Positions 1 through 64,000 of a stretch of 64,000 nucleotides of DNA are shown one piece after another. The stretch is taken from positions 1-64,000 of the forward strand of contig CALLAC010000010.1 of assembly GCA_938002655.1 (NCBI GenBank), in the 5' to 3' direction. Below the pieces are notes generated by a model. It saw nothing but the letters and a program-made list of their open reading frames with translations, was not told the DNA's origin and did not search any database. Each line of letters begins with the position of its first letter. Position 1 is the stretch's first letter. The stretch is from an uncultured Cytophagales bacterium (lineage in GTDB: Bacteria > Bacteroidota > Bacteroidia > Cytophagales > Thermonemataceae). The translations under genes and the position numbers were made by a program.

Positions 1-141
1 ACGACGTAACTCGGCGTTCTCCGCTTGTAACGCAGCATTCTCTTTCCGAAGTCTATTTATCTCCTCTTCCTGAGCCGATAACTTGACTAGAACTTCTAAA
101 AGCATTCGCTGTAATTCCTCTATCGTGTTGGGCAGTTTCAT
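1..141 (-). CDS. IS66-type transposase, N-terminal fragment (cut by window edge)
   Basis: Reading leftward from an ATG at 141, 47 codons stay open to the window edge. The peptide begins MKLPNTIEELQRMLLEVLVK and continues as a leucine/glutamate-rich heptad pattern (LSAQEEEINRLRKENAAL). This is the leucine-zipper N-terminus of IS66 TnpC transposases, which precedes the zinc-binding and DDE domains that lie outside the window. It would make a DNA-binding transposase that dimerises through the coiled coil. The IS accessory genes tnpA and tnpB are not visible, so the element could be the single-gene type or be cut off. Identification rests on the N-terminal coil alone; another coiled-coil protein is the alternative. 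Confidence 0.72.
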   Translation of the reverse strand, partial: MKLPNTIEELQRMLLEVLVKLSAQEEEINRLRKENAALQAENAELRR

Positions 142-464
142 GTCCGAAAAATAAAAACTTTTTCGTAATTTTGCAAGTACCTAAATAGTTACGCAAATTT
201 TATGAATTCTTTGCAATTAAAATCTGTATCCTGATACAACTTACAAAATTGCCCGATAGTACTACACATTTTCCTCTTTTTTCAACAATAATTTGAGTAG
301 TATCTTAGTTTTTATGTATATTTGCCAAATAAAAACTAAAAAGTCTACAAGATTTTGAAAACCCATAGTTTGCTACTTTTAACACTACCAAATTTTTTTA
401 GTAAAAACTAATACTTTTCTGAACATCATTCTTTAAGCCCGTGATAATGTCAGACAAACTAAAT
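142..464. other. Intergenic region between the IS66-type transposase and lpxD
   Basis: No convincing gene was seen. The stretch should contain one end of the insertion sequence. A small palindrome, TGTATC-CT-GATACA, lies at 225-238. A minus-strand GTAA, the usual first bases of IS66 termini, lies at about 241-244, but without the other end the boundary is a guess. The right half holds the lpxD promoter (292-324). Short upstream in-frame start codons for lpxD are at 441 (GTG) and 447 (ATG). Confidence 0.5.
292..324 (+). promoter_or_regulatory. Bacteroidota-type promoter for lpxD
   Basis: TTTG at 292-295 is followed after 21 bases by TATATTTG at 317-324. This matches the Bacteroidota sigma-factor pattern TTTG / TAnnTTTG. 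Any of the candidate lpxD starts lies 117 to 141 bases downstream. Confidence 0.55.
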
Positions 465-1499
465 ATGAAATTCCCACTCAAACAAATCGCACAATTACTT
501 TCGGCTCGCATAAAAGGTAATGCAGATATTGAGATTTCAAATATTGCTAAAATTCAAGAAGCTCAAACAGGTGATATTGCCTTTTTGGCAAATCCTAAAT
601 ACGAACCTTATATTTACACTACCCAAGCCTCTGCCGTGATTGTCAATAAAGATTTTGAGCCAAAACAAACTATTTCCACTACCCTTTTAATCGTAGAAGA
701 CGCCTACACTGCCTTTTCAACTTTGCTTACGGAATATGAAAAAATCATCAATTTGCCTAAAAAAGGTATCGAACAACCTTGCTTTATTAGTGAAAAAGCC
801 ATTTTAGGCGAAAATCTCTACATTGGAGCATTTGCATACATTGGTGAAAATGCCCAAATAGGAAATCATACGCAAATTTATCCGAATGTTTTTATAGGCG
901 AAAATGTGAAAATTGGCAAGAATACTATTGTTTATGCAGGAGCTAAAATTTACAAAAATTGTATCATCGGCGATAACTGCGTAATTCATTCGGGAGCAGT
1001 GATTGGCAGCGATGGATTTGGCTTTGCCCCCCAACCCGATGGCTCTTTCAAAACTATTCCACAACTCGGCAATGTAATTATTGAAGATAACGTAAGCATT
1101 GGAGCCAATACTACCATAGACAGAGCTACTTTGGGGGCAACCATCATCAAAAAAGGCGTAAAAATTGATAATTTGGTGCAAATTGCTCACAATGTAATTG
1201 TAGGCGAAAACACCGTCATAGCCGCCCAAACAGGCATAGCTGGCTCTACGGAAGTAGGAGCTAATTGTATGTTCGGAGGACAAGTAGGAATTGCAGGACA
1301 TCTGAAAATCACCAATAAAGTCAATATTGGGGCACAATCAGGCTTGGGAACAGATATTACCCAAGAAAATACCAACTGGCAAGGCTCACCCGCTATGGAT
1401 TTGAAAGAGTTTTACCGAGCTTATGCCGTCTTCAAAAAATTACCTGAAATGTATCGAAAACTCGCCCAACTTGAACGCCAAATACAACAAGAAGAATAA
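465..1499 (+). CDS. lpxD: UDP-3-O-acylglucosamine N-acyltransferase LpxD
   Basis: This cytoplasmic enzyme transfers a 3-hydroxyacyl chain from acyl-ACP to the amino group of UDP-3-O-acylglucosamine, the third step of lipid A synthesis. The 344-residue protein has an N-terminal uridine-binding domain (about 1-95) ending in the FLANPKY motif. A left-handed beta helix of hexapeptide repeats ([33 protein letters not shown]) fills about 100-310. The catalytic histidine is in LVQIAHN, at about residue 242, close to the E. coli position. The start at 465 (MKFPLKQ) matches the usual family N-terminus; starts at 441 (GTG) or 447 (ATG) would add 6 to 8 residues. It stands apart from the other lipid A genes. 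Confidence 0.95.
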
Positions 1500-1527
1500 A
1501 AACAAAAATACTCCCCCAAAAATACCC

Positions 1528-1558
1528 AACCTATGAAGTTTTCAAAACCTCATAGGTT
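1528..1558. repeat. Palindromic repeat, copy 1 (possible terminator)
   Basis: AACCTATGA at 1528-1536 pairs with TCATAGGTT at 1550-1558. The inner GTTTT-C-AAAAC also pairs, with a single A/C mismatch between the two stem segments. It lies downstream of lpxD and before polA. The arms match those of the palindrome at 10690-10717, so it is a repeated element rather than a unique hairpin. It could also end lpxD transcription, although no long T-tract follows. Confidence 0.7.
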
Positions 1559-1646
1559 TCTTAATGATTGAAACAAAAGTCAGGCGTTTTTATTTTATTT
1601 TGATAACAACCCGAAATTTACTTATTTGCCCTAAAAACGATTATTT

Positions 1647-4466
1647 ATGCAAAAACTTTTTCTTTTAGATGCTTTTGCTCTCATATACAGAGCCTATTAT
1701 GCTTTTATCAATAACCCTCGCCGTACTAGCAAAGGAATGGAAACCAGTGCCATTTTTGGTTTTCTCAATACACTTTTAGAAGTTATTAAAAAAGAAAAAC
1801 CTACTCATTTAGCTGTTGCTTTTGATACTGCCGAAGCTACCTTTCGCCACCAAGATTTTCAAAGCTATAAAGCCCATCGAGAAGAGCAACCCGAAGGCAT
1901 CACGATTGCAGTGCCATATATTAAGCAAATATTAGAGGCTATGCGTATTCCTATTTTAGCTATGCCTGGCTACGAAGCCGATGATATTATCGGCACTATC
2001 GCCAAACAAGTAGCCCGTGAAGATTTCCCCGTGTATATGATGACCCCCGACAAAGATTTTTGCCAACTCATTGAAAACCAAAAAATATTCATCTATCGCC
2101 CCGCTACCAAATTTGCCCCTGCCGAAATTCTTGACGAAGCCAAAGCCCTTGAAAAATTTGGCGTACAACGCATTGAACAAATCATTGATATACTGGGTTT
2201 GCAAGGCGATGCTTCTGATAACATTCCTGGTTTGCCCGGTGTAGGCGAAAAAACTGCTCAAAAACTCATTGCCCAATACGGAAGCGTAGAAAATCTTATC
2301 GCTAATGCCGATAAACTAACAGGTAAAATTGCTGAAATTCTCAAACATCATGCACAGCAGGCTTTACTTTCCAAAAAACTTGCTACTATTCATCTGCAAG
2401 TACCTATTCAGTACAATATCGAAGATTTTCGCCTGAAAGAATATGATAAACCCGCCCTTGCAAAAATTTTAGATGAATTAGAGTTCAAAACACTGAAAAC
2501 TAAACTTATCGGCTTGAACCAAGAGGAGAAACAACAGCAAAAATCTGCTAAAAAACAAACTGCAACAACACAATTAAATTTATTTGGCACTACTACACAA
2601 GACAAAAAAAATAATCAAAATCCTGAAAATACGGAAGTTTTTCCTACTGAACTGCAAAATATACGAACCAAATTGCATCATTACCACATTGTAGATACCC
2701 CCCCATTGCGTCAGAAACTTATAGAGTTTTTATTTCTGCAAAAATCTTTCTGTTTTGATACAGAGACAACTTCTCTAGACCATCTGCAAGCCGAACTCGT
2801 AGGCATTGCCTTTGCTTACTACCCCAATGAAGCCTACTATGTACCCTTCCCTGCTGAAAGAAATCAAGCACAAGCAATTTTAGAAGAGTTCCGAGCTATT
2901 TTTGAAAACGAATTTATTGAAAAAATTGGTCAGAACCTCAAATATGATATAAGCGTTTTGCAAAATTACGGTATCAGAGTAAAAGGCAAACTCTTCGACA
3001 CAATGATTGCTCACTATCTTATCAATGCCGAAAGCAAACATAGTATGGATTTTTTAGCTGAAAAATATTTACATTATCAACCTATAAGTATTGAAACACT
3101 GATTGGAAAAAAAGGTGCTGACCAAGGCAATATGCGTGATGTTCCTTTAGAAATAGTAGCAGAGTACGCCGCCGAAGATGCCGATATCACCTTTCAACTT
3201 GCCGAAAAACTCCGCCCCGAACTGCAAAAAATTCAAAATGAAAAACTTTTCTACGAAGTAGAAACCCCTCTTATTCAGGTACTTTGCACCATGGAACGTA
3301 ACGGCGTAAGTATAGATGTAGAAACTTTACGCGAAAGTTCTATTAGTTTGGAAAAGGAAATTCAACTATTAGAGCAGGAAATCTACAAACAAGCAGGCAG
3401 AGAGTTCAATATTGCCTCACCCAAACAACTCGGCGAGGTACTTTTTGATGAACTCAAACTTGTGAAAAATCCTAAAAAAACCAAGACAGGTCAGTATGCC
3501 ACAGGCGAAGATATTTTGAGCAAGCTCGCAGACGAACACCCCATAGTAGCCAATATTTTAGAAATCAGAGAGTTGCAAAAACTCAAATCTACTTACATTG
3601 ATGCCCTGCCCGAACTTATCAGCCCACTGGATAAAAAAATTCATACTACTTTCAATCAAGCCGTAACAGCTACAGGCAGGTTGAGTTCGTCTAATCCAAA
3701 CCTGCAAAACATACCTATCAAAACTGCCAAAGGGCGTGAAATTCGCAAAGCCTTTGTAGCAAGTAGAGATGACTTTCTCATTCTTTCTGCCGATTATTCA
3801 CAAATAGAACTTCGCTTGATGGCAGCTTTCAGCCAAGACGAAACGATGCTCAACGCCTTCGCACAAGGGCAAGATATTCACGCTGCCACTGCCTCCAAAA
3901 TCTATAAAGTACCCATAGAAGAAGTTACTCCCGAAATGCGTAGAAATGCTAAAACAGCCAATTTTGCCATCTTGTATGGTAGTACAGCATTCAACCTTGC
4001 CCGACAACTTAAAATTTCTGTTTCAGAAGCAAGCAAACTCATAGACATGTATTACAAAGAATTTTCTGCCATCAAAAAATACAAAGACACAATGATACAA
4101 AAAGCTCGTGAGCAAGAATATGTAACTACCATTTTGGGCAGAAGACGATATTTGCCTACTATCAATGAAAATAACCAAGTGGTAGCAGGACACGCCGAAC
4201 GCAATGCCATCAATACCCCTTTACAAGGTTCTGCCGCCGACCTGATAAAAGTTGCGATGGTTCGCATTCACGATTTTCTACAAAAAAATAATCTGCAAAC
4301 CAAAATGATTTTACAAGTACACGACGAATTGGTTTTTGAAGTAAATAAAACTGAAATAGATTTTGTGAAAGAAAATATCGTCAGAATAATGCAAACTGCT
4401 ATATCTTTGCCTGTACCGCTTGTAGTGGAAGTGGGTATTGGGAAAAATTGGCTCGAAGCTCATTAG
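1647..4466 (+). CDS. polA: DNA polymerase I
   Basis: Family A DNA polymerase of 939 residues, acting in Okazaki-fragment processing and repair. The N-terminal 5'-3' exonuclease covers about 1-300 (LLDAFALIYRAY, YEADDIIGT, GLPGVGEKTA). The 3'-5' exonuclease covers about 345-530 and looks active: FDTETTSLD holds the D/E pair, GQNLKYD the second motif and YAAEDAD the third. The polymerase domain (about 560-939) has motif A SADYSQIELR, motif B RRNAKTANFAILYG and motif C LQVHDELVFE. All three activities are therefore probably intact, unlike the proofreading-dead Taq lineage. It is monocistronic, with a convergent aldo/keto reductase beyond a shared hairpin. Confidence 0.98.
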   Translation: MQKLFLLDAFALIYRAYYAFINNPRRTSKGMETSAIFGFLNTLLEVIKKEKPTHLAVAFDTAEATFRHQDFQSYKAHREEQPEGITIAVPYIKQILEAMRIPILAMPGYEADDIIGTIAKQVAREDFPVYMMTPDKDFCQLIENQKIFIYRPATKFAPAEILDEAKALEKFGVQRIEQIIDILGLQGDASDNIPGLPGVGEKTAQKLIAQYGSVENLIANADKLTGKIAEILKHHAQQALLSKKLATIHLQVPIQYNIEDFRLKEYDKPALAKILDELEFKTLKTKLIGLNQEEKQQQKSAKKQTATTQLNLFGTTTQDKKNNQNPENTEVFPTELQNIRTKLHHYHIVDTPPLRQKLIEFLFLQKSFCFDTETTSLDHLQAELVGIAFAYYPNEAYYVPFPAERNQAQAILEEFRAIFENEFIEKIGQNLKYDISVLQNYGIRVKGKLFDTMIAHYLINAESKHSMDFLAEKYLHYQPISIETLIGKKGADQGNMRDVPLEIVAEYAAEDADITFQLAEKLRPELQKIQNEKLFYEVETPLIQVLCTMERNGVSIDVETLRESSISLEKEIQLLEQEIYKQAGREFNIASPKQLGEVLFDELKLVKNPKKTKTGQYATGEDILSKLADEHPIVANILEIRELQKLKSTYIDALPELISPLDKKIHTTFNQAVTATGRLSSSNPNLQNIPIKTAKGREIRKAFVASRDDFLILSADYSQIELRLMAAFSQDETMLNAFAQGQDIHAATASKIYKVPIEEVTPEMRRNAKTANFAILYGSTAFNLARQLKISVSEASKLIDMYYKEFSAIKKYKDTMIQKAREQEYVTTILGRRRYLPTINENNQVVAGHAERNAINTPLQGSAADLIKVAMVRIHDFLQKNNLQTKMILQVHDELVFEVNKTEIDFVKENIVRIMQTAISLPVPLVVEVGIGKNWLEAH

Positions 4467-4480
4467 ATAAGCAATCAAAA

Positions 4481-4510
4481 AAGGTAGCTTTTCATAAAGA
4501 AAGCTACCTT
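4481..4510. terminator. Bidirectional hairpin between polA and the aldo/keto reductase gene
   Basis: AAGGTAGCTTT at 4481-4491 is the exact reverse complement of AAAGCTACCTT at 4500-4510, with an 8-base loop. A-runs precede it on the plus strand, giving a T-tract for the minus-strand transcript. It lies between two convergent genes and probably ends both transcripts. Confidence 0.75.
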
Positions 4511-4518
4511 GCAAATAT

Positions 4519-5505
4519 TTAGAAAACAGGTTGTTCGGGCTTATTTTGCAAAATATCTTCGATTTTTTGCATAACTTCTTCATTCAAAATAGTTTGAGCT
4601 ACTTCAATGGCTTTCAGATTTTCTTGCAACTGGCTTACTTTGGAAGCTCCTAAAATTGCTGTACTCACAAAAGTAGGCTTAATTGCCCAAGCAATAGCCA
4701 AAGTAGCCATCGAAACACCTAACTCTTTGGCAAGTACTGAAAGTTTTTTTACTTTTTCAATTCGTTCAGAAACTAATTCTCGGTTCTTGAGCCACTCCAT
4801 ACCTTCCATTCCTAAGCGAGTATCCGTAGGAAATCCATCGTTATATTTGCCCGTAAGAATTCCCGAAGCCAAAGGAGACCAAATCGTAGTACCCAAGCCA
4901 ATATTTTTGTATAATTGAGCATACTCTACTTCTACTCGGTAGCGGTGAAACATATTGTATTGCGGTTGCTCCATGGTAGGCGGAATAAGATTGTACTGCC
5001 TTGCAATACCATAAGCCTCCTGAATTTCTTGTGCCGACCACTCGGAAGTCCCCCAATACAAAACTTTCCCTTGGCGAATAAGGTCATTCATTGCCCAAAC
5101 AGTTTCTTCGATAGGTGTATTTTTATCGGGTCTGTGGCAAAAATATAAATCTAGGTACTCTACCTGCAAACGTTTAAGAGCGGCGTGGCAAGCCTCAAAA
5201 ATATGCTTTCGGCTCAATCCGGTTTGATTGGGCAACTTTCCGCCTGCTCCAAAAAAAACTTTACTAGAAACCACAAAGGTATCTCTACTCCAACCCATTT
5301 TCTTCAAAATGTTCCCCATTACAATTTCAGACTGCCCACGAGCGTAAATTTCTGCATTATCAAAAAAATTGATGCCCTGCTCGTAGGCTATTTTCATTAG
5401 CTCTTCGGCAGTATCGTCTGTAATTTGCTTACCAAAAGTAAGCCAAGAACCAAAAGAAAGGATGCTCACTTGCAATCCTGATTTACCAAGTCGTCTGTAT
5501 TCCAT
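4519..5505 (-). CDS. Aldo/keto reductase, Kv-beta-like subfamily
   Basis: Cytoplasmic NADPH-dependent oxidoreductase of 328 residues with a TIM-barrel fold. The family tetrad is visible: Asp and Tyr in FFDNAEIYARG, Lys in VVSSKVFFG and His in LYFCHRPD. The cofactor end carries ILGASKVSQLQENL. The N-terminus MEYRRLGKSGLQVS and the overall pattern place it with the voltage-gated potassium-channel beta-subunit-like reductases (YghZ/Kv-beta type). Its substrate cannot be told from sequence; small aldehydes such as methylglyoxal are typical. It is monocistronic, convergent with polA and divergent from the small lipoprotein gene. Confidence 0.93.
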   Translation of the reverse strand: MEYRRLGKSGLQVSILSFGSWLTFGKQITDDTAEELMKIAYEQGINFFDNAEIYARGQSEIVMGNILKKMGWSRDTFVVSSKVFFGAGGKLPNQTGLSRKHIFEACHAALKRLQVEYLDLYFCHRPDKNTPIEETVWAMNDLIRQGKVLYWGTSEWSAQEIQEAYGIARQYNLIPPTMEQPQYNMFHRYRVEVEYAQLYKNIGLGTTIWSPLASGILTGKYNDGFPTDTRLGMEGMEWLKNRELVSERIEKVKKLSVLAKELGVSMATLAIAWAIKPTFVSTAILGASKVSQLQENLKAIEVAQTILNEEVMQKIEDILQNKPEQPVF

Positions 5506-5632
5506 AGAGTTTTACGTTTTTTATTTTTTTCTACAAAACGAATAAATGCAATTTTAGTTGCGTAAAAGAAGTTTTCCCTGATTTGAAACTAAAAACATAC
5601 TAAAAACGTTTACCAACAAAACATTTCAAACC

Positions 5633-5640
5633 TAAATTTG
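5633..5640 (+). promoter_or_regulatory. Probable -7 box immediately upstream of the small lipoprotein gene
   Basis: TAAATTTG at 5633-5640 fits the Bacteroidota -7 consensus TAnnTTTG. No perfect TTTG -33 box is seen, only TTTA near 5610. The ATG begins 7 bases after the box, so the transcript would have almost no leader. Confidence 0.45.
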
Positions 5641-5647
5641 TAAGTTT

Positions 5648-5833
5648 ATGTTCAAAAAAATAACTTTGTTCGGACTAATCCTTTCCTTAGGAGCTTGTAC
5701 TACGATACACGTACATAACAGAGGTGTACCCCCTGGCCACGCTAAAAAAGGAAAGCACCATAAGCATAACGAAGTAAAATACGAAATTAAAGAAAAGAAA
5801 AATGGCACTGAAATCAAAGTAAAAACTCGCTAA
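5648..5833 (+). CDS. Small histidine/lysine-rich lipoprotein
   Basis: A 61-residue protein with a classic lipoprotein signal peptide: MFKK, a hydrophobic stretch, then the lipobox LSLGAC at about residues 12-17. The mature part is short and very basic, with IHVHNRGVPPGHAKKGKHH followed by alternating lysine and glutamate. PPGHAKK-type small lipoproteins recur in Bacteroidota, but I know of no assigned function. The His-rich patch could bind metal; that is inference. A minus-strand frame covers the same bases, but the lipobox and the -7 box just upstream favour this strand. It is convergent with the methyltransferase gene at 5830, overlapping it by 4 bases. Confidence 0.75.
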   Translation: MFKKITLFGLILSLGACTTIHVHNRGVPPGHAKKGKHHKHNEVKYEIKEKKNGTEIKVKTR

Positions 5834-6615
5834 AAGCGTAGAATGAAGTGCTGTTTTTCTTGTTTTTGTCTAAAAAAAACCAATCCTACCCTAAACAAAT
5901 CTATGCTGATGCCTACACGAGTATCGGCGTAGATTTTTTCCCAAGCCCTTTTCATCTCTTCCGACCAGTAAATATCATCAAAAGCTAGTACACTATTTTC
6001 ATAGCATTTAGCAGATATTTGCTCAAAATAGCGAATAGTAGGTTCAAAACGATGATTGGCATCTATGAAGGCAAAATCAACTTTTTCTACTTGAGAAAGC
6101 AAGCGTGGCAAGGTTTCATTTATGTTGCCTTTGACAAGTTCAATATTTTGTAAATCAAGCATTTTAAAATGCTTTTCAGCTAAATGAGCAAGGCTTTGTG
6201 CTCCTTCAAAAGTATAAATTTTGCCCCCCGAAGGCATTGCTTTGGCAAGATAAGCCGTAGTAATACCCAAAGATGTTCCTAAATCGAGCACTATTCGAGG
6301 CTCTAAGAAATTGATAAGTCTAAAAAGCATTTGAGCTACTCGTGCAGGAAGCGAAGCCGTAGCCGTAATACTACGAATAGATTTTTTTTTACTTGCTCCT
6401 CCTTTGGAACCTGCCCCAAAATCTTGTATTTCAATGATTTCGTCGTTATCTAAAAGCAACTCCCGCAATTTTTCAATCTCTTGGTAGGCATAAAAATCAA
6501 ATTCTTGATGTTTGATCACTTGTGTATACAGCTCATATACAAAAGGCGAATGAAGCCTATGCTCGTTTTTAGCATTCCAAAGATATTTCCAATAAGCCTT
6601 GATAGCGGTTTTCAT
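5830..6615 (-). CDS. Class I SAM-dependent methyltransferase (O-methyltransferase-like)
   Basis: A 261-residue cytoplasmic protein. The SAM-binding motif I is VLDLGTSLGITTAYLA at about residues 109-124. Motif II/III sequence follows as YTFEGAQSLAHLAEKHF, with DFAFIDANH as the post-motif and SVLAFDDIYWS as the strand with the likely metal-binding aspartates. This resembles the catechol-type O-methyltransferase group in arrangement. About 90 N-terminal residues precede the Rossmann fold and include a basic GSKGGASKKKS stretch. The substrate is unknown. It is a single gene, with a short shared end (4 bases) with the convergent lipoprotein gene. Confidence 0.8.
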   Translation of the reverse strand: MKTAIKAYWKYLWNAKNEHRLHSPFVYELYTQVIKHQEFDFYAYQEIEKLRELLLDNDEIIEIQDFGAGSKGGASKKKSIRSITATASLPARVAQMLFRLINFLEPRIVLDLGTSLGITTAYLAKAMPSGGKIYTFEGAQSLAHLAEKHFKMLDLQNIELVKGNINETLPRLLSQVEKVDFAFIDANHRFEPTIRYFEQISAKCYENSVLAFDDIYWSEEMKRAWEKIYADTRVGISIDLFRVGLVFFRQKQEKQHFILRF

Positions 6616-6757
6616 TGCAAATAATTGCTTGATTATAAGGGCAAAAATATTTTTTTTTCACAAAAAAATCACTCATTATTTCTTTTTTTCAAAAGATTTT
6701 CTATTTTTGAAAGCAATCAAATTGAACACTTGAATTCACCTAAAATATTACCAAACT

Positions 6758-7303
6758 ATGACTCCCGAAGAAGAAATCGAAATCTTGCAGGGTAAAAAAG
6801 ACTTCAAAGAGCTATCCTTTCCTATACTTTTTTTAGAGGGGTTGCTGTACAGTCTGTTATCTTTTGCTTTAGTGATGATTTTATTTTATATTTTTCAAAG
6901 AGTATTTCCACCCGATTTTCTGCTCAATACCGAATGGGTTGTAAGTATGAAATGGATTGGGGTAGTGCTTATTTCGTCTTTGGTTTTTGCTTTAAGTAAA
7001 ATAACTAACGGAAAAGTAGCTTGGCAAGTATTTATACGTACTTTACTGGTTGGGGTAGTATGCAGTGTTATTATTATTATTGCTTTTTTGGCTTTGTTTC
7101 GTTTTATGATAAGCCTTGACGATATTATCATTGGCATTGTAAAAATCTATAATTGGCGTGTAGGCTCGGCACATTTCAAAGAAATTTTGATAGCCTTTGG
7201 AGCAGTATTTTTCATGGCATATCCTATTTTGTTTATGTCTGTAAAATATACGCTACATCGAATTTTTTGGACTGACGAGGACGAACTGCTCCTGCCCGAC
7301 TAA
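6758..7303 (+). CDS. Polytopic membrane protein of unknown function
   Basis: A 181-residue inner-membrane protein that I do not recognise. After a charged 22-residue start (MTPEEEIEILQGKKDF) come about four hydrophobic segments at about 25-48, 62-82, 92-118 and 144-166. The C-terminus is acidic (TDEDELLLPD). A TATTTTTG -7-like box at 6702-6709 precedes the gene without a clear -33 box. The end overlaps the convergent SpoIIE phosphatase gene by 4 bases. The Bacteroidota DUF4199-type membrane proteins have similar size and layout, but I cannot confirm membership. Confidence 0.7.
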   Translation: MTPEEEIEILQGKKDFKELSFPILFLEGLLYSLLSFALVMILFYIFQRVFPPDFLLNTEWVVSMKWIGVVLISSLVFALSKITNGKVAWQVFIRTLLVGVVCSVIIIIAFLALFRFMISLDDIIIGIVKIYNWRVGSAHFKEILIAFGAVFFMAYPILFMSVKYTLHRIFWTDEDELLLPD

Positions 7304-8829
7304 ACTCTAAAACCAACTACCAAAATATCATCTGTCTGCTCGTTGATATAACCACGCCAAGTTTCGTGTAGTTCGTTCAGATAGAGCTTTTGGTATTCCA
7401 AGGGCTTATGATAATTGAGTTTGAGTTTTTCTTTAAAGTGAACCGTGAGGAATTTAGAATCGTATTCTCCGCCAAATTGGTCAGTAAATCCATCTGATAA
7501 CATGTAGAAAACGTCGTTTTCAGAGTAAAAAAGCCTGTATTCTTCAAAATGTTTTTCCATGATACTAATACCACCTATGCCAAAACGACTTCCTTTGATT
7601 TCTTGTACACCTTCTTCGTTAGCCACGAAAAGTGGTCTTTTAGCACCTGCAAATCTAATTTCATTGCTGTCTTTATCAATTCTACACAGAGCAATATCCA
7701 TTCCATCACTGATTATATCAGCTTCAAAACGACTTTCTTTTTGTAGCGTTTTATACAGCTCTGTATCTAATTTTTTCAGAATCTCAGCAGGAGCAAACAC
7801 ATAATCTTCTTTGATAATTCTGTTGAGTAAATCATGGCCTATAACGGTCATAAATGCTCCAGGAATACCATGCCCTGTACAATCGGCAACAGCTAAAAAA
7901 AGATATTGGTTGACTTCGGCAAACCAATAAAAATCGCCACTCAAAATTTCTTTGGGCTTGTAAAGAATCATAAAATCGCGAAAATGTGGCTTGATAACTT
8001 CTAACGACGGCAAAAGAGCTTCTTGTATGCGTTTCGTATAATAGATACTATCAATTAGTTCAGCATAAGCCCGATTGAGTTCATCATTTTGTGTTTGCAA
8101 AAGTTCTTTTTGCAAAAGCAAATCTTTATTTTGCTTGTCATAATTTTCATAAAGTTCTAGAAGTTCTTTATTTTTCTTTTCAATGAGTTCTTGCTGCTGA
8201 GCCAATACTTGGTTATATTTTTCCATTTTTTCAGTTTTCAAAAAATTTCTTTTGCTAATATTTTTGAGAATATTGACGTAAAAACGGATAAGATAAATCA
8301 TAAAACCTAAAAGTACTAGATACACAGTAGTGTGAAAAAATAACAAATTATGCTCTTTTACAGCAGAAGGGAACTTATAACCAACATATTCTACAATAGC
8401 AAAAACAAAAATAGTAAATGCAATAAGAATTGTCCATAAAAGTCCTAAAAAATTACCTGCATACAAAAAAGCTATAATAGCCACTAGTAAAAAAGAAGAA
8501 ATAACTGGCGAAAAAATTCCTCCTGTTTCTATTGCGGCCGCCCCAACCAAAAGAAAAGCCAAAAAACTCAAAATATTCCCCAAAATAGCCGCAGGAAGCC
8601 CTTTTTTAAAAGCAAACAAACTTCCTATAAGTAAAGCTATGCAAATACAATTGGCAAGCAAAGTACTGAACAACTCAAAATAAATATTGGCAGGTAATAA
8701 TAAAAACAAGAAGCCCAAACCTACAAGGCTAGCTTCCACAATATTTTCTGCCTTTTTGTACGGCAAAATATCTATTTTATGACTTTCGGGAACAAAATAA
8801 TTTTTGAGACGATGAAAAAATACCAGCAT
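7300..8829 (-). CDS. Membrane-anchored SpoIIE-type protein phosphatase
   Basis: A 509-residue PP2C-family (SpoIIE) serine phosphatase, which typically acts on a phosphorylated STAS anti-sigma-antagonist. The N-terminal 190 residues hold about six hydrophobic segments with no recognisable extracellular domain. A charged coiled coil (about 195-265, rich in Q, E, K, L) leads to the phosphatase domain, about 270-509. That domain begins YTKRIQEALLPS, then LSGDFYWFAE, LAVADCTGHGIPGAFMT (metal-binding Asp), ISDGMDIALC and FYMLSDGFTDQ. This 'ISGDFYW' type is typical of Cytophagales. The start is the ATG at 8829, sharing one base with the stop of the upstream 148-residue gene (TGATG), so translation is probably coupled. 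Confidence 0.9.
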   Translation of the reverse strand: MLVFFHRLKNYFVPESHKIDILPYKKAENIVEASLVGLGFLFLLLPANIYFELFSTLLANCICIALLIGSLFAFKKGLPAAILGNILSFLAFLLVGAAAIETGGIFSPVISSFLLVAIIAFLYAGNFLGLLWTILIAFTIFVFAIVEYVGYKFPSAVKEHNLLFFHTTVYLVLLGFMIYLIRFYVNILKNISKRNFLKTEKMEKYNQVLAQQQELIEKKNKELLELYENYDKQNKDLLLQKELLQTQNDELNRAYAELIDSIYYTKRIQEALLPSLEVIKPHFRDFMILYKPKEILSGDFYWFAEVNQYLFLAVADCTGHGIPGAFMTVIGHDLLNRIIKEDYVFAPAEILKKLDTELYKTLQKESRFEADIISDGMDIALCRIDKDSNEIRFAGAKRPLFVANEEGVQEIKGSRFGIGGISIMEKHFEEYRLFYSENDVFYMLSDGFTDQFGGEYDSKFLTVHFKEKLKLNYHKPLEYQKLYLNELHETWRGYINEQTDDILVVGFRV

Positions 8830-9275
8830 CAAGATTCGGGCATTAAAGTTATTTTCAAAATCTTAAAACGACTTTGCTTTTTATCGTAATAAAATTTTTG
8901 TAATACATCAAAAATATCGTTCCCTCTGAACCACGAAACTTGAACTTTGGTATCGTTTTTTGTATCAATCCACTCAATTTCATAGCTTTCTTGGTTTTTT
9001 TTAAACTCAGTAATATAGCTAATCATATCTTCCAAGATGGCTATCTTGTTATGACCTTTCGTAGAATGGAAAAGGAACTTCTGATTATGCTCACGATTGA
9101 TAGTGATAAGGTCTAACTTAATGAGTGGTATTTTGTTGTCTTGCTTATCTGGTACAACGTTGTAATCAAAGTAAATTTGTGTATCGCTGAGCAGCTCACG
9201 AATCTGATTTTCTAGCTCAATTTCTTTCAGTAATATTTCAGCAGGTTGTTGAATAGCATTATGTCTGTTTTCCAT
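8829..9275 (-). CDS. Hypothetical cytosolic protein coupled to the SpoIIE phosphatase
   Basis: A 148-residue protein that I do not recognise. It has no signal peptide or membrane segment, an N-terminal helical part (LLKEIELENQIRELLSD) and a mixed alpha/beta remainder. Notable stretches are YFDYNVVPDKQDNKIPLIKL, FLFHSTKGHNKIAILEDMI and VQVSWFRGNDIFDVLQKFYY. Its stop codon shares one base with the ATG of the phosphatase gene, so the two are likely translated from one mRNA. By analogy with other PP2C modules it could be a partner or substrate, but it does not look like a STAS domain or a GHKL kinase. That role is inference. Confidence 0.72.
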   Translation of the reverse strand: MENRHNAIQQPAEILLKEIELENQIRELLSDTQIYFDYNVVPDKQDNKIPLIKLDLITINREHNQKFLFHSTKGHNKIAILEDMISYITEFKKNQESYEIEWIDTKNDTKVQVSWFRGNDIFDVLQKFYYDKKQSRFKILKITLMPES

Positions 9276-9460
9276 ATTTTTTCAATAGAGTATGCAAGTA
9301 AAAAAAAATGTTACAAAAAAACAAATTTTTCCTCTCGGTTTAGCAAACAGCAAACTGTAAACTTTCTTTGCACTTTGAGAGTTATTTTAGTATTGTCAAA
9401 CAATTTTACTATTTTTTTGTAATTTTTTTATAGATTGTATAAATTTTTCAAGAATTTTTG

Positions 9461-9468
9461 TATTTTTG
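9461..9468 (+). promoter_or_regulatory. -7 box of the acyl-CoA dehydrogenase gene
   Basis: TATTTTTG at 9461-9468 fits TAnnTTTG, and ATTG at 9434-9437 may serve as an imperfect -33 box with 23-base spacing. This places transcription start downstream of the first possible start codon at 9435 and supports the ATG at 9495. Confidence 0.45.
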
Positions 9469-9494
9469 TATCCAAACACCAAACAACGCTTTTT

Positions 9495-10649
9495 ATGGTA
9501 GCAGAAATTTCAACCAAAAACGAATTATTGCAAGAAATTGCTAGGTCTGTGAGAGATTTTGCCAATCTGCATATTCGCCCAAATGTAATGGAATGGGACG
9601 AAAGTCAGACCTTTCCTGTGGAAGTTTTCAGAAAGTTGGGCGAACTGGGTCTGATGGGAGTACTTGTACCCGAACAATATGGAGGAGCAGGTTTGGGCTA
9701 CAAAGAATATGTAACAGCTATCGTAGAACTTTCCAAAGTAGACCCTTCAATCGGTCTTTCTATGGCGGCACACAATTCGCTTTGCACCAATCATATCTTA
9801 ATGTTTGGCAATGAAGAACAAAAAGCTAAATATTTGCCCAAATTAGCCACAGGCGAATGGATAGGAGCTTGGGGGCTTACCGAACCCAACACAGGCTCCG
9901 ATGCTAGCAATATGCGTACTACTGCTGTGCAAGATGGTGATTATTACATTATCAATGGCTCTAAAAATTTCATTACGCATGGCAAAACAGGCAATGTAGC
10001 CGTGGTAGTTGCACGCACAGGTGAGCCTCGTACTTCTAAAAATTCTACTGCTTTTATTATTGAGCGTGGTACACCAGGATTTTACGCAGGAAAAAAAGAA
10101 AATAAACTCGGTATGCGTGCCTCTGAAACCGCCGAACTTGTTTTTGATAATGTACGCATACATAAAAGCCAAATGCTAGGAAATGTAGGTGAAGGTTTTC
10201 ATCAGGCTATGAAAATTTTGGATGGAGGACGTATCTCTATTGCCGCTCTTTCTGTGGGTATTGCTATTGGAGCTTACGAAGCCGCTGTACAATACGCCAA
10301 AGAAAGACAGCAGTTCGGGCAACCTATCGGTAAATTTCAAGCGATTGCCTTCAAACTCGCCGAAATGGCTACTGAAATTGAAGCCGCTAAATTGCTTACT
10401 TATCAAGCCGCCCAACTCAAAGATGAAGGTTTGCCCGTAACCCAAGCCGCCGCAATGGCTAAATATTATGCTTCCGAAACTTGTGTAAAAGTTTCTAACG
10501 AAGCCGTGCAAATTTTCGGTGGCTACGGCTATACAAAAGATTTTCCCGTAGAAAAGTTCTACCGAGACTCCAAACTGTGCACTATCGGTGAAGGAACTAC
10601 CGAAATACAAAAGTTAGTGATTTCTCGCAATATTCTGAATTTGAAATAA
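9495..10649 (+). CDS. Acyl-CoA dehydrogenase
   Basis: FAD-dependent acyl-CoA dehydrogenase of 384 residues, catalysing alpha,beta-desaturation of an acyl-CoA in fatty-acid or branched-chain amino-acid breakdown. The family signatures are complete: [18 protein letters not shown] (substrate/FAD loop), the [12 protein letters not shown] helix, and [23 protein letters not shown]. The C-terminal [15 protein letters not shown] includes the Glu position used as catalytic base in short-chain enzymes. The start at 9495 (MVAEISTK) is chosen because the -7 box lies at 9461 and the family normally begins near here. A start at 9435 would add 20 residues. Substrate chain length is not predictable; short or medium chain is likely. 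Confidence 0.95.
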
Positions 10650-10689
10650 TTAGAAATACTTACTCATCAGCGGCTATTTCAACTACCTC

Positions 10690-10717
10690 ACCTATGAGGT
10701 TTAAAAACCTCATAGGT
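10690..10717. repeat. Palindromic repeat, copy 2 (between convergent genes)
   Basis: ACCTATGAGGTTT at 10690-10702 and AAACCTCATAGGT at 10705-10717 are exact reverse complements around two bases. It lies between the convergent acyl-CoA dehydrogenase and sbcD genes and may also act as a bidirectional terminator. It shares its arms with the palindrome at 1528-1558. Confidence 0.75.
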
Positions 10718-10744
10718 GTTGGGCATACCAAAATACAATAGCTC

Positions 10745-12010
10745 TTAGCTCTTTGCCTCAATTTTTTCTACTATTTCATTAAAGAGTGGTAATAGCTCAT
10801 TACAAAAATCAGCCTCCGAATATCCTGCTTGCATAGCAATTTTAGAAAGTACTTCTTGGGGAGAAATTTCCTGTAAATCACAGAAAACGTACTCCTCAGT
10901 CCAATCGCTTGAATTATTTTTATTGCCCAACTCAATTTTGCATGATAAAACCTCTACACAAGGGTTTTCTTTTAGTTCTTTTTCTAATACTTGTTTAGCG
11001 TCGGGTTGGGGAGAATGCAAAGTTATTTGTACTTCTGCCCAAATCGTTGGAAAAGCAATCAGTTTTTCGTTTATGTTTTTTATTTTATTGCAAACTTCTT
11101 GCAAAGACCCACTAATACGGATAAGTTTGCGATAAAGAACCGAAGGAACTTCGACCGGAATAATATTTTGCAAGTTTTTACCTTCAAAATCTATCAGTAA
11201 CACATATTTTTTGTCGTTTCTTTCGCTAAAACTTAAAGGCAAAGGCGAACCTGAATAACGAATATGATTTTTACCACCTACTATCTGATGGCGGTGTAAA
11301 TGTCCTAGAGCTACGTACTGAAAAAGAGAAGGGAATACAGTGGCAGGTACTTTACCCAAATTACCCGAATAAATCATTTTTTCGGCTTTATTTTCTTCAT
11401 TTTCTTCAGAATGGTGCGAGCAACCTTGTGCAAACAAATGCCCCGTGGCAATCAGAGGAATATTCCTTTCTGCATATCCTTTCTGCTTGATAATTTGAGC
11501 TATTTCAGCATAATGATTATAGATGGACTCTGCAATAGCTCTATTGCGTGTTTCATTATCCATAGCCACTTGGTTGTAGCGGATGTCTTTATCTCTGAGA
11601 AATGGGACAGCGGCAACTACTGCTTGCAAAGTTCCTTGTTTGTTACGAATTTCTATAATGTCCTGTTCTTTATTTTCGTTGGCACCACCTACTATGTGTA
11701 GTTGAAGAATTTTAGCTAATTCTTGCGAAGCATTGAGGCTATAGATAGAGTCGTGGTTGCCTCCTATAATAACTGCATGATGGCAAAACGTTTCTTTTAG
11801 AAGTTTAGCTAAAAACTGATAATACTGCTCTAATGCTTTGTGCGGTGGATTGGCAACATCGAAAATATCGCCTGCAATAATCAACAAATCAACTTTTGCT
11901 TTCTGTATAAGCTCTACAAGCCAATCTAGAAAGTTCTGAAATTCATCCGTTCGTTCTTTATCGTAAAGTTTTTGCCCCAAATGCCAATCGGCAGTATGTA
12001 AAATTCGCAT
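10745..12010 (-). CDS. sbcD: DNA double-strand break repair exonuclease subunit SbcD
   Basis: A 421-residue Mre11-type calcineurin-like nuclease that works with the SbcC ATPase to cleave hairpins and blocked DNA ends. The phosphoesterase motifs run in order: LHTADWHLGQ (metal-binding D and H), IIAGDIFD, VIIGGNHDS, ATGHLFA and ALGHLHRHQ. The C-terminal 130 residues form the SbcC-facing capping part. sbcC is not in the window, although the two are often adjacent. The gene is last in a minus-strand run with glmM, 5 bases downstream of the glmM stop, so co-transcription is likely. Confidence 0.95.
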   Translation of the reverse strand: MRILHTADWHLGQKLYDKERTDEFQNFLDWLVELIQKAKVDLLIIAGDIFDVANPPHKALEQYYQFLAKLLKETFCHHAVIIGGNHDSIYSLNASQELAKILQLHIVGGANENKEQDIIEIRNKQGTLQAVVAAVPFLRDKDIRYNQVAMDNETRNRAIAESIYNHYAEIAQIIKQKGYAERNIPLIATGHLFAQGCSHHSEENEENKAEKMIYSGNLGKVPATVFPSLFQYVALGHLHRHQIVGGKNHIRYSGSPLPLSFSERNDKKYVLLIDFEGKNLQNIIPVEVPSVLYRKLIRISGSLQEVCNKIKNINEKLIAFPTIWAEVQITLHSPQPDAKQVLEKELKENPCVEVLSCKIELGNKNNSSDWTEEYVFCDLQEISPQEVLSKIAMQAGYSEADFCNELLPLFNEIVEKIEAKS

Positions 12011-12015
12011 AGAAG

Positions 12016-13401
12016 CTACTTGATTAACTCTCTGATATCTAGAATTACTTTTTCTGCAAGGTTATCTGCCGTTTGCTGAGTATCGGCTTCGGCATAGATA
12101 CGAATAATAGGCTCGGTATTGCTTTTACGCAAATGTACCCAGGCGTTATCAAAATTTACTTTTAAGCCATCGATACTAGAAACATCAAATTTAGCATATT
12201 TACATTTCATTTTCTCCAAAATTTCATCTACATTGATACCTTCGGAAAGCTCAATTTTATTTTTAGACATGTAAAACTTAGGATAAGTAGCTCTGAGGAT
12301 ACTTGCAGACTTTCCAAATTTGGCTAAATGCGAAAGAAATAAGGCTATTCCTACAAGGGCATCGCGTCCGTAGTGCAAAGCAGGATAAATCACTCCACCA
12401 TTTCCTTCTCCGCCAATAACTGCATTAGTTTGTTTCATCATGTTTACTACATTCACCTCTCCTACTGCCGAAGCAAAGTGTGTTTGCCCATGTTTTTGGG
12501 TAACGATACGCAAGGCTTGTGTAGAAGAAAGATTTGAAACGGTGTTGCCTTTTTGATGTTTGAGTACATAATCAGCAACTGCTACCAGGGTATATTCCTC
12601 GCCAAAGGGCTCGCCGTTTTCGCAAATAAAAGCTAACCTATCCACGTCAGGGTCTACGGCTATACCCAAATCAAAGTTTCCTCTTTCTATTTCTTTGGCA
12701 AACTGAACAAGATGCTCGGGTAAAGGCTCGGGATTATGAGCAAAATGCCCTGTTGGCTCACAATTGAATTCGGTAATTTGTACAACGCCTAACGCATTGA
12801 GCAAAGCAGGAACGGCGAGCCCTCCTACTGAATTGACGGCATCGACTGCAATTTTAAAATTTTTCCGACGGATTGCCTCTACATCAACCAAAGGCAAAGC
12901 CAAAATTTTTTCAATGTGTTTTTGCAAATAACTATTATTTTGCGAGTAGTTCCCTAGATTTTTTACATCTGCAAAATAAAAGTCGCCGTTTTGGGCAATT
13001 TCAAGAACTTCTTCACCATCTTTTGCCGAAATAAACTCTCCACAACTATTGAGCAATTTAAGAGCATTCCATTGCAAAGGATTATGACTGGCCGTAAGAA
13101 TAATTCCCCCAATCGCTTTTTCTTCGGGCACGGCAATTTCTACGGTAGGTGTAGTAGCCAAACCTAAATCTACTACATCAATCCCCAAGCCTTGCAAGGT
13201 AGCCGAAACTAGTTGGGAAAGCATAAGCCCCGAAAGACGAGCATCTCTGCCAATAACTACCTTGTTTTTTTCTGTATTTTTGCTTTTTAGCCAAGTACCA
13301 AAAGCCGCTGTAAAGCGAACAACATCTACTGGAGTAAGGTTTTCACCCACCTTACCACCAATAGTTCCGCGTATACCCGAAATAGATTGAATGAGTGTCA
13401 T
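12016..13401 (-). CDS. glmM: Phosphoglucosamine mutase (alpha-D-phosphohexomutase family)
   Basis: A 461-residue enzyme of the alpha-D-phosphohexomutase family. The N-terminus SISGIRGTIG is typical of GlmM. The phosphoserine loop is ILTASHNPLQWNALK, with Ser at about 105. The metal loop is VDPDVDRLAFI, the sugar-specificity loop GEGNGGVI, and the phosphate-binding loop LRKSNTEPIIRIYAEA. GlmM converts glucosamine-6-phosphate to glucosamine-1-phosphate for UDP-GlcNAc, feeding peptidoglycan and lipid A. A phosphomannomutase assignment cannot be excluded, but the GEGNGG loop and the Bacteroidota pattern favour GlmM. It lies 21 bases after hslU and 5 bases before sbcD in the same direction. Confidence 0.88.
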   Translation of the reverse strand: MTLIQSISGIRGTIGGKVGENLTPVDVVRFTAAFGTWLKSKNTEKNKVVIGRDARLSGLMLSQLVSATLQGLGIDVVDLGLATTPTVEIAVPEEKAIGGIILTASHNPLQWNALKLLNSCGEFISAKDGEEVLEIAQNGDFYFADVKNLGNYSQNNSYLQKHIEKILALPLVDVEAIRRKNFKIAVDAVNSVGGLAVPALLNALGVVQITEFNCEPTGHFAHNPEPLPEHLVQFAKEIERGNFDLGIAVDPDVDRLAFICENGEPFGEEYTLVAVADYVLKHQKGNTVSNLSSTQALRIVTQKHGQTHFASAVGEVNVVNMMKQTNAVIGGEGNGGVIYPALHYGRDALVGIALFLSHLAKFGKSASILRATYPKFYMSKNKIELSEGINVDEILEKMKCKYAKFDVSSIDGLKVNFDNAWVHLRKSNTEPIIRIYAEADTQQTADNLAEKVILDIRELIK

Positions 13402-13422
13402 TTTGTTTAGAATAGTATTGTT

Positions 13423-14790
13423 TTACAGAATATAGTGGCTCAAATCTTTATTTTTTACCAAATGATGTAGTTTTTCGCTTACCATTGAGGCGGTAACTAC
13501 AATTTTAGCAGGCGGCTGAATAGTATCTGGAATTTCAAAGAGAAAATCATTCAAAAGGGTACTCATTACGGTTTGTAAACGACGAGCCCCAATGTTTTCA
13601 ACCTCCACATTGATTTGAAAGGCAATTTCAGCTATTTTTTCAAGAGCTTCATCTTCAAAAGTTATTTCTACCCCTTCTGCCATAAGTAAGGCTTCGTATT
13701 GTTTGGTAAGAGCATTACGAGGCTCTTTGAGAATATGGTAGAAATCATCTTTGGTAAGTGCTTGCAGTTCTACCCGAATAGGAAAACGCCCCTGCAATTC
13801 GGGAATAAGGTCAGATGGTTTGGAAACATGAAAAGCTCCTGCGGCAATGAATAAGATATGGTCGGTTTTTACTACTCCATATTTTGTATTAACAGCACTG
13901 CCCTCTACAATAGGTAGCAAGTCTCTTTGTACGCCTTCTCGGCTCACATCAGGACCTTGCTTCGAACCAGAGGAGGCAATTTTATCAATTTCATCAATAA
14001 AAATAATTCCTGTATTTTCGGCTCTGCGGATAGCTTCTTCTCTCACTTCGTCCATATCAATCATTTTGGATGTTTCTTCTTCCAAAAGAATTTTTTTGGC
14101 TTCGGCAATCGTAACTTTGCGTTTTTTAGTTTTGGTAGGCATAAAATTAGCAAGCATTTCTTGCAAATTCATCATAGACACTTCGTCTATGCCCGAACCC
14201 AAAACACCTACGTTAGAAATAGTTTGTTTGATATCAATTTCAATTTTTCGGTGGTCAAGCTCTCCATTACGAATTTTTTCTCTGAAACGTTCGCGAGTGC
14301 GTTCGTTGAGTTCTAATTCGTCATTTTTTTCTAAATTAAAGCCAACACCTTCACTCATAGGCTTTTTGAGCGGTGGAATAAGAGCGTCTAGAATAATTTC
14401 TTCTACGGCTTCAATAGCTTTTTGTTTGACTTGCTCTTGTTTTTGTTGTTTTACCATACGCACCGCTTGCTCCACCAAATCTCTGACCATACTTTCTACA
14501 TCTCTACCCACATAACCTACTTCTGTAAATTTAGATGCTTCTACTTTGACAAATGGGGCATCGGCGAGCTTTGCCAAACGGCGAGCGATTTCGGTTTTCC
14601 CAACACCTGTCGAGCCTATCATCAGGATATTGTTGGGGATAATTTCATTTTGAATTTCGGCAGGCGAGTTCATTCTACGCCAGCGGTTACGAAGTGCAAT
14701 GGCTACGTTTTTTTTTGCTTCTTTTTGCCCGATGATGTACTTATCTAATTCTGCTACAATCTGTTGGGGTGTGAGCGTTTCTCGGTTCAT
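13423..14790 (-). CDS. hslU: ATP-dependent protease ATPase subunit HslU
   Basis: AAA+ unfoldase of 455 residues that partners the HslV peptidase. It begins with the family helix [17 protein letters not shown]. Walker A is [16 protein letters not shown] at about residues 57-72, followed by the pore loop [17 protein letters not shown]. The intermediate domain covers about 110-240, Walker B is [12 protein letters not shown], sensor sequence [24 protein letters not shown], and the C-terminus ends SHYIL, the tail that docks into HslV. The catalytic partner hslV, usually adjacent, is not in this window. It sits in the trpD-trmH-hslU-glmM-sbcD run. Confidence 0.96.
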
Positions 14791-14835
14791 AGTTTATTTT
14801 TATAAAATAAGAGGCAAATTTAGAGATTTTTTACA

Positions 14836-15369
14836 TTAGGTACGTAATTTATGCTGTAAAAAATGCCACATCACAATTCCTGCACTTACAGCAACATTGA
14901 GGGAGTGTTTGGTGCCAAATTGCGGAATTTCCAAAGCCACATCTGTTAGTTCTATTGCTTCGGGGCTTACCCCTAACACTTCGTTTCCAAAGATTAAGGC
15001 ATACTTTTTTTGCAGTTCTACACGAAACTTTTCCAAAGAAATGCTTTGGTCTGTTTGCTCTACGCTGATAATAACATAATTTTGATTTTTTAAGTTTAGC
15101 AAAACTTCCCTAATCTGCTCATAATATTCCCAAGCTACCGTTTGGGTAGCTCCGAGAGCAGTTTTTTGAATTTCCCGATTAGGAGGCGTACCTGTGATGC
15201 CACAGAGATAAATCTTTTCAACAGCAAAAGCATCGGCAGTACGAAAAAAAGAACCTACATTATGCAGGCTACGGATATTATCTAAAATCAGCACCCAAGG
15301 ATTTTTAGGTAAATTTTGAAACTGCTCGCCGCTTACTCTCTGAATTTCTGACGTTTCTAATTTTCTCAT
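14836..15369 (-). CDS. TrmH/SpoU-family RNA 2'-O-methyltransferase
   Basis: A 177-residue SPOUT methyltransferase that methylates ribose 2'-OH in tRNA or rRNA using SAM in a trefoil knot. Motif 1 is LDNIRSLHNVGSFFRTADAF (Asn/Arg), motif 2 is ALIFGNEVLGVS and motif 3 is IPQFGTKHSLNVAVSAGIVM. It lacks the N-terminal substrate-binding domain of RlmB, so it is the minimal catalytic core. TrmL- or TrmH-like tRNA action is plausible but the target cannot be fixed. It lies between trpD and hslU in the same orientation with gaps of 33 and 45 bases. Confidence 0.88.
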   Translation of the reverse strand: MRKLETSEIQRVSGEQFQNLPKNPWVLILDNIRSLHNVGSFFRTADAFAVEKIYLCGITGTPPNREIQKTALGATQTVAWEYYEQIREVLLNLKNQNYVIISVEQTDQSISLEKFRVELQKKYALIFGNEVLGVSPEAIELTDVALEIPQFGTKHSLNVAVSAGIVMWHFLQHKLRT

Positions 15370-15402
15370 AGTTCAAAAGTTCCAAGTTTTATTTAGCGAT
15401 AG

Positions 15403-16398
15403 TCAAGATTTTGCTACTTCTTGCAAGGCTCTAAAACATTGCCAAGCCTTTCCACTTTCAAGGCTTTCTTTTGCCATTTCCCAACATTCTGAAAGCGTTT
15501 TATGCGGATTAGCTGTTTGCAGAGCCATTGAAGCATTCGCAAGCACTACGTTTTTTTGAGCTTCGGTGCCTTTATTTTGTAATACATTCAGAAAAATTTG
15601 TGCCGATGCCTCTATGGTTTCTCCGCCGAAAATTTCTTCTTGCCGAATAGTTTTAGCGAAAACATTTGGCGAGAAAATTTGTTCTTGATTGCGTGCATAT
15701 ACCTTACAATCGGCAGTGAGAGAAATTTCATCATAACCATCAAGGCTATGAATGATACTGAAATTCTTATTCGTTTTTTGGTATAAATAGGCATACAAGC
15801 GAGCCAGTTCCAAATTGAAAACACCTACCATTTGGTTTTTCGGAAAAGCAGGATTGACCATCGGTCCGAGCATATTAAAAAAAGTTTTTACGCCTAAATC
15901 TTTACGGATAGGGGCAACGTTCTTCATCGCAGGGTGAAAAAGTGGAGCATGCAAAATGCAAATATTTGCCTTTTCTAACTGCTTTTCAAGCAAAGTTTTT
16001 TCATTAGTAAATTTTATTCCAAAATATTCCAAAATATTAGAGCTTCCGCATAAAGACGAAACTCCATAATTGCCGTGTTTGGCAACCGCCTGCTTCGCCC
16101 CCGCTACTACAAAAGAGGCAAGCGTAGAAATATTGAAAGTATTTTTGGCATCTCCACCTGTTCCACAAAGGTCTATGGGATTGTAATGGCTCAAATCTAA
16201 GGCTATACAAAGGTCTAACATTGCATCGCGAAAACCTTCCAACTCTTCTACCGTGATGCTTCTCATCAGGTACACTGTCATAAAGGCGGAAATTTGAGCA
16301 TTGTTATATTTGCCTTGGGCAATATTTTTGAGTATTTCTTGGGCTTGCTGTTTGGAAAGCGTTTTGTGTTCGAATAGGTGTAAAAGAATTTCTTTCAT
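15403..16398 (-). CDS. trpD: Anthranilate phosphoribosyltransferase
   Basis: A 331-residue enzyme joining anthranilate to phosphoribosyl pyrophosphate, the second step of tryptophan synthesis. The PRPP motif is IDLCGTGGDAKNTFNISTLA. The anthranilate/pyrophosphate region is VAKHGNYGVSSLCGS, and the metal-binding and closing loop is NMLGPMVNPAFPKNQMVGV. SLDGYDEISLT completes the signature. No other trp gene is nearby, so the pathway is split across the chromosome. The gene heads a minus-strand run with an RNA methyltransferase, hslU, glmM and sbcD; no attenuator-like leader was recognised. Confidence 0.95.
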   Translation of the reverse strand: MKEILLHLFEHKTLSKQQAQEILKNIAQGKYNNAQISAFMTVYLMRSITVEELEGFRDAMLDLCIALDLSHYNPIDLCGTGGDAKNTFNISTLASFVVAGAKQAVAKHGNYGVSSLCGSSNILEYFGIKFTNEKTLLEKQLEKANICILHAPLFHPAMKNVAPIRKDLGVKTFFNMLGPMVNPAFPKNQMVGVFNLELARLYAYLYQKTNKNFSIIHSLDGYDEISLTADCKVYARNQEQIFSPNVFAKTIRQEEIFGGETIEASAQIFLNVLQNKGTEAQKNVVLANASMALQTANPHKTLSECWEMAKESLESGKAWQCFRALQEVAKS

Positions 16399-16464
16399 TG
16401 CAAAATCTTTGAAAAACTTGCCAAAGGTACAGAAAAATTATAAATTAGCACAAAAACTATTCCA

Positions 16465-17469
16465 ATGGGTAAAATTATCAAATGGACTTTTCGCATATTC
16501 TTGATAGTGTTGGCTATTCGTATTTTTGCCCCCGAAAGTACAATCTATCAGACAATAGCACCTATTACTGAACCAATTTTTGAAGGTATTTTAGAGAGTT
16601 TATTAAAAATTATAAATGACGATAATACGAAAAACGCTGTTCAGGAAATAAAGAATGAACGAAAAAATCAGATAGAGATTGTTGAAGAAACAGCTGAAAA
16701 TCAAGGAAACGACAATAGCTTTGAAGATTACAGCCAAGTGCAAGAGTTTGATGCTGTACTTCCTTGCCAAAGCCGCATACAGCACGTTACACATCTGCAC
16801 GAATGGAATACCGCAAGCAATAATTATTTCAGAGCCAAGTTTACTATTCTACCTCGCGAGGCTTGCGAATCAGAAAATTATCGTGAACAAATGCCCGAAC
16901 CTATCTCCGATGGCTCTACCAAAGATTACTACGGCAAAGTATATTTACAACTTATCAGAGAGTGCCGCCCTAAACTGGATAGAATTATTCGTACCTATGA
17001 AAAAATTGGCCAAAAGTATAAGCTAAACTATTATCAGTTTGCTGAAATGATAGTGGCTTCGGTACAAGAAATTCCCTATGTACTTCTACACCCTGAAAGT
17101 TGCTACAAAGCCAAACAATGGGGCGGCTTTATGAGTAGCTATCACGAGAAAGGTGGAGAATGTTTGCCTGATATTCGTTTTGGGCTTACTTCCCCTACCG
17201 AGTTTTTTTACAACTTCAAAGGTGATTGCGACACCAGAACAGTATTTCTTTATACTATTCTTGCTCATTTTGGGTATAATGTAGCGATTTTTGTAAGTAA
17301 TACGCACTGCCTTTTGGGCATACATCTGCCAAATGCTTATGGCGATTACCTCACCTATAAAGGCAAAAAATACTTTTTTTGGGAAACTACTGCCAAAGGC
17401 TTTCCTCCTGGTGTGTTACCCAATGAATTCAAAAACGATTTTTGGAATATAGCCCTTGTAAAGCCTTAA
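16465..17469 (+). CDS. Membrane-anchored transglutaminase-like protein
   Basis: A 334-residue protein with one N-terminal transmembrane segment (about 6-22) and no signal cleavage site, so it is probably an inner-membrane protein with a periplasmic domain. A low-complexity acidic linker (about 52-92) precedes the folded part. The C-terminal 80 residues carry a transglutaminase-like triad: Cys255 in FKGDCDTRTVFLY, His281 in SNTHCLLGI and Glu307 in FFWETTAKG. Related bacterial proteins are cysteine proteases or inactive scaffolds; which applies is unknown. Extra cysteines (101, 134, 167, 213, 233) could form disulfides. It is separated by 40 bases from the downstream flippase gene. Confidence 0.75.
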   Translation: MGKIIKWTFRIFLIVLAIRIFAPESTIYQTIAPITEPIFEGILESLLKIINDDNTKNAVQEIKNERKNQIEIVEETAENQGNDNSFEDYSQVQEFDAVLPCQSRIQHVTHLHEWNTASNNYFRAKFTILPREACESENYREQMPEPISDGSTKDYYGKVYLQLIRECRPKLDRIIRTYEKIGQKYKLNYYQFAEMIVASVQEIPYVLLHPESCYKAKQWGGFMSSYHEKGGECLPDIRFGLTSPTEFFYNFKGDCDTRTVFLYTILAHFGYNVAIFVSNTHCLLGIHLPNAYGDYLTYKGKKYFFWETTAKGFPPGVLPNEFKNDFWNIALVKP

Positions 17470-17509
17470 TCGATCTACCTTTTCAAACCTTCGAATTCTT
17501 CGTATTGCT

Positions 17510-19003
17510 ATGCCTACACTACGCCGTTTAGCTTCTGATACCATTTGGTATGGCTTGAGCAACATCGTTAGTCGTTTTGCTAATTATCTGCTTACACCTA
17601 TTCATACGAAAATTTTTTTACCACAAGAATATGGCGTTATTGGTGATTTGTACGTTTATGTAGCTTTTCTGAATGTGATTTATACCTTTGGCACAGAAAC
17701 CTCTTACTTTCGCTATGCAAGCGACATAGGCGAACAGAAAATATACAACCAAAATTTTACTTCTCTGATTTTATACAGCACCATTCTTTCAGGGCTGATA
17801 ATTCTTTTTGCCTCACCTATTGCAAATGCTTTGGAATATCCAGGCAAAGAAAAATACATCGTATATTTAGGCTTACTAATGGCAGTAGATACGCTTTTGA
17901 GCTTGCCTTTTGCTCGCTTACGTTGGCTCAAAAAACCACGCTTGTTTGCTTTCGCCAAATTTTTTAACATCACTTTATACATTCTACTGAACATATTTTT
18001 TTTATGGTTTTGCAAAGACGTAGCCGAAGGCAAATATCTAAATTTCTTACAAAATTTTATGCTCGCTTGGTTCAACCCAAAAGATTTGGTAGGCTATGTG
18101 TTTCTTGCTCAATTACTTGCAAATGCTCCGCTTCTTTGGCTTTTGCGTAAAGAAATTTGGAACTATCAGCCTACTTGGGATAAAGATTTAGCTAAAAGAG
18201 TATTTTTATACAGCTATCCGCTTGTAATTTTAGGTTTGGCAGGTACGCTCAATACAACTGCCGATAGGTTTTTTATTAAGAACTATTTGCCTGATAGTTT
18301 TGGAAACCAACAACATATTTTGGGAGTATATTTTGCTTGTATCAAATTTTCAGTTTTTATTTTAGTACTCATTCAAGGATACAGATATGCGGCAGAACCT
18401 TTTTTCTTTTCCAAAGCTAAAGATAAAAACGCCCCCGCACTACTTGCCAAAGCTATGGAATACTTTGTGGCAGTAGCTTGCCTTTCGGTAATTTTGGTAA
18501 GTCTGAATATCGATTGGCTAAAATACCTGCTTCTGCGTAACAGAGCCTACGACGAAGGGCTTATCATTGTTCCTACGTTTCTTTTTGCTAATCTTTTCTT
18601 GGGCATTTACTACAACCTAACGGCTTGGTTCAAAATAGCTGATAAAACACAATATGGCACTTATATTTCACTGATTGGAGCAGTAATTACCATTATTGGC
18701 AATTTGGGTTGGCTTCCTGTGCTAGGTATTTTAGGTTCGGCGGTAGCGAGTTTGGTAACATACAGCTCTATGACCTTTCTTTGCTATTATTGGGGGCAAA
18801 AATTTTATCCTGTGCCTTATCGGGTATGGTTAATTTTGGGTTATATAGCTTTTTCTGCCCTTTTGGTATGGGGGGGAAATAGTTTGGTATTTGAAAACAC
18901 TTGGCTGAATATTTTAATCAAAAACCTGCTGATTATACCTTTCGTAGGCGTATTTCTGCTTGTAGAATGGCAAAACCTAAAAAAGCTAAAAATATTCCGA
19001 TAA
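17510..19003 (+). CDS. Polysaccharide/lipid-linked oligosaccharide flippase (MATE/MOP superfamily)
   Basis: A 497-residue membrane protein with about 14 hydrophobic segments. The start LRRLASDTIWYGLSNIVSRF and the charged loop THIFLPQEYG-type sequence (KIFLPQEYGVIGDLY) are characteristic of Wzx/RfbX-type oligosaccharide flippases of Bacteroidota. It would move undecaprenyl-linked sugar units across the inner membrane for O-antigen, capsule or exopolysaccharide. No polymerase or glycosyltransferase is adjacent, although gmd, a UDP-sugar dehydrogenase and two glycosyltransferases occur elsewhere in the window. A role in peptidoglycan precursor flipping is less likely. Confidence 0.87.
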   Translation: MPTLRRLASDTIWYGLSNIVSRFANYLLTPIHTKIFLPQEYGVIGDLYVYVAFLNVIYTFGTETSYFRYASDIGEQKIYNQNFTSLILYSTILSGLIILFASPIANALEYPGKEKYIVYLGLLMAVDTLLSLPFARLRWLKKPRLFAFAKFFNITLYILLNIFFLWFCKDVAEGKYLNFLQNFMLAWFNPKDLVGYVFLAQLLANAPLLWLLRKEIWNYQPTWDKDLAKRVFLYSYPLVILGLAGTLNTTADRFFIKNYLPDSFGNQQHILGVYFACIKFSVFILVLIQGYRYAAEPFFFSKAKDKNAPALLAKAMEYFVAVACLSVILVSLNIDWLKYLLLRNRAYDEGLIIVPTFLFANLFLGIYYNLTAWFKIADKTQYGTYISLIGAVITIIGNLGWLPVLGILGSAVASLVTYSSMTFLCYYWGQKFYPVPYRVWLILGYIAFSALLVWGGNSLVFENTWLNILIKNLLIIPFVGVFLLVEWQNLKKLKIFR

Positions 19004-19087
19004 TGCTGAATAAACCTGTTTCTTACGTGCTGTTTCCGAACTTTTAAGAATAAACTAACGTTTGCTTTTTGCAGATAGAAGCTATTT

Positions 19088-20122
19088 ATGGAAAAGAAAG
19101 ATATTCGCAGTTTGAAGCTGGAAGATTTGCAAAACTTTTTGGCAGAGCAAAAAGAGCCACTTTTTCGTGGCAAGCAAATTTACGAATGGCTTTGGCAAAA
19201 AAAAGCTGAAAATTTTGAGCAAATGACTAACCTGCCTATTGCTCTGCGAAATTTACTTCAAGAAAATTTTGCTATTCATAAAATTTCGGTGCATCAGAGG
19301 CAAATAAGCCAAGATGGCACTATTAAGTATTCGTTCAAACTTTTTGATAATCGCTTGGTAGAAGGAGTTTTGATACCTACATCTACGCGTATGACCGCCT
19401 GCATCTCTTCGCAAGTAGGGTGTTCGCTAGATTGTAAGTTTTGTGCCACAGGCTATATGAAGCGAGAGCGTAATCTAGAGCCTTATGAAATTTATGAGCA
19501 AGTAGCAACTATTGCCCAAGAAGCTGAAATTTATTATCAAAAACCGCTAACTAACATTGTTTTTATGGGAATGGGTGAGCCACTGCTCAACTATCAAAAT
19601 GTACTCAAAGCCATTGATAAAATCACTTCTCCCGATGGATTGGGAATGTCTTACAAACGAATTACACTCTCCACAGCAGGCATAGGGAAAATGATTATGA
19701 AGCTGGCCGATGACGGTTTCAAGTGCAATTTAGCTCTTTCGCTTCATGCCGCCAATGACGAAAAACGCAGCCAAATCATGTCTATCAACGACTCTAACCG
19801 CCTCCCTATCTTACGTGATGCCCTCAAATATTATTTTTCCAAAACCAAAAATCCTATCACTTACGAATACATTGTTTTTCAAGACTTCAACGATACCCTC
19901 CAAGATGCTGAAGAGCTCTATCGTTTTACCAAGCACGTACCCTCCAAAGTGAATATTATTGAGTACAATCCTATCAGCGAAGCCAGCTTTGTAAATACGG
20001 ATAGCTCTCGTTTAGAGCGTTTTGTAGCTTATTTGCGTCAGCAAGGTGTAGTAGTCAAGATTCGTAAGAGCCGAGGTAAAGATATTGATGCCGCTTGCGG
20101 ACAGCTCGCAGGGAAAAATTAA
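19088..20122 (+). CDS. rlmN: Dual-specificity 23S rRNA/tRNA adenine-C2 methyltransferase RlmN
   Basis: A 344-residue radical-SAM enzyme that methylates C2 of A2503 in 23S rRNA and A37 in some tRNAs. The iron-sulfur cysteines are 112, 116 and 119 in VGCSLDCKFCATG. FMGMGEPLLNY is the SAM-binding GE motif and NLALSLHAANDEKR is conserved. The C-terminal catalytic Cys is in IDAACGQLAG, at about 337. The N-terminal 90 residues form the HhH-like rRNA-binding domain (FRGKQIYEWLWQK). The last 4 bases overlap the convergent ABC transporter gene. Confidence 0.97.
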   Translation: MEKKDIRSLKLEDLQNFLAEQKEPLFRGKQIYEWLWQKKAENFEQMTNLPIALRNLLQENFAIHKISVHQRQISQDGTIKYSFKLFDNRLVEGVLIPTSTRMTACISSQVGCSLDCKFCATGYMKRERNLEPYEIYEQVATIAQEAEIYYQKPLTNIVFMGMGEPLLNYQNVLKAIDKITSPDGLGMSYKRITLSTAGIGKMIMKLADDGFKCNLALSLHAANDEKRSQIMSINDSNRLPILRDALKYYFSKTKNPITYEYIVFQDFNDTLQDAEELYRFTKHVPSKVNIIEYNPISEASFVNTDSSRLERFVAYLRQQGVVVKIRKSRGKDIDAACGQLAGKN

Positions 20123-21903
20123 GATATCTCCTCTGTTTGTAATTGCTTTTCATACAATTCTCGGTAAATACCTTTCTGAGCAAGCAAACTTTCGTGTGTG
20201 CCTTGTTCTACGATTTCGCCTTTATCCAATACGATAATTTTATCAGCAAGTTTGGCAGAAGATACCCGATGCGAAATGATGATAGTAGTACGATTTTGCA
20301 TAATTTCTTGCAACTGACGCAGAATAGCATTTTCTGTTTTGGTATCTACCGCCGAAAGGCAGTCATCAAGCAGTAAAATAGTAGGGTTTTTAATCAAGGC
20401 TCTGGCAATAGATACTCGCTGTTTCTGCCCGCCTGAAAGCGTAATGCCCCTCTCTCCTACAATAGTTTGAAATTTCTGCGGAAATTGCATAATATTTTCA
20501 TATACATCAGCCCAACGAGCCGCTTGTTCTATTTCTTGCTCAGTAGCATTGGGCGAGCCAAAAGCAATATTATTACGAATAGTATCTGAAAAAAGAAAAA
20601 CATCTTGCGGTACATAGCCTATTTGTCTTCGCAAATGCGAAACTTCGTATGCTTCAATAGGAATATCATCAATAAAAATTTTACCCTCTGTGGCATCATA
20701 CATTCGGCAGAGTAAATTGGCAATGCTTGTTTTACCCGAACCTGTACTACCCAAAATAGCAAGCGATTCATTAGGTTTTACTTCAAAACTAACGTTTTTA
20801 AGAGCCTCAATCCCTGTATTGGTATAAGTAAGAGATACATTTTCAAAAACAATGTGCCCACGAATAGTTTTACGAATATTTTGCAAAGAAACAATATCTG
20901 TTTTTACTGCTAAAAATTCATTGATACGCCCTTGCGAAACTGCCGCTTTCTGAATGATACTGGCTATCCAGCCCAGCGAAGTTACAGGCCAAATCATCAT
21001 ATTCAGATATAGCACAAATTCGGCGATATTTCCTTTCGTGAGCCTGCCTGCAATTACTTCTAAGCCACCCACATACACTACTAAAATATTACTCAAGCCA
21101 ATCAGAGCCAGTACCAAAGGATAAAAAAATGCCTCCACCTTTACCAAACGAAGCGATTGTTTGCGATAACGTTCGGTTTCTATTGAAAATTGTTTTTCGG
21201 AATCTTTTTCTCGGGCAAAGGCTTTCAGCACTCGTATTCCCGAAAAAGCCTCTTGCACAAAAGAAGAAAGCAAAGATAGACTTTTCTGAATTTGCTCCGA
21301 ACGGCTATTGATAAGGTTATTTACAAAATAAATACTTACAGAAAGAATAGGCAAAGGAAGAAGCGTGTAGAGCGTAAGTTTGTAATCTACGGCAAACATA
21401 TAGGGTATCACCATTGCAAAAACTGCAATTAGGTTGATGCCATACATAATGCCAGGTCCCAGATACATTCTTACTTGGCTCACATCTTCCGAGATACGAG
21501 CCATCAGGTCGCCTGTTTGGTTCTGACGATAAAAATTGAGTGGTAAAGTTTGATAATGCCTGTAAATTTCGTCTTTCAAATCATACTCAATAAAACGCGA
21601 CATTACAATCAGCGTCTGACGCACCAAAAACAGAAAAAAACCTCGCAATAGTGCCATTAGAAGAATAATAACACCGTAAATGAGAATATTGAAAGAGAAG
21701 ATTTTTTCTATCACCTGTTGGCTTTCAAAGCCTTTGAACAGAAAGTACCAGTCTATGGTTTCTTCTACGGCATTGAAGGCATAACGCACAACTTGGGCAG
21801 GTAAAATAAGGAAAAAGTTGGAAATAATTGTGAATACTATGCCAAAAATCAGCAGGTGTTTGTATTTGTAGAGATATTTGTTGAGGTAACGTAATGAGCT
21901 CAT
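20119..21903 (-). CDS. ABC exporter, fused permease/ATPase (MsbA-like)
   Basis: A 594-residue half-transporter. The membrane domain (about 15-320) has six segments. The nucleotide-binding domain (about 350-594) has Walker A LGSTGSGKTSIANLL, Q-loop IGYVPQDVFLFSDT, signature ITLSGGQKQRVSIARAL, Walker B TILLLDDCLSAVD and switch histidine IIISHRVSS. All ATPase residues are present. As a homodimer it would export a lipid, peptide or drug; MsbA-type lipid A flipping or multidrug export are the usual options. It is monocistronic, with a hairpin separating it from upstream gmd. Confidence 0.92.
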   Translation of the reverse strand: MSSLRYLNKYLYKYKHLLIFGIVFTIISNFFLILPAQVVRYAFNAVEETIDWYFLFKGFESQQVIEKIFSFNILIYGVIILLMALLRGFFLFLVRQTLIVMSRFIEYDLKDEIYRHYQTLPLNFYRQNQTGDLMARISEDVSQVRMYLGPGIMYGINLIAVFAMVIPYMFAVDYKLTLYTLLPLPILSVSIYFVNNLINSRSEQIQKSLSLLSSFVQEAFSGIRVLKAFAREKDSEKQFSIETERYRKQSLRLVKVEAFFYPLVLALIGLSNILVVYVGGLEVIAGRLTKGNIAEFVLYLNMMIWPVTSLGWIASIIQKAAVSQGRINEFLAVKTDIVSLQNIRKTIRGHIVFENVSLTYTNTGIEALKNVSFEVKPNESLAILGSTGSGKTSIANLLCRMYDATEGKIFIDDIPIEAYEVSHLRRQIGYVPQDVFLFSDTIRNNIAFGSPNATEQEIEQAARWADVYENIMQFPQKFQTIVGERGITLSGGQKQRVSIARALIKNPTILLLDDCLSAVDTKTENAILRQLQEIMQNRTTIIISHRVSSAKLADKIIVLDKGEIVEQGTHESLLAQKGIYRELYEKQLQTEEIS

Positions 21904-21940
21904 CAGAATTTGCCAAAAATCAAAAAATTATACCCAAAAC

Positions 21941-21968
21941 GTCAATATCACATCAAGAGGATATTGAC
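21941..21968 (-). terminator. Hairpin downstream of gmd
   Basis: GTCAATATC at 21941-21949 pairs perfectly with GATATTGAC at 21960-21968 around a 10-base loop. On the minus strand it follows the gmd stop by about 40 bases and runs into GTTTTGG. On the plus strand it is followed by CCTTTTTC, a better T-tract, but no plus-strand gene ends here. Confidence 0.55.
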
Positions 21969-22008
21969 CTTTTTCTTGCGAAATAACGCTTCAAAGAAAG
22001 ACTTTGTT

Positions 22009-23121
22009 TTATTCATAATAGTTTTTTACTTGAAAACCTTGCTGTTTGATGGCTAAATCTTTACGGAACAACTCTAAATCGGCTTGTACCATATCTTTCA
22101 CAAGGTTTCGAAGGGTATGTTTAGGCTTCCAGCCCAGTAGTTTTTCAGCTTTGGTAGCATCGCCAATGAGCAAATCCACTTCCGTAGGACGGAAATAACG
22201 TTTATCTACGGCTATTACTTCGCTACCTACTGCAATAGGAAATTCAGGATTGCAAGACTCTGATACTATGCCTACTTCCTCTACCCCCTTACCTCTAAAC
22301 TCCAAAGTTACACCGACTTCTTCAAAAGCCATACGGGCAAAATCTCGTACCGAAGTCGTTTTACCTGTGGCAATGACGAAATCTTCGGGAGTATGATGTT
22401 GGAGAATCAAGTACATTGCCTCTACATAGTCTTTGGCATGTCCCCAATCGCGTTTGGCGTCCAGATTGCCTAAATAGATTTTATCTTGCAAGCCCAAAGC
22501 AATACGAGCCACCCCACGCGTTATTTTACGAGTAACAAAAGTTTCACCTCGCAAAGGTGATTCGTGATTGAAAAGAATACCATTGCAAGCAAACATATTG
22601 TAAGCCTCACGATAATTTACCGTTATCCAGTAAGCATACAATTTGGCTGCTGCATACGGAGAACGAGGGTAAAAAGGTGTTTTTTCGTTCTGTGGGATTT
22701 CCTGCACCTTGCCATACAGCTCAGAAGTAGAGGCTTGGTAAATTTTGGTTTTTTCGGTAAGTCCTAAAATGCGTACCGCTTCCAAAACGCGTAAAGTACC
22801 CAAGGCATCTACATCAGCAGAATATTCGGGCTCATCAAAACTTACTTTTACATGAGACATTGCCCCCAAGTTGTAGATTTCATCAGGTTGAACCTGCTGA
22901 ATAATGCGAATAATATTTGTAGCATCTGCCAAATCCCCATAATGCAGATATAGTTTAATATCCTTTTCGTGAGGGTCTTGGTAAATATCGTCTATTCTTT
23001 CGGTATTGATAAGCGAGCTACGGCGTTTGATACCATGCACTTCGTAGCCTTTGCTCAAAAGAAAACGGGTAAGATACGCCCCATCTTGCCCTGTAATGCC
23101 TGTAATGAGAGCTTTTTTCAT
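22009..23121 (-). CDS. gmd: GDP-mannose 4,6-dehydratase
   Basis: A 370-residue short-chain dehydrogenase-fold enzyme that makes GDP-4-keto-6-deoxymannose, the precursor of GDP-fucose and related 6-deoxy sugars for surface glycans. The NADP site is [14 protein letters not shown]. The catalytic Thr/Glu-Tyr-Lys set lies in [12 protein letters not shown] and [13 protein letters not shown], and [17 protein letters not shown] is family-specific. The start is the ATG at 23121; an in-frame TTG at 23133 would add four residues. The fcl/wcaG reductase that normally follows gmd is not adjacent. It is divergent from the TonB-C gene, with about 100 bases between. Confidence 0.96.
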
Positions 23122-23137
23122 AAGATTTTTCAATGTT

Positions 23138-23168
23138 TTTGCAAAATTAGAAAATTTACTTAATTTTG
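23138..23168 (+). promoter_or_regulatory. Promoter of the TonB-C protein gene
   Basis: TTTG at 23138-23141 and TAATTTTG at 23161-23168, separated by 19 bases, are a full match to the Bacteroidota pattern. The -7 box covers the alternative TTG start at 23166, supporting the ATG at 23220 as the true start. Confidence 0.7.
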
Positions 23169-23219
23169 GATACTTTGGAAAGAAATTTGCTTACATTTAT
23201 CAAAACTATTGTTGCAATT

Positions 23220-23612
23220 ATGAAAAGATACGCACTAATTTTTAGCTTGGGACTGCTTATAGCTGTTGTAGCAAGCCATGCTCTCTGTGCCCAACCCGAA
23301 CCGCTTAAATCTGCCGAAGTAATGCCTGAACCCATAGGCGGCTTGAAGGCTTTTTACGATTACATCAAATCCAACCTTAAATATCCCGAAGAAGCACGAG
23401 CTAAAAACATTCAAGGACGCGTACACGTTACTTTTGTCGTAGAACCCGATGGCTCACTAACCAATATACAAGTTACCAAAGGTTTGGGCGGAGGCTGCGA
23501 TGAAGAAGCCATTCGTCTTATCAAAAATGCTCCCAAATGGCAACCAGGCAAGCACAATGGTGTACCTGTACGTGTAGAAGTAACCAGACCTATCACATTT
23601 GAGTTGAAATAG
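23220..23612 (+). CDS. Secreted TonB C-terminal-domain protein
   Basis: A 130-residue protein with a cleavable signal peptide (MKRYALIFSLGLLIAVVASH, cleavage near LCAQ). A single TonB C-terminal domain follows (about 45-130): LKYPEEARAKNIQGRVHVTF, VVEPDGSLTNIQVTKGLGGG and CDEEAIRLIKNAPKWQPGK. It lacks the membrane anchor and proline-rich arm of a true TonB, so it is unlikely to transduce energy by itself. Such free domains are common in Bacteroidota, often fused to M56/BlaR proteins, and may bind outer-membrane partners. The ATG at 23220 is preferred over a TTG 18 codons upstream because of the promoter position and the signal peptide. Confidence 0.88.
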   Translation: MKRYALIFSLGLLIAVVASHALCAQPEPLKSAEVMPEPIGGLKAFYDYIKSNLKYPEEARAKNIQGRVHVTFVVEPDGSLTNIQVTKGLGGGCDEEAIRLIKNAPKWQPGKHNGVPVRVEVTRPITFELK

Positions 23613-23656
23613 CCCTCATTTAGATAATTTTTTGTATTTTTGCTAAAAGCAAAAGT

Positions 23657-24229
23657 ATGAAAATTGGTTTGTTTTTTGGTTCTTTCAATCCTATACACAT
23701 AGGGCATCTGATAATTGCCAATACGATGGCAGAAAATACCGATTTGCGGGAAGTTTGGTTTGTCATTTCGCCACACAATCCGCATAAGAAAAAAGAAAGC
23801 CTTTTACATGCCTTCGACCGCTACGATATGGTTGAAAAAGCTATTTACGATAATCCTCGCCTGCGTGCTTGCGACATAGAATTTCATTTGCCACAACCCA
23901 GCTATACCATTCATACTCTTGCCCATTTGCAAGAAAAATATCCTCAGAAGCAGTTTGCCCTCATTATGGGAAGCGATAATCTTATGAATTTCAAGAATTG
24001 GAAAAATTATGAAAAAATTTTGGAATATTACGAGTTGTATGTGTATCCACGCCCTCAAACCCCTGCTACCGAATTTGATAATCACTCTAAAATAAAATGG
24101 ATAAAGGCTCCGCTAATGGATATTTCGGCAACTTACCTACGCGAGTGCATACGTCAAGGCAAATCTATACGTTATCTTGTACCCGAAGCTGTGGCAGAGC
24201 TAATCCAACGCAAAAAGTTTTACCAATGA
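23657..24229 (+). CDS. nadD: Nicotinate-nucleotide adenylyltransferase
   Basis: A 190-residue enzyme converting nicotinate mononucleotide and ATP to deamido-NAD in NAD synthesis. The nucleotidyltransferase signature GLFFGSFNPIHIGHLIIAN holds the HxGH motif. PHNPHKKK and the C-terminal ISATYLRECIRQG (the ISxTxxR motif) complete the family. A TATTTTTG box lies at 23635-23642, 15 bases before the ATG, without a well-spaced -33 box. The stop overlaps the ATG of the downstream oxyR-type gene (ATGA), suggesting translational coupling. Confidence 0.96.
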   Translation: MKIGLFFGSFNPIHIGHLIIANTMAENTDLREVWFVISPHNPHKKKESLLHAFDRYDMVEKAIYDNPRLRACDIEFHLPQPSYTIHTLAHLQEKYPQKQFALIMGSDNLMNFKNWKNYEKILEYYELYVYPRPQTPATEFDNHSKIKWIKAPLMDISATYLRECIRQGKSIRYLVPEAVAELIQRKKFYQ

Positions 24230-25164
24230 ATTTGCAACAATTAGAATACATTTTGGCAGTTGATAAATTCAAAAATTTCAGCAAAGCCGCCGATTACTGC
24301 AATGTTACGCAAGCCACTTTGAGTGCTATGGTTAAAAAGTTGGAAGAAGAACTTGGCGTTATTCTTTTTGATAGAAAATCGCAACCTATCGTAACTACCG
24401 AAATAGGCAAGGAAATCCTTTCAGAAGCTCAAAAGGTGCTACTACATACCGAAAAAATTTTAGACATTGCCCAAAAAGATAAAAAGCAAATTGCAGGCAA
24501 AGCCAAAATTGGAATTATTCCTACCATAGCAGGCTCATTACTGCCCAAAATATTTCACCCTATTTTAGAAAAATTACCTCATTTGGTATTAGAGGTAAAA
24601 GAATTTACTACCGAAAATATTATTCGCAAATTGCGAGAGGGCAGTTTGGATATGGGCATTTTGGCAACCCCTCTGAACCATACTGATATTGAGGAAGAGA
24701 TTTTATTTTATGAAATGCTTATCATTTATGGAAAAACACCCAATAGTAAAGAATATTTGGTTTCCACAGAGTTAGAAAATGAAAAGTTTTGGCTTTTAGA
24801 GGAGGGCAATTGTTTGCGAAATCAGTCCATAGAGCTTTGCAATTTACGAAAGTCGGAATATTTGCCCAAAAATCTTTTTTTTGAAGCTAGTTCCTTTGAT
24901 ACTTTACTGAATATGGTAGACCAGCTCGGCGGGCTCACCCTCATACCTGAACTATACTTCCAAACCCTACCCGAAAATCGGAAACAGAAAACTGCTTTTT
25001 TTCAGAAACCTATTCCTGTACGTGAAGTAAGTTTGGTATATTATCGCCCTTTTGCCAAAATAAGCACTATCCAAGCTCTTGCCGAAATTATCAGGCAAAG
25101 CATTACACCAATACTCATGAGCAGTAACTATCGGAAAAATGATTTGATTATTTTGCCTGTGTAA
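24226..25164 (+). CDS. oxyR: Hydrogen peroxide-responsive LysR regulator OxyR
   Basis: A 312-residue LysR-type regulator. The winged helix is at the N-terminus (MNLQQLEYILAVDKFKNFSK, then AADYCNVTQATLSAMVKKLE) and the sensor domain covers about 92-300. Cys196 and Cys205 in LLEEGNCLRNQSIELCNLRK have the spacing of the redox pair Cys199/Cys208 of E. coli OxyR, which argues for peroxide sensing through a disulfide. The start at 24226 overlaps the nadD stop. A far-upstream in-frame start would add 43 residues translated out of frame through nadD and is rejected. No katA, ahpC or dps target gene is adjacent. The 3' end overlaps the convergent NlpC/P60-like gene by 17 bases. Confidence 0.92.
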   Translation: MNLQQLEYILAVDKFKNFSKAADYCNVTQATLSAMVKKLEEELGVILFDRKSQPIVTTEIGKEILSEAQKVLLHTEKILDIAQKDKKQIAGKAKIGIIPTIAGSLLPKIFHPILEKLPHLVLEVKEFTTENIIRKLREGSLDMGILATPLNHTDIEEEILFYEMLIIYGKTPNSKEYLVSTELENEKFWLLEEGNCLRNQSIELCNLRKSEYLPKNLFFEASSFDTLLNMVDQLGGLTLIPELYFQTLPENRKQKTAFFQKPIPVREVSLVYYRPFAKISTIQALAEIIRQSITPILMSSNYRKNDLIILPV

Positions 25165-25801
25165 GCATTTTTTTGGGAATATCACGCTCCCATTTACGGC
25201 AAATTGTGCCTTCGCAACGCACCAGCATCCAATTATTTTGCAAAGCCATTGCCAGCAAACGCTTACGAAGTTTGCGAGGATAAAATATTTTACGAGAAAT
25301 CTTAGAGCGTCTATGACGTTTCATTATGCCCATTTGAGCCAGCACATCATAAGTTGCCGCCGCACAACGCATTCCAAAGAAGGCATAATCGTAAGGAGTT
25401 TCTTGTAAGTATTTTTGAGCTACCTGCTGAAAAATTTGTTTTTGTTTTTCATCAATAGGAATATACACCACTACTTTTTTCATTTTTTCGGTATCTCCAC
25501 CCAAAATAGAATAAAACTCGTTGTAAGAAGAAAGCAAATACATGCTGTGTTTGTTTTTGGCATTCGGAAAGATATGAAACGAGCCTTTTCGGGTAAAATT
25601 AAGGATTTGATTGCTATCCAGCCCCAACCCCACGTGCCCGCCCAAGATACCTCCAAACCATCGTTTTTCTGTTTTTTTGAATTTTTTAGCAGGTTTTGAA
25701 CCATACAAGAAATGCACTTGCAAATATATCTCTTCTGGTAGCTCTTGGGCAAAAAGAAGTGAAAAAGGCAAAATCAGCAAGAATAAGATGAGGTTTTTCA
25801 T
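25148..25801 (-). CDS. Exported protein with possible permuted NlpC/P60 (YiiX-like) fold
   Basis: A 217-residue protein with a signal peptide (MKNLILFLLILPFSLLFAQ). His56 in GGILGGHVGLGLD and Cys146 in YAFFGMRCAAATYDVL resemble the His-before-Cys order of circularly permuted papain-fold proteins, which cleave or bind lipids or peptidoglycan-type amides. This reading is by eye and the enzyme may be inactive. The C-terminal 60 residues are very basic (MKRHRRSKISRKIFYPRKLR). The start at 25801 is chosen for the signal peptide; a longer frame to 25894 lacks one. The gene ends 17 bases inside the convergent oxyR. Confidence 0.65.
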   Translation of the reverse strand: MKNLILFLLILPFSLLFAQELPEEIYLQVHFLYGSKPAKKFKKTEKRWFGGILGGHVGLGLDSNQILNFTRKGSFHIFPNAKNKHSMYLLSSYNEFYSILGGDTEKMKKVVVYIPIDEKQKQIFQQVAQKYLQETPYDYAFFGMRCAAATYDVLAQMGIMKRHRRSKISRKIFYPRKLRKRLLAMALQNNWMLVRCEGTICRKWERDIPKKMLTQAK

Positions 25802-25900
25802 AGTTTTGAGCAATAGAATGCTTCTAAAAGTGTCTTTCATTATTTGCAAATTTCCCGAAAGATGCACACTTTCGAGAAATTTTGCAATAGCCATACAGCT

Positions 25901-26647
25901 TTAATATACGTGCTGACCGCCATTGATAGAGTAATTTGCCCCTGTAATAAAGCTGGCTTTTTCGGAAGCAAGGAAAGAAACTAAATAAGCAATTTCTTCT
26001 GTTCCGCCGAGCCTACCCACAGGTATTTGAGCAATAATTTGGTTACGCACATCTTCGCGTACAGCCATTACCATATCGGTTGCAATATAGCCAGGCGAAA
26101 TGGTATTGACAGTAATACCTTTGGAAGCCACTTCCATAGCAAGAGTTTTAGTAAAGCCATGCATACCTGCTTTGGCAGCAGAGTAATTGGCTTGCCCAAA
26201 TTGCCCTCTTTGCCCATTTACCGAAGAAATGTTGATAATTCTACCGTAGCCTCTCTCCCGCATACCTTCAATTATGTGGCGAGTGCAATTGAAAACACTG
26301 TAAAGATTAGTTTTCAGCACTGCATCCCAATCTTCGTAAGTCATCTTATGGAAAGGCTTATCACGCGTAATACCTGCATTGTTCACAAGTACATCAATAG
26401 GTCCGATTTCGGCTTCAATTTTTTTAATCATTTCACCACAAGAAGCAAAATCGCTTACATCGGCATAAAAGCAATCGAACTCAAAACCTTCTGCTTTCAT
26501 TTTTTCTTGCCAGCCTTTGAGTTTGTCGGGGTTGCGATAGTGAGCACAAACACGATAGCCATCTCTCTGCAATTGCTGGCACATAGCTGTGCCCAAGCCC
26601 CCTGTGGCTCCAGTAACAAGAGCTACACGTTTTCCATTTTTATCCAT
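25901..26647 (-). CDS. phaB: Acetoacetyl-CoA reductase, PhaB-type short-chain dehydrogenase
   Basis: A 248-residue NADPH-dependent SDR. The cofactor motif is ALVTGATGGLGTAMC and NNAGITRD is conserved. The catalytic Ser-Tyr-Lys lies in INISSVNGQRGQFGQANYSA followed by AKAG, and the C-terminus ends SINGGQHVY. The details (VNGQRGQFGQANY, MTYEDWDAVL, GGQH) match PhaB/PhbB rather than housekeeping FabG, a second copy of which lies at 46185. PhaB makes (R)-3-hydroxybutyryl-CoA for polyhydroxybutyrate. No PHA synthase or thiolase is adjacent, so a different 3-ketoacyl-CoA substrate is possible. Confidence 0.82.
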   Translation of the reverse strand: MDKNGKRVALVTGATGGLGTAMCQQLQRDGYRVCAHYRNPDKLKGWQEKMKAEGFEFDCFYADVSDFASCGEMIKKIEAEIGPIDVLVNNAGITRDKPFHKMTYEDWDAVLKTNLYSVFNCTRHIIEGMRERGYGRIINISSVNGQRGQFGQANYSAAKAGMHGFTKTLAMEVASKGITVNTISPGYIATDMVMAVREDVRNQIIAQIPVGRLGGTEEIAYLVSFLASEKASFITGANYSINGGQHVY

Positions 26648-26751
26648 AATAGTAAAAGTTTAGGGTTTGCGTTTTGTTACAAAACTAATCATCTATACTA
26701 ATTTTTCAAGATTTTTTTGCATTTTTTTACTAAAAAAGTTTTTATAGTTTT

Positions 26752-26784
26752 TTTGCTAAATATTCTATCTTTTTTGTTAATTTG
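26752..26784 (+). promoter_or_regulatory. Probable promoter of the 2-oxoglutarate oxygenase gene
   Basis: TTTG at 26752-26755 and TTAATTTG at 26777-26784, 21 bases apart, match the Bacteroidota pattern with one mismatch in the -7 box. The ATG follows 22 bases after the box. Confidence 0.5.
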
Positions 26785-26806
26785 CTTTCTTAAAACCTAA
26801 ACAATT

Positions 26807-27793
26807 ATGCAAGCACAAGAAATTCTTTACGATGCCATTCCTTCTTTGGATTTGGCCGATTTCATATCAGGAGACCCTGTAAGAAAAAAGCAATTTGTAG
26901 AGAAATTGGGCGAAGCCTATAACAACATCGGTTTTGTAGCCATCAAAAATCACGGATTGAGCGATGAACTTGTAGAAAATCTTTACAAAGCCGTAAAAGC
27001 CTTTTTTGCACTTCCCGAGGAAGTGAAGAAAAAATATGAAATTGAAGGACTTGCAGGGCAAAGAGGCTATACAGGCAAAAACAAAGAACACGCCAAAGGA
27101 CGCAATGTGGGTGATCTGAAAGAGTTTTATCACGTGGGGCAAGAAATCAGTGATATTCCCGATAGCGACCCTGTCAAAAAGGAATATCCTGCTAATATCT
27201 TTCCCGAAGAAGTACCCGAATTCAAAACTTATACCCTCCAAGCCTACAAAATTTTAGAAAATACAGGCAAAATTATACTTCGTGCTATCGCTCTGTATTT
27301 AGGCTTAGATGAATACTATTTTGATGATAAAGTAGCTTATGGGAATAGTATTTTAAGGGCTTTGCACTACTACCCTATCGAAGATCCCGATTCCGTACCT
27401 GCCGATGCAGTTCGTGCCGCCGCTCATGGTGATATCAACCTGATTACCCTGCTTATGGGAGCAAGTGCCGAAGGTTTGGAAGTACTACGCCGCGATGGCA
27501 AATGGATTCCTATTACTGCCTTACCCGAACAAATTGTAGTGAATGTAGGTGATATGCTAGATAGATTGACCAACAACAAGCTCAAATCTACTATTCACCG
27601 CGTTGTCAATCCCCCTCGCGAAAAAATGAATACCTCTCGCTATTCTATTCCATTTTTTATGCATCCACGCTCCGAAATGGATTTAACTTGCCTACCATCA
27701 TGTATCGACGAAGACCACCCCAAACTTTATTCTGATATGACGGCAGGTGAGTTTCTTGAAGAAAGACTGTACGAATTAGGCTTGAAAAAATAA
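26807..27793 (+). CDS. 2-oxoglutarate/Fe(II)-dependent oxygenase (isopenicillin N synthase-like family)
   Basis: A 328-residue non-heme iron oxygenase. The N-terminal DIOX_N part carries NNIGFVAIKNHGLSDELVEN. The double-stranded beta helix holds His207-x-Asp209 (AAHGDINLITLL), His264 (STIHRVVNP) and the 2-oxoglutarate-binding Arg278-x-Ser280 (RYSIPFF). All iron and cosubstrate ligands are present, so it should be active. Substrates of this family run from amino acids to hormones and flavonoids, and none can be assigned. It is monocistronic, with its own promoter and a strong hairpin after it. Confidence 0.9.
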   Translation: MQAQEILYDAIPSLDLADFISGDPVRKKQFVEKLGEAYNNIGFVAIKNHGLSDELVENLYKAVKAFFALPEEVKKKYEIEGLAGQRGYTGKNKEHAKGRNVGDLKEFYHVGQEISDIPDSDPVKKEYPANIFPEEVPEFKTYTLQAYKILENTGKIILRAIALYLGLDEYYFDDKVAYGNSILRALHYYPIEDPDSVPADAVRAAAHGDINLITLLMGASAEGLEVLRRDGKWIPITALPEQIVVNVGDMLDRLTNNKLKSTIHRVVNPPREKMNTSRYSIPFFMHPRSEMDLTCLPSCIDEDHPKLYSDMTAGEFLEERLYELGLKK

Positions 27794-27796
27794 ATA

Positions 27797-27820
27797 TTTC
27801 CCCTCTTCTACGAGGGGAAA
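27797..27820. terminator. Hairpin between the convergent oxygenase and metG genes
   Basis: TTTCCCCTC at 27797-27805 and GAGGGGAAA at 27812-27820 are exact reverse complements with the loop TTCTAC. It follows the oxygenase stop by 3 bases and lies 7 bases beyond the metG stop, so it can serve both convergent transcripts. Confidence 0.75.
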
Positions 27821-27827
27821 GTGGCTT

Positions 27828-29921
27828 TTATGATATTTTGGCACCATTCCAAACTTTTTCTGAAGGTCCGATAAATTTCAAAGAGCCATCAGCATCTTCT
27901 GCCATTAAAATCATTCCATTCGAGACTTCACCCATCATTTTGCGAGGAGCTAAATTGCATAATACACATACTTGCCTTCCGACAATCTCTTCGGGGCTAT
28001 AATATTTGGCAATGCCACTTAATACCACTCTTTGGTCTATACCTGTATCTAAAAGCAATTTGAGCAATTTTTCAGATTTAGGCATTTTTTCTGCTTTCAG
28101 GATGGTAGCAATGCGAATATCTAACTTGGCAAAATCGTCATAGCGAATTTCAGGGGCAAAAGGCTGAGGCTTTTTACTGTGAAGTTCGTTTATTTTTTTG
28201 CTTTCGGCAAGTTTTTGCAGTTGCCTTTGAACAGCCTCATCCTCAATTTTTTCAAAAAGTAAGCCCAAATTTTCTATGTTTTGCCCCACAACCAGCAAAT
28301 CTTGCGAGCCAAGCTCTTTCCAATAAAATTTACCTAAATGCAAAGCCTTTTGCAGTTTTTGAGCTGTAAAAGGTAAAAAAGGCTCTGCCAAAAAGGCTAA
28401 ATTTCCCACAATTTGCAAAGCCAAATGCAAAACGTTTCCTATTCGCTCCCGATTGCTCTCAAAATCTTTGGCAAGTTTCCAAGGTTCATTTTCCTGCAAA
28501 TATCTATTGCCCAGCGTAGAAAGTTCCATTACATAGCCCAAAGCCTCTCGAAAACGATAATTTTCAATACTACGAGCAATTTTTTCAGGAAAAGTTTTGA
28601 GATTTTCCAGCAAATCAATATCTGATTTTTGGGTAAAATTTTCGTTCAGAGCAGGTACACACCCTTGAAAATACTTGTGTGTAAGCGTAATAACACGATT
28701 GACAAAATTGCCTAAATTTGCCACCAGTTCGCTATTGTTGCGTTCCTGAAAATCTTTCCAAGTAAAGTTGTTGTCTTTGGTTTCGGGAGCATTGGCAGTG
28801 AGCACATACCGCAAAACATCTTGCTTTTGAGGAAAATCTTTCAGGTATTCGTCAAGCCATACTGCCCAATTGCGAGAGGTAGAGATTTTTTCATCTTCTA
28901 GATTTAAGAATTCGTTGGCAGGAACATTATCAGGCAGAATGTATGAGCCTTCGGCTTTCAAGATAGCAGGAAAAATAATACAGTGAAAAACGATGTTATC
29001 TTTTCCGATAAAATGCACTAGTTTGGTAGTAGGGTTTTTCCAGTAGAGCTTCCAATCTTCGGCATTGCCATTTTTCCCTTCACCGAATGAATACTTTTGC
29101 TCAAAATAATCTTTGGTTGCAGAGATGTAGCCAATAGGAGCCTCAAACCACACATACATTACTTTGCCTTCGGTATGGGGAATAGGTAAGGGCACGCCCC
29201 AGTCCAAATCTCTTGTCATCGGACGCGGTTGCAAGCCTGCCTCCAACCAAGATTTACATTGCCCATAAACATTCGTTTTCCACTCTTTATGCTCTTCTAA
29301 AATCCACTGCTTGAGCCAACTTTCAAACTCATTGAGAGGAAAAAACCAGTGTTTGGTAGGTTTTTTGATAGGAGTAGCATCAGATAGTTTTGAACGAGGA
29401 TTGATGAGCTTATCAGGAGTAAGCGAAGAACCACATTTTTCACACTGATCGCCATAGGCATCAGCATAACCACACACAGGGCAAGTGCCTACAATGTATC
29501 TATCTGCCAAAAACTTACCTGCTACAGGGTCAAAATATTGTTCGGTAGTTTCTTCAAGAAAAACACCTTTCTCGTACAAGGTTTTGAAAATTTCTTGGGC
29601 TGTTTGGTAATGAATAGGTTTAGATGTACGTGAATAAATATCAAAGCTAATACCGAACTCTTCAAAAGATTCGCGTATGAGCTTATCGTATTTATCTACC
29701 ACTGCTTGCACCGAAACCCCCTCTTTGGCGGCACGGATACTAACAGGAACGCCGTGTTCATCAGAGCCACAAATAAATAATACATCTTGCTGATTGAGCC
29801 TTAAATATCTGCAATAAATATCTGCGGGAATATACACCCCTGCCAAATGCCCGATATGAATGCCCCCATTAGCATAAGGTAAAGCCGCCGTAACCAAGTA
29901 ACGCTGAAATTTCTTTGACAT
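27828..29921 (-). CDS. metG: Methionyl-tRNA synthetase
   Basis: A 697-residue class I aminoacyl-tRNA synthetase. The HIGH motif is in [16 protein letters not shown]. The zinc-knuckle cysteines are in [18 protein letters not shown], and the KMSKS equivalent is [15 protein letters not shown]-terminal Trbp111/EMAP-like tRNA-binding domain (about 590-697: [49 protein letters not shown]) is fused, as in E. coli. The start is the ATG at 29921; a TTG at 29930 would add three residues. It is monocistronic and divergent from guaB. Confidence 0.97.
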
Positions 29922-30029
29922 TGCAATCAAGATTATTTTGAGCCTGCAAGTTAGAATTTTTCTGTGTTACAGAAAAAAGTCTTTTTATATTTCTGAAACA
30001 AAAACACACAAAATATTTTCACCGATTTA

Positions 30030-30061
30030 TTTGTTTTCAGGTACAAAACACCCTAAATTTG
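30030..30061 (+). promoter_or_regulatory. Promoter of guaB
   Basis: TTTG at 30030-30033 and TAAATTTG at 30054-30061 are separated by 20 bases, a full Bacteroidota match. The ATG of guaB is 33 bases after the -7 box. Confidence 0.7.
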
Positions 30062-30073
30062 CGTGGCAAATAA

Positions 30074-31570
<1,497 letters not shown>

Positions 31571-31608
31571 GTAATTAGATACAAGACAAGTCGTTATTTT
31601 TCAAAGAT

Positions 31609-32163
31609 ATGAACAATAAAAAACAAATTGCTTTGCTTTTGGGAATACTGATTATCCCCGCTTTTGTATTTCTGTTGTTTCATGGCTCTTTGAAAAACTA
31701 TTACAATTTGCCCAAATTGAGCCAAGAAGGCTCTGATAAACCTTTTCAAGTGCAAACTGCTCTTATTCCCGAAAAAAATACTTTTTGGGTAGTAGGTTTG
31801 GATAAAGAAAAAACTGCCATCAGTGATAGTCTGTACAATGTTTTTAATCGTATTACCGAAAAAGAAGACTTACAAAAGTTTATCCATGAAAAGTTACCCA
31901 ACTTTCAGGTAAAATACCTAATTTTAGGAAAAAATCTATCCAAAACAAGCCCCAACCTTATTTTGAAAGATGATACATACTCGGCTGAAAGCTATCTACT
32001 TAGCCAAACAGGCGAAGCCGTACTCATTGATAACGAAGGTTTTGTAAGAGGAAAATTTTCTCTGATAAATAAAGAGCAATATCTCAATGTCGAAGAAATT
32101 GAAAGACTCATAACAGAAATTAAGGTCTTGGTAGAAATTGTAGCTAATCCGAAGAAAAAGTAA
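31609..32163 (+). CDS. SCO1/SenC-like membrane-anchored protein lacking the copper-binding cysteines
   Basis: A 184-residue protein with one N-terminal transmembrane helix (about 7-25, LLLGILIIPAFVFLLFHG). A periplasmic thioredoxin-like domain follows. The N-terminal LP motif after the anchor and the late VLIDNEGFVRGKF strand resemble SCO copper chaperones of cytochrome oxidase. The CxxxC and the distal His of SCO are absent; the protein has no cysteine at all. It is therefore either a degenerate SCO paralogue or an unrelated protein with a similar fold. No cytochrome oxidase gene is near. It follows guaB by 38 bases and may be read from the same promoter. Confidence 0.6.
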   Translation: MNNKKQIALLLGILIIPAFVFLLFHGSLKNYYNLPKLSQEGSDKPFQVQTALIPEKNTFWVVGLDKEKTAISDSLYNVFNRITEKEDLQKFIHEKLPNFQVKYLILGKNLSKTSPNLILKDDTYSAESYLLSQTGEAVLIDNEGFVRGKFSLINKEQYLNVEEIERLITEIKVLVEIVANPKKK

Positions 32164-32172
32164 GGCTAAACT

Positions 32173-32203
32173 TTTGCCAAAAAGCCAAGTTTTTTTAGTT
32201 TTG
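32173..32203 (+). promoter_or_regulatory. Promoter of the CoA-transferase A-subunit gene
   Basis: TTTG at 32173-32176 and TAGTTTTG at 32196-32203, 19 bases apart, match the Bacteroidota consensus. The box lies just before the alternative TTG start at 32205, so the ATG at 32223 is the likely start. Confidence 0.65.
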
Positions 32204-32222
32204 CTTGCAAACAAGAAAAATT

Positions 32223-32921
32223 ATGGTCAATAAAGTGGTTACAAATTTAGACGAGGTAATTGCTAAAATTCCTGATGGAGCCGTTCTCATGCTTGGTGGT
32301 TTTGGCTTATGTGGTATTCCCGAACATAGCATTGCGGCACTTCTGAAAAGTGGTGTAAAAAATCTGACTTGCATTTCCAATAATGCAGGTGTAGATGATT
32401 TTGGCATAGGTCTGCTTCTCAAAACACGCCAAGTCAAGAAAATGATTTCTTCGTATGTAGGCGAAAATGAGGAATTTGAAAGACAGCTTTTGAGTGGAGA
32501 ACTAGAAGTAGAACTAATTCCACAAGGAACTTTGGCAGAGCGTATCAGGGCAGGCGGAGCGGGTATTCCTGCGTTTTTTACACCTGCGGGCGTAGGCACC
32601 GAAGTTGCCGAAGGCAAAGAAGTAAGAGAATTTGACGGCAAATTGTACCTGATGGAGCGTTGGCTCAAAGCCGATTTTGCTCTTATCAAGGCTTGGAAAG
32701 GCGATACAGCAGGAAATTTGATTTATAAAGGCACAGCTCGCAATTTCAACCCTATGATGGCAACTGCTGCCAAAGTTACTATTGCCGAAGTAGAAGAGCT
32801 CGTTCCCGAAGGCGAATTAGACCCTAACTATATCCATACGCCAAGCATTTACGTAGACTATATTTATCACGGCAAACATTACGAAAAACGCATAGAACAG
32901 CGTACAACACGCCCTGCATAG
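32223..32921 (+). CDS. scoA: 3-oxoacid CoA-transferase (SCOT), subunit A
   Basis: A 232-residue alpha subunit of the succinyl-CoA:3-ketoacid CoA-transferase family. This enzyme moves CoA between succinyl-CoA and acetoacetate in ketone-body or acetoacetate use. The signature [20 protein letters not shown], the [20 protein letters not shown] loop and the ending [19 protein letters not shown] are typical. The catalytic glutamate is in subunit B (scoB), which normally overlaps or follows but is absent here: the next gene is the convergent S9 peptidase. The start is the ATG at 32223; a TTG at 32205 would add 6 residues. Confidence 0.92.
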
Positions 32922-32949
32922 AAGAAGCTCTTCTTCAAAGAGCTTCTTC
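32921..32949. terminator. Hairpin between scoA and the S9 peptidase gene
   Basis: GAAGAAGCTCTT at 32921-32932 pairs perfectly with AAGAGCTTCTTC at 32938-32949 around CTTCA. It starts at the last base of scoA and lies 6 bases before the S9 peptidase stop, in a good position to end both convergent transcripts. Confidence 0.7.
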
Positions 32950-32955
32950 AATAGC

Positions 32956-35073
32956 TTATTCTTTTATTCCCAAAATCTGAAACATAAACACATAGTTGAG
33001 AGCAAGTTCTCTGAGGGCCTGAAATCTGCCCGATGCTCCGCCGTGTCCCGCTTCCAAATTGGTATAGAGCAAAAGCATGTTGTTGTCAGTTTTAGTTGCA
33101 CGCAATTTAGCTACCCATTTAGCAGGCTCCCAGTACTGCACCTGCGAATCGTGCAAACCTGTGGTAACAAGCATATGTGGATATTTTTGAGGCTCTACTT
33201 GGTCGTAAGGTGAGTACGAAAGCATGTAAATATAGCTATCAATATTTTTCGGATTGCCCCACTCGTCAAATTCGCTTGTAGTCAGTGGTATGCTTTCGTC
33301 AAGCATTGTCGTAACTACATCAACAAAAGGTACTTTGGCAATAATGCCTTTGTACAAATCGGGACGCATATTGGCAATAGCCCCCATAAGCAAGCCGCCT
33401 GCACTGCCCCCTTCGGCAAAAAGTTTTTCTTTGGAAGTGTATTTGTTTTCAATCAGGTAGATGGAGCAATCAATGAAATCATAGAAAGTATTTTTCTTTT
33501 TGAACATTTTGCCCTCATCGTACCAAGCACGTCCCAAATCTTGTCCGCCTCTGATGTGGCAAAGAGCATACACAAACCCTCTATCCAAAAGGCTCAACCG
33601 TGCCGAACTGAAATACACGTCCATAGTTATTCCATACGAGCCGTAGGCATACTGCAAAAGTGGTGCGTTTCCATCTTTTTTGGTATTTTTATGATACACA
33701 ATAGAAACAGGTACTTTTGCCCCGTCGCGAGCCTCCACGTAGATACGTTCGGTAATATAATTTTTGGGGTCAAATTTTCCGCCTAAAATTTCTTGTTGTT
33801 TCATCAGGGTTTTGGTACGCTTTTCCATATCGTAGTCGTATATGGAATTGGGCGTAGTGAAGGAAGTATAACCAAAACGCAAAACTTTGGTATCAAAATC
33901 AGGATTTATCGAAACGTACGCTGTGTAAGCAGGCTCGCCGAAATCTAAATAGTGTTCTTGTTTATCTTTCCAACGAATGATACGTATATTAAGCAAGCCA
34001 TTTTTTCGTTCGGTAACTACCAGAAAATCTTTGAAAATTTCGGTATCTTCCAAATACACGTCTTTTCGGTGTGGGATTATTTCTTTCCAGAGTTTGGTAT
34101 CGTTGGTTTTCTTGATGCTAGTTTCCATTAGTTTGTAATTGGGAGCATCAAGGTTAGTTACAATGTAGAATTTATCGGCATAATGATTGACGCTGTACAA
34201 ATGGTCTTTTTGGCGGGGTAAAAACACCTGAAACTTGCCGTTGGGCTTATCGGCTTCTAAAATTTGGGTTTCGTTGGCAAGCGTACTTGAAGAAACAATC
34301 ATCAAGTATTTTTTCGATTTGGTTTTGGAGATATAACAGCTAAAAGTTTCGTCTTTTTCTTCATAGACGAGCTCATCTTTACTGCTATCTGTTCCTAAAA
34401 TATGCTTGTAGATTTGGAAGGAACGCAAAGTTTGTGGGTCTTGACGGCTATAAAAAAGCGTTTTATTGTCGTTTGCCCAAACGATATTGCCTGTGGTGTT
34501 TTTAATAACATCGGGCAAATTTTTTCCTGTGGCAAGGTCTTTAAAATACACGGTGTAAATTCTACGGCTTACCGTATCGGTGGCATAAGCCATTAGTTGG
34601 TTGTTGGTAGAAATGCTCATTGCTCCAAGAGCAAAGTATTTAGATTTTTTAGCCAGCTCGTTTTGGTCTATTAAAATTTCCTCTTTGGCAGTGAGCGAAC
34701 CTTTTTTTCGGCAATTGATGGCATATTCTTTGCCTTTTTCAAAGCGAGTATAATAGAAGTAGCCGTCCATTTTGTAGGGCAGGCTTTCGTCATCTTCTTT
34801 GATGCGGGCTTTCATTTCTTCGAATAGCTTCTCACGAAGATTTTTGCTAGGAGCAAGCATTTTTTCCAAATACTCGTTTTCAGCTTTCAGATACGCTATC
34901 ACTTCGGGATTTTCCCTTTCATTGAGCCAGTAGTAGTTATCAATGCGTTTGTGCCCGTGTGTAATGAGCTCTTTGGGCTTTACAGCCGCCTTGGGTGGCA
35001 AAGGTTGCTGTGGGTTCTGACTTTTCGCCTTCATACATATACACAGAAGTAAAATGAGACCTATGCGTTTCAT
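32956..35073 (-). CDS. Secreted prolyl oligopeptidase-family serine peptidase (oligopeptidase B-like, S9A)
   Basis: A 705-residue peptidase with a signal peptide (MKRIGLILLLCICMKAKSQ), so it is probably periplasmic. The propeller domain begins LITHGHKRIDNYYWLNERE, with KAENEYLEKML, as in protease II. The C-terminal hydrolase domain has the catalytic Ser in FAEGGSAGGLLMGAIAN, Asp in LVTTGLHDSQVQYWEP and His in LEAGHGGASGR. It would cleave short peptides after basic residues. In most Gram-negatives PtrB is cytoplasmic; export is common for Bacteroidota members. It lies 46 bases after lysA's end in tandem. Confidence 0.93.
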   Translation of the reverse strand: MKRIGLILLLCICMKAKSQNPQQPLPPKAAVKPKELITHGHKRIDNYYWLNERENPEVIAYLKAENEYLEKMLAPSKNLREKLFEEMKARIKEDDESLPYKMDGYFYYTRFEKGKEYAINCRKKGSLTAKEEILIDQNELAKKSKYFALGAMSISTNNQLMAYATDTVSRRIYTVYFKDLATGKNLPDVIKNTTGNIVWANDNKTLFYSRQDPQTLRSFQIYKHILGTDSSKDELVYEEKDETFSCYISKTKSKKYLMIVSSSTLANETQILEADKPNGKFQVFLPRQKDHLYSVNHYADKFYIVTNLDAPNYKLMETSIKKTNDTKLWKEIIPHRKDVYLEDTEIFKDFLVVTERKNGLLNIRIIRWKDKQEHYLDFGEPAYTAYVSINPDFDTKVLRFGYTSFTTPNSIYDYDMEKRTKTLMKQQEILGGKFDPKNYITERIYVEARDGAKVPVSIVYHKNTKKDGNAPLLQYAYGSYGITMDVYFSSARLSLLDRGFVYALCHIRGGQDLGRAWYDEGKMFKKKNTFYDFIDCSIYLIENKYTSKEKLFAEGGSAGGLLMGAIANMRPDLYKGIIAKVPFVDVVTTMLDESIPLTTSEFDEWGNPKNIDSYIYMLSYSPYDQVEPQKYPHMLVTTGLHDSQVQYWEPAKWVAKLRATKTDNNMLLLYTNLEAGHGGASGRFQALRELALNYVFMFQILGIKE

Positions 35074-35115
35074 ATTGTCATTGATTTGTGTATTTTTTGA
35101 AAAAAATCAAGTTTT

Positions 35116-36369
35116 TTAGAAATTTTCAGCAAGTTGTTCAAATTGTAGCTCTATCTGATTTTTGAGAATATCTTCTAAGGTTTCCGCTTTACGAATAAGA
35201 TAAGGCTTGCCTTCATAAATTAAGACTTCGGCGGGGCGGGTGCGAGCATTGTACTGCGAACTCATCGTAAAACCATAAGCTCCTGCATTTTTGATAACTA
35301 AAATATCGCCTTCTCTTACTTCATTCAATTTTCTATCCCATCCAAAAGTATCAGTTTCACAAATATAGCCAACTACGGTATAGACCCTTTTCGGAGCAAG
35401 GGGATTGGATACATTCAAAATCTCGTGGTAAGCATCATACATCATCGGACGCACAAGATGATTTAAGCCTGAATTTACACCTACAAACACCGTAGCGGGT
35501 GTTGTTTTGATAACATTCGTTTTTACAAAGAAATAACCTGCCTCACTTACCAAAAATTTTCCTGGTTCAAACCACAACTCCAACTGCCTACCATAATTTT
35601 GACAAAATTTTTGAAAAGCAGAACTTAATTTTTTCCCCAAATCGGTAATATCGGTAGTGATATCCCCTGCCTTGTAGGCTACTTTGAAGCCACTACCAAA
35701 GTCCATAAATTCTAAATCAGGAAAATCAGTAGCAATCTCAAAAAGAATATTCGCCGCTTGTAGAAACACATCAGCATCCACTATATCCGAGCCTGTGTGC
35801 ATATGTAGCCCAGTAACCTGAATATTGTAGGTTTTGATTACTCGCAAAAGGTGCCTACTTTGCAATACCGAAATACCAAATTTGGAATCTATGTGTCCTG
35901 TGGAAATTTTATGATTGCCACCTGCCAAAATATGCGGATTAAGCCTTATACAACAAGGAACACTACTGCCGTAGGTATGCCCAAATTGTTCTAAAATAGA
36001 AATGTTATCAATATTGACAACTACTCCCAAACGCACTGCCTGCTGAATTTCCTCAAAATCTACACAATTTGGAGTAAAAATAATTTCTTCTGGCTCAAAT
36101 CCTGCTTTCAAGCCCAAATATACTTCCTGAATGGAAACCGTATCCAGTCCTGTGCCATAATGCTTAAAAAGTTTCAGCACAGAAATATTGTTGAGGGCTT
36201 TACAAGCATATTTAATTTTCATTGGCACACCTAAAAAAGCCTTCTGCAAACTTTCTACTTGTGTTTTCATTTTTTCAGCATCATACACGTACAAAGGTGT
36301 ACCAAACTGCTCACAAAGCGAAATTACATCAATGTTTTGAATGCAGTAGCGATTATCTATGAGTTGCAT
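35116..36369 (-). CDS. lysA: Diaminopimelate decarboxylase
   Basis: A 417-residue PLP enzyme making L-lysine from meso-diaminopimelate. The PLP lysine is Lys57 in MKIKYACKALNN. The barrel continues with GLDTVSIQEVYLGLKAG, HMHTGSDIVDADVF and the EPGKFLVSEAGYF strand. The C-terminal active-site Cys from the partner subunit is in GYICETDTFGWDR, and NAGAYGFTMSSQYNARTRP closes the signature. It resembles the Bacteroidota LysA clade; a carboxynorspermidine decarboxylase is less likely because of the CETDTFG loop. It is tandem with the TlpA-like gene upstream, separated by a 160-base gap with a possible 35-codon frame. Confidence 0.93.
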   Translation of the reverse strand: MQLIDNRYCIQNIDVISLCEQFGTPLYVYDAEKMKTQVESLQKAFLGVPMKIKYACKALNNISVLKLFKHYGTGLDTVSIQEVYLGLKAGFEPEEIIFTPNCVDFEEIQQAVRLGVVVNIDNISILEQFGHTYGSSVPCCIRLNPHILAGGNHKISTGHIDSKFGISVLQSRHLLRVIKTYNIQVTGLHMHTGSDIVDADVFLQAANILFEIATDFPDLEFMDFGSGFKVAYKAGDITTDITDLGKKLSSAFQKFCQNYGRQLELWFEPGKFLVSEAGYFFVKTNVIKTTPATVFVGVNSGLNHLVRPMMYDAYHEILNVSNPLAPKRVYTVVGYICETDTFGWDRKLNEVREGDILVIKNAGAYGFTMSSQYNARTRPAEVLIYEGKPYLIRKAETLEDILKNQIELQFEQLAENF

Positions 36370-36415
36370 AGCTGAAAGGAACGATTACTTAAAGAAATTT
36401 AGGAAATTTTTTATT

Positions 36416-36523
36416 CTAAACGTTATACAACAATTCAAGTAGTCTTGTAGGTTTCCGTAGAGATACCTGCTGGCTTTCAGCAAGTAAATCATCTTGAAGG
36501 GAAATTTTAGTTTCAATTTGCAT
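36416..36523 (-). CDS. Possible 35-residue ribbon-helix-helix-like microprotein
   Basis: An open frame begins with an ATG at 36523, only 7 bases after the TlpA-like stop, and encodes 35 residues. It begins MQIETKISLQDDLLAESQQV and ends KPTRLLELLYNV. The strand-helix start ISLQDDLLAE resembles the N-terminus of VapB/CopG-type ribbon-helix-helix antitoxins, which are usually 60 to 85 residues, so this would be a truncated form. AGGAAAG just before the TlpA-like stop could act as a ribosome site. No toxin gene is nearby. It may simply be chance coding. Confidence 0.35.
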   Translation of the reverse strand: MQIETKISLQDDLLAESQQVSLRKPTRLLELLYNV

Positions 36524-36529
36524 TCTATG

Positions 36530-37090
36530 TCACTTTCCTGCTTTGGCAAGTTCAATCATTGCCTCTATTTCGAGGGCAGTAGCGTCGGAAGAGCCATTAT
36601 AGCCTTCAGAAGCAAAACGAATATTGCCTTGGGTATCTACTACAAACTTCATAGGAATGCCCATAACCCCAAATTTACCTGCAACTTCATCATTTTCATC
36701 AATAAGTACATTGAAATCGTACTTTTTCTTTTCAATAAATCGTTTGAGGCGTTCTGTACGATTGCGAGGTTCTTCGCTAGTAGCAATAAAAAGAAAAACT
36801 ACGTTGCTATCTTCTTTATACTTATCAGCGACTTTTTTTATGCTTGGGAAAGATGCCACGCAAGGTCCGCACCAGGTAGCCCAAAAATCTAGAAATACGA
36901 CTTTTCCTTTCAAATTAGAAAGTTTTATACTTTTACCTTCCAAATTTTTAAGTTCAAAATCGGGAGCGGCAACATTTTGTTTCAGCATTTTTCGTCTTAC
37001 TTCTTTTTTAATACTTTCCAAGTCTTGGGAAAAAGCTGGCACCAAAGTGATTGCTAGTAATAACACGAAAGACATAAGGTTTTTTTTCAT
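36530..37090 (-). CDS. TlpA/ResA-like periplasmic thioredoxin
   Basis: A 186-residue redox protein with a signal peptide (MKKNLMSFVLLLAITLVPAF, SQ). The AhpC/TSA-type start VAAPDFELKNLEGKSIKLSN precedes the active site VVFLDFWATWCGPC, with Cys74 and Cys77. The cis-proline loop is MGIPMKFVVDTQGN. This architecture is that of TlpA/ResA proteins that reduce disulfides in cytochrome c maturation or envelope proteins. The target cannot be assigned here. It lies 47 bases downstream of the giant sensor gene in the same direction and may be co-transcribed. Confidence 0.92.
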   Translation of the reverse strand: MKKNLMSFVLLLAITLVPAFSQDLESIKKEVRRKMLKQNVAAPDFELKNLEGKSIKLSNLKGKVVFLDFWATWCGPCVASFPSIKKVADKYKEDSNVVFLFIATSEEPRNRTERLKRFIEKKKYDFNVLIDENDEVAGKFGVMGIPMKFVVDTQGNIRFASEGYNGSSDATALEIEAMIELAKAGK

Positions 37091-37137
37091 AAGATTTCAA
37101 ATTTTGATTTGCAAGTAGTTTTGAGTTATACAAGTTG

Positions 37138-40100
37138 TTAGCGTTCAATTGTGAGCAAAGCACTGCCACGCCTTACATAAAGGGCAACTCCGGCCAGCGT
37201 ATCATCTAGCACAATAGGCTCAATCATATAACGCAATTTGCTACGTTTTTCTCCTTTACCAAAGATGTGTTCGGTTTCATAAGGCTGTCGGGTTTGTATG
37301 GCGTGGTACCAGTCTTTGCGTATATGAGCAAGATCATCAGCATTACTTTCAAACAGGCTTGTCCAAGGCATACCTTTTTTGATAGTAATGCCATACAAAT
37401 TATGGAAAATGACTTCCATTTTAGTATTGAAAAGCACGATTTTCTCGTTTTCATCAACAGCTAAAATACTTTCTTTGGATTTTTCAATAATTTGCTCACT
37501 GATAACGAAATTTTTATCGGAATTGTATTCTACTACAATATTTTTTTCAGTTTCCTCCATTTTGAGCATCACCAAATCAAGCATAGAAGTAATAAAACTT
37601 TGCTCCTCCAAGGTCCATTCGCGAGGGGTACGAATATGCTCACAAGTAAGCATACCTTTGAGCTTATTACCTACGCGAATAGGATAAATGAGCATAGAAG
37701 TAATACTTGCCTCTGCCAAATAAGTACGGGTAAGCTCTTTGGTAATAGGGCTAATTTGTGCAGGATAGGCAACAATATAACTTTCTTTGTAAAGATTTTC
37801 AAAGAAAATAGGGAATTGCTCTTGCGACATTTGCATGCCTTCTAGATGCACATTTTCATCTTTTACAAATAAATCTATACAGTTGAGAACCCCATTCTTA
37901 AACTCCCATATACTTACTCTTGGGATAGCAAGCGTTTCGGCGATAGCTTTATTGATTTCGGCGGCGTACTCTTTGATGCCTACCTCTTGCAATTTTTGAG
38001 AGCCAAGCAAGGTAAGCGTTTCAATTTGCTTACGCAAACGCTCTTTGCTGGCAAGGATATTTTCTTCTGCTTTTTTCTGCTCGGTTACATCTTGATACGT
38101 ACCAATGATACCAATGATATTTCCATCGACATCTTGAAAAGGTACCTTACTTACTTTGAGCCAAGCAGTTTGCCCATTGGCAAGTTGGCGTGTTTGAAGT
38201 ACATCAAGTTCAGGGATACCTGTTTCTATTACTTTCTTATCGCTACGGATATACATTTCGGCTTCTTCTTGGTTAGTCCAAATCTCTAAATCTGTTTTTC
38301 CGATAATATCCTCAACATTTTTTGCTCCTACCATTTGCAAAAAACGACGATTACAACCCAAAAATCTAGACTCTTTATCTTTCCAGAAGACGCTTTGAGG
38401 CAAAGTATCAATAATTTTTTGCAGAGTATCTTTTGATTTTTGCAAAGCATCACTATAAGCCTTTTGCTCTGATATATCGCGAATAGCGAAAATACGGATA
38501 CGTTGGTCTTCAAAAACAACTACTCTTCCTTGAATTTCTATCGGTATTTGCAATCCATCTTTACGAATAAGAACTCCCTCATAAGGTTTATTGTAACCAA
38601 GCTGCATGTTGATAACTGAGAGAGCTTTCGTTTCGGGAGCAAAGAAATTGAAAAGATATTGCCCCAGTACCTCCTCAGCACTGTATCCTGTTATTTTGGT
38701 AAAAGCGGTATTTACTTCACGAATATAGCCTTTTTCATGAATAATAATAGCCTCTTGGGTAGAGTCTGCAATGGCTTTGAGGCGATTTTCGCTTCGTTGA
38801 ATCTGAAACTCTACCTTTTTGATAGGCGTAATATCTTGTGTAAAGGAAACTCCACCTATTACGTTTCCTTCGGCATCGTACAGCGGGTTGTAATAACGTT
38901 GGAAAAAGAATTCATCTTTCAACACCTCTTGTTCTACTTCTTTTCCTTTCACTTTCACTTTTTTCTTTTCAAACACTTTAAAGCTTTCGGTATAAGAAAA
39001 CGCTCCTTGCTCAAAAAGACGTGTAAATTGCTCTTTGAGTAATTGGGGCAATTCCTGACGCTTGAATTCAAAATCGGTAAAGAGGTTCATTCCTACCTGA
39101 GGGCGTTTGCCTGTTTCGTTAAGTATAAACTTTGCCCACTTCTCATTGAAAGAAAGAATGTTAAAATTTTTATCTACGGAATAAATTTCATCGGTGGTGC
39201 TATCCAAGATTGCCTTCATACGCGAGTTGCTCTCCTCAATTTCATGAAGCATTTTTTGCTTTTCTGTAACATCACGCATAATAGTAGCAATCGCTGTAAT
39301 ATCGCCTTGTGCATTTTTAATAGCTACAATATTACCACTCATAAAAGCTGTTTCATTGGTTTTCAGGTTAATCATTTCTAATTCTCCCTCCCAAAAACCA
39401 TTATTTTTTACGTTTGGCATAATCTCCTTTTGGACTTTTTCCCAATTTTTTTCAGAGAAAAAGTTTTTGAAGTACAAACGTTTGGAAAGATAATTATCGG
39501 CACCGAAAAGTTGTTGTCCTATTTTATTGGCATAAATAATTTCCTCATTAGGATTCATCATAATCACAAAATCAGTAGCATTTTCCACCATTGCTACGAA
39601 CTTTTGTTGTTCGATTTGTTGCTTTTCGAGGGCATCTCGTTGGATACGAATTTGCTCTTCGATACGCTTTTGGCGAGTGATATCTTGCATTGTACCATAG
39701 ACGATGGCAGTTCTGTCAGAGTTTGGCTCTAAAATACGTTTTACTGAAATCACCACATCTCTAATATCACCATTGGCACGCTTCATTTGGTACTCGAAAG
39801 TATCTTCATAGTTAGGGTCTTTGGATTTGATAGCCTCTGCAATTTTAGCATTGACCAGCTCAATGTCTTTTTCTACGACAAATCTCTCCATAAATTTTGC
39901 CGAAGGTATACGATATCCTCCTTCTATGTCTTTATTTGTACGCAAGAGCTCGTAGAGTTCGTCTGTGGCAATAATCATTTTGCTTCTTACATCTAACTGC
40001 CAAGGCGCCAGCGAAGCCAAACGTAAGGCTTCTGATAGTTGGGCTTCTTTTTCACGCAGTTCAAGGGTTTGTTCTTGGATTTGTTGTTCCAAGTTTTCTT

Positions 40101-41733
40101 TCATTTTTTCAAGCTCTCTTTGGCTTCTTTCAGCTTCTTTTTGGGCTCTTTCCAGCTCTGCAAGGTTGGCTCTCATTATCTCTTCTTGCGTACGCAATTG
40201 CTCTGTTACTTGCTGAGATTCTAAGAGGAGCATTTTAGTTTTTTGCGTATTCTGTACAGAGGCAAAGGTAGAAGCAATGTTTTCGGAAAGTTTTTCAATA
40301 AAGGCGATTTCGTAGTCTTCAAAATGTTTGAACGAAGCTATCTCAACAGCTCCATAGACCTCATTGTTGTAGAGCAAAGGAACAATCAAAAGATGACGAG
40401 GAGGGGCATCGCCCAAACCCGAACTGATTTGCGTATAGTCTTCGGGGAGTTTATCTAAATGTAAAATATCTTTTTCTAAAACAGCTTGCCCTACAAGCCC
40501 CTGCCCTACTTCTATACGAGCTTCTTCATACTTTCGCCGATTGTAGGCATAAGCGGCTTTGAGTTCTAGGAATTTATTTCCATTTTTATCTTCTACCATC
40601 AAGAAAAGCCCTCCTTGCTCTGCTTTTACATACTTAACAAGGTTAGAAATTACCGCATAAGCAAGTTCGTTTATATTTTCGTAGTTTTCACGCAAAATAT
40701 TTACAAAAAGTGTAAAGCCTTCGTTTGCCCAATTGCGGCGGCGATCTTCTTCGGCTACTCGCAAAAGGTTTTCACGCATATTCAAAAGGGCAAAACCCAA
40801 AGCATCTTTCTGACTGCGAACCTGGAAAGGATACTCAAATTTACCCTCTCCAATATTTTTCGCAAATTCCGAAGTACGCTTCAAGTTGGTGGCAAGCATA
40901 TTGATATTGCTAGCAAGCATCCCTATCTCGTCCTTTCTATCATAAATAACCTTCTGATTTACATCTCCTGATGCTATTTCCTGAGTAACTACGGCTACTT
41001 TATCCAAAGGTTTAATGAAGCGATTGGTAAAAGATACATATCCGGCTATCAAAAATGCCACTATAAGTACAACGATAAAAAAGATAATAATCTGAATACC
41101 TGTCTGTTTCGTTGCATATTCAGCAATAAAAAGCGTAGTGAGTTCATTATGCACATTTTGTATGTTAGCAGTAGTTTCTATCATATTGATATATGCCTTC
41201 CGCACAGTAGGATTTTCTACTTTTTCAATTGCTTTAATGGCTACAGGGATTTCTTTGATAAGTGTATCATTTACCTTTTCTTGTTTGGTAGTAGTTCTGA
41301 TAACTGTGCTATCTATCTCTACAACTTCGTTTAGGATAATATTCAGATTTTTCTTGTAGAGTTGCCAATCATCACGAAGTTTATTGAATTTTACAATTTG
41401 TTTGCTTCCTGATATAGGCTTAATGTTAACCTCAGTATTAAAAATTGCTACTTTTCGCCCTTTGGAAAGAATATTCAATTTATCCTCATATTCTATAATC
41501 AGGTTTTGCAGAGCGAGTTTATTTTCTGCATCTCCGCCAATTACCAGCCCTGCTCGGTAGGGCATTTGTACAAGTATTTTTTCTGCTTCACGCGAAGTTT
41601 CTACCCTTGCCGCATCTTGTTTAAGTAAAAAGCCCGCAAGTAATACAAGGCTATAAACAATCGCTATGAGTATGATGGCAAAAAGAAAGAAAAAAGCAGT
41701 AATTTTTCTGATACTCCAAGATTTTATTTTCAT
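37138..41733 (-). CDS. Giant HAMP/GAF/multi-PAS sensor without an output domain
   Basis: A 1531-residue membrane sensor. Transmembrane helices at about 10-33 and 213-236 enclose a periplasmic helical domain. A HAMP follows (about 237-290, then LASNINMLATNLKRT), then a GAF domain (about 345-505) and a long coiled coil (about 510-570, LEQQIQEQTLELREKEAQLS). About five PAS domains (about 575-1235) carry PAC signatures such as VYGTMQDITRQK, ATIMRDVTEKQ, VSFTQDITPIKK, IFAIRDISEQK and IGTYQDVTEQK. A second GAF (about 1245-1400) and a last PAS end the protein. There is no histidine kinase, GGDEF, EAL, phosphatase or methyl-accepting domain, so it must signal by partner contact. The coupled TlpA-like gene follows after 47 bases. 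Confidence 0.9.
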   Translation of the reverse strand: MKIKSWSIRKITAFFFLFAIILIAIVYSLVLLAGFLLKQDAARVETSREAEKILVQMPYRAGLVIGGDAENKLALQNLIIEYEDKLNILSKGRKVAIFNTEVNIKPISGSKQIVKFNKLRDDWQLYKKNLNIILNEVVEIDSTVIRTTTKQEKVNDTLIKEIPVAIKAIEKVENPTVRKAYINMIETTANIQNVHNELTTLFIAEYATKQTGIQIIIFFIVVLIVAFLIAGYVSFTNRFIKPLDKVAVVTQEIASGDVNQKVIYDRKDEIGMLASNINMLATNLKRTSEFAKNIGEGKFEYPFQVRSQKDALGFALLNMRENLLRVAEEDRRRNWANEGFTLFVNILRENYENINELAYAVISNLVKYVKAEQGGLFLMVEDKNGNKFLELKAAYAYNRRKYEEARIEVGQGLVGQAVLEKDILHLDKLPEDYTQISSGLGDAPPRHLLIVPLLYNNEVYGAVEIASFKHFEDYEIAFIEKLSENIASTFASVQNTQKTKMLLLESQQVTEQLRTQEEIMRANLAELERAQKEAERSQRELEKMKENLEQQIQEQTLELREKEAQLSEALRLASLAPWQLDVRSKMIIATDELYELLRTNKDIEGGYRIPSAKFMERFVVEKDIELVNAKIAEAIKSKDPNYEDTFEYQMKRANGDIRDVVISVKRILEPNSDRTAIVYGTMQDITRQKRIEEQIRIQRDALEKQQIEQQKFVAMVENATDFVIMMNPNEEIIYANKIGQQLFGADNYLSKRLYFKNFFSEKNWEKVQKEIMPNVKNNGFWEGELEMINLKTNETAFMSGNIVAIKNAQGDITAIATIMRDVTEKQKMLHEIEESNSRMKAILDSTTDEIYSVDKNFNILSFNEKWAKFILNETGKRPQVGMNLFTDFEFKRQELPQLLKEQFTRLFEQGAFSYTESFKVFEKKKVKVKGKEVEQEVLKDEFFFQRYYNPLYDAEGNVIGGVSFTQDITPIKKVEFQIQRSENRLKAIADSTQEAIIIHEKGYIREVNTAFTKITGYSAEEVLGQYLFNFFAPETKALSVINMQLGYNKPYEGVLIRKDGLQIPIEIQGRVVVFEDQRIRIFAIRDISEQKAYSDALQKSKDTLQKIIDTLPQSVFWKDKESRFLGCNRRFLQMVGAKNVEDIIGKTDLEIWTNQEEAEMYIRSDKKVIETGIPELDVLQTRQLANGQTAWLKVSKVPFQDVDGNIIGIIGTYQDVTEQKKAEENILASKERLRKQIETLTLLGSQKLQEVGIKEYAAEINKAIAETLAIPRVSIWEFKNGVLNCIDLFVKDENVHLEGMQMSQEQFPIFFENLYKESYIVAYPAQISPITKELTRTYLAEASITSMLIYPIRVGNKLKGMLTCEHIRTPREWTLEEQSFITSMLDLVMLKMEETEKNIVVEYNSDKNFVISEQIIEKSKESILAVDENEKIVLFNTKMEVIFHNLYGITIKKGMPWTSLFESNADDLAHIRKDWYHAIQTRQPYETEHIFGKGEKRSKLRYMIEPIVLDDTLAGVALYVRRGSALLTIER

Positions 41734-41829
41734 TGCTTACAAAATTTTGCAGTTTCAAAGTAGGCTATCAAAAATAGTAGTTTTTTTTGTTACGAAAAAG
41801 AATTTGAGCATTTTTGTAAAAAATATCAA

Positions 41830-41859
41830 TTTGAACATTGTAAAAGTTTGGTAATTTTG
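41830..41859 (+). promoter_or_regulatory. Possible promoter in the sensor-hutG intergenic region
   Basis: TTTG at 41830-41833 and TAATTTTG at 41852-41859, with 18-base spacing, match the Bacteroidota pattern. The next plus-strand gene, hutG, begins 165 bases downstream, which would leave a long leader. No gene or clear structure was seen in the rest of this gap. Confidence 0.5.
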
Positions 41860-42024
41860 CAATGCTTAAGTTCTGATTAGCAACAGACACCCAAAACAAC
41901 GTTTAGATATTTTCTGATACAAAATTCTTGAAACACAGCAGAATAACAAAAAAGCAAAATATTGAACCTATTATTCCGATTTTGGCACATTTGAGCCTAA
42001 AACTTCATTTTTAACCCCTTAATT

Positions 42025-43032
42025 ATGTATCGCAAACCAAATAAAAAAAATTGGATAGGTAGAGATGATATGCCTATTGATGGAGAACTAGGAGCAAGAT
42101 GGCATCAAAAAGTAGAGCGTATCAATTTGGAAGAAGTAGATAAACTGCCCCGACTGCTGGATACAAGCAAAGGCTTTACCTTACTCGGCTTTTGCTCTGA
42201 TGAAGGCATAAGACGAAACCAAGGAAGAGTGGGCGCCGCAGAGGGTCCTGTACAAATGCGAATACATCTTTCTAATTTGCCTTGGCATTTCGGAAAAGAT
42301 ACTATTTTGGTAGATGGCGGAGATGTTTTTTGTCTTGCTAAATTTTTGGAAGAAGCCCAGAGTTTTTTAGGCGAAAAGGTTTTCAAGATTTTACATTCGG
42401 GCTATAAAAGCGTCTTAATAGGCGGTGGACACGAAATAGCTTGGGGGCATTATCTGGGTATTAAAAAGTTTTTGCAAACACAACCTTCACGCAAATTGGG
42501 AATTATCAATTTTGATGCTCATTTTGATATGCGTGAAACACCTCAAATGCAATCTACTTCAGGAACATCTTTTTTGCAAATAGCCAACGATAGAAAGGCA
42601 AATAACGAGGATTTTTCCTATTTTGTTTTAGGTATCCAAAAGCAGAGCAATACACCTAAACTTTTCCAAACCGCACACAACTGGGGCGTAGAATACATCT
42701 CTTCCGAAAAAATGGATTTTATGTTCATTCAAGATATTTATGCAAAACTTACCAAATTTATTCAAAAACAAGATTTTTTATACATCAGCGTATGTTTAGA
42801 TGTTTTTTCGGCTTCTTATGCCCCAGGAGTAAGTGCTCTAAACGGTATGGGGATTTATCCGACTATTGTGACGGATTTAATAAGTTTTATTTGCCGAACA
42901 GGGAAAGTACTTGCCTTTGATATTGCTGAACTATCGCCCAAATACGACACTGATGACCGTACCGCAAGACTTGCCTCTAATCTTATTTTTACATACATTG
43001 ATGCCTCTGTGGGTACATCTATTCAAGAATAG
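42025..43032 (+). CDS. hutG: Formimidoylglutamase (arginase/ureohydrolase family)
   Basis: A 335-residue Mn-dependent ureohydrolase. Metal ligands in order are His136 (IGGGHEIAWGH), Asp164, His166 and Asp168 (INFDAHFDMR), and Asp259 in SVCLDVFSASYAPGVSA. The APGVSA loop in place of the arginase SxDxDxxDP motif is typical of HutG, which splits formiminoglutamate into glutamate and formamide in histidine breakdown. Other hut genes (hutH, hutU, hutI) are not in the window. An agmatinase-like role is less likely. Its end overlaps the convergent glycosyltransferase gene by 14 bases. Confidence 0.87.
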   Translation: MYRKPNKKNWIGRDDMPIDGELGARWHQKVERINLEEVDKLPRLLDTSKGFTLLGFCSDEGIRRNQGRVGAAEGPVQMRIHLSNLPWHFGKDTILVDGGDVFCLAKFLEEAQSFLGEKVFKILHSGYKSVLIGGGHEIAWGHYLGIKKFLQTQPSRKLGIINFDAHFDMRETPQMQSTSGTSFLQIANDRKANNEDFSYFVLGIQKQSNTPKLFQTAHNWGVEYISSEKMDFMFIQDIYAKLTKFIQKQDFLYISVCLDVFSASYAPGVSALNGMGIYPTIVTDLISFICRTGKVLAFDIAELSPKYDTDDRTARLASNLIFTYIDASVGTSIQE

Positions 43033-44116
43033 CTTGTCGTAATTTTTCTATTTGTAAAGGCAAATTGTATTCTTTCAAAATCTTTGCTCTTGCTTTTTTG
43101 CCCATTTCTTGGGCTATTTCAGGGTTTTGAAGCAACTCAATGATGTATTGAGCCATTGTAAGGTAGTCTTTCTCTTCAACAAGAAAACCTGTTTCTCTGT
43201 GAGCTACTGCCTCTTTGATACCTGCGTGAAAGGTACTTACCACAGGCAAACCAACGCAAGAAGCCTCTAATACGGTATTCGGTGTGCCTTCTGTATCCCC
43301 GCGAGCTTCTGTGACGGAGTGTTGAATAAATACATCAGCTTCATGCAAAAGCTGAACAATTTGAGCAGAAGTTTGATAGCCCCAAAATCTCACATTTTTT
43401 TCAATACCTAATGTTTTTACTAAATTTTCAGCTTCCTGCCGAAGTTCTCCGTCCCCTACTATCCAAAGTTGAGCATCGGAAAATACTTTCAAAACTTCGT
43501 TGAAGGCTTTTATATTTAGCATTGGTGATTTTTTGGCAGTTAATCTGCCTACAGAAATGATAATTTTTGAGTTCAAATACACTGGCTTTTCTGTAAATAA
43601 TTCAGGGCATATACCATAAGGAATATTCAGAACCTTATTTTCATCTGCACCAAGCCGAATAAGTGTTTTTTTCATATCTTCTGAAACCACAATTATTTTT
43701 TTGGCTATCTGAAACATTTCTTTATAGGCAGATGTATATTGCCGTAAAGTTTTTTTGTTTGAAGCATCAAAGCCGTGAAAGTGTACAACCATCTGAACAT
43801 TGGCTCTGCAACAAGCATGCATTACTTTTGCACCTGTAACACCATATTCGGCAAGTAAATGTGTGATTTGATTTTTTTGCAAAAATCTAATCAGATAGTT
43901 AGTATAGACTTTATGATAATAAGCAGGTAAGCCTCTTTTCAGAAGTATTCTGAAAGGCTCTGTCCATATACCTGCAAAAATGCTTTTTCCATTTGGTTCT
44001 CTGTAAGCCCACCAACCTCCCGTTAGGCAATAATCAGGCTTAAGCCCCTGAATATGATTTTTAATAAAGGTTTCAAATTTATTGTCGGCATTAGGATAGG
44101 CTACACATAATTTCAT
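43019..44116 (-). CDS. Family 4 glycosyltransferase
   Basis: A 365-residue retaining GT-B glycosyltransferase. The N-terminal half carries HLLAEYGVTGAKVMHACCRA and VVHFHGFDASNK. The C-terminal nucleotide-sugar domain begins IISVGRLTAKKSPMLNIKAF, then LWIVGDGELRQEAENLVKTL and the E-x7-E element EGTPNTVLEASCVGLPVVST. It should add a sugar to a surface glycan; donor and acceptor are unknown. The start is the ATG at 44116, just after the upstream methyltransferase stop. It is the last gene of the fabG-dprA-methyltransferase run and ends 14 bases inside hutG. Confidence 0.9.
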   Translation of the reverse strand: MKLCVAYPNADNKFETFIKNHIQGLKPDYCLTGGWWAYREPNGKSIFAGIWTEPFRILLKRGLPAYYHKVYTNYLIRFLQKNQITHLLAEYGVTGAKVMHACCRANVQMVVHFHGFDASNKKTLRQYTSAYKEMFQIAKKIIVVSEDMKKTLIRLGADENKVLNIPYGICPELFTEKPVYLNSKIIISVGRLTAKKSPMLNIKAFNEVLKVFSDAQLWIVGDGELRQEAENLVKTLGIEKNVRFWGYQTSAQIVQLLHEADVFIQHSVTEARGDTEGTPNTVLEASCVGLPVVSTFHAGIKEAVAHRETGFLVEEKDYLTMAQYIIELLQNPEIAQEMGKKARAKILKEYNLPLQIEKLRQAILE

Positions 44117-44120
44117 AATT

Positions 44121-45017
44121 CTACTTTTTTTGATAAATAGCCACAATCACACCACCATAAGATAAAATAGGTAACATTTTCACAAACCAGCGAGTTGTTT
44201 TCCATACAATATCTGTCATAGCAGATAACTTTTCTTTCAACCACAACCGATACGCTAAACTTTTATGGATAGATTTTACAGGCTCTTTGAAAAATTTTAC
44301 ATCTAAATCAAACATACCAGCTACGTAATGAAGAGAACTTTCTCTCCAAAGCAAGGTATGATGAGGTGGTAAATTAAGCGATTGATACGTTTCTTTGGCA
44401 TAGAGATAAGAGTCATTATTTGGAACACTTATGCACAAATAACCTCCTTTTTTAAGTGTTTGCAAGGCACTTTCTAAAAAAGTTTTGGCATCAGTTATGT
44501 GTTCTAAAACCTGAAAAGCACAGACTACATCAAATTTTTCTTGATTAGTTTGGCAAAAACTTTCAATGCTTTCATTTTTTACTTGCAGATCTTTTTTTTG
44601 AGCAAATTCAATAGCTTTCGGATTAAGCTCTAACCCTATCACTTCTCCGTCTTTCTTATTTTTTATTTTTTCTAAAAAATAACCATTGCCACAACCTATT
44701 TCTAAAACTGTTTGCTGTTTCTGAATAAACTGCCAAGCTATCTTGTGTTCCCATTTCCAAGTTTGATAGTAGCCCGTATATTTTTCTGATATTTCTGCGT
44801 AGAATTTTTCATCGCCTGAAATAATTGGGAAATAAAAATTGATAGTAGAATCTTGCCCTTCCCAAATTTGTATGTTTTGCAAATTGGCAAAATATCTTGC
44901 TACATCAACCCCTAAGGTTTTATGGTAGCTCTCAATAATTTGAGCTACTGAAAGTGTTTGAGTGAGTCTTACAGGTTCATCAGGTACAAGTGGCGATCTT
45001 ACAAGAAAGTTACTCAT
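44121..45017 (-). CDS. Class I SAM-dependent methyltransferase (UbiE/Methyltransf_11-like)
   Basis: A 298-residue protein. The SAM motif is TVLEIGCGNGYFLEKIKNK, followed by EVIGLELNPKAIEFAQKK, VVCAFQVLEHITDAKTFL and LKKGGYLCISVPNND. The C-terminal hydrophobic stretch near VKMLPILSYGGVIVAIYQ could anchor it to the membrane. Proteins of this layout are often found in surface-glycan clusters and may methylate a sugar or lipid-linked intermediate. Its start overlaps the dprA stop (ATGA) and its stop lies 5 bases before the glycosyltransferase start, so the pair probably acts on the same glycan. Confidence 0.85.
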   Translation of the reverse strand: MSNFLVRSPLVPDEPVRLTQTLSVAQIIESYHKTLGVDVARYFANLQNIQIWEGQDSTINFYFPIISGDEKFYAEISEKYTGYYQTWKWEHKIAWQFIQKQQTVLEIGCGNGYFLEKIKNKKDGEVIGLELNPKAIEFAQKKDLQVKNESIESFCQTNQEKFDVVCAFQVLEHITDAKTFLESALQTLKKGGYLCISVPNNDSYLYAKETYQSLNLPPHHTLLWRESSLHYVAGMFDLDVKFFKEPVKSIHKSLAYRLWLKEKLSAMTDIVWKTTRWFVKMLPILSYGGVIVAIYQKK

Positions 45018-46135
45018 ACAAGAGATTTTTTAAGAGTAAAACGCTTACCAGGCAAAGCTACAATTAAATCTTTCATTTCTAAATCTAAAAGCACAACAGC
45101 AAGTTCATTGAGTGAATACGATGAGGCTAAACTCATTTCGTCAATACTTGCCTGATTGCGTTCGGTAAGAAGTTTCAAAATAGCTTTTTCTTTTTCGGAG
45201 AGTTCTAAACCTTCCAAAGTCTTGAAAGCAATCTTTTGCTCACGTTTTTTGGCAATATCCCAATTCATAATTTCGGCTACATCATTTGCCGAAGTAACCA
45301 AATGAGCCAAGTTTTTACGAATAAGCCAATGACAACCTTGCGAAGTTTCTTGCCACACGCTACCTGGTACCGCTCCTACCTCACGGTTGTAGTCATTTGC
45401 GTACTGGGCTGTTAGTAGTGCACCGCCTTTCTTTTTACTTTCAACTACCAAAACCAAATCGGCGAGTGCGGCAATAATACGATTTCGGGCAGGAAACCTC
45501 CGAGGGTCTAATTTAGTAAAAAGAGGTGTTTCAGAAAGTAAGGATCCTTGATTATCAAGTATTTGTTGAGCAACATTTCGGTGTACGGCTGGATATACCG
45601 TATCCAAACTATTTGCCATAATACCAATAGTCAGCAAGTTATTTTTCAAGGCTTCGCGATGAGCCATAATATCAATGCCATAAGCCATTCCGCTGATAAT
45701 AAGCGGATTATAGGGCTTGATTTCTGTCATAAATTGCTCGATAAATTCTTTGCCGTACTGCGTTGCGTTACGCGTGCCTACAATGGCAATGTGTTTATCT
45801 TCGTTCAGGGAAGCTACACCTTTCTCATACAGCAAAATAGGGGCGTCTTCAACCTGTTTTAAGCGTATAGGGTAACGAACATCAGTAAAAAAGATTAGCT
45901 CTACATGTAGCTTTTCAGCGTTTTGAAGTTCTTTTTCAGCTTTTTTAAGTAGTTGCGGTTGTTTTTGCAAAAACTCTTCTCCTATTTTACTCCCAATGCC
46001 TTCTACTTGTAGCATTTGGCTTTTTTTTGCCTTAAAAATTTCCTCTGCCGAGCCAAAACGAGCCAACAACCTACGGGCTATCACTCCGCCAATACCTTCG
46101 GCTAAATGTAGAGCCACTTCGTACAAATTTGCCAC
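45014..46135 (-). CDS. dprA: DNA-processing protein DprA
   Basis: A 373-residue protein that loads RecA on incoming single-stranded DNA in natural transformation. The SAM-like N-terminal domain (LHLAEGIGGVIARRLLARFG, with HhH-like residues) precedes the Rossmann core. That core carries HIAIVGTRNATQYGKEFIEQ, IISGMAYGIDIMAHREAL, FPARNRIIAALADLVLVVES and GALLTAQYANDYNREVGAVP. A winged-helix C-terminal domain (about 305-373) is present. The GTG at 46135 (MANLYEVALH) is the likely start; a TTG 10 codons upstream is possible. The stop overlaps the methyltransferase ATG. Confidence 0.94.
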   Translation of the reverse strand: MANLYEVALHLAEGIGGVIARRLLARFGSAEEIFKAKKSQMLQVEGIGSKIGEEFLQKQPQLLKKAEKELQNAEKLHVELIFFTDVRYPIRLKQVEDAPILLYEKGVASLNEDKHIAIVGTRNATQYGKEFIEQFMTEIKPYNPLIISGMAYGIDIMAHREALKNNLLTIGIMANSLDTVYPAVHRNVAQQILDNQGSLLSETPLFTKLDPRRFPARNRIIAALADLVLVVESKKKGGALLTAQYANDYNREVGAVPGSVWQETSQGCHWLIRKNLAHLVTSANDVAEIMNWDIAKKREQKIAFKTLEGLELSEKEKAILKLLTERNQASIDEMSLASSYSLNELAVVLLDLEMKDLIVALPGKRFTLKKSLV

Positions 46136-46184
46136 AAAAAATAATAAGTTTCGGATTTTTATCAAAAATTAAAGTGATACACGC

Positions 46185-46925
46185 TTATGTTAGCATACCG
46201 CCATCTACTTGTATCACTTGCCCAGTAATATACGAAGCCATATCAGAGGCTAAAAATACGCAAGTTTGGGCTACTTCTTCGGCTTTGCCTCCTCTTTTCA
46301 GTGGAATTTGATTGAGCCACTCTTCTTTATTGGCGAGTTCTTGAGTCATTTCTGTTTCTATGAAGCCTGGAGCCACAGCATTAGAGCGAATGTTCCGAGA
46401 GCCAAGTTCCAAAGCTACCGATTTGGTAAATCCGATAATTCCTGCTTTGGAGGAGGCATAGTTGGCTTGTCCTGCATTGCCACGAATACCCACTACCGAA
46501 GTAATGTTGATGATTGAGCCATTTTTAGCTTTCATCATTGGCTTCAAAACAGCTTTGGTAAGGTTAAAAACAGATTTCAAATTGATATTGATAACCTTAT
46601 CCCATTGCTCTTCGGTCATACGCAAAAGCAGGCCGTCTTGTGTAATACCCGCATTATTGACCAAAACATCTACCGTGCCAAAATCCTGTAAAACCTGATT
46701 GACAAGCTCTTCGGCTTGTTTATAGTCGGAGGCATCGGAGCGATAGCCTTTGGCAAAAACGCCCTCAGCTTGTAATTCTTTTTCCAAAGCCTGCCCTTTT
46801 TCTACACTAGAAAGGTATGTAAAGGCTACTTTTGCTCCTTGCTTGGCAAATTCTCTGGCTATGGACCTGCCAATGCCTTTGGAAGCCCCTGTAATAAGGG
46901 CTACTTTGTTTTCTAATAACTTCAT
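46185..46925 (-). CDS. fabG: 3-oxoacyl-[acyl-carrier-protein] reductase FabG
   Basis: A 246-residue SDR performing the first reduction of fatty-acid elongation. The NADPH motif is ALITGASKGIGRSIAREFAK, with VLVNNAGITQDGLLLRMTEE typical of FabG. The catalytic Ser-Tyr-Lys is in NITSVVGIRGNAGQANYAS and SKAG. The end ITGQVIQVDGGMLT is standard. It differs clearly from the PhaB-type copy at 25901. No acpP, fabD or fabF is near. It lies 50 bases upstream of dprA in the same direction. Confidence 0.95.
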   Translation of the reverse strand: MKLLENKVALITGASKGIGRSIAREFAKQGAKVAFTYLSSVEKGQALEKELQAEGVFAKGYRSDASDYKQAEELVNQVLQDFGTVDVLVNNAGITQDGLLLRMTEEQWDKVININLKSVFNLTKAVLKPMMKAKNGSIINITSVVGIRGNAGQANYASSKAGIIGFTKSVALELGSRNIRSNAVAPGFIETEMTQELANKEEWLNQIPLKRGGKAEEVAQTCVFLASDMASYITGQVIQVDGGMLT

Positions 46926-46986
46926 TGCTTCAAAGATTGAATGTCAAGGGTTCAAAAATGTAAAAAAACTCAAAAAACGAAAAAAA

Positions 46987-47595
46987 TTATTGCGTTTTTT
47001 TCAGATGCCTACGTTCTAAAACCTCTATCACTTGGCTCAAAGAAAGATTTTTGGCTTCTAAAAGTACCAAATAATGAAAAAGTAAATCAGCGGCTTCACC
47101 TAAAAAAAGTTCTTGATTTAAGTCTTTGGCTTCAATAATCAGTTCTACTGCCTCCTCACCTACTTTTTGTGCAATTTTATTGATACCTTTGGCAAAAAGC
47201 CAGGCAGTGTAAGAAGTTTCAGGGATTTGATTTTTTCGTTCTCGAATTACATTTTGCAAGTATTCTAAAAAATGTAAATTACTTTTATTTTGCTCATCAA
47301 AGCAAGTATCTGCTCCTGTATGGCAAACCACTCCTTGGGGCTCAGCCTTGATAAGAATAGTATCTTGGTCGCAATCTATGCGTATTTCTCTTACTTTCAA
47401 GAAATTACCAGAGGTTTCTCCTTTTGTCCAAAGTCTTTGCTTGCTCCGACTAAAAAAGGTAACTATGCCTTCTGCAAGAGTTTTTTGATAGGCTTCTTCA
47501 TTCATATACCCAAGCATCAAAACTTTTTGGGTATAAAAATCTTGTACTACAGCAGGCAAAAGCGTTTCAGCAGTTTTGAAAATAGGTATATTCAT
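46987..47595 (-). CDS. hisIE: Bifunctional phosphoribosyl-AMP cyclohydrolase / phosphoribosyl-ATP diphosphatase
   Basis: A 202-residue fusion for steps 2 and 3 of histidine synthesis. The HisI part (about 1-110) has MLGYMNEEAYQKTLAEG, FFSRSKQRLWTKGETSGNF, the metal site DCDQDTILIKAEPQG and VCHTGADTCF. The HisE part (about 115-202) has SYTAWLFAKGINKIAQKVGE and ELFLGEAADLLFHYLVLLEA. The ATG at 47595 matches the usual family start; an upstream in-frame start at 47634 would add 13 residues. It is divergent from hisG; the remaining his genes are elsewhere. Confidence 0.95.
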   Translation of the reverse strand: MNIPIFKTAETLLPAVVQDFYTQKVLMLGYMNEEAYQKTLAEGIVTFFSRSKQRLWTKGETSGNFLKVREIRIDCDQDTILIKAEPQGVVCHTGADTCFDEQNKSNLHFLEYLQNVIRERKNQIPETSYTAWLFAKGINKIAQKVGEEAVELIIEAKDLNQELFLGEAADLLFHYLVLLEAKNLSLSQVIEVLERRHLKKTQ

Positions 47596-47627
47596 AGGCT
47601 TTTGAATTGCTTTGCAATTTACAATTT

Positions 47628-47658
47628 TTTGCAATTCTGCAAGATATACTTAATTTTG
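47628..47658 (+). promoter_or_regulatory. Promoter upstream of hisG with a long leader
   Basis: TTTG at 47628-47631 and TAATTTTG at 47651-47658 are separated by 19 bases, a full match. hisG begins about 190 bases downstream. The leader between them is AT-rich, with no strong hairpin or histidine-codon run that I could find. Confidence 0.55.
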
Positions 47659-47848
47659 TGCGTTTGCTTGAAAGTATTTTTAGGGACTTTCAGCAAAATT
47701 TTTCAAAGTTTATGAAAAATTGAAAAGTTGGAAGTTATGGTTCGAGCTTAAAACTTTTTTTTGAACATTAAACTCTCAAATCTTATGACTTCAAACCATT
47801 AAACCTAAAACCTTCTAAACATTGGCAACTAAATCATTATACCTTGCT

Positions 47849-48706
47849 ATGAGTATTTTACGCATTGCATTACAAAAGTCAGGGCGATTGAGCGAAAGTT
47901 CTTTGGCTCTTATCAAAGAATGTGGCATTGATTTTCAGAATGGCACAGGTAAGCTCAAATCCGAAGCAAGTAACTTTCCCGCCGAATTTCTCTTTTTACG
48001 AGATGATGACATACCTGGCTACGTTGCCGATGGCGTAGCTGATGTTGGCATCATTGGTGAAAATGTGATGGTTGAAAAAAATCAGCAAGTACAGCTTATC
48101 GAACGTTTGGGTTTTTCTAAATGCAGACTTTCTGTGGCTATTCCCAAAGGTAAAGAATACAAAGGCTTGCAAGATTTACAAGGGATTGATATTGCTACTT
48201 CTTATCCTCGTATTTTAAGCAATTTTTTGCAAAAATATCAAATTTCAGCTCGTATTCACGAAATTAGCGGCTCGGTTGAAATTGCCCCTAGCATTGGCTT
48301 GGCAGAAGCAATTTGCGATATTGTCAGTTCGGGTAGTACGCTTATGAGCAACGGACTGAAAGAAGTAGAAGTTGTGTTCTACTCCGAAGCCGTGCTTATT
48401 GGTAATCCGAATATTTCTGCTGAAAAACAGAAAATTTTGGAAAAATTACTTTTCCGCATACACGCTGTTCAAAATGCTAAAAAGAACAAATACATTTTAC
48501 TCAATGCCCCCAGAAACGCTTTGGAAAAGATTGTACAAATTTTACCCGGAATGAAAAGCCCCACAATCTTGCCTTTGGCGATAGATGGTTGGTGTTCGGT
48601 GCATTCAGTCATTCATGAAGATGATTTTTGGGAGATTATCGAAAGCCTCAAAGCCGTAGGAGCTGAAGGCATCTTGGTAGTACCTATCGAAAAAATGATT
48701 CGCTAA
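47849..48706 (+). CDS. hisG: ATP phosphoribosyltransferase (long form)
   Basis: A 285-residue enzyme for the first step of histidine synthesis. The substrate loop is LRIALQKSGRLSESSLALI. ADGVADVGIIGENVMVE and the PRPP loop EAICDIVSSGSTLMSNGLKE follow. A C-terminal regulatory ACT-like domain (about 210-285) is present: MKSPTILPLAIDGWCSVHSV and LKAVGAEGILVVPIEKMIR. It is therefore the long, histidine-inhibited form. The ATG at 47849 is preferred over a TTG at 47822. Usually hisG heads a his operon in Bacteroidota; here it is followed by a UDP-sugar dehydrogenase. Confidence 0.95.
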   Translation: MSILRIALQKSGRLSESSLALIKECGIDFQNGTGKLKSEASNFPAEFLFLRDDDIPGYVADGVADVGIIGENVMVEKNQQVQLIERLGFSKCRLSVAIPKGKEYKGLQDLQGIDIATSYPRILSNFLQKYQISARIHEISGSVEIAPSIGLAEAICDIVSSGSTLMSNGLKEVEVVFYSEAVLIGNPNISAEKQKILEKLLFRIHAVQNAKKNKYILLNAPRNALEKIVQILPGMKSPTILPLAIDGWCSVHSVIHEDDFWEIIESLKAVGAEGILVVPIEKMIR

Positions 48707-48739
48707 ACAGTTAAACTCTACCCTCATAAAGCTACAAAA

Positions 48740-50035
48740 ATGGATATTTACAAACAACTTCTAGCAAAGCAAGCTAATTTAGCCGTAATTGGTTTAGGTT
48801 ATGTAGGGCTTCCTGTCGCTTTGGCTTTTGCCAAAAAACTGAAAGTAATCGGTTTTGATATCAATGCCGAGCGTATTGCTATGCTCAAACATCATCAAGA
48901 CCCTAGCCGCGAATTGCCCAAAGAGGCTTTCGAAGGCTGTGATATTGAGTTTACACACAATTTAGAAGACCTACGCAAAGCTCAATTTTTTATTGTTGCT
49001 GTACCTACTCCTATCGACGAACACTGCCAACCCGATTTGAAAGCACTGCTTTCTGCCTCAGAAAGCGTAGGAAAGGTCCTGAAAAAAGGAGATTACGTAG
49101 TCTTTGAATCCACAGTGTACCCAGGCTGTACCGAAGAGGATTGCGTTCCGATTTTAGAAAAATATTCAAAGCTGAAATTTTGCGAGGATTTCAAAGTAGG
49201 CTACTCTCCTGAACGTATCAATCCAGGTGATAAAGAACACACCCTGGAAAACATTGTAAAAATTGTTTCTGCTTGCGATACAGAGAGTTTAGAACAAATA
49301 GCCCAAGTTTACGAGCTTGTAGTACGTGCAGGCATACATCGGGCAAGCAGTATCAAAGTTGCCGAAGCCGCAAAAATTATTGAAAATACGCAAAGAGATT
49401 TGAACATTGCCCTAATGAACGAACTTTCTATCATTTTTGATAAAATGCAAATCAACACTTATGAAGTACTCGAAGCGGCAGGTACAAAGTGGAATTTTCT
49501 CAAATTTGTACCAGGGCTTGTTGGCGGGCATTGCATCGGCGTCGACCCCTACTACTTGACCTACAAAGCAAAAGAACTTGGCTATACGCCTGCTGTAATT
49601 TTGAGTGGTAGAGTTATCAACGATGGAATGGGAGCTTATGTTGCCAAAAAAATAGTACAGAAAATCATTCAACAAGGTATAAGCCTCCAAAGTGCAAGAG
49701 TGCTTATTTGGGGAGTTACTTTCAAAGAAAACGTAAGCGACATTCGCAATACCAAAGTAGTAGATATTATCCGTGAATTGCAAGAGTTTGGCTTACAGGT
49801 TCACGCAGTAGATTATATGGCTGATGAAAAAGAATTTTTTCACGAATACGGATTGCAATTACAACCTGAACCACAAGGCAAATACGATGTTATTGTAGTG
49901 GCAGTCAATCATCAAAAATACTTGGCTCTGCAAGAAACTGATTTTTTGGCTTGGGCGAAAGAAAAAACGCTTTTTGTCGATATTAAAGGTAGTTTCCGAA
50001 AGAAAATTAGACAGATGAATTATTGGAGTTTGTAG
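48740..50035 (+). CDS. UDP-N-acetylhexosamine 6-dehydrogenase (TviB/WbpO-like nucleotide-sugar dehydrogenase)
   Basis: A 431-residue NAD-dependent four-electron dehydrogenase making a UDP-uronic acid for surface polysaccharides. The NAD site is LAVIGLGYVGLPVALAFAKK. VAVPTPIDEHCQPDLKALLS and VFESTVYPGCTEEDCVPILE follow, with EAAKIIENTQRDLNIALMNE. The catalytic Cys is in GLVGGHCIGVDPYYLTYKAK, and GVTFKENVSDIRNTKVVDII binds UDP. The details fit the GalNAc/GlcNAc dehydrogenases better than UDP-glucose dehydrogenase. It starts 33 bases after hisG and may be co-transcribed. Confidence 0.9.
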   Translation: MDIYKQLLAKQANLAVIGLGYVGLPVALAFAKKLKVIGFDINAERIAMLKHHQDPSRELPKEAFEGCDIEFTHNLEDLRKAQFFIVAVPTPIDEHCQPDLKALLSASESVGKVLKKGDYVVFESTVYPGCTEEDCVPILEKYSKLKFCEDFKVGYSPERINPGDKEHTLENIVKIVSACDTESLEQIAQVYELVVRAGIHRASSIKVAEAAKIIENTQRDLNIALMNELSIIFDKMQINTYEVLEAAGTKWNFLKFVPGLVGGHCIGVDPYYLTYKAKELGYTPAVILSGRVINDGMGAYVAKKIVQKIIQQGISLQSARVLIWGVTFKENVSDIRNTKVVDIIRELQEFGLQVHAVDYMADEKEFFHEYGLQLQPEPQGKYDVIVVAVNHQKYLALQETDFLAWAKEKTLFVDIKGSFRKKIRQMNYWSL

Positions 50036-50142
50036 CAAACAAAAGCCTTTGGCAAAGTGTTCTTTAAACAAACACCCATATATTCATTGATTGCTGTGAA
50101 ATTTGTACTTTGCAAATCCAAAATGACGCACAATACTTTTTT

Positions 50143-50577
50143 ATGGAAGATTTTGAGCTTATAGAAAAAATCGGCGAAAGATTGGTTGATGAGCATTTGA
50201 GCATCAAAGAAGAAAACTTTCGCTTGAAGCAAATTATCAATAATGAACACGTTGTGCCGTTTGTAATTGATAAGAAAGGTTTTTTTATTTTGCCAAGCAA
50301 ATACGCCCTGAAAGCTATGGGTTTGCAAGCTAAAAAATTAAAAACTCGCAATGCTTTCGAGTTTTTTGAAAAAAACCCAAAAGCCATCGAAAACATACGC
50401 CGAGCTCTACGCGGCGAAAGTTTGGTAGATGTGCTCAAACTAGACGGCAAGTATTGGAAAGTAGCTTATCAGCCTACTTACGACGAGCACAACCAAATCA
50501 TTGGTATTACAGGCTTGAGTATTGATGTTACAGATGTTATTGAAAATGCCGAAAAAATCAAAAAGACATTAGGATAA
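50143..50577 (+). CDS. Small single-PAS-domain protein
   Basis: A 144-residue soluble protein. After a helical start (MEDFELIEKIGERLVDEHLS and a coil rich in E, R, L) comes one PAS fold (about 40-135): VVPFVIDKKGFFILPSKYAL, DGKYWKVAYQPTYDEHNQII and the PAC ending GITGLSIDVTDVIENAEKI. There is no output domain. It could be a stand-alone ligand or redox sensor, or a partner of a kinase. The ATG at 50143 is chosen; an in-frame upstream start at 50110 would add 11 residues. TACTTTG at 50107 may be an imperfect -7 box. Confidence 0.78.
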   Translation: MEDFELIEKIGERLVDEHLSIKEENFRLKQIINNEHVVPFVIDKKGFFILPSKYALKAMGLQAKKLKTRNAFEFFEKNPKAIENIRRALRGESLVDVLKLDGKYWKVAYQPTYDEHNQIIGITGLSIDVTDVIENAEKIKKTLG

Positions 50578-50592
50578 GTCTTGCCAATTCGG

Positions 50593-50600
50593 TATTTTTG
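50593..50600 (+). promoter_or_regulatory. -7-like box upstream of the secreted cysteine-rich gene
   Basis: TATTTTTG at 50593-50600 fits TAnnTTTG and lies 14 bases before the ATG. No -33 TTTG is present at the right distance. Confidence 0.35.
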
Positions 50601-50614
50601 CCAAAACTGCATTT

Positions 50615-51409
50615 ATGAAAACTTGCAAGTGTTTTTTTATGTTTTGTTTGTTATTCCAACTGGCTTGGGGGCAAATACAAAAGCCTAACCAAAACAAACC
50701 TGATGCTATAAAAGATAACAAAACAAACCCCCAAAAATCTACTCCTCAAAAAAACATGATTGCTAAACCTGAACCAAAAGCTCAAAAAGATACATCAAAA
50801 AAAAACAAAATCGTAAGACCCTACAAGCCCCCTACAAACCCCGAAGACTCTATACTTACACTGGAACAGCTCTTAGAAAAATCTATCATCATTGATTCTA
50901 CTTGCCCACGTTGCAAAGGCTACAAATATGATAGGTTCTGCGATGGCTTATACTGTTATGGTGGCAAGTGTGCTACTTGTAAAGGATACCAAAAATGTAT
51001 CCATTGCGACGGCACCATGTACAAAGGTGCAATTGCCTGTCCTTTCTGCAAAGATATCAAAGAAGGAAAAAGTACCGAAAAATGCCCATATTGCAAAGAT
51101 TTCAAATTTGGTGCAAGAAGATGTATCTATTGCAACGATGGCTCAATGAAACTCAAAGATAAAGCCGACTATCTGAAATTCACTCATTTAGAAGGTTGCC
51201 CCGAATGTACCGATGGCAAGTGCCGTATTTGTAAAGGAACAGGACTATGCAGCAAGTGTAAAGGCTCGGGAGTACTACCTTGTACTCGCTGTAATGGCAC
51301 AGGCTTGAAAGCACCTGAGCAAATCAAAGCCGAAAAAATCAAGAAAATAGAAGAAGAAAAAAAGCGAATACGCGAGCGTGAAGCCAAAGAGCTGACAGGC
51401 AGTGGGTAA
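50615..51409 (+). CDS. Exported cysteine-rich protein with repeated DnaJ-type CxxC zinc-finger motifs
   Basis: A 264-residue protein with a signal peptide (MKTCKCFFMFCLLFQLAWGQ). A lysine/proline/glutamine-rich linker spans about 21-85. A cysteine-rich core (about 92-230) has about ten CxxC units: CPRCKG, CATCKG, CIHCDG, CPFCKD, CPYCKD, CIYCND, CPECTDG, CRICKGTG, CSKCKGSG and CTRCNGTG. The last three match the CxxCxGxG repeats of the DnaJ central domain. A basic/acidic helical tail ends it. No J-domain is present. Zinc binding in the periplasm or on the surface is expected but the function is unknown. It is unlinked to other clear partners. Confidence 0.8.
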   Translation: MKTCKCFFMFCLLFQLAWGQIQKPNQNKPDAIKDNKTNPQKSTPQKNMIAKPEPKAQKDTSKKNKIVRPYKPPTNPEDSILTLEQLLEKSIIIDSTCPRCKGYKYDRFCDGLYCYGGKCATCKGYQKCIHCDGTMYKGAIACPFCKDIKEGKSTEKCPYCKDFKFGARRCIYCNDGSMKLKDKADYLKFTHLEGCPECTDGKCRICKGTGLCSKCKGSGVLPCTRCNGTGLKAPEQIKAEKIKKIEEEKKRIREREAKELTGSG

Positions 51410-51578
51410 TTCTTGATTTCAACAAGCTAAGATTTAAAGACAAAACTTCAAGCTATGGCTTTTACAGATTTTCGATGTTTTGCAACTCCCTCAACAATCA
51501 TCTTACATAATTTTCCTTTTCCAATTTTATCTTCAAAAGTCAAATTCTATAAACTTCGAGAATTCGCCTAAATCTCGG

Positions 51579-52583
51579 TCAGAACTCCCATCTGGCCAAT
51601 GCCCCTACCTGTTGCGAAACAAAATCGTTTTGTAAATATTTATAATAAGCGGCAATAGCAATCATTGCCGCATTATCGGTACAATATTCAAAAGCGGGTA
51701 TAAAAATTTGCCAGTTTCGTTTTTGTGCTTCTTCTTGCAATTTTTTTCGTAAGTACGAATTAGCAGAAACTCCCCCTGCTATAGCTATTTGTTTGCAATT
51801 CATTTCTTGAGCGGCTTTGCGTAGTTTATCCAAAAGCATTTCTACAAGTACATGCTGAACGCTGGCACAAATATCAGGCAAGTTTTCTTCAACAAATTTT
51901 GGATTTTGAGCCGTTTGCCTTTGTAAAAAATATAAGATGGCTGTTTTTACCCCACTGAAAGAAAAATTTAAACCAGGCATATCACTTTTAGGAAAACTAA
52001 AAGCCAAAGGATTACCCTTTTGAGCTAGTTTATCAATCATAGGACCGCCCGGATAAGCTAAGCCTAGCAGTTTAGCAGTTTTATCAAAGGCTTCGCCCAC
52101 GGCATCATCTTGGGTTTCGCCCAAAACTTCCATTTGCAAATAATCTTTTACCCAAACAATTTGCGTATGCCCCCCACTAACCGTAAGACACAAAAACGGA
52201 AAAGTAGGCCTCGGCTCATCAATAAAATGAGCAAGTACGTGAGCCTGCATATGATTGACTTCAATAAGTGGAATGTCCAAAGCCAAAGCCATTGCTTTGG
52301 CAAAAGAAATACCTACCAAAAGCGAGCCTAAAAGTCCAGGACCCCGTGTAAATCCAATAGCATTCAGTGCGTGTTTACTTATTTTGGCTTCTTGCAGAGC
52401 CGCTTCTACCACTGCTACAATATTTTTCTGATGCTCACGCGAAGCAAGTTCAGGCACTACTCCCCCATATTTTTGGTGAATTTCTTGGTTGGCTATGATA
52501 TTTGAAAGAATTTTACTATCTTGTGCCACAGAAGCAGAAGTTTCATCACAAGAAGATTCTATGGCTAAAATGTGTATTGGCAT
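51579..52583 (-). CDS. tsaD: tRNA N6-adenosine threonylcarbamoyltransferase TsaD
   Basis: A 334-residue ASKHA-fold protein that transfers the threonylcarbamoyl group to A37 of ANN-decoding tRNAs. The start ILAIESSCDETSASVAQDSK is the nucleotide-binding loop. The metal site HMQAH lies in EVNHMQAHVLAHF, and FPFLCLTVSGGHTQIVWVK, LLGLAYPGGPMIDKLAQKGN and AIAGGVSANSYLRKKL are standard. The end ALARWEF is family-typical. It is divergent from the TamB-like gene with a 67-base gap. TsaB, TsaC and TsaE are not in the window. Confidence 0.97.
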   Translation of the reverse strand: MPIHILAIESSCDETSASVAQDSKILSNIIANQEIHQKYGGVVPELASREHQKNIVAVVEAALQEAKISKHALNAIGFTRGPGLLGSLLVGISFAKAMALALDIPLIEVNHMQAHVLAHFIDEPRPTFPFLCLTVSGGHTQIVWVKDYLQMEVLGETQDDAVGEAFDKTAKLLGLAYPGGPMIDKLAQKGNPLAFSFPKSDMPGLNFSFSGVKTAILYFLQRQTAQNPKFVEENLPDICASVQHVLVEMLLDKLRKAAQEMNCKQIAIAGGVSANSYLRKKLQEEAQKRNWQIFIPAFEYCTDNAAMIAIAAYYKYLQNDFVSQQVGALARWEF

Positions 52584-52650
52584 AGAAATTGAGCGTAAAA
52601 ATACAAAAATTGAAAAAGTTAAAAGTGATTCTTAAAGCAAAATTACATAC

Positions 52651-55600
52651 TTGAGCATCATTAAGCAAGATATTGCCCCTCAGAAATCAGTAATAAAACA
52701 GACTGAATTTAGTGCCGAGCAAGTAAAAAAAGCTCAAAAGAAGCGTATTGCTCGAAAGCTATTCAGAATAGCTTGGAAGTTTTTCAAATGGGGGGCTGTT
52801 ATGCCTACCTGCGTAGTCTTATTTTTACTAGCAATTTTAGCTATTCCTGCTACACAAACCTTTTTAGCCCAAAAAGCCTCTCGCTATTTTTCACAAACAA
52901 CAGGCTTCGAAATAAAAATTGAAAAACTGCGTATCAACCTTATCAACCAAAACATTTATTTCAAAAACCTGCAAATCATTGATAGGCAAGGTAATGTAAT
53001 GATTGATGTAGAAAAAACAGAAATAGATTTGCAATGGCATACTTTTATGCATGGCAAAGATATTTTTCTAGATAAAATTCTTTTGCAAAATGGCGAAGTT
53101 AATTTAATTGTAAATCCTCAAACCGAACAACTCAACATCGATGCGTTCATTGCCGTTATAGATAGCCTTACAGCCCCCAAAGAAAAGAAAAAACGCAAAC
53201 CTGGTGAAAGAGCCCCTGTATTTTCCATAGATGAAGTTAGTTTGGATAAAATGCGTTTTTCTTACTACGATAGTCGTCAAGATTCTATTCGTAATGGCTT
53301 TGACTATGCCCATTTCAAATTTTCGAATTTAGACAGCTATCTGAAAAATATGCTCATTGTCGCCGATACCATTGCTTTTGACCTAAAACACCTCAAAGCA
53401 GAAGATAAAATTTCGGGGCTTACTATCAAAAACTTTACTACTCGCTTTCTGATGAATAAACATTCCATGCAATTCAATCGCTTGTACGCAGAAATCAATA
53501 ATTCTACGCTCCAAGATAGCCTTGTGTTTAATTATGAAAATAACCAAGACTTTGCAAATTTTAATGAAAAAGTACGCCTGGAAGCCAACCTACACAATAC
53601 CCTTCTACATACAGGCGACCTTGCTTTATTTGCCCCTAACCTGAAACAATATGATGATATTTGGAAAATAAAAGGTTATTTCAGTGGCACGGTAAGCAAT
53701 TTTAGCTTTACAGATTTTACTTTGAAAATTGGACAAAATACCTCACTCATTGGCTCATTGACCGCCGAAGGATTACCTAAAATTCAAAATCTACTCGCTT
53801 CTTTGCAATTAGAACAAGGTACGCAAATCTATGCACCCGACTTGAAACAATACCTAAATGAGAACAGCAATCGTTATGCACAAAAATTTGGTAGAATTGC
53901 CTTGCAAGGTCGCTTTGACGGTTATTTTACAGATTTCAAAGCAAATTGCCAAATAAAATCTGATTTAGGAAACGTCGAATTGGATACTTATTTTATTCAA
54001 CAACCCAAGCAAACACCCGCCTACGAAGGAAATATTCGCTTGCAAAACTTTCAAATAGGTACGCTTTTAGAAGAAAAGAACTTGGGAAGCCTCTCGCTTG
54101 ATGCCAATGTAAAGGGTAAAGGCTTTACCATTCAAACTTTGGATACTGATTTTGACGGACATATTGAATTTTTTGAATTTAATACCTACTCCTATCACGA
54201 TATTGACCTCAAAGGGCATTTCAAGAATAAATCTTTTCAAGGAGAAATCAATAGCAAAGATGAAAACGCTCAACTGCAACTAACAGGCTCTATGGATTTT
54301 AATAAATCAGAACTGAATATTACTACCAATATTGAAAACTTAGACTTTTTCAAGATACATCTTTTCAATGAATCACTGGTTTTCAAAGGCTTTCTGCACA
54401 TCAATAGCCAAAATCTCAGATTAGATAACTTTTTGGGAGAGGTATTGGTGAAAGAAGCCCAAATTTATTACAAAAATAAAATTTTACCCATTGATTCACT
54501 ATCAATTAGCTCATCCCAAAATCCTTATGGCTATCGTTTCATTGATATTTATTCTCAATACATTACAGCCAAGCTCAAAGGCAAATTTACACTCGCCCAA
54601 CTGCAAAAAAAACTAAATATTTTCGCTAATGAACTTGTCTTGGGTATCAAAAACGAAGAAGCTAAGCAAAAAGCATATTACGAAGCCAAAAAGAAAGATA
54701 AAAACGAAGATATAAGCCTTCAGTTTAGGATAAATCTTTTTGATATAAATCCAGTGGTTCGTCTTTTTGATAGTACTTTTCACATTTCACAGGATATATC
54801 TTTGGAAGGCGAATTGCAAAACAGCCAGCAAACTCACTTTTCTATCAAAACTGAAAAACCTTTTGAAAAGCTACATTTTGGTAAAAATCACTTTCAACGC
54901 AATAGTTTCCGCTTCGAAGCCTATAAAGAAGATTTGAGCAACAATGTTTCCGCCGAATTATACCTCTATTCTAATGAACAAAAATGGGGCGGTATAAAAA
55001 CTGAAAAATTGAGCCTTCATGCCATTTGGTTAGATGGTATCATTGATTTTAGAGCAAAAATCAAACAAAAAAACAGTACCAATGAAGCTGACCTGCAAGG
55101 ACATATCACGCTAAATACCAATAGAACAGAAATTGAATTTGATGAATCTATGGTGAAAGTTTTAGAGAAAGATTGGCATTTCCGCAAAGAAGGTAAATTT
55201 ACCCTTTTTACTAATCAGAATGGCAATATCCTTTTTGAAAAATTTGGACTTTACAACGAAAATCAAGAAATCAAAATTGCAGGAAAAATTACTCCTGATA
55301 GCGATAGTGATAAACTCAACATTGATATCGAGAATTTTCAGCTTGCTACCCTCAATGTGCTTTTAGGTAAGCAAAAGCTGAAAGGCTCGTTAAATGCTCA
55401 TATCGAATTACAAGATGTCTACGAACAAATCAAAATCAATTCACAATTTACAGCGGATTCAGTGACTATCAATCAATTTTTAGTAGGTGATTTGCACGGT
55501 AAATCAGTCTGGAACCATGAACAAAAAGTCCTAGAAATTGCCGCCGATATTTATCACAAAAAAGATTATGTACTTTTTCTTACAGGCTATTACAAACCGC

Positions 55601-57276
55601 AAAATCAAGATTTAAATCTTCTGACTAAAATACGCAACCTGCCGCTCAATATTGCAGAACCTTTTACCGAAGGGCTGTTTTCTAAATTGGAAGGTACTAT
55701 TTCAGGAGATTTGGCAATAGCAGGTAAAATTCATAGACCTGAACTTTCAGGTTTTGCACGATTCCAAAATGCCAAACTCAGAGTAGATTTCTTGGGGGCT
55801 ACTTACGAAACCAATAGCCAAATTGAAATTAGCCACAATGAGTTTTTATTTAACCATTTTACATTCTACGACCGAGAGAAACAAAAAATAATTTTTGACG
55901 GCAGTATCTCTCACGATAATTTTTCTCATTTCTTTTTGAATTTGGAAGGTGATTTCAACAAATTTATACTTTTACAAATCAAAGAAACCCCTAATGCTCT
56001 TTTTTATGGCAATGCTATCGCCACAGGAAAAATACTTATGCAAGGCGAACCCACAGACCTCTATGTACGTGTTGATGCTACCAGCAATAAAGGTACAAAA
56101 ATTTACCTACCCCTCGATGGATATAGTGAAGTAGGAGAAGTAAGCTACTATCAATTCGTAGATTTTGAAAAAGAAAATCAGCAGGATAGTTTGAATGTGC
56201 AAAAACACATCAAAAGTGTAAAAATTACAGGTTTAGAACTGGATATGAACCTGAATGTAACCGAAGATGCCTATTTTGAAATACAATTGGATAGGCAAAC
56301 TGGCGATAAAATGCAAGGCGTGGGCAAAGGTCTTATGCAATTGAGTATTGATAAACGTGGAAATTTTGGTATCTGGGGCGATTATCTCATTACCGAAGGT
56401 AGCTATCTTTTCACAATGAAAAACCTGATTAGCAAAAAATTTAATATTTTGCCTGGCAGTAAAGTTTATTTCGAAGGAGATGTCTATAAAGCCTATATGG
56501 ACGTAAAAGCCTCTTACAATGCTCATACCTCTTTTACGGCTTTTCTGTCTCCAAACGAAATCAATCCTGAAACTTCTCGTCGCTTTCCCGTAGCAGTAGT
56601 AGCCCATCTTTTGGGCGATTTGCTTGCCCCAAAAGTTACTTTTAGCATTGATTTCAAAGATATTGAAAAGCAGATTGCCAATCCTACCTTGCAAGCCGCT
56701 ATGTTCAAGGTAAAATCGGATATTGAAACCAATGAACTCGAGCTCAACCGCCAAGTAGGAAGCCTTGTAATTTTAGGGCAATTTACCTCTGCCTCCAATA
56801 GTAGCAATGTCGGTGCCGCTTCAGGCAGAACCCTCGGTGAGTTTCTCTCCAATCAGTTTAGTAGTATTATTTCGCAAATTGATGAAAATTTAGAAATCGA
56901 CATCAGTGCAGGTGATCTTATCGCCGCAGGGCAAAATAATTCTACAGTACTTGGAGCAAGATTTGCCTACAACCTTATGGACGGCAGGTTGCGTATTGTT
57001 AGCGATAATCGCCTCAACAACCAACAGCAAGGCTCTAATTATACAGGTGAGTGGATTGTAGAGTATCTGATAACCGAAGACGGTCGCTACAAACTCAAAA
57101 TGTATAACCGTAGTACTTTTGGCAATAGTAACATTATGAATACCACCGCCAATTCTACAGGAGTCAGTATTTCAACCTCTCGTTCAGGCAACACATTTTG
57201 GGAACTTTTCCAAAGCAAAAAGAAAAAACAAGCCAAACGCCAACAACAAAAACAGCAAATTCCCAACTTGAAATAA
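52651..57276 (+). CDS. tamB: TamB-like translocation and assembly module protein
   Basis: A 1541-residue envelope protein with a cytoplasmic basic N-terminus (KKAQKKRIARKLFRIAWKFF), one anchor helix (about 50-70) and a very long beta-rich AsmA/TamB repeat region. The conserved DUF490/TamB C-terminal domain (about 1150-1500) contains GIWGDYLITEGSYLFTMKNL, KVYFEGDVYKAYMDVKASYN and YLITEDGRYKLKMYNRSTFG. It would form a periplasm-spanning lipid- or protein-conducting groove. Its partner TamA/Omp85 is not in the window. The start is a TTG at 52651, since no ATG lies in frame between the preceding stop and the anchor. The last 20 residues are very Lys/Gln-rich. Confidence 0.92.
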   Translation: MSIIKQDIAPQKSVIKQTEFSAEQVKKAQKKRIARKLFRIAWKFFKWGAVMPTCVVLFLLAILAIPATQTFLAQKASRYFSQTTGFEIKIEKLRINLINQNIYFKNLQIIDRQGNVMIDVEKTEIDLQWHTFMHGKDIFLDKILLQNGEVNLIVNPQTEQLNIDAFIAVIDSLTAPKEKKKRKPGERAPVFSIDEVSLDKMRFSYYDSRQDSIRNGFDYAHFKFSNLDSYLKNMLIVADTIAFDLKHLKAEDKISGLTIKNFTTRFLMNKHSMQFNRLYAEINNSTLQDSLVFNYENNQDFANFNEKVRLEANLHNTLLHTGDLALFAPNLKQYDDIWKIKGYFSGTVSNFSFTDFTLKIGQNTSLIGSLTAEGLPKIQNLLASLQLEQGTQIYAPDLKQYLNENSNRYAQKFGRIALQGRFDGYFTDFKANCQIKSDLGNVELDTYFIQQPKQTPAYEGNIRLQNFQIGTLLEEKNLGSLSLDANVKGKGFTIQTLDTDFDGHIEFFEFNTYSYHDIDLKGHFKNKSFQGEINSKDENAQLQLTGSMDFNKSELNITTNIENLDFFKIHLFNESLVFKGFLHINSQNLRLDNFLGEVLVKEAQIYYKNKILPIDSLSISSSQNPYGYRFIDIYSQYITAKLKGKFTLAQLQKKLNIFANELVLGIKNEEAKQKAYYEAKKKDKNEDISLQFRINLFDINPVVRLFDSTFHISQDISLEGELQNSQQTHFSIKTEKPFEKLHFGKNHFQRNSFRFEAYKEDLSNNVSAELYLYSNEQKWGGIKTEKLSLHAIWLDGIIDFRAKIKQKNSTNEADLQGHITLNTNRTEIEFDESMVKVLEKDWHFRKEGKFTLFTNQNGNILFEKFGLYNENQEIKIAGKITPDSDSDKLNIDIENFQLATLNVLLGKQKLKGSLNAHIELQDVYEQIKINSQFTADSVTINQFLVGDLHGKSVWNHEQKVLEIAADIYHKKDYVLFLTGYYKPQNQDLNLLTKIRNLPLNIAEPFTEGLFSKLEGTISGDLAIAGKIHRPELSGFARFQNAKLRVDFLGATYETNSQIEISHNEFLFNHFTFYDREKQKIIFDGSISHDNFSHFFLNLEGDFNKFILLQIKETPNALFYGNAIATGKILMQGEPTDLYVRVDATSNKGTKIYLPLDGYSEVGEVSYYQFVDFEKENQQDSLNVQKHIKSVKITGLELDMNLNVTEDAYFEIQLDRQTGDKMQGVGKGLMQLSIDKRGNFGIWGDYLITEGSYLFTMKNLISKKFNILPGSKVYFEGDVYKAYMDVKASYNAHTSFTAFLSPNEINPETSRRFPVAVVAHLLGDLLAPKVTFSIDFKDIEKQIANPTLQAAMFKVKSDIETNELELNRQVGSLVILGQFTSASNSSNVGAASGRTLGEFLSNQFSSIISQIDENLEIDISAGDLIAAGQNNSTVLGARFAYNLMDGRLRIVSDNRLNNQQQGSNYTGEWIVEYLITEDGRYKLKMYNRSTFGNSNIMNTTANSTGVSISTSRSGNTFWELFQSKKKKQAKRQQQKQQIPNLK

Positions 57277-57334
57277 GCAAAAAATCTTTTATCGTTGGTT
57301 TTTGCTTTCTATCTGCCGAAAAAACTTTCATATT

Positions 57335-57366
57335 TTTGCCTTTTTTGCTTTTTTATTCTAAATTTG
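57335..57366 (+). promoter_or_regulatory. Promoter of the FKBP-type isomerase gene
   Basis: TTTG at 57335-57338 and TAAATTTG at 57359-57366, 20 bases apart, match the Bacteroidota consensus. The ATG at 57397 follows 30 bases later. This supports it over a hydrophobic in-frame extension starting at 57295. Confidence 0.65.
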
Positions 57367-57396
57367 GCAAAAATTTACATTCAAATTTTCTTACTT

Positions 57397-57885
57397 ATGC
57401 AAGTATCCAAAGATAAAGTAGTGTTTATCACCTACACTATTACTTCTCTTGACGACCAGACGGTCATTGAACACATCCCTCCTTCCAAGCCTTATGGTTT
57501 TTTGTACGGAAACCATTTTCTTTTGCCTGCAATGGAAGAAAAACTACTTGGATTATCCGTAGGCGATAGTTTTGATTTTATCTTGCCGCCACAAGAAGCT
57601 TTTGGCGAATATGATGAAGAAGGTGTTGTCGTATTTCCTATAAGTGAGTTTTTGCAGAATAATTTTCCGCAAGAATACTTAAAAGTAGGGGAAATTGTAC
57701 CTTTGCAAGATGAAGAAGGCTATCCCGTAGATGCTGTAATTACAGAAATTGATAGTGAATTTGTAACTTTGGATTTTAATCATCCACTTGCCGGACGCAC
57801 CCTGCACTATCAAGGTAAGATCTTAGACATTCGCGAAGCTACCGCAGAAGAGCTAAATCAAGGCGTAGTAAAAGGATTTCAATAA
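57397..57885 (+). CDS. SlyD-like FKBP-type peptidyl-prolyl cis-trans isomerase
   Basis: A 162-residue cytoplasmic isomerase and chaperone. The FKBP core starts VSKDKVVFITYTITSLDDQT, with PYGFLYGNHFLLPAMEEKLL as the first signature and PPQEAFGEYDEEGVV entering the inserted IF chaperone domain (about 75-130). DFNHPLAGRTLHYQGKILDI is the second, diagnostic FKBP/SlyD signature. The His-rich tail of E. coli SlyD is absent. The start at 57397 is preferred; a start at 57295 would add a spurious hydrophobic 34 residues. It is followed after 2 bases by the inositol monophosphatase gene, so the pair is probably one operon. Confidence 0.93.
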   Translation: MQVSKDKVVFITYTITSLDDQTVIEHIPPSKPYGFLYGNHFLLPAMEEKLLGLSVGDSFDFILPPQEAFGEYDEEGVVVFPISEFLQNNFPQEYLKVGEIVPLQDEEGYPVDAVITEIDSEFVTLDFNHPLAGRTLHYQGKILDIREATAEELNQGVVKGFQ

Positions 57886-57887
57886 CG

Positions 57888-58688
57888 ATGAACAAAGAAT
57901 GGAAAACACTTTGCCCACAAGTCAATGATATTGCCCGAAAAGTAGGACTTTTTATCGCCCAGCAAAGTCAAAGTTTTGATAGAAAAGCCACCGAATACAA
58001 AGGTTTGAACAATTTGGTTTCTTATGTAGATAGAGAAGCCGAACACCGCCTGGTAGAGGCGTTGCACGTATTGCTCCCCGAAGCAAGTTTTATTACAGAA
58101 GAAAACGAAACTACTCACCAAATTTCTGAAAAAAAACTGCATTGGATTATAGACCCCCTAGACGGCACAACGAATTTTATTCACGGCTTGCCTATATTTG
58201 CCATTAGTATAGCACTCATGTACAAAAATGAGATAGTCTTGGGCGTAGTGTACGAAGTAAATCGTAAAGAATGCTTTTATGCTACTTTGGGCGGAGGAGC
58301 ATTTTGTAATGCTATCAAAATTCAAGTTTCACCTATTTTTGAGCTCAAAGAGGCTTTGCTCGCCACAGGCTTTCCCTATCATTGGTTTGATAAAAACGAG
58401 GTATACCTGAAAATTCTCAACGAACTCATGCAACGCTCTCATGGCTTGCGGCGTATGGGTTCGGCGGCAGTAGATTTGGCTTATGTGGCTTGTGGGCGTT
58501 TTGAAGGTTTTTTTGAATTTAATCTCAGCCCTTGGGACGTTGCCGCTGGCTCGCTTTTGGTACAAGAAGCGGGAGGTAAAGTCGGCACTTTCGGGAAAAT
58601 CCAAGATTTTATTTTCGGCAAGGAAATTATTGCCGCAGGAGCTGTTTTTGAAGAGATACAAAACATTATTCAAAAACATTGGGAGTAA
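57888..58688 (+). CDS. suhB: Inositol-1-monophosphatase family protein
   Basis: A 266-residue Mg-dependent phosphatase that releases inositol or a related polyol from its phosphate. Metal-binding motifs are FITEENET, WIIDPLDGTTNFIHGLPIFA and LSPWDVAAGSLLVQEAGGKV. NNLVSYVDREAEHRLVEAL begins the N-terminal domain. SuhB-type proteins may also act in rRNA processing. It lies 2 bases after the FKBP stop and is probably co-transcribed and translated with it. Confidence 0.93.
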   Translation: MNKEWKTLCPQVNDIARKVGLFIAQQSQSFDRKATEYKGLNNLVSYVDREAEHRLVEALHVLLPEASFITEENETTHQISEKKLHWIIDPLDGTTNFIHGLPIFAISIALMYKNEIVLGVVYEVNRKECFYATLGGGAFCNAIKIQVSPIFELKEALLATGFPYHWFDKNEVYLKILNELMQRSHGLRRMGSAAVDLAYVACGRFEGFFEFNLSPWDVAAGSLLVQEAGGKVGTFGKIQDFIFGKEIIAAGAVFEEIQNIIQKHWE

Positions 58689-58790
58689 ATTTGCTAACTT
58701 TGCTTTCAAGAGTTTGTAGTTCAAAAGATTCAAACTTCAAGCCTCTCAAACCCTCCCTTCATATCTTTTACACAATTCTTGCTATAATTT

Positions 58791-58820
58791 TTTGCTCGCA
58801 AAGATTTTTTTGTATTTTTG
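58791..58820 (+). promoter_or_regulatory. Promoter of the DppB-like permease gene
   Basis: TTTG at 58791-58794 and TATTTTTG at 58813-58820, 18 bases apart, match the consensus. The ATG at 58848 follows 27 bases after the box. Confidence 0.65.
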
Positions 58821-58847
58821 GCAGAAAGGTGTTGAACTACAAGTAAG

Positions 58848-59906
58848 ATGCTAAAATTCATTATCAGGCGAATAGTGTATGGATTTTTTACGCTGGTAGG
58901 TATTACGGTGGTCGTTTTTTTGCTCTTTCATGCCCTTCCTGGCGACCCTGTTTCTATGATTGCAGGGCAAAGAACCGATGAAATAACGCTGAAAGTTATT
59001 CGTGAAGACTTGGGCTTGGATAAACCTCTGCCCGAACAACTTGCCTTATACTTCAAAGATTTATCTGTGATTTCTATTCATAAAGATACCCCCGAAGAGC
59101 AAGAAAAATACCGATATACCAAACTTATCCCCTTGGGCGAAAATGTATTGGTAGCAAAATTTCCTTATTTCAGACGTTCTTTCCAAACTCAAAAACGAGT
59201 TTCAGAAATTATCAATGAAAGAATTTGGAATACTATCGTTTTAGCAATCTCAGCAATGAGCCTCGCTGTAATTATAGGCATTTTTTTGGGAATAGTAGCG
59301 GCACGCAAACAAGGCACATGGATTGATAGAACCATCATACCTGTTACTACGCTCGGTTTTTCGGTGCCATCGTTTGTTGCGGCGGCTTTGGTTTCCAATT
59401 ATATTGGTTACAAATTTGGTCCTTACATTGGCTTGAGTGGCACTGGCTCGCTCTGGGACTACGATACCTACACGGGTGAAAGTGTACTTGCTCTGAAAAA
59501 TCTCATTTTACCTACACTTACCCTGGGTATTCGTCCACTCTCGCTCATCGTACAAATTACGCGTAGTGCTATGCTGGATGTTCTTTCGCAAGATTATATC
59601 CGCACTGCAAGAGCCAAAGGAGTTTCTAAAAACCAACTCATTTACAAACATGCTCTTAAAAATGCTCTAATTCCTGTAGTAACTTCTGCCTCGGGCTGGC
59701 TTGCTTCACTTATTGGAGGTTCTTTCTTTGTTGAAACAATTTTTGTGTATCAAGGCATTGGCTATGAAACCGTAAATGCAGTTTTTACTTTGGATTTACC
59801 CGTTATTATGGCTTCTACGCTTATTGTAGCTGCTATTTTTATCTTTATCACCGTAGTAGTAGATATTCTTTACACCTTCATAGATCCTCGTATTCGCTTA
59901 CAATAA
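58848..59906 (+). CDS. Peptide/nickel-type ABC transporter permease (DppB/OppB-like)
   Basis: A 352-residue inner-membrane permease with six helices. The DppB start MLKFIIRRIVYGFFTLVGIT is followed by VVVFLLFHALPGDPVSMIAG. EAA-loop sequence lies in SQDYIRTARAKGVSKNQLIY and KHALKNALIPV, and the end is VVDILYTFIDPRIRLQ. About 50 extra residues between the first helix and the core (about 70-125) are typical of Bacteroidota members. The second permease, ATPases and binding protein are not adjacent; in Bacteroidota these genes are often dispersed. A gldB gene follows 30 bases later in the same direction. Confidence 0.9.
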   Translation: MLKFIIRRIVYGFFTLVGITVVVFLLFHALPGDPVSMIAGQRTDEITLKVIREDLGLDKPLPEQLALYFKDLSVISIHKDTPEEQEKYRYTKLIPLGENVLVAKFPYFRRSFQTQKRVSEIINERIWNTIVLAISAMSLAVIIGIFLGIVAARKQGTWIDRTIIPVTTLGFSVPSFVAAALVSNYIGYKFGPYIGLSGTGSLWDYDTYTGESVLALKNLILPTLTLGIRPLSLIVQITRSAMLDVLSQDYIRTARAKGVSKNQLIYKHALKNALIPVVTSASGWLASLIGGSFFVETIFVYQGIGYETVNAVFTLDLPVIMASTLIVAAIFIFITVVVDILYTFIDPRIRLQ

Positions 59907-59936
59907 CCCGATTGTTCGCTAAAAACTTAAAACGCT

Positions 59937-61013
59937 ATGCGTAACATTTATTTATGGTTCAGTTTACTCATACTCTTCGCTTGCAAAGAAAAAAAGGAAA
60001 ACAACATCAATGATTTTTTGAAAACCACTTGTTTGCCCGAAGTGGATATCAGCAAAGTTCAAGTCAAAACTACTTTTGAACGCATTGATAAAGCTATTTT
60101 AGAAGCTCAAAATGAAGAAGAAATTAAGCGGATTTTAGAAAAAAATCCGCTCTACAATCGATTGTATCTGGTACGCGAAGGCTGGGAAAAACGAGAGCCC
60201 CCCAAGCGGCAATCCAAAGAAAAAGACTTTATGATAGAAATACTCACCTCAATGGCAAAAGAACCTTATTTAGATAGCCTCCGAATGGACTACGAGAAAA
60301 TCATTCCTTTGGAAAAACTACAAACACAAATTCTTTCTGTTTTTAAGCATATCAAGGCTTATTATCCAGATTTCAAAGAACCTGAAAAAGTATATTTCAG
60401 CATTTCGGGAATAGGTTCGTTTCCGCTCAATACTTCCACAGATATTTTCTACGCTCCAAATGGCGAAATATTAGTAATTGGTTTGGACTGGTTTTTGGGT
60501 CCTACTTACAAATATCCGCTTCCTACTCATATTCCTACATATATAGCTCGCCGATATGTATGGCAGAATATTCCTGTTTTCATAGCAGAACTCATCGGCA
60601 ATCGTTACAATGCCTTCAATGCAATGGATAAAACTGTACTCAATGAAATGATGGGCTATGCCAAAACTTATTATTTTGCTCAAAGTGTTATACCTTGCCT
60701 TGCAGATTCTGTTGTTTTAGGCTATACTACCAAGCAAATGCAATATATTGCCCAACACAAAGAGCTAATCTGGAAACACTATCTAGATAAGCAAGTGTTT
60801 TTTAATACAACTCGCGAGTTTCGTAGAGATTACGTTGAAGATTCGCCTTTTACGCTTCCCATTAGTCAAGAATGTCCAGGCGGAATAGCTCGTTGGACTG
60901 CCTTGCGAATGCTTAAAAAATATGTTGAAAAGAAAAAACTCTCTCTACCCCAAGTAATGCAATTGCAAGATGCTAAGGAAATTTTACAAAATTCGGGTTA
61001 TAAAGGTGAATGA
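59937..61013 (+). CDS. gldB: GldB-type gliding motility lipoprotein
   Basis: A 358-residue lipoprotein with a short signal and lipobox (LLILFAC, Cys16). The GldB pattern runs through the second half: VIGLDWFLGPTYKYPLPTHI, YIARRYVWQNIPVFIAELIG, LNEMMGYAKTYYFAQSVIPC, VVLGYTTKQMQYIAQHKELI, DSPFTLPISQECPGGIARWT and the ending KEILQNSGYKGE. GldB is needed for gliding and chitin use in Flavobacterium johnsoniae, and is linked to the Gld/type 9 secretion group though not part of its core. gldC, usually next to gldB in flavobacteria, is absent here. It is 30 bases downstream of the DppB-like gene. Confidence 0.87.
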   Translation: MRNIYLWFSLLILFACKEKKENNINDFLKTTCLPEVDISKVQVKTTFERIDKAILEAQNEEEIKRILEKNPLYNRLYLVREGWEKREPPKRQSKEKDFMIEILTSMAKEPYLDSLRMDYEKIIPLEKLQTQILSVFKHIKAYYPDFKEPEKVYFSISGIGSFPLNTSTDIFYAPNGEILVIGLDWFLGPTYKYPLPTHIPTYIARRYVWQNIPVFIAELIGNRYNAFNAMDKTVLNEMMGYAKTYYFAQSVIPCLADSVVLGYTTKQMQYIAQHKELIWKHYLDKQVFFNTTREFRRDYVEDSPFTLPISQECPGGIARWTALRMLKKYVEKKKLSLPQVMQLQDAKEILQNSGYKGE

Positions 61014-61095
61014 TAAAAAGCAAACTTTTTCTTGCTTTTGAAAGCAAAAATTATTTTCTTGCAAGCAAAATAAAGAAACTTCAAAGCATACTTTT

Positions 61096-61224
61096 ATGAT
61101 AGATTTCAGAATGACCGAAGATATTGCCTACGCTTTTTTCTTGGGCCTAGCGGCAGTTTCTTTTGCCATAGGCTTTTGGCTTCAAAAAGCTGAAAATAAG
61201 CGAAAAAAGCAGCGCCAATCCTAA
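61096..61224 (+). CDS. 42-residue single-pass membrane microprotein
   Basis: An ATG at 61096 opens a 42-codon frame ending at a TAA at 61222-61224. The peptide begins MIDFRMTEDIAYAFFLGLAA, continues through one hydrophobic helix (about 10-29, VSFAIGFWLQ) and ends with a strongly basic tail rich in K and R (residues 30-42). This is a plausible single-pass inner-membrane protein oriented with its C-terminus inside. A near-perfect hairpin and T-run follow its stop by about 20 bases, which fits a real transcription unit. I do not recognise a family. It lies 82 bases after gldB. Confidence 0.55.
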   Translation: MIDFRMTEDIAYAFFLGLAAVSFAIGFWLQKAENKRKKQRQS

Positions 61225-61244
61225 TCGTTTGCAAAAACTTTTTC

Positions 61245-61284
61245 AAAACGCTTATAGCTTTACTGAAAGCTGTAAGCGTTTTTT
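61245..61284 (+). terminator. Rho-independent-like terminator after the 42-residue gene
   Basis: AAAACGCTTATAGCTTT at 61245-61261 pairs with AAAGCTGTAAGCGTTTT at 61266-61282 (17 pairs, one of them G-T) around ACTG. The run TTTT ends the structure. It lies about 20 bases after the microprotein stop and 36 bases before the LOG-family start, and would separate the two units. Confidence 0.8.
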
Positions 61285-61319
61285 CACGAAAAACTATAAC
61301 ACCCAAACCCTTAAATTGT

Positions 61320-62048
61320 ATGTCAGACGAAAACTTGAGTTTAGAAGACGAAAACCGCATCAAAAAAGCCTTCAAAAAACTAGATTGGCACGAAATAAAA
61401 AGTACCAACTCTTGGGCATTGTTCAAAATTATGTCAGAATTTGTAGATGGTTTTGATAAGCTGGCTCGGATTGGGCCTTGCGTTTCAATTTTTGGCTCAG
61501 CACGTACCACTCCCAATAATCCTTATTACCAAATAGCCGAAGAAATCGCCGCAAAACTGGTAGATTTAGGCTATGGCATTATTACAGGCGGCGGACCTGG
61601 CATTATGGAAGCAGGCAACAAAGGTGCTAAAAGCCGTGGAGGCAAATCGGTAGGCATCAATATCATCTTACCTTTTGAACAAACTAGCAACCCCTACATA
61701 GACCCCGATAAACTCATCACTTTCGACTATTTCTTTGTTCGAAAGGTAATGTTCGTAAAATATGCCCAAGGATTTGTAGTGATGCCCGGCGGCTTTGGTA
61801 CTTTGGACGAACTGTTTGAAGCTCTCACACTTATTCAAACAAAAAAAATCGGACGTTTTCCCATTGTACTAGTTGGTAAATCCTATTGGAGCGGATTGAT
61901 TGAATGGCTCAAAGGTACTGTACTTGCCCAAGAAAAAAACATCAATCCAGAAGATTTGAACCTTTTTAGCCTCGTAGATACCGCAGATGAGGCTGTGGCA
62001 GTTATTGATAACTTTTATACCCAATATTTGCTACAACCTAATTTCTAA
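61320..62048 (+). CDS. LOG-family protein (possible cytokinin-riboside 5'-monophosphate phosphoribohydrolase)
   Basis: A 242-residue Rossmann-fold protein. FGSARTTPNNPYYQIAEEIA, ITGGGPGIMEAGNKGAKSRG and VMPGGFGTLDELFEALTLIQ hold the PGGxGTxxE motif that defines LOG and lysine-decarboxylase-like proteins. Real members hydrolyse nucleotide 5'-monophosphates to base and ribose phosphate, and old lysine decarboxylase labels are usually wrong. About 60 N-terminal residues precede the fold. It is monocistronic between two hairpins. Confidence 0.9.
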   Translation: MSDENLSLEDENRIKKAFKKLDWHEIKSTNSWALFKIMSEFVDGFDKLARIGPCVSIFGSARTTPNNPYYQIAEEIAAKLVDLGYGIITGGGPGIMEAGNKGAKSRGGKSVGINIILPFEQTSNPYIDPDKLITFDYFFVRKVMFVKYAQGFVVMPGGFGTLDELFEALTLIQTKKIGRFPIVLVGKSYWSGLIEWLKGTVLAQEKNINPEDLNLFSLVDTADEAVAVIDNFYTQYLLQPNF

Positions 62049-62070
62049 ACAACGTTTTTTGAAATTTTAC

Positions 62071-62103
62071 AACAACATCACATTCGTTTGCCATGATGTT
62101 GTT
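62071..62103 (+). terminator. Hairpin downstream of the LOG-family gene
   Basis: AACAACATCA at 62071-62080 pairs exactly with TGATGTTGTT at 62094-62103 around a 13-base loop. It follows the LOG-family stop by 22 bases, and only a weak T-run comes after it. Confidence 0.6.
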
Positions 62104-62122
62104 ATTTCTCTGATTTAAAGTC

Positions 62123-62154
62123 TTTGGTCTTTTGTAATTTCTTTTGTAATTTTG
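62123..62154 (+). promoter_or_regulatory. Promoter of the MarR-family regulator gene
   Basis: TTTG at 62123-62126 and TAATTTTG at 62147-62154, separated by 20 bases, are a full match. The ATG at 62171 follows 16 bases after the -7 box. Confidence 0.7.
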
Positions 62155-62170
62155 TAAAAATTCTTTTGCA

Positions 62171-62623
62171 ATGCTTCTTACTCCTACCAAAATCAGACCC
62201 GAAGAATCGGTAGATTACAATATAAAACTCGCTTGGCACGCTATTTCGCGTATGTACAACGCCGAAGGAAGCAAATACGGCATTACTGCCGCCGTAGGCT
62301 TTATTCTTATCAATATTGACCCCGAAACAGGTACTCCTGCTACCAAAATTGCTCCTCAGTTTGGCTTAGAACCTCGTAGCATTACACGTACATTGAAAAA
62401 TATGGAAAAAGATGGACTGATTTTCCGCAAACAAAGTGAAACCGATAAACGATTTGTGCGAATATTCCTTACCGAAAAAGGTAAAGAAAAACGAGAAATA
62501 GCCCGCCGAGTTATCAAAAAGTTTAATCTACTTATTTATGAAAATATCGAGGCAGAAAAGTTGCAAGTATTCTTTGAAGTTATCAATAAAGTTTATCAAC
62601 TTGTAGAAGAAAGAAACAAGTAA
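62171..62623 (+). CDS. MarR-family transcriptional regulator
   Basis: A 150-residue winged-helix DNA-binding protein. The dimer helices flank the wing region: [20 protein letters not shown] is the recognition helix and [20 protein letters not shown] is the beta wing with the conserved D-x-R. The start [20 protein letters not shown] resembles Bacteroidota members. Ligand and targets are unknown; an adjacent efflux pump or catabolic gene, the usual target, is absent. The membrane J-domain gene starts 5 bases after its stop, so that could be a co-regulated partner. Confidence 0.9.
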
Positions 62624-62627
62624 AATC

Positions 62628-63509
62628 TTGAACTACTACGAAATTTTAGGAGTTTCGCCGCAGGCAAGTTTTCTTGAAATCAAAAATGCTTACAAAAAAC
62701 TAGCATTCCGCTACCACCCTGACCAAAACCCCAATGATACGAAAGCCGAAGAAATGTTCAAAAAAATTAACGAAGCCTATCAAACGCTTTCTGATGTACA
62801 AAAAAGGCACTTCTATGATGTAAAATTGGGTTTTGCCCAAGAAATCAATTACAGCTATTATTATCAAGACTACCAAAAAAAACAACAAGCCCAACAACAA
62901 GTAAGGCTGGAAATACTCAAAAATTTTTTTCGTAAGTATCAAGAAGAAAAAAAAGCTGAAGAGCAAGAAATTCAAAAAATCAACAAAAAAGCTAATTTTT
63001 GGATAGCACTGGGTCTGATACTGATACTTGCACCTGCTATTTTCCTGACTATCCAAGAAAGATACCAAGTTCGCAAAATGTATTTGCTTGCTCAAACTTA
63101 TCTGAAAACGTATCAATTACGCAAAGCCGATAGCCTCATACATCTCATTCGACGAAAAAAACCAAGAGACCAAGATTATTTATTGTTGTATGTTCAAGTA
63201 CGTTTTAAAATGCAAGATTACAAAGAGCTTTTTTTTATGCTTGATAACTCTTACTTGATAAAATCACCCGAATTTCGCTTTTATTGGGCAATTAGTAGAT
63301 ACAAATACCAAAAAGAGCATTTAGAAGAGACTTTTCAAATATTGCAAGAAGTTGAAAAAAGTGGTTTCAGAGAAGGTGAGTTATATTTTGAAAGAGCTAT
63401 GTTAAAATTTAGCTTAAATACCAATAGCGAAAGTTTTTGCCAAGATTTAGCATTAGCCTTGAAAATGGGAGAGTTTCGTGCCGCTCATTATCAATTTCTT
63501 TGTCCCTAA
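62628..63509 (+). CDS. Membrane-anchored J-domain protein with a C-terminal repeat region
   Basis: A 293-residue protein starting at TTG ([15 protein letters not shown]). The J-domain (about 1-65) has the HPD triad at residues 30-32 ([11 protein letters not shown]) and should stimulate a DnaK ATPase. A Gln/Lys-rich coil (about 80-122) leads to one transmembrane helix (about 124-142). The C-terminal half is helical and TPR-like ([35 protein letters not shown]). The zinc-finger and substrate-binding parts of DnaJ are missing, so this is a DnaJ-class III co-chaperone of unknown clients. Its start is 5 bases after marR. The end overlaps the convergent glycosyltransferase by 4 bases. Confidence 0.85.
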
Positions 63510-64000
63510 CTGCCCCAAAGTAGTTTTTTACAAACAACCCAAAACTTGTATGTAAAAATTATAAAAGGCTGTATCATTAACGATTTGACAAGGTATTGCA
63601 GGGCTTTGAATTTCTTTTTGGCCATTGCCAAATGTAAAGAAACATATACACAAAAGTGAGCTTCAATATTCCGAATGCCTTTGGGAGTGTAAAAGCTCTT
63701 TATCTGCTCATCCTGATAGATACTTTGCAAAAATAAATCTTTACGTTTAATAAGTTTAGAACAATCGGTGGATAAAACACTCCTTGTGCTATGATTTATC
63801 ATTGCTGCACAAATAGTTGAAATTCCTTGCAAAGGATAACGACTTGCCAGCCTCAACCACAGTTCATAGTCTTCTGTACCTGAAAGTTCTCGATTTTCAT
63901 TAAAAGGGTGCTGCAAGAGAATTTCTTTTTTTACAAAAACGCCTATACAGCTCAAATCATTCCCATATTGTAGGTTTTGGGCTACATTTGCTCGATGAAC
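63506..64000 (-). CDS. Family 2 glycosyltransferase, C-terminal part (cut by window edge)
   Basis: The minus-strand frame is open from the right edge to a stop at 63506, giving the last 164 residues. [20 protein letters not shown] and the acceptor/catalytic region [20 protein letters not shown] (with the ED pair) are characteristic of GT-A family 2 enzymes. The N-terminal half with the DxD motif is outside the window. A C-terminal helix-rich stretch ([20 protein letters not shown]) is common in Bacteroidota GT2 proteins. Sugar and acceptor are unknown. An in-frame TTG at 63955 is not taken as the start because homologous sequence continues upstream. Confidence 0.85.

Follow-up and report, generated by a model that had tools for sequence, protein, structure and literature searches.

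J-less DnaJ-like zinc finger proteins are described as carrying four repeats in their C-terminal part, and two of them serve in assembly in the plastid: BSD2 is required for Rubisco to accumulate, and PSA2, a protein of the thylakoid lumen with repeated CxxCx(G)x(G) units, promotes the biogenesis of photosystem I (PMC4806229). ZnJ6 binds zinc through cysteine pairs and acts as a holdase with oxidising activity; it aids the refolding of reduced RNase A, possibly by oxidising it, and its hold on citrate synthase is as good when the zinc fingers are missing (PMC7865324). For LQY1 and CYO1, protein renaturation through thiol-disulfide activity has been reported (PMC4754418). In a search of mostly openly accessible rather than subscription literature on CXXCXGXG or DnaJ-like zinc-finger proteins, the periplasm and Bacteroidetes, no such exported bacterial protein was found.

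The gene described here lies in a stretch of 64,000 nucleotides (the window; assembly GCA_938002655.1, contig CALLAC010000010.1, positions 1 to 64,000) from an uncultured Cytophagales bacterium whose genome of 2.64 Mb is 97.5% complete. The gene is conserved and its source is Raineya-like: the genome lies close to Raineya orbicola (order Cytophagales), and the cysteine-pair proteins of the two are 77% identical. R. orbicola is described as a hot-spring isolate with a growth optimum of about 50 C (PMC5982127). Of the 25 cysteines in the product, 22 lie after residue 20; its mature part is about 9% cysteine, and every cysteine there is paired. An earlier note on this DNA, made from the sequence alone, had called it a multi-CxxC protein of DnaJ type without a J-domain, and that description holds: there are ten CxxC motifs, six CxxCxG and three full CxxCxGxG, and no J-domain (PF00226) appeared in a Pfam scan. 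Shuffling the part after residue 20 (n = 20,000) gave on average 1.9 CxxC (maximum 8) and 0.15 CxxCxG (maximum 3). Proteins of the J-less kind are recognised by four CxxCx(G)x(G) repeats and the lack of a J-domain (PMC4806229); with its six CxxCxG and three CxxCxGxG, the window protein is best seen as a variant within that kind. The parts of the gene and its upstream neighbour are listed in Table 1.

Table 1. Positions in the window of the cysteine-pair gene, its parts and the neighbouring gene
Feature	Position	Strand	Basis and remarks
Multi-Cys-pair protein, whole CDS including stop	50615..51409	+	264 aa, ATG to TAA, signal-peptide-like start
Signal-peptide-like N-terminus, residues 1-19	50615..50671	+	Sequence; hydrophobic peak 2.32; similar site in 6/7 members by eye
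Lys/Pro/Asn/Gln-rich variable linker, residues 20-95	50672..50899	+	From residue 21, pLDDT averages 25-32 per block
First half, residues 96-133, pairs P1-P4 (C97/C100, C109/C114, C119/C122, C128/C131)	50900..51013	+	Cysteines invariant in 7/7 family members
Central loop, residues 134-193, three extra CxxC (C142/145, C157/160, C169/172)	51014..51193	+	Sequence, family alignment, gap lengths; core-knuckle Gly missing from the extra pairs
Second half, residues 194-230, pairs P5-P8 (C195/C198, C203/C206, C212/C215, C223/C226)	51194..51304	+	Cysteines invariant in 7/7 members; contains the three full CxxCxGxG; sub-threshold BSD2_CRD match 211-233
Charged C-terminal helix, residues 231-264	51305..51406	+	Helix predicted for 234-261; blocks in 241-260 average pLDDT 83 and 81
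Upstream stand-alone PAS-domain protein	50110..50577	+	37 bp before the gene, same strand

The N-terminus, MKTCKCFFMFCLLFQLAWG followed by Q, has a basic n-region and a 13-residue hydrophobic stretch, with Q at +1, a residue that is frequent at this position of signal peptides in Bacteroidota. By eye, a similar site before Q is present in six of the seven family members, the copy of MAG 341R being ambiguous, and the hydrophobic peak exceeds 2.3 in six of the seven (2.04 in R. orbicola). The cleavage point before Q20 is a guess; at the +1 position so defined, no lipobox cysteine was found by eye in the window protein. Co-occurrence with type 9 secretion, proposed as a check in the earlier note, proved to hold for the genome and not for the protein: 41 type 9 tails were matched elsewhere in the source genome, and none of the TIGR04183 type was matched in the window protein by NCBIfam models at E up to 1, so that a role as type 9 cargo was rejected. 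We infer that the window protein is exported, and because such tails occur in the genome and none on this protein, it is most likely a soluble Sec-exported periplasmic protein.

For the window protein, no family in Pfam or NCBIfam was matched over its cut-off; identity with a known family, which the earlier note had named as an outcome that would count against its reading, was thus rejected. The best Pfam match, to BSD2_CRD (PF25436), scored 16.5 bits against a cut-off of 27 and covered 23 of the 69 model positions (residues 211-233). At E up to 1, the same model matched six of the seven members (best E 0.00052), and PF00684 gave no match for the window protein and a weak one (0.081) for one member of the seven. 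The sole NCBIfam match was to the YidC N-terminal model (0.038; 13.6 bits vs 58.25), and no thioredoxin-type domain was found in the window protein with Pfam and NCBIfam at E up to 1. A search of the PDB with the single protein returned only ribosomal protein S6 (E 0.14), aligned to residues 211-260 over the charged tail, and a profile search returned 11 sequences at E up to 1, including DnaJ (1exk, 0.072), BSD2 (6ekb, 0.21) and Embryo defective 2737 (0.37); the other eight were retroviral matrix/Gag chains aligned to the Lys/Gln-rich linker, which we took as chance matches of composition. A plasmid search gave no match. BSD2_CRD was also tried as a census probe and dropped for counts: it matched in 17 of 395 genomes, in none over cut-off, and among the 17 frames seven were DnaJ itself and two loci (L041, L043) had no frame with two CxxCxG.

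A sequence match was obtained in 7 of 59 genomes (the source genome and its relatives), all seven within the source's taxonomic family. The earlier note had proposed a profile search to see how widespread the protein is, and the answer depends on the architecture considered: the profile of the window family matched 8 of 291 Cytophagales genomes, the eighth (G012) through a different, TPR-bearing architecture, which with its own profile is far more frequent (below). In G004, one of the eight genomes of the source's taxonomic family, neither sequence nor profile search found a member. A scan of a species-genome collection gave five loci, from R. orbicola, the Raineya MAG SKYG86, MAG 341R, Thermonema rossianum and a Bacteroidaceae MAG, the last match covering only 16 residues (E 3e-4).

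Sixteen cysteines are invariant across all seven members, the window's included, and form eight pairs arranged 4+4 around the central loop. Seven of the eight core pairs are CxxC and P2 is C-x4-C; six of the eight are CxxCxG. The gaps between pairs run 8-4-5-loop-4-5-7 (8,4,5,14,4,5,7 in the shortest form) and are identical in all seven members outside the loop and one first gap, which is 30 instead of 8 in one member. The members differ in the P4-P5 distance: in the Raineya copies of the window, of R. orbicola and of SKYG86 it is 63-64 residues, and in the other four members 12-14, including G002, which belongs by placement to the same genus; the three extra CxxC of the enlarged loop occur only in the three long-loop copies. 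After residue 27 no cysteine stands outside a pair, the count being exactly 16 in the four short-loop members and exactly 22 in the three long-loop copies. In three pairwise comparisons of the long-loop copies the whole-gene dN/dS was 0.09-0.10, an order of magnitude only since synonymous sites are near saturation; at the same rough level (high dS), loop and first half are alike in how little they change. Among the parts behind the signal peptide the linker has the highest dN, and according to the predicted model it is probably disordered. Structure prediction of the zinc sites, another check named in the earlier note, was carried out with AlphaFold2 and yielded no usable model: mean pLDDT was 40.6 in both runs (5 sequences each), and nothing was usable beyond the C-terminal helix.

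In the second architecture (the TPR plus Cys-pair family; L092-L119, L046-L049, L022 and L088-L091), the cysteine pairs follow an N-terminal TPR-like domain. Its profile matched 89 of the 291 genomes of the order at E 1e-6; by our count 53 of the 89 matches span both parts (model position <=26 to >=216), 12 of these 53 alignments running through a stop codon, and our claims are confined to the 53, the other matches being of partial coverage. None of the eight genomes of the source's taxonomic family was matched. The two architectures were considered as mutually exclusive and this was rejected, since the count of 0 of 7 Raineya-type genomes with a TPR-type match is not significant at a frequency of about 30%. 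An NCBIfam scan of three members placed none in a curated family over cut-off; with Pfam, one of the three exceeded the DnaJ_CXXCXGXG cut-off and one that of GRXCR1-2_C, and in the members scanned no curated family accounts for the full length of the protein. Thirty-seven of the 53 members (28 stretches and 9 earlier loci) were aligned, and 32 of the 37 frames have a hydrophobic N-terminal stretch over our threshold of 2.3, with five below. Eleven positions are Cys in 37/37 rows, and the position that opens the second pair has His in a single row and Cys in the other 36. The last ligand position is His in 20 of the 37 (a C-x-H last pair) and Asp in six. The pair-8 His occurs in 20 of the 23 rows that have the first cysteine of pair 1 and in none of the 14 rows without it, a count uncorrected for relatedness, and the taxonomic families f16 and f21 each contain both states; L093-L095 keep pair 1 and have lost the Cys of pair 8. 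Mirror symmetry is seen in the median gaps (11-9-7-19-7-9-11), a pattern noticed post hoc in columns that include rows without the outer ligands. Histidine is a possible zinc ligand incapable of forming a disulfide, so its presence at ligand positions points to metal over disulfides, and the mirror-symmetric spacing argues for nested pairing; together, the spacing and the C-x-H last pair favour nested zinc sites over disulfides in the TPR type, as far as the alignment can be read.

Profile comparison of the window family with the TPR type gave a score of 86.2 (probability 97.8). In two sets of 40 column-shuffled TPR alignments none reached this score, the maximum being 29.1 with Cys columns fixed and 68.4 with Gly columns fixed as well. 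The aligned columns are not in pair-by-pair register throughout. Common descent of the two is likely from these comparisons. The direct comparison of the window family with DnaJ was weak (score 38.7, 57%, 27 columns), and that of the TPR type with the DnaJ zinc centre scored 69.8 (probability 96), the four DnaJ motifs aligning to TPR-type pairs 2, 4, 5 and 7. The two zinc sites of DnaJ are built from motifs I+IV and II+III; on this alignment they would correspond to 2+7 and 4+5, and the TPR type would have two sites more.

Of 395 genomes of the phylum, 18 matched a DNA pattern encoding two CxxCxGxG units side by side, and one matched the reversed pattern. Seven of the 18 loci are J-less with a signal-peptide-like start (by eye on open frames): four with a TPR-like region before the cysteines, L059 with MORN-type repeats, L061 bare, and the window's. 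In the remaining 11 the frames have 59-142 residues and no signal peptide is obvious; one of them, L063, may be chance. Further apparently exported cases came from other searches (L022, L029 and L014). The frame at L059:208-1302, apparently exported, with a sub-threshold MORN_2 match and eight CxxCxG, is another J-less architecture in Bacteroidota. At L014:7371-8066 a Bacteroidaceae protein has a signal-peptide-like start and four CxxC at its end, and neither Pfam nor NCBIfam matched it at E up to 0.1. Export of these J-less relatives was judged by eye or from the hydrophobic stretch. The earlier note had regarded an exported DnaJ-type protein without a J-domain as an unusual combination. The combination is less isolated than that: J-less CxxCxG proteins with starts of this sort recur in Cytophagales and other Bacteroidota, and plants have the lumenal PSA2 (PMC4806229). 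Within Cytophagales the window protein seems to represent one branch of a larger group of exported cysteine-pair proteins, to all appearance unnamed.

The PAS-domain gene upstream also adjoins the cysteine-pair gene in R. orbicola (together with TsaD) and in the SKYG86 MAG, and its product is far more conserved at these two other Raineya loci (98% and 95% identity) than the cysteine-pair protein (77% and 75%). The neighbours differ in the two Thermonema-genus loci, G002 and the 341R MAG. As they are not conserved outside Raineya and indicate no client, the gene neighbourhood was rejected as a functional clue. About 11 kb from the gene, a J-domain protein (PF00226) with two cysteines and no PF00684 match is encoded at 62628-63509 (+).

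DsbA, DsbB and VKOR gave no match in the source genome, of which about 2.5% may be absent and in which a distant oxidase could be missed, and the source organism may be without the usual disulfide-forming pathway. Among the eight genomes of its taxonomic family, VKOR was matched in one (G005), DSBA in three (G002, G004 and G007) and DsbB in none; the numbers in 14 control genomes were three, eight and six, respectively. With no match to DsbA, DsbB or VKOR, exported thiols could stay reduced or zinc-bound, which softens the difficulty raised in the earlier note, namely that zinc clusters in an oxidising envelope would need metal protection or disulfide formation; against this, two relatives with the cysteine-pair protein have DSBA (G002 and G007) and one has VKOR (G005). 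For the same reason, a Dsb-free genome as the general reason for the protein was rejected. The window also encodes, at 36530-37090 (-), a probable periplasmic thiol protein that combines a hydrophobic N-terminus with an AhpC-TSA/thioredoxin domain and a single CxxC.

Set beside the known systems, the window protein shares with PSA2 a site that is probably extracytoplasmic here and is the lumen in PSA2, CxxCx(G)x(G) repeats and the lack of a J-domain, and differs in that PSA2 is a plant protein with four motifs against eight conserved pairs here (and three more in Raineya). BSD2 (PF25436; PDB 6ekb) is likewise J-less and has a seven-residue gap between CxxCxGxG units, as from C215 to C223, whereas it is stromal, has four motifs, and its model was matched below cut-off over 23 residues. 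The central zinc domain of DnaJ (PF00684; PDB 1exk) has similar CxxCxG(xG) knuckles, four per unit; unlike DnaJ, the window protein has no J-domain, no PF00684 match, and eight pairs with shorter gaps, and the source genome encodes a separate ordinary DnaJ with four motifs. The TPR plus Cys-pair family resembles it in the signal-peptide-like start, the eight pair positions in a 4+4 arrangement and a profile similarity beyond Cys and Gly, and differs in its own N-terminal TPR-like domain, longer gaps and the frequent C-x-H last pair. ZnJ6, LQY1 and CYO1 have repeated CXXCX(G)X(G) motifs, are thylakoid-associated and show holdase and/or thiol activity (PMC7865324, PMC4754418); they are plastid proteins with two to four motifs, and they, like PSA2, are likened to the window protein by description only.

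We propose, tentatively and at somewhat less than an even chance, that the product is a Sec-exported, soluble periplasmic protein whose eight cysteine pairs bind zinc in nested fashion and which serves as a holdase or assembly factor without an ATPase. The eight conserved pairs would hold about four zinc ions, two knuckles each, most likely with P1 paired to P8, P2 to P7, P3 to P6 and P4 to P5, giving a rod of four zinc sites that would in effect be a doubled DnaJ zinc centre minus the J-domain. Aided by the basic linker and the charged tail, this rod would bind or hold unfolded or unassembled envelope proteins, with plastid assembly factors such as BSD2 and PSA2 as the model for holding. ZnJ6 speaks against such a role of the zinc sites, since it held citrate synthase with or without its fingers (PMC7865324). 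Against nesting, the gaps of the window family are only roughly symmetric, a tandem 4+4 pairing fits them equally, and a strict link of P1 to P8 is weakened because L093-L095 keep pair 1 after losing the Cys of pair 8. A wider version, which we consider possible and rather doubtful, would make the two architectures one unnamed Cytophagales zinc protein, an exported mirror-symmetric ladder of four nested sites standing behind a TPR domain (the widespread form) or alone with an expanded Cys-bearing tip (Raineya), and acting as an ATP-independent periplasmic assembly chaperone, in some cells with few or no disulfides.

The odd number of pairs in Raineya bears on all of this: 11 pairs leave at least one outside a two-pair zinc site within one molecule, and that unpartnered pair could be redox active or bridge two molecules. 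It is here that a competing reading has most in its favour, that of a periplasmic thiol-disulfide helper, in which some CxxC, above all the odd extra pair of the Raineya loop, would form or shuffle disulfides. We think it unlikely, though the three loop pairs do lack the knuckle Gly, the source genome without a DsbA, DsbB or VKOR match could want another catalyst, and plastid zinc-finger proteins point the same way, LQY1 and CYO1 by their reported thiol-disulfide activity (PMC4754418) and ZnJ6 by its effect on RNase A (PMC7865324). The loop pairs are, however, absent from four of the seven members, the CxxCxG form is seen in six of the eight core pairs, the TPR type has His at ligand positions, and few Dsb proteins may just mean few disulfides. 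Another reading is a structural, disulfide-bonded cysteine-rich protein whose DnaJ likeness would be convergent. The even number of cysteines (16 or 22) and the signal-peptide-like start suit such a protein; against it stand the CxxCxG turns, the lack of a match to the three disulfide-enzyme families in the source genome (a distant one could be missed) and a likeness to the TPR type, with its His ligands, that extends past the Cys and Gly columns. We rate it improbable. Of equally low probability is a periplasmic buffer or delivery protein for zinc or another soft metal, with a metallothionein-like role. The high content of cysteine, all of it paired, would suit it, and the Raineya loop pairs would raise its capacity. 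Metallothioneins, however, have loose cysteine spacing, and here the pair gaps are fixed in all seven members except for the loop and one first gap; moreover, the sister family couples its pairs to a TPR-like domain, and no metal-transport or resistance gene was recognised among the neighbours (those outside the window judged from their first 60 residues). Lastly, the N-terminus might be an uncleaved anchor or go unused, leaving the zinc module in the cytoplasm as in other small Bacteroidota CxxCxGxG proteins. The modest hydrophobic peaks of the window protein and R. orbicola, and the small four-motif proteins of the phylum without such a start, speak for this placement, which is nevertheless very unlikely given the Q behind the guessed site in six of the seven members (by eye) and the hydrophobic stretch in most of the sister-family frames.

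DnaJ-type thiol-rich zinc modules are usually regarded as cytoplasmic. If the protein is exported and zinc-bound as we read it, the periplasm of these bacteria would keep zinc-bound thiols stable. If the proposal of an exported zinc-binding holdase is true, the protein would offer a simple system for the function of the DnaJ zinc centre freed from the J-domain and Hsp70, and the question whether Raineya does without a disulfide-forming pathway would become testable.
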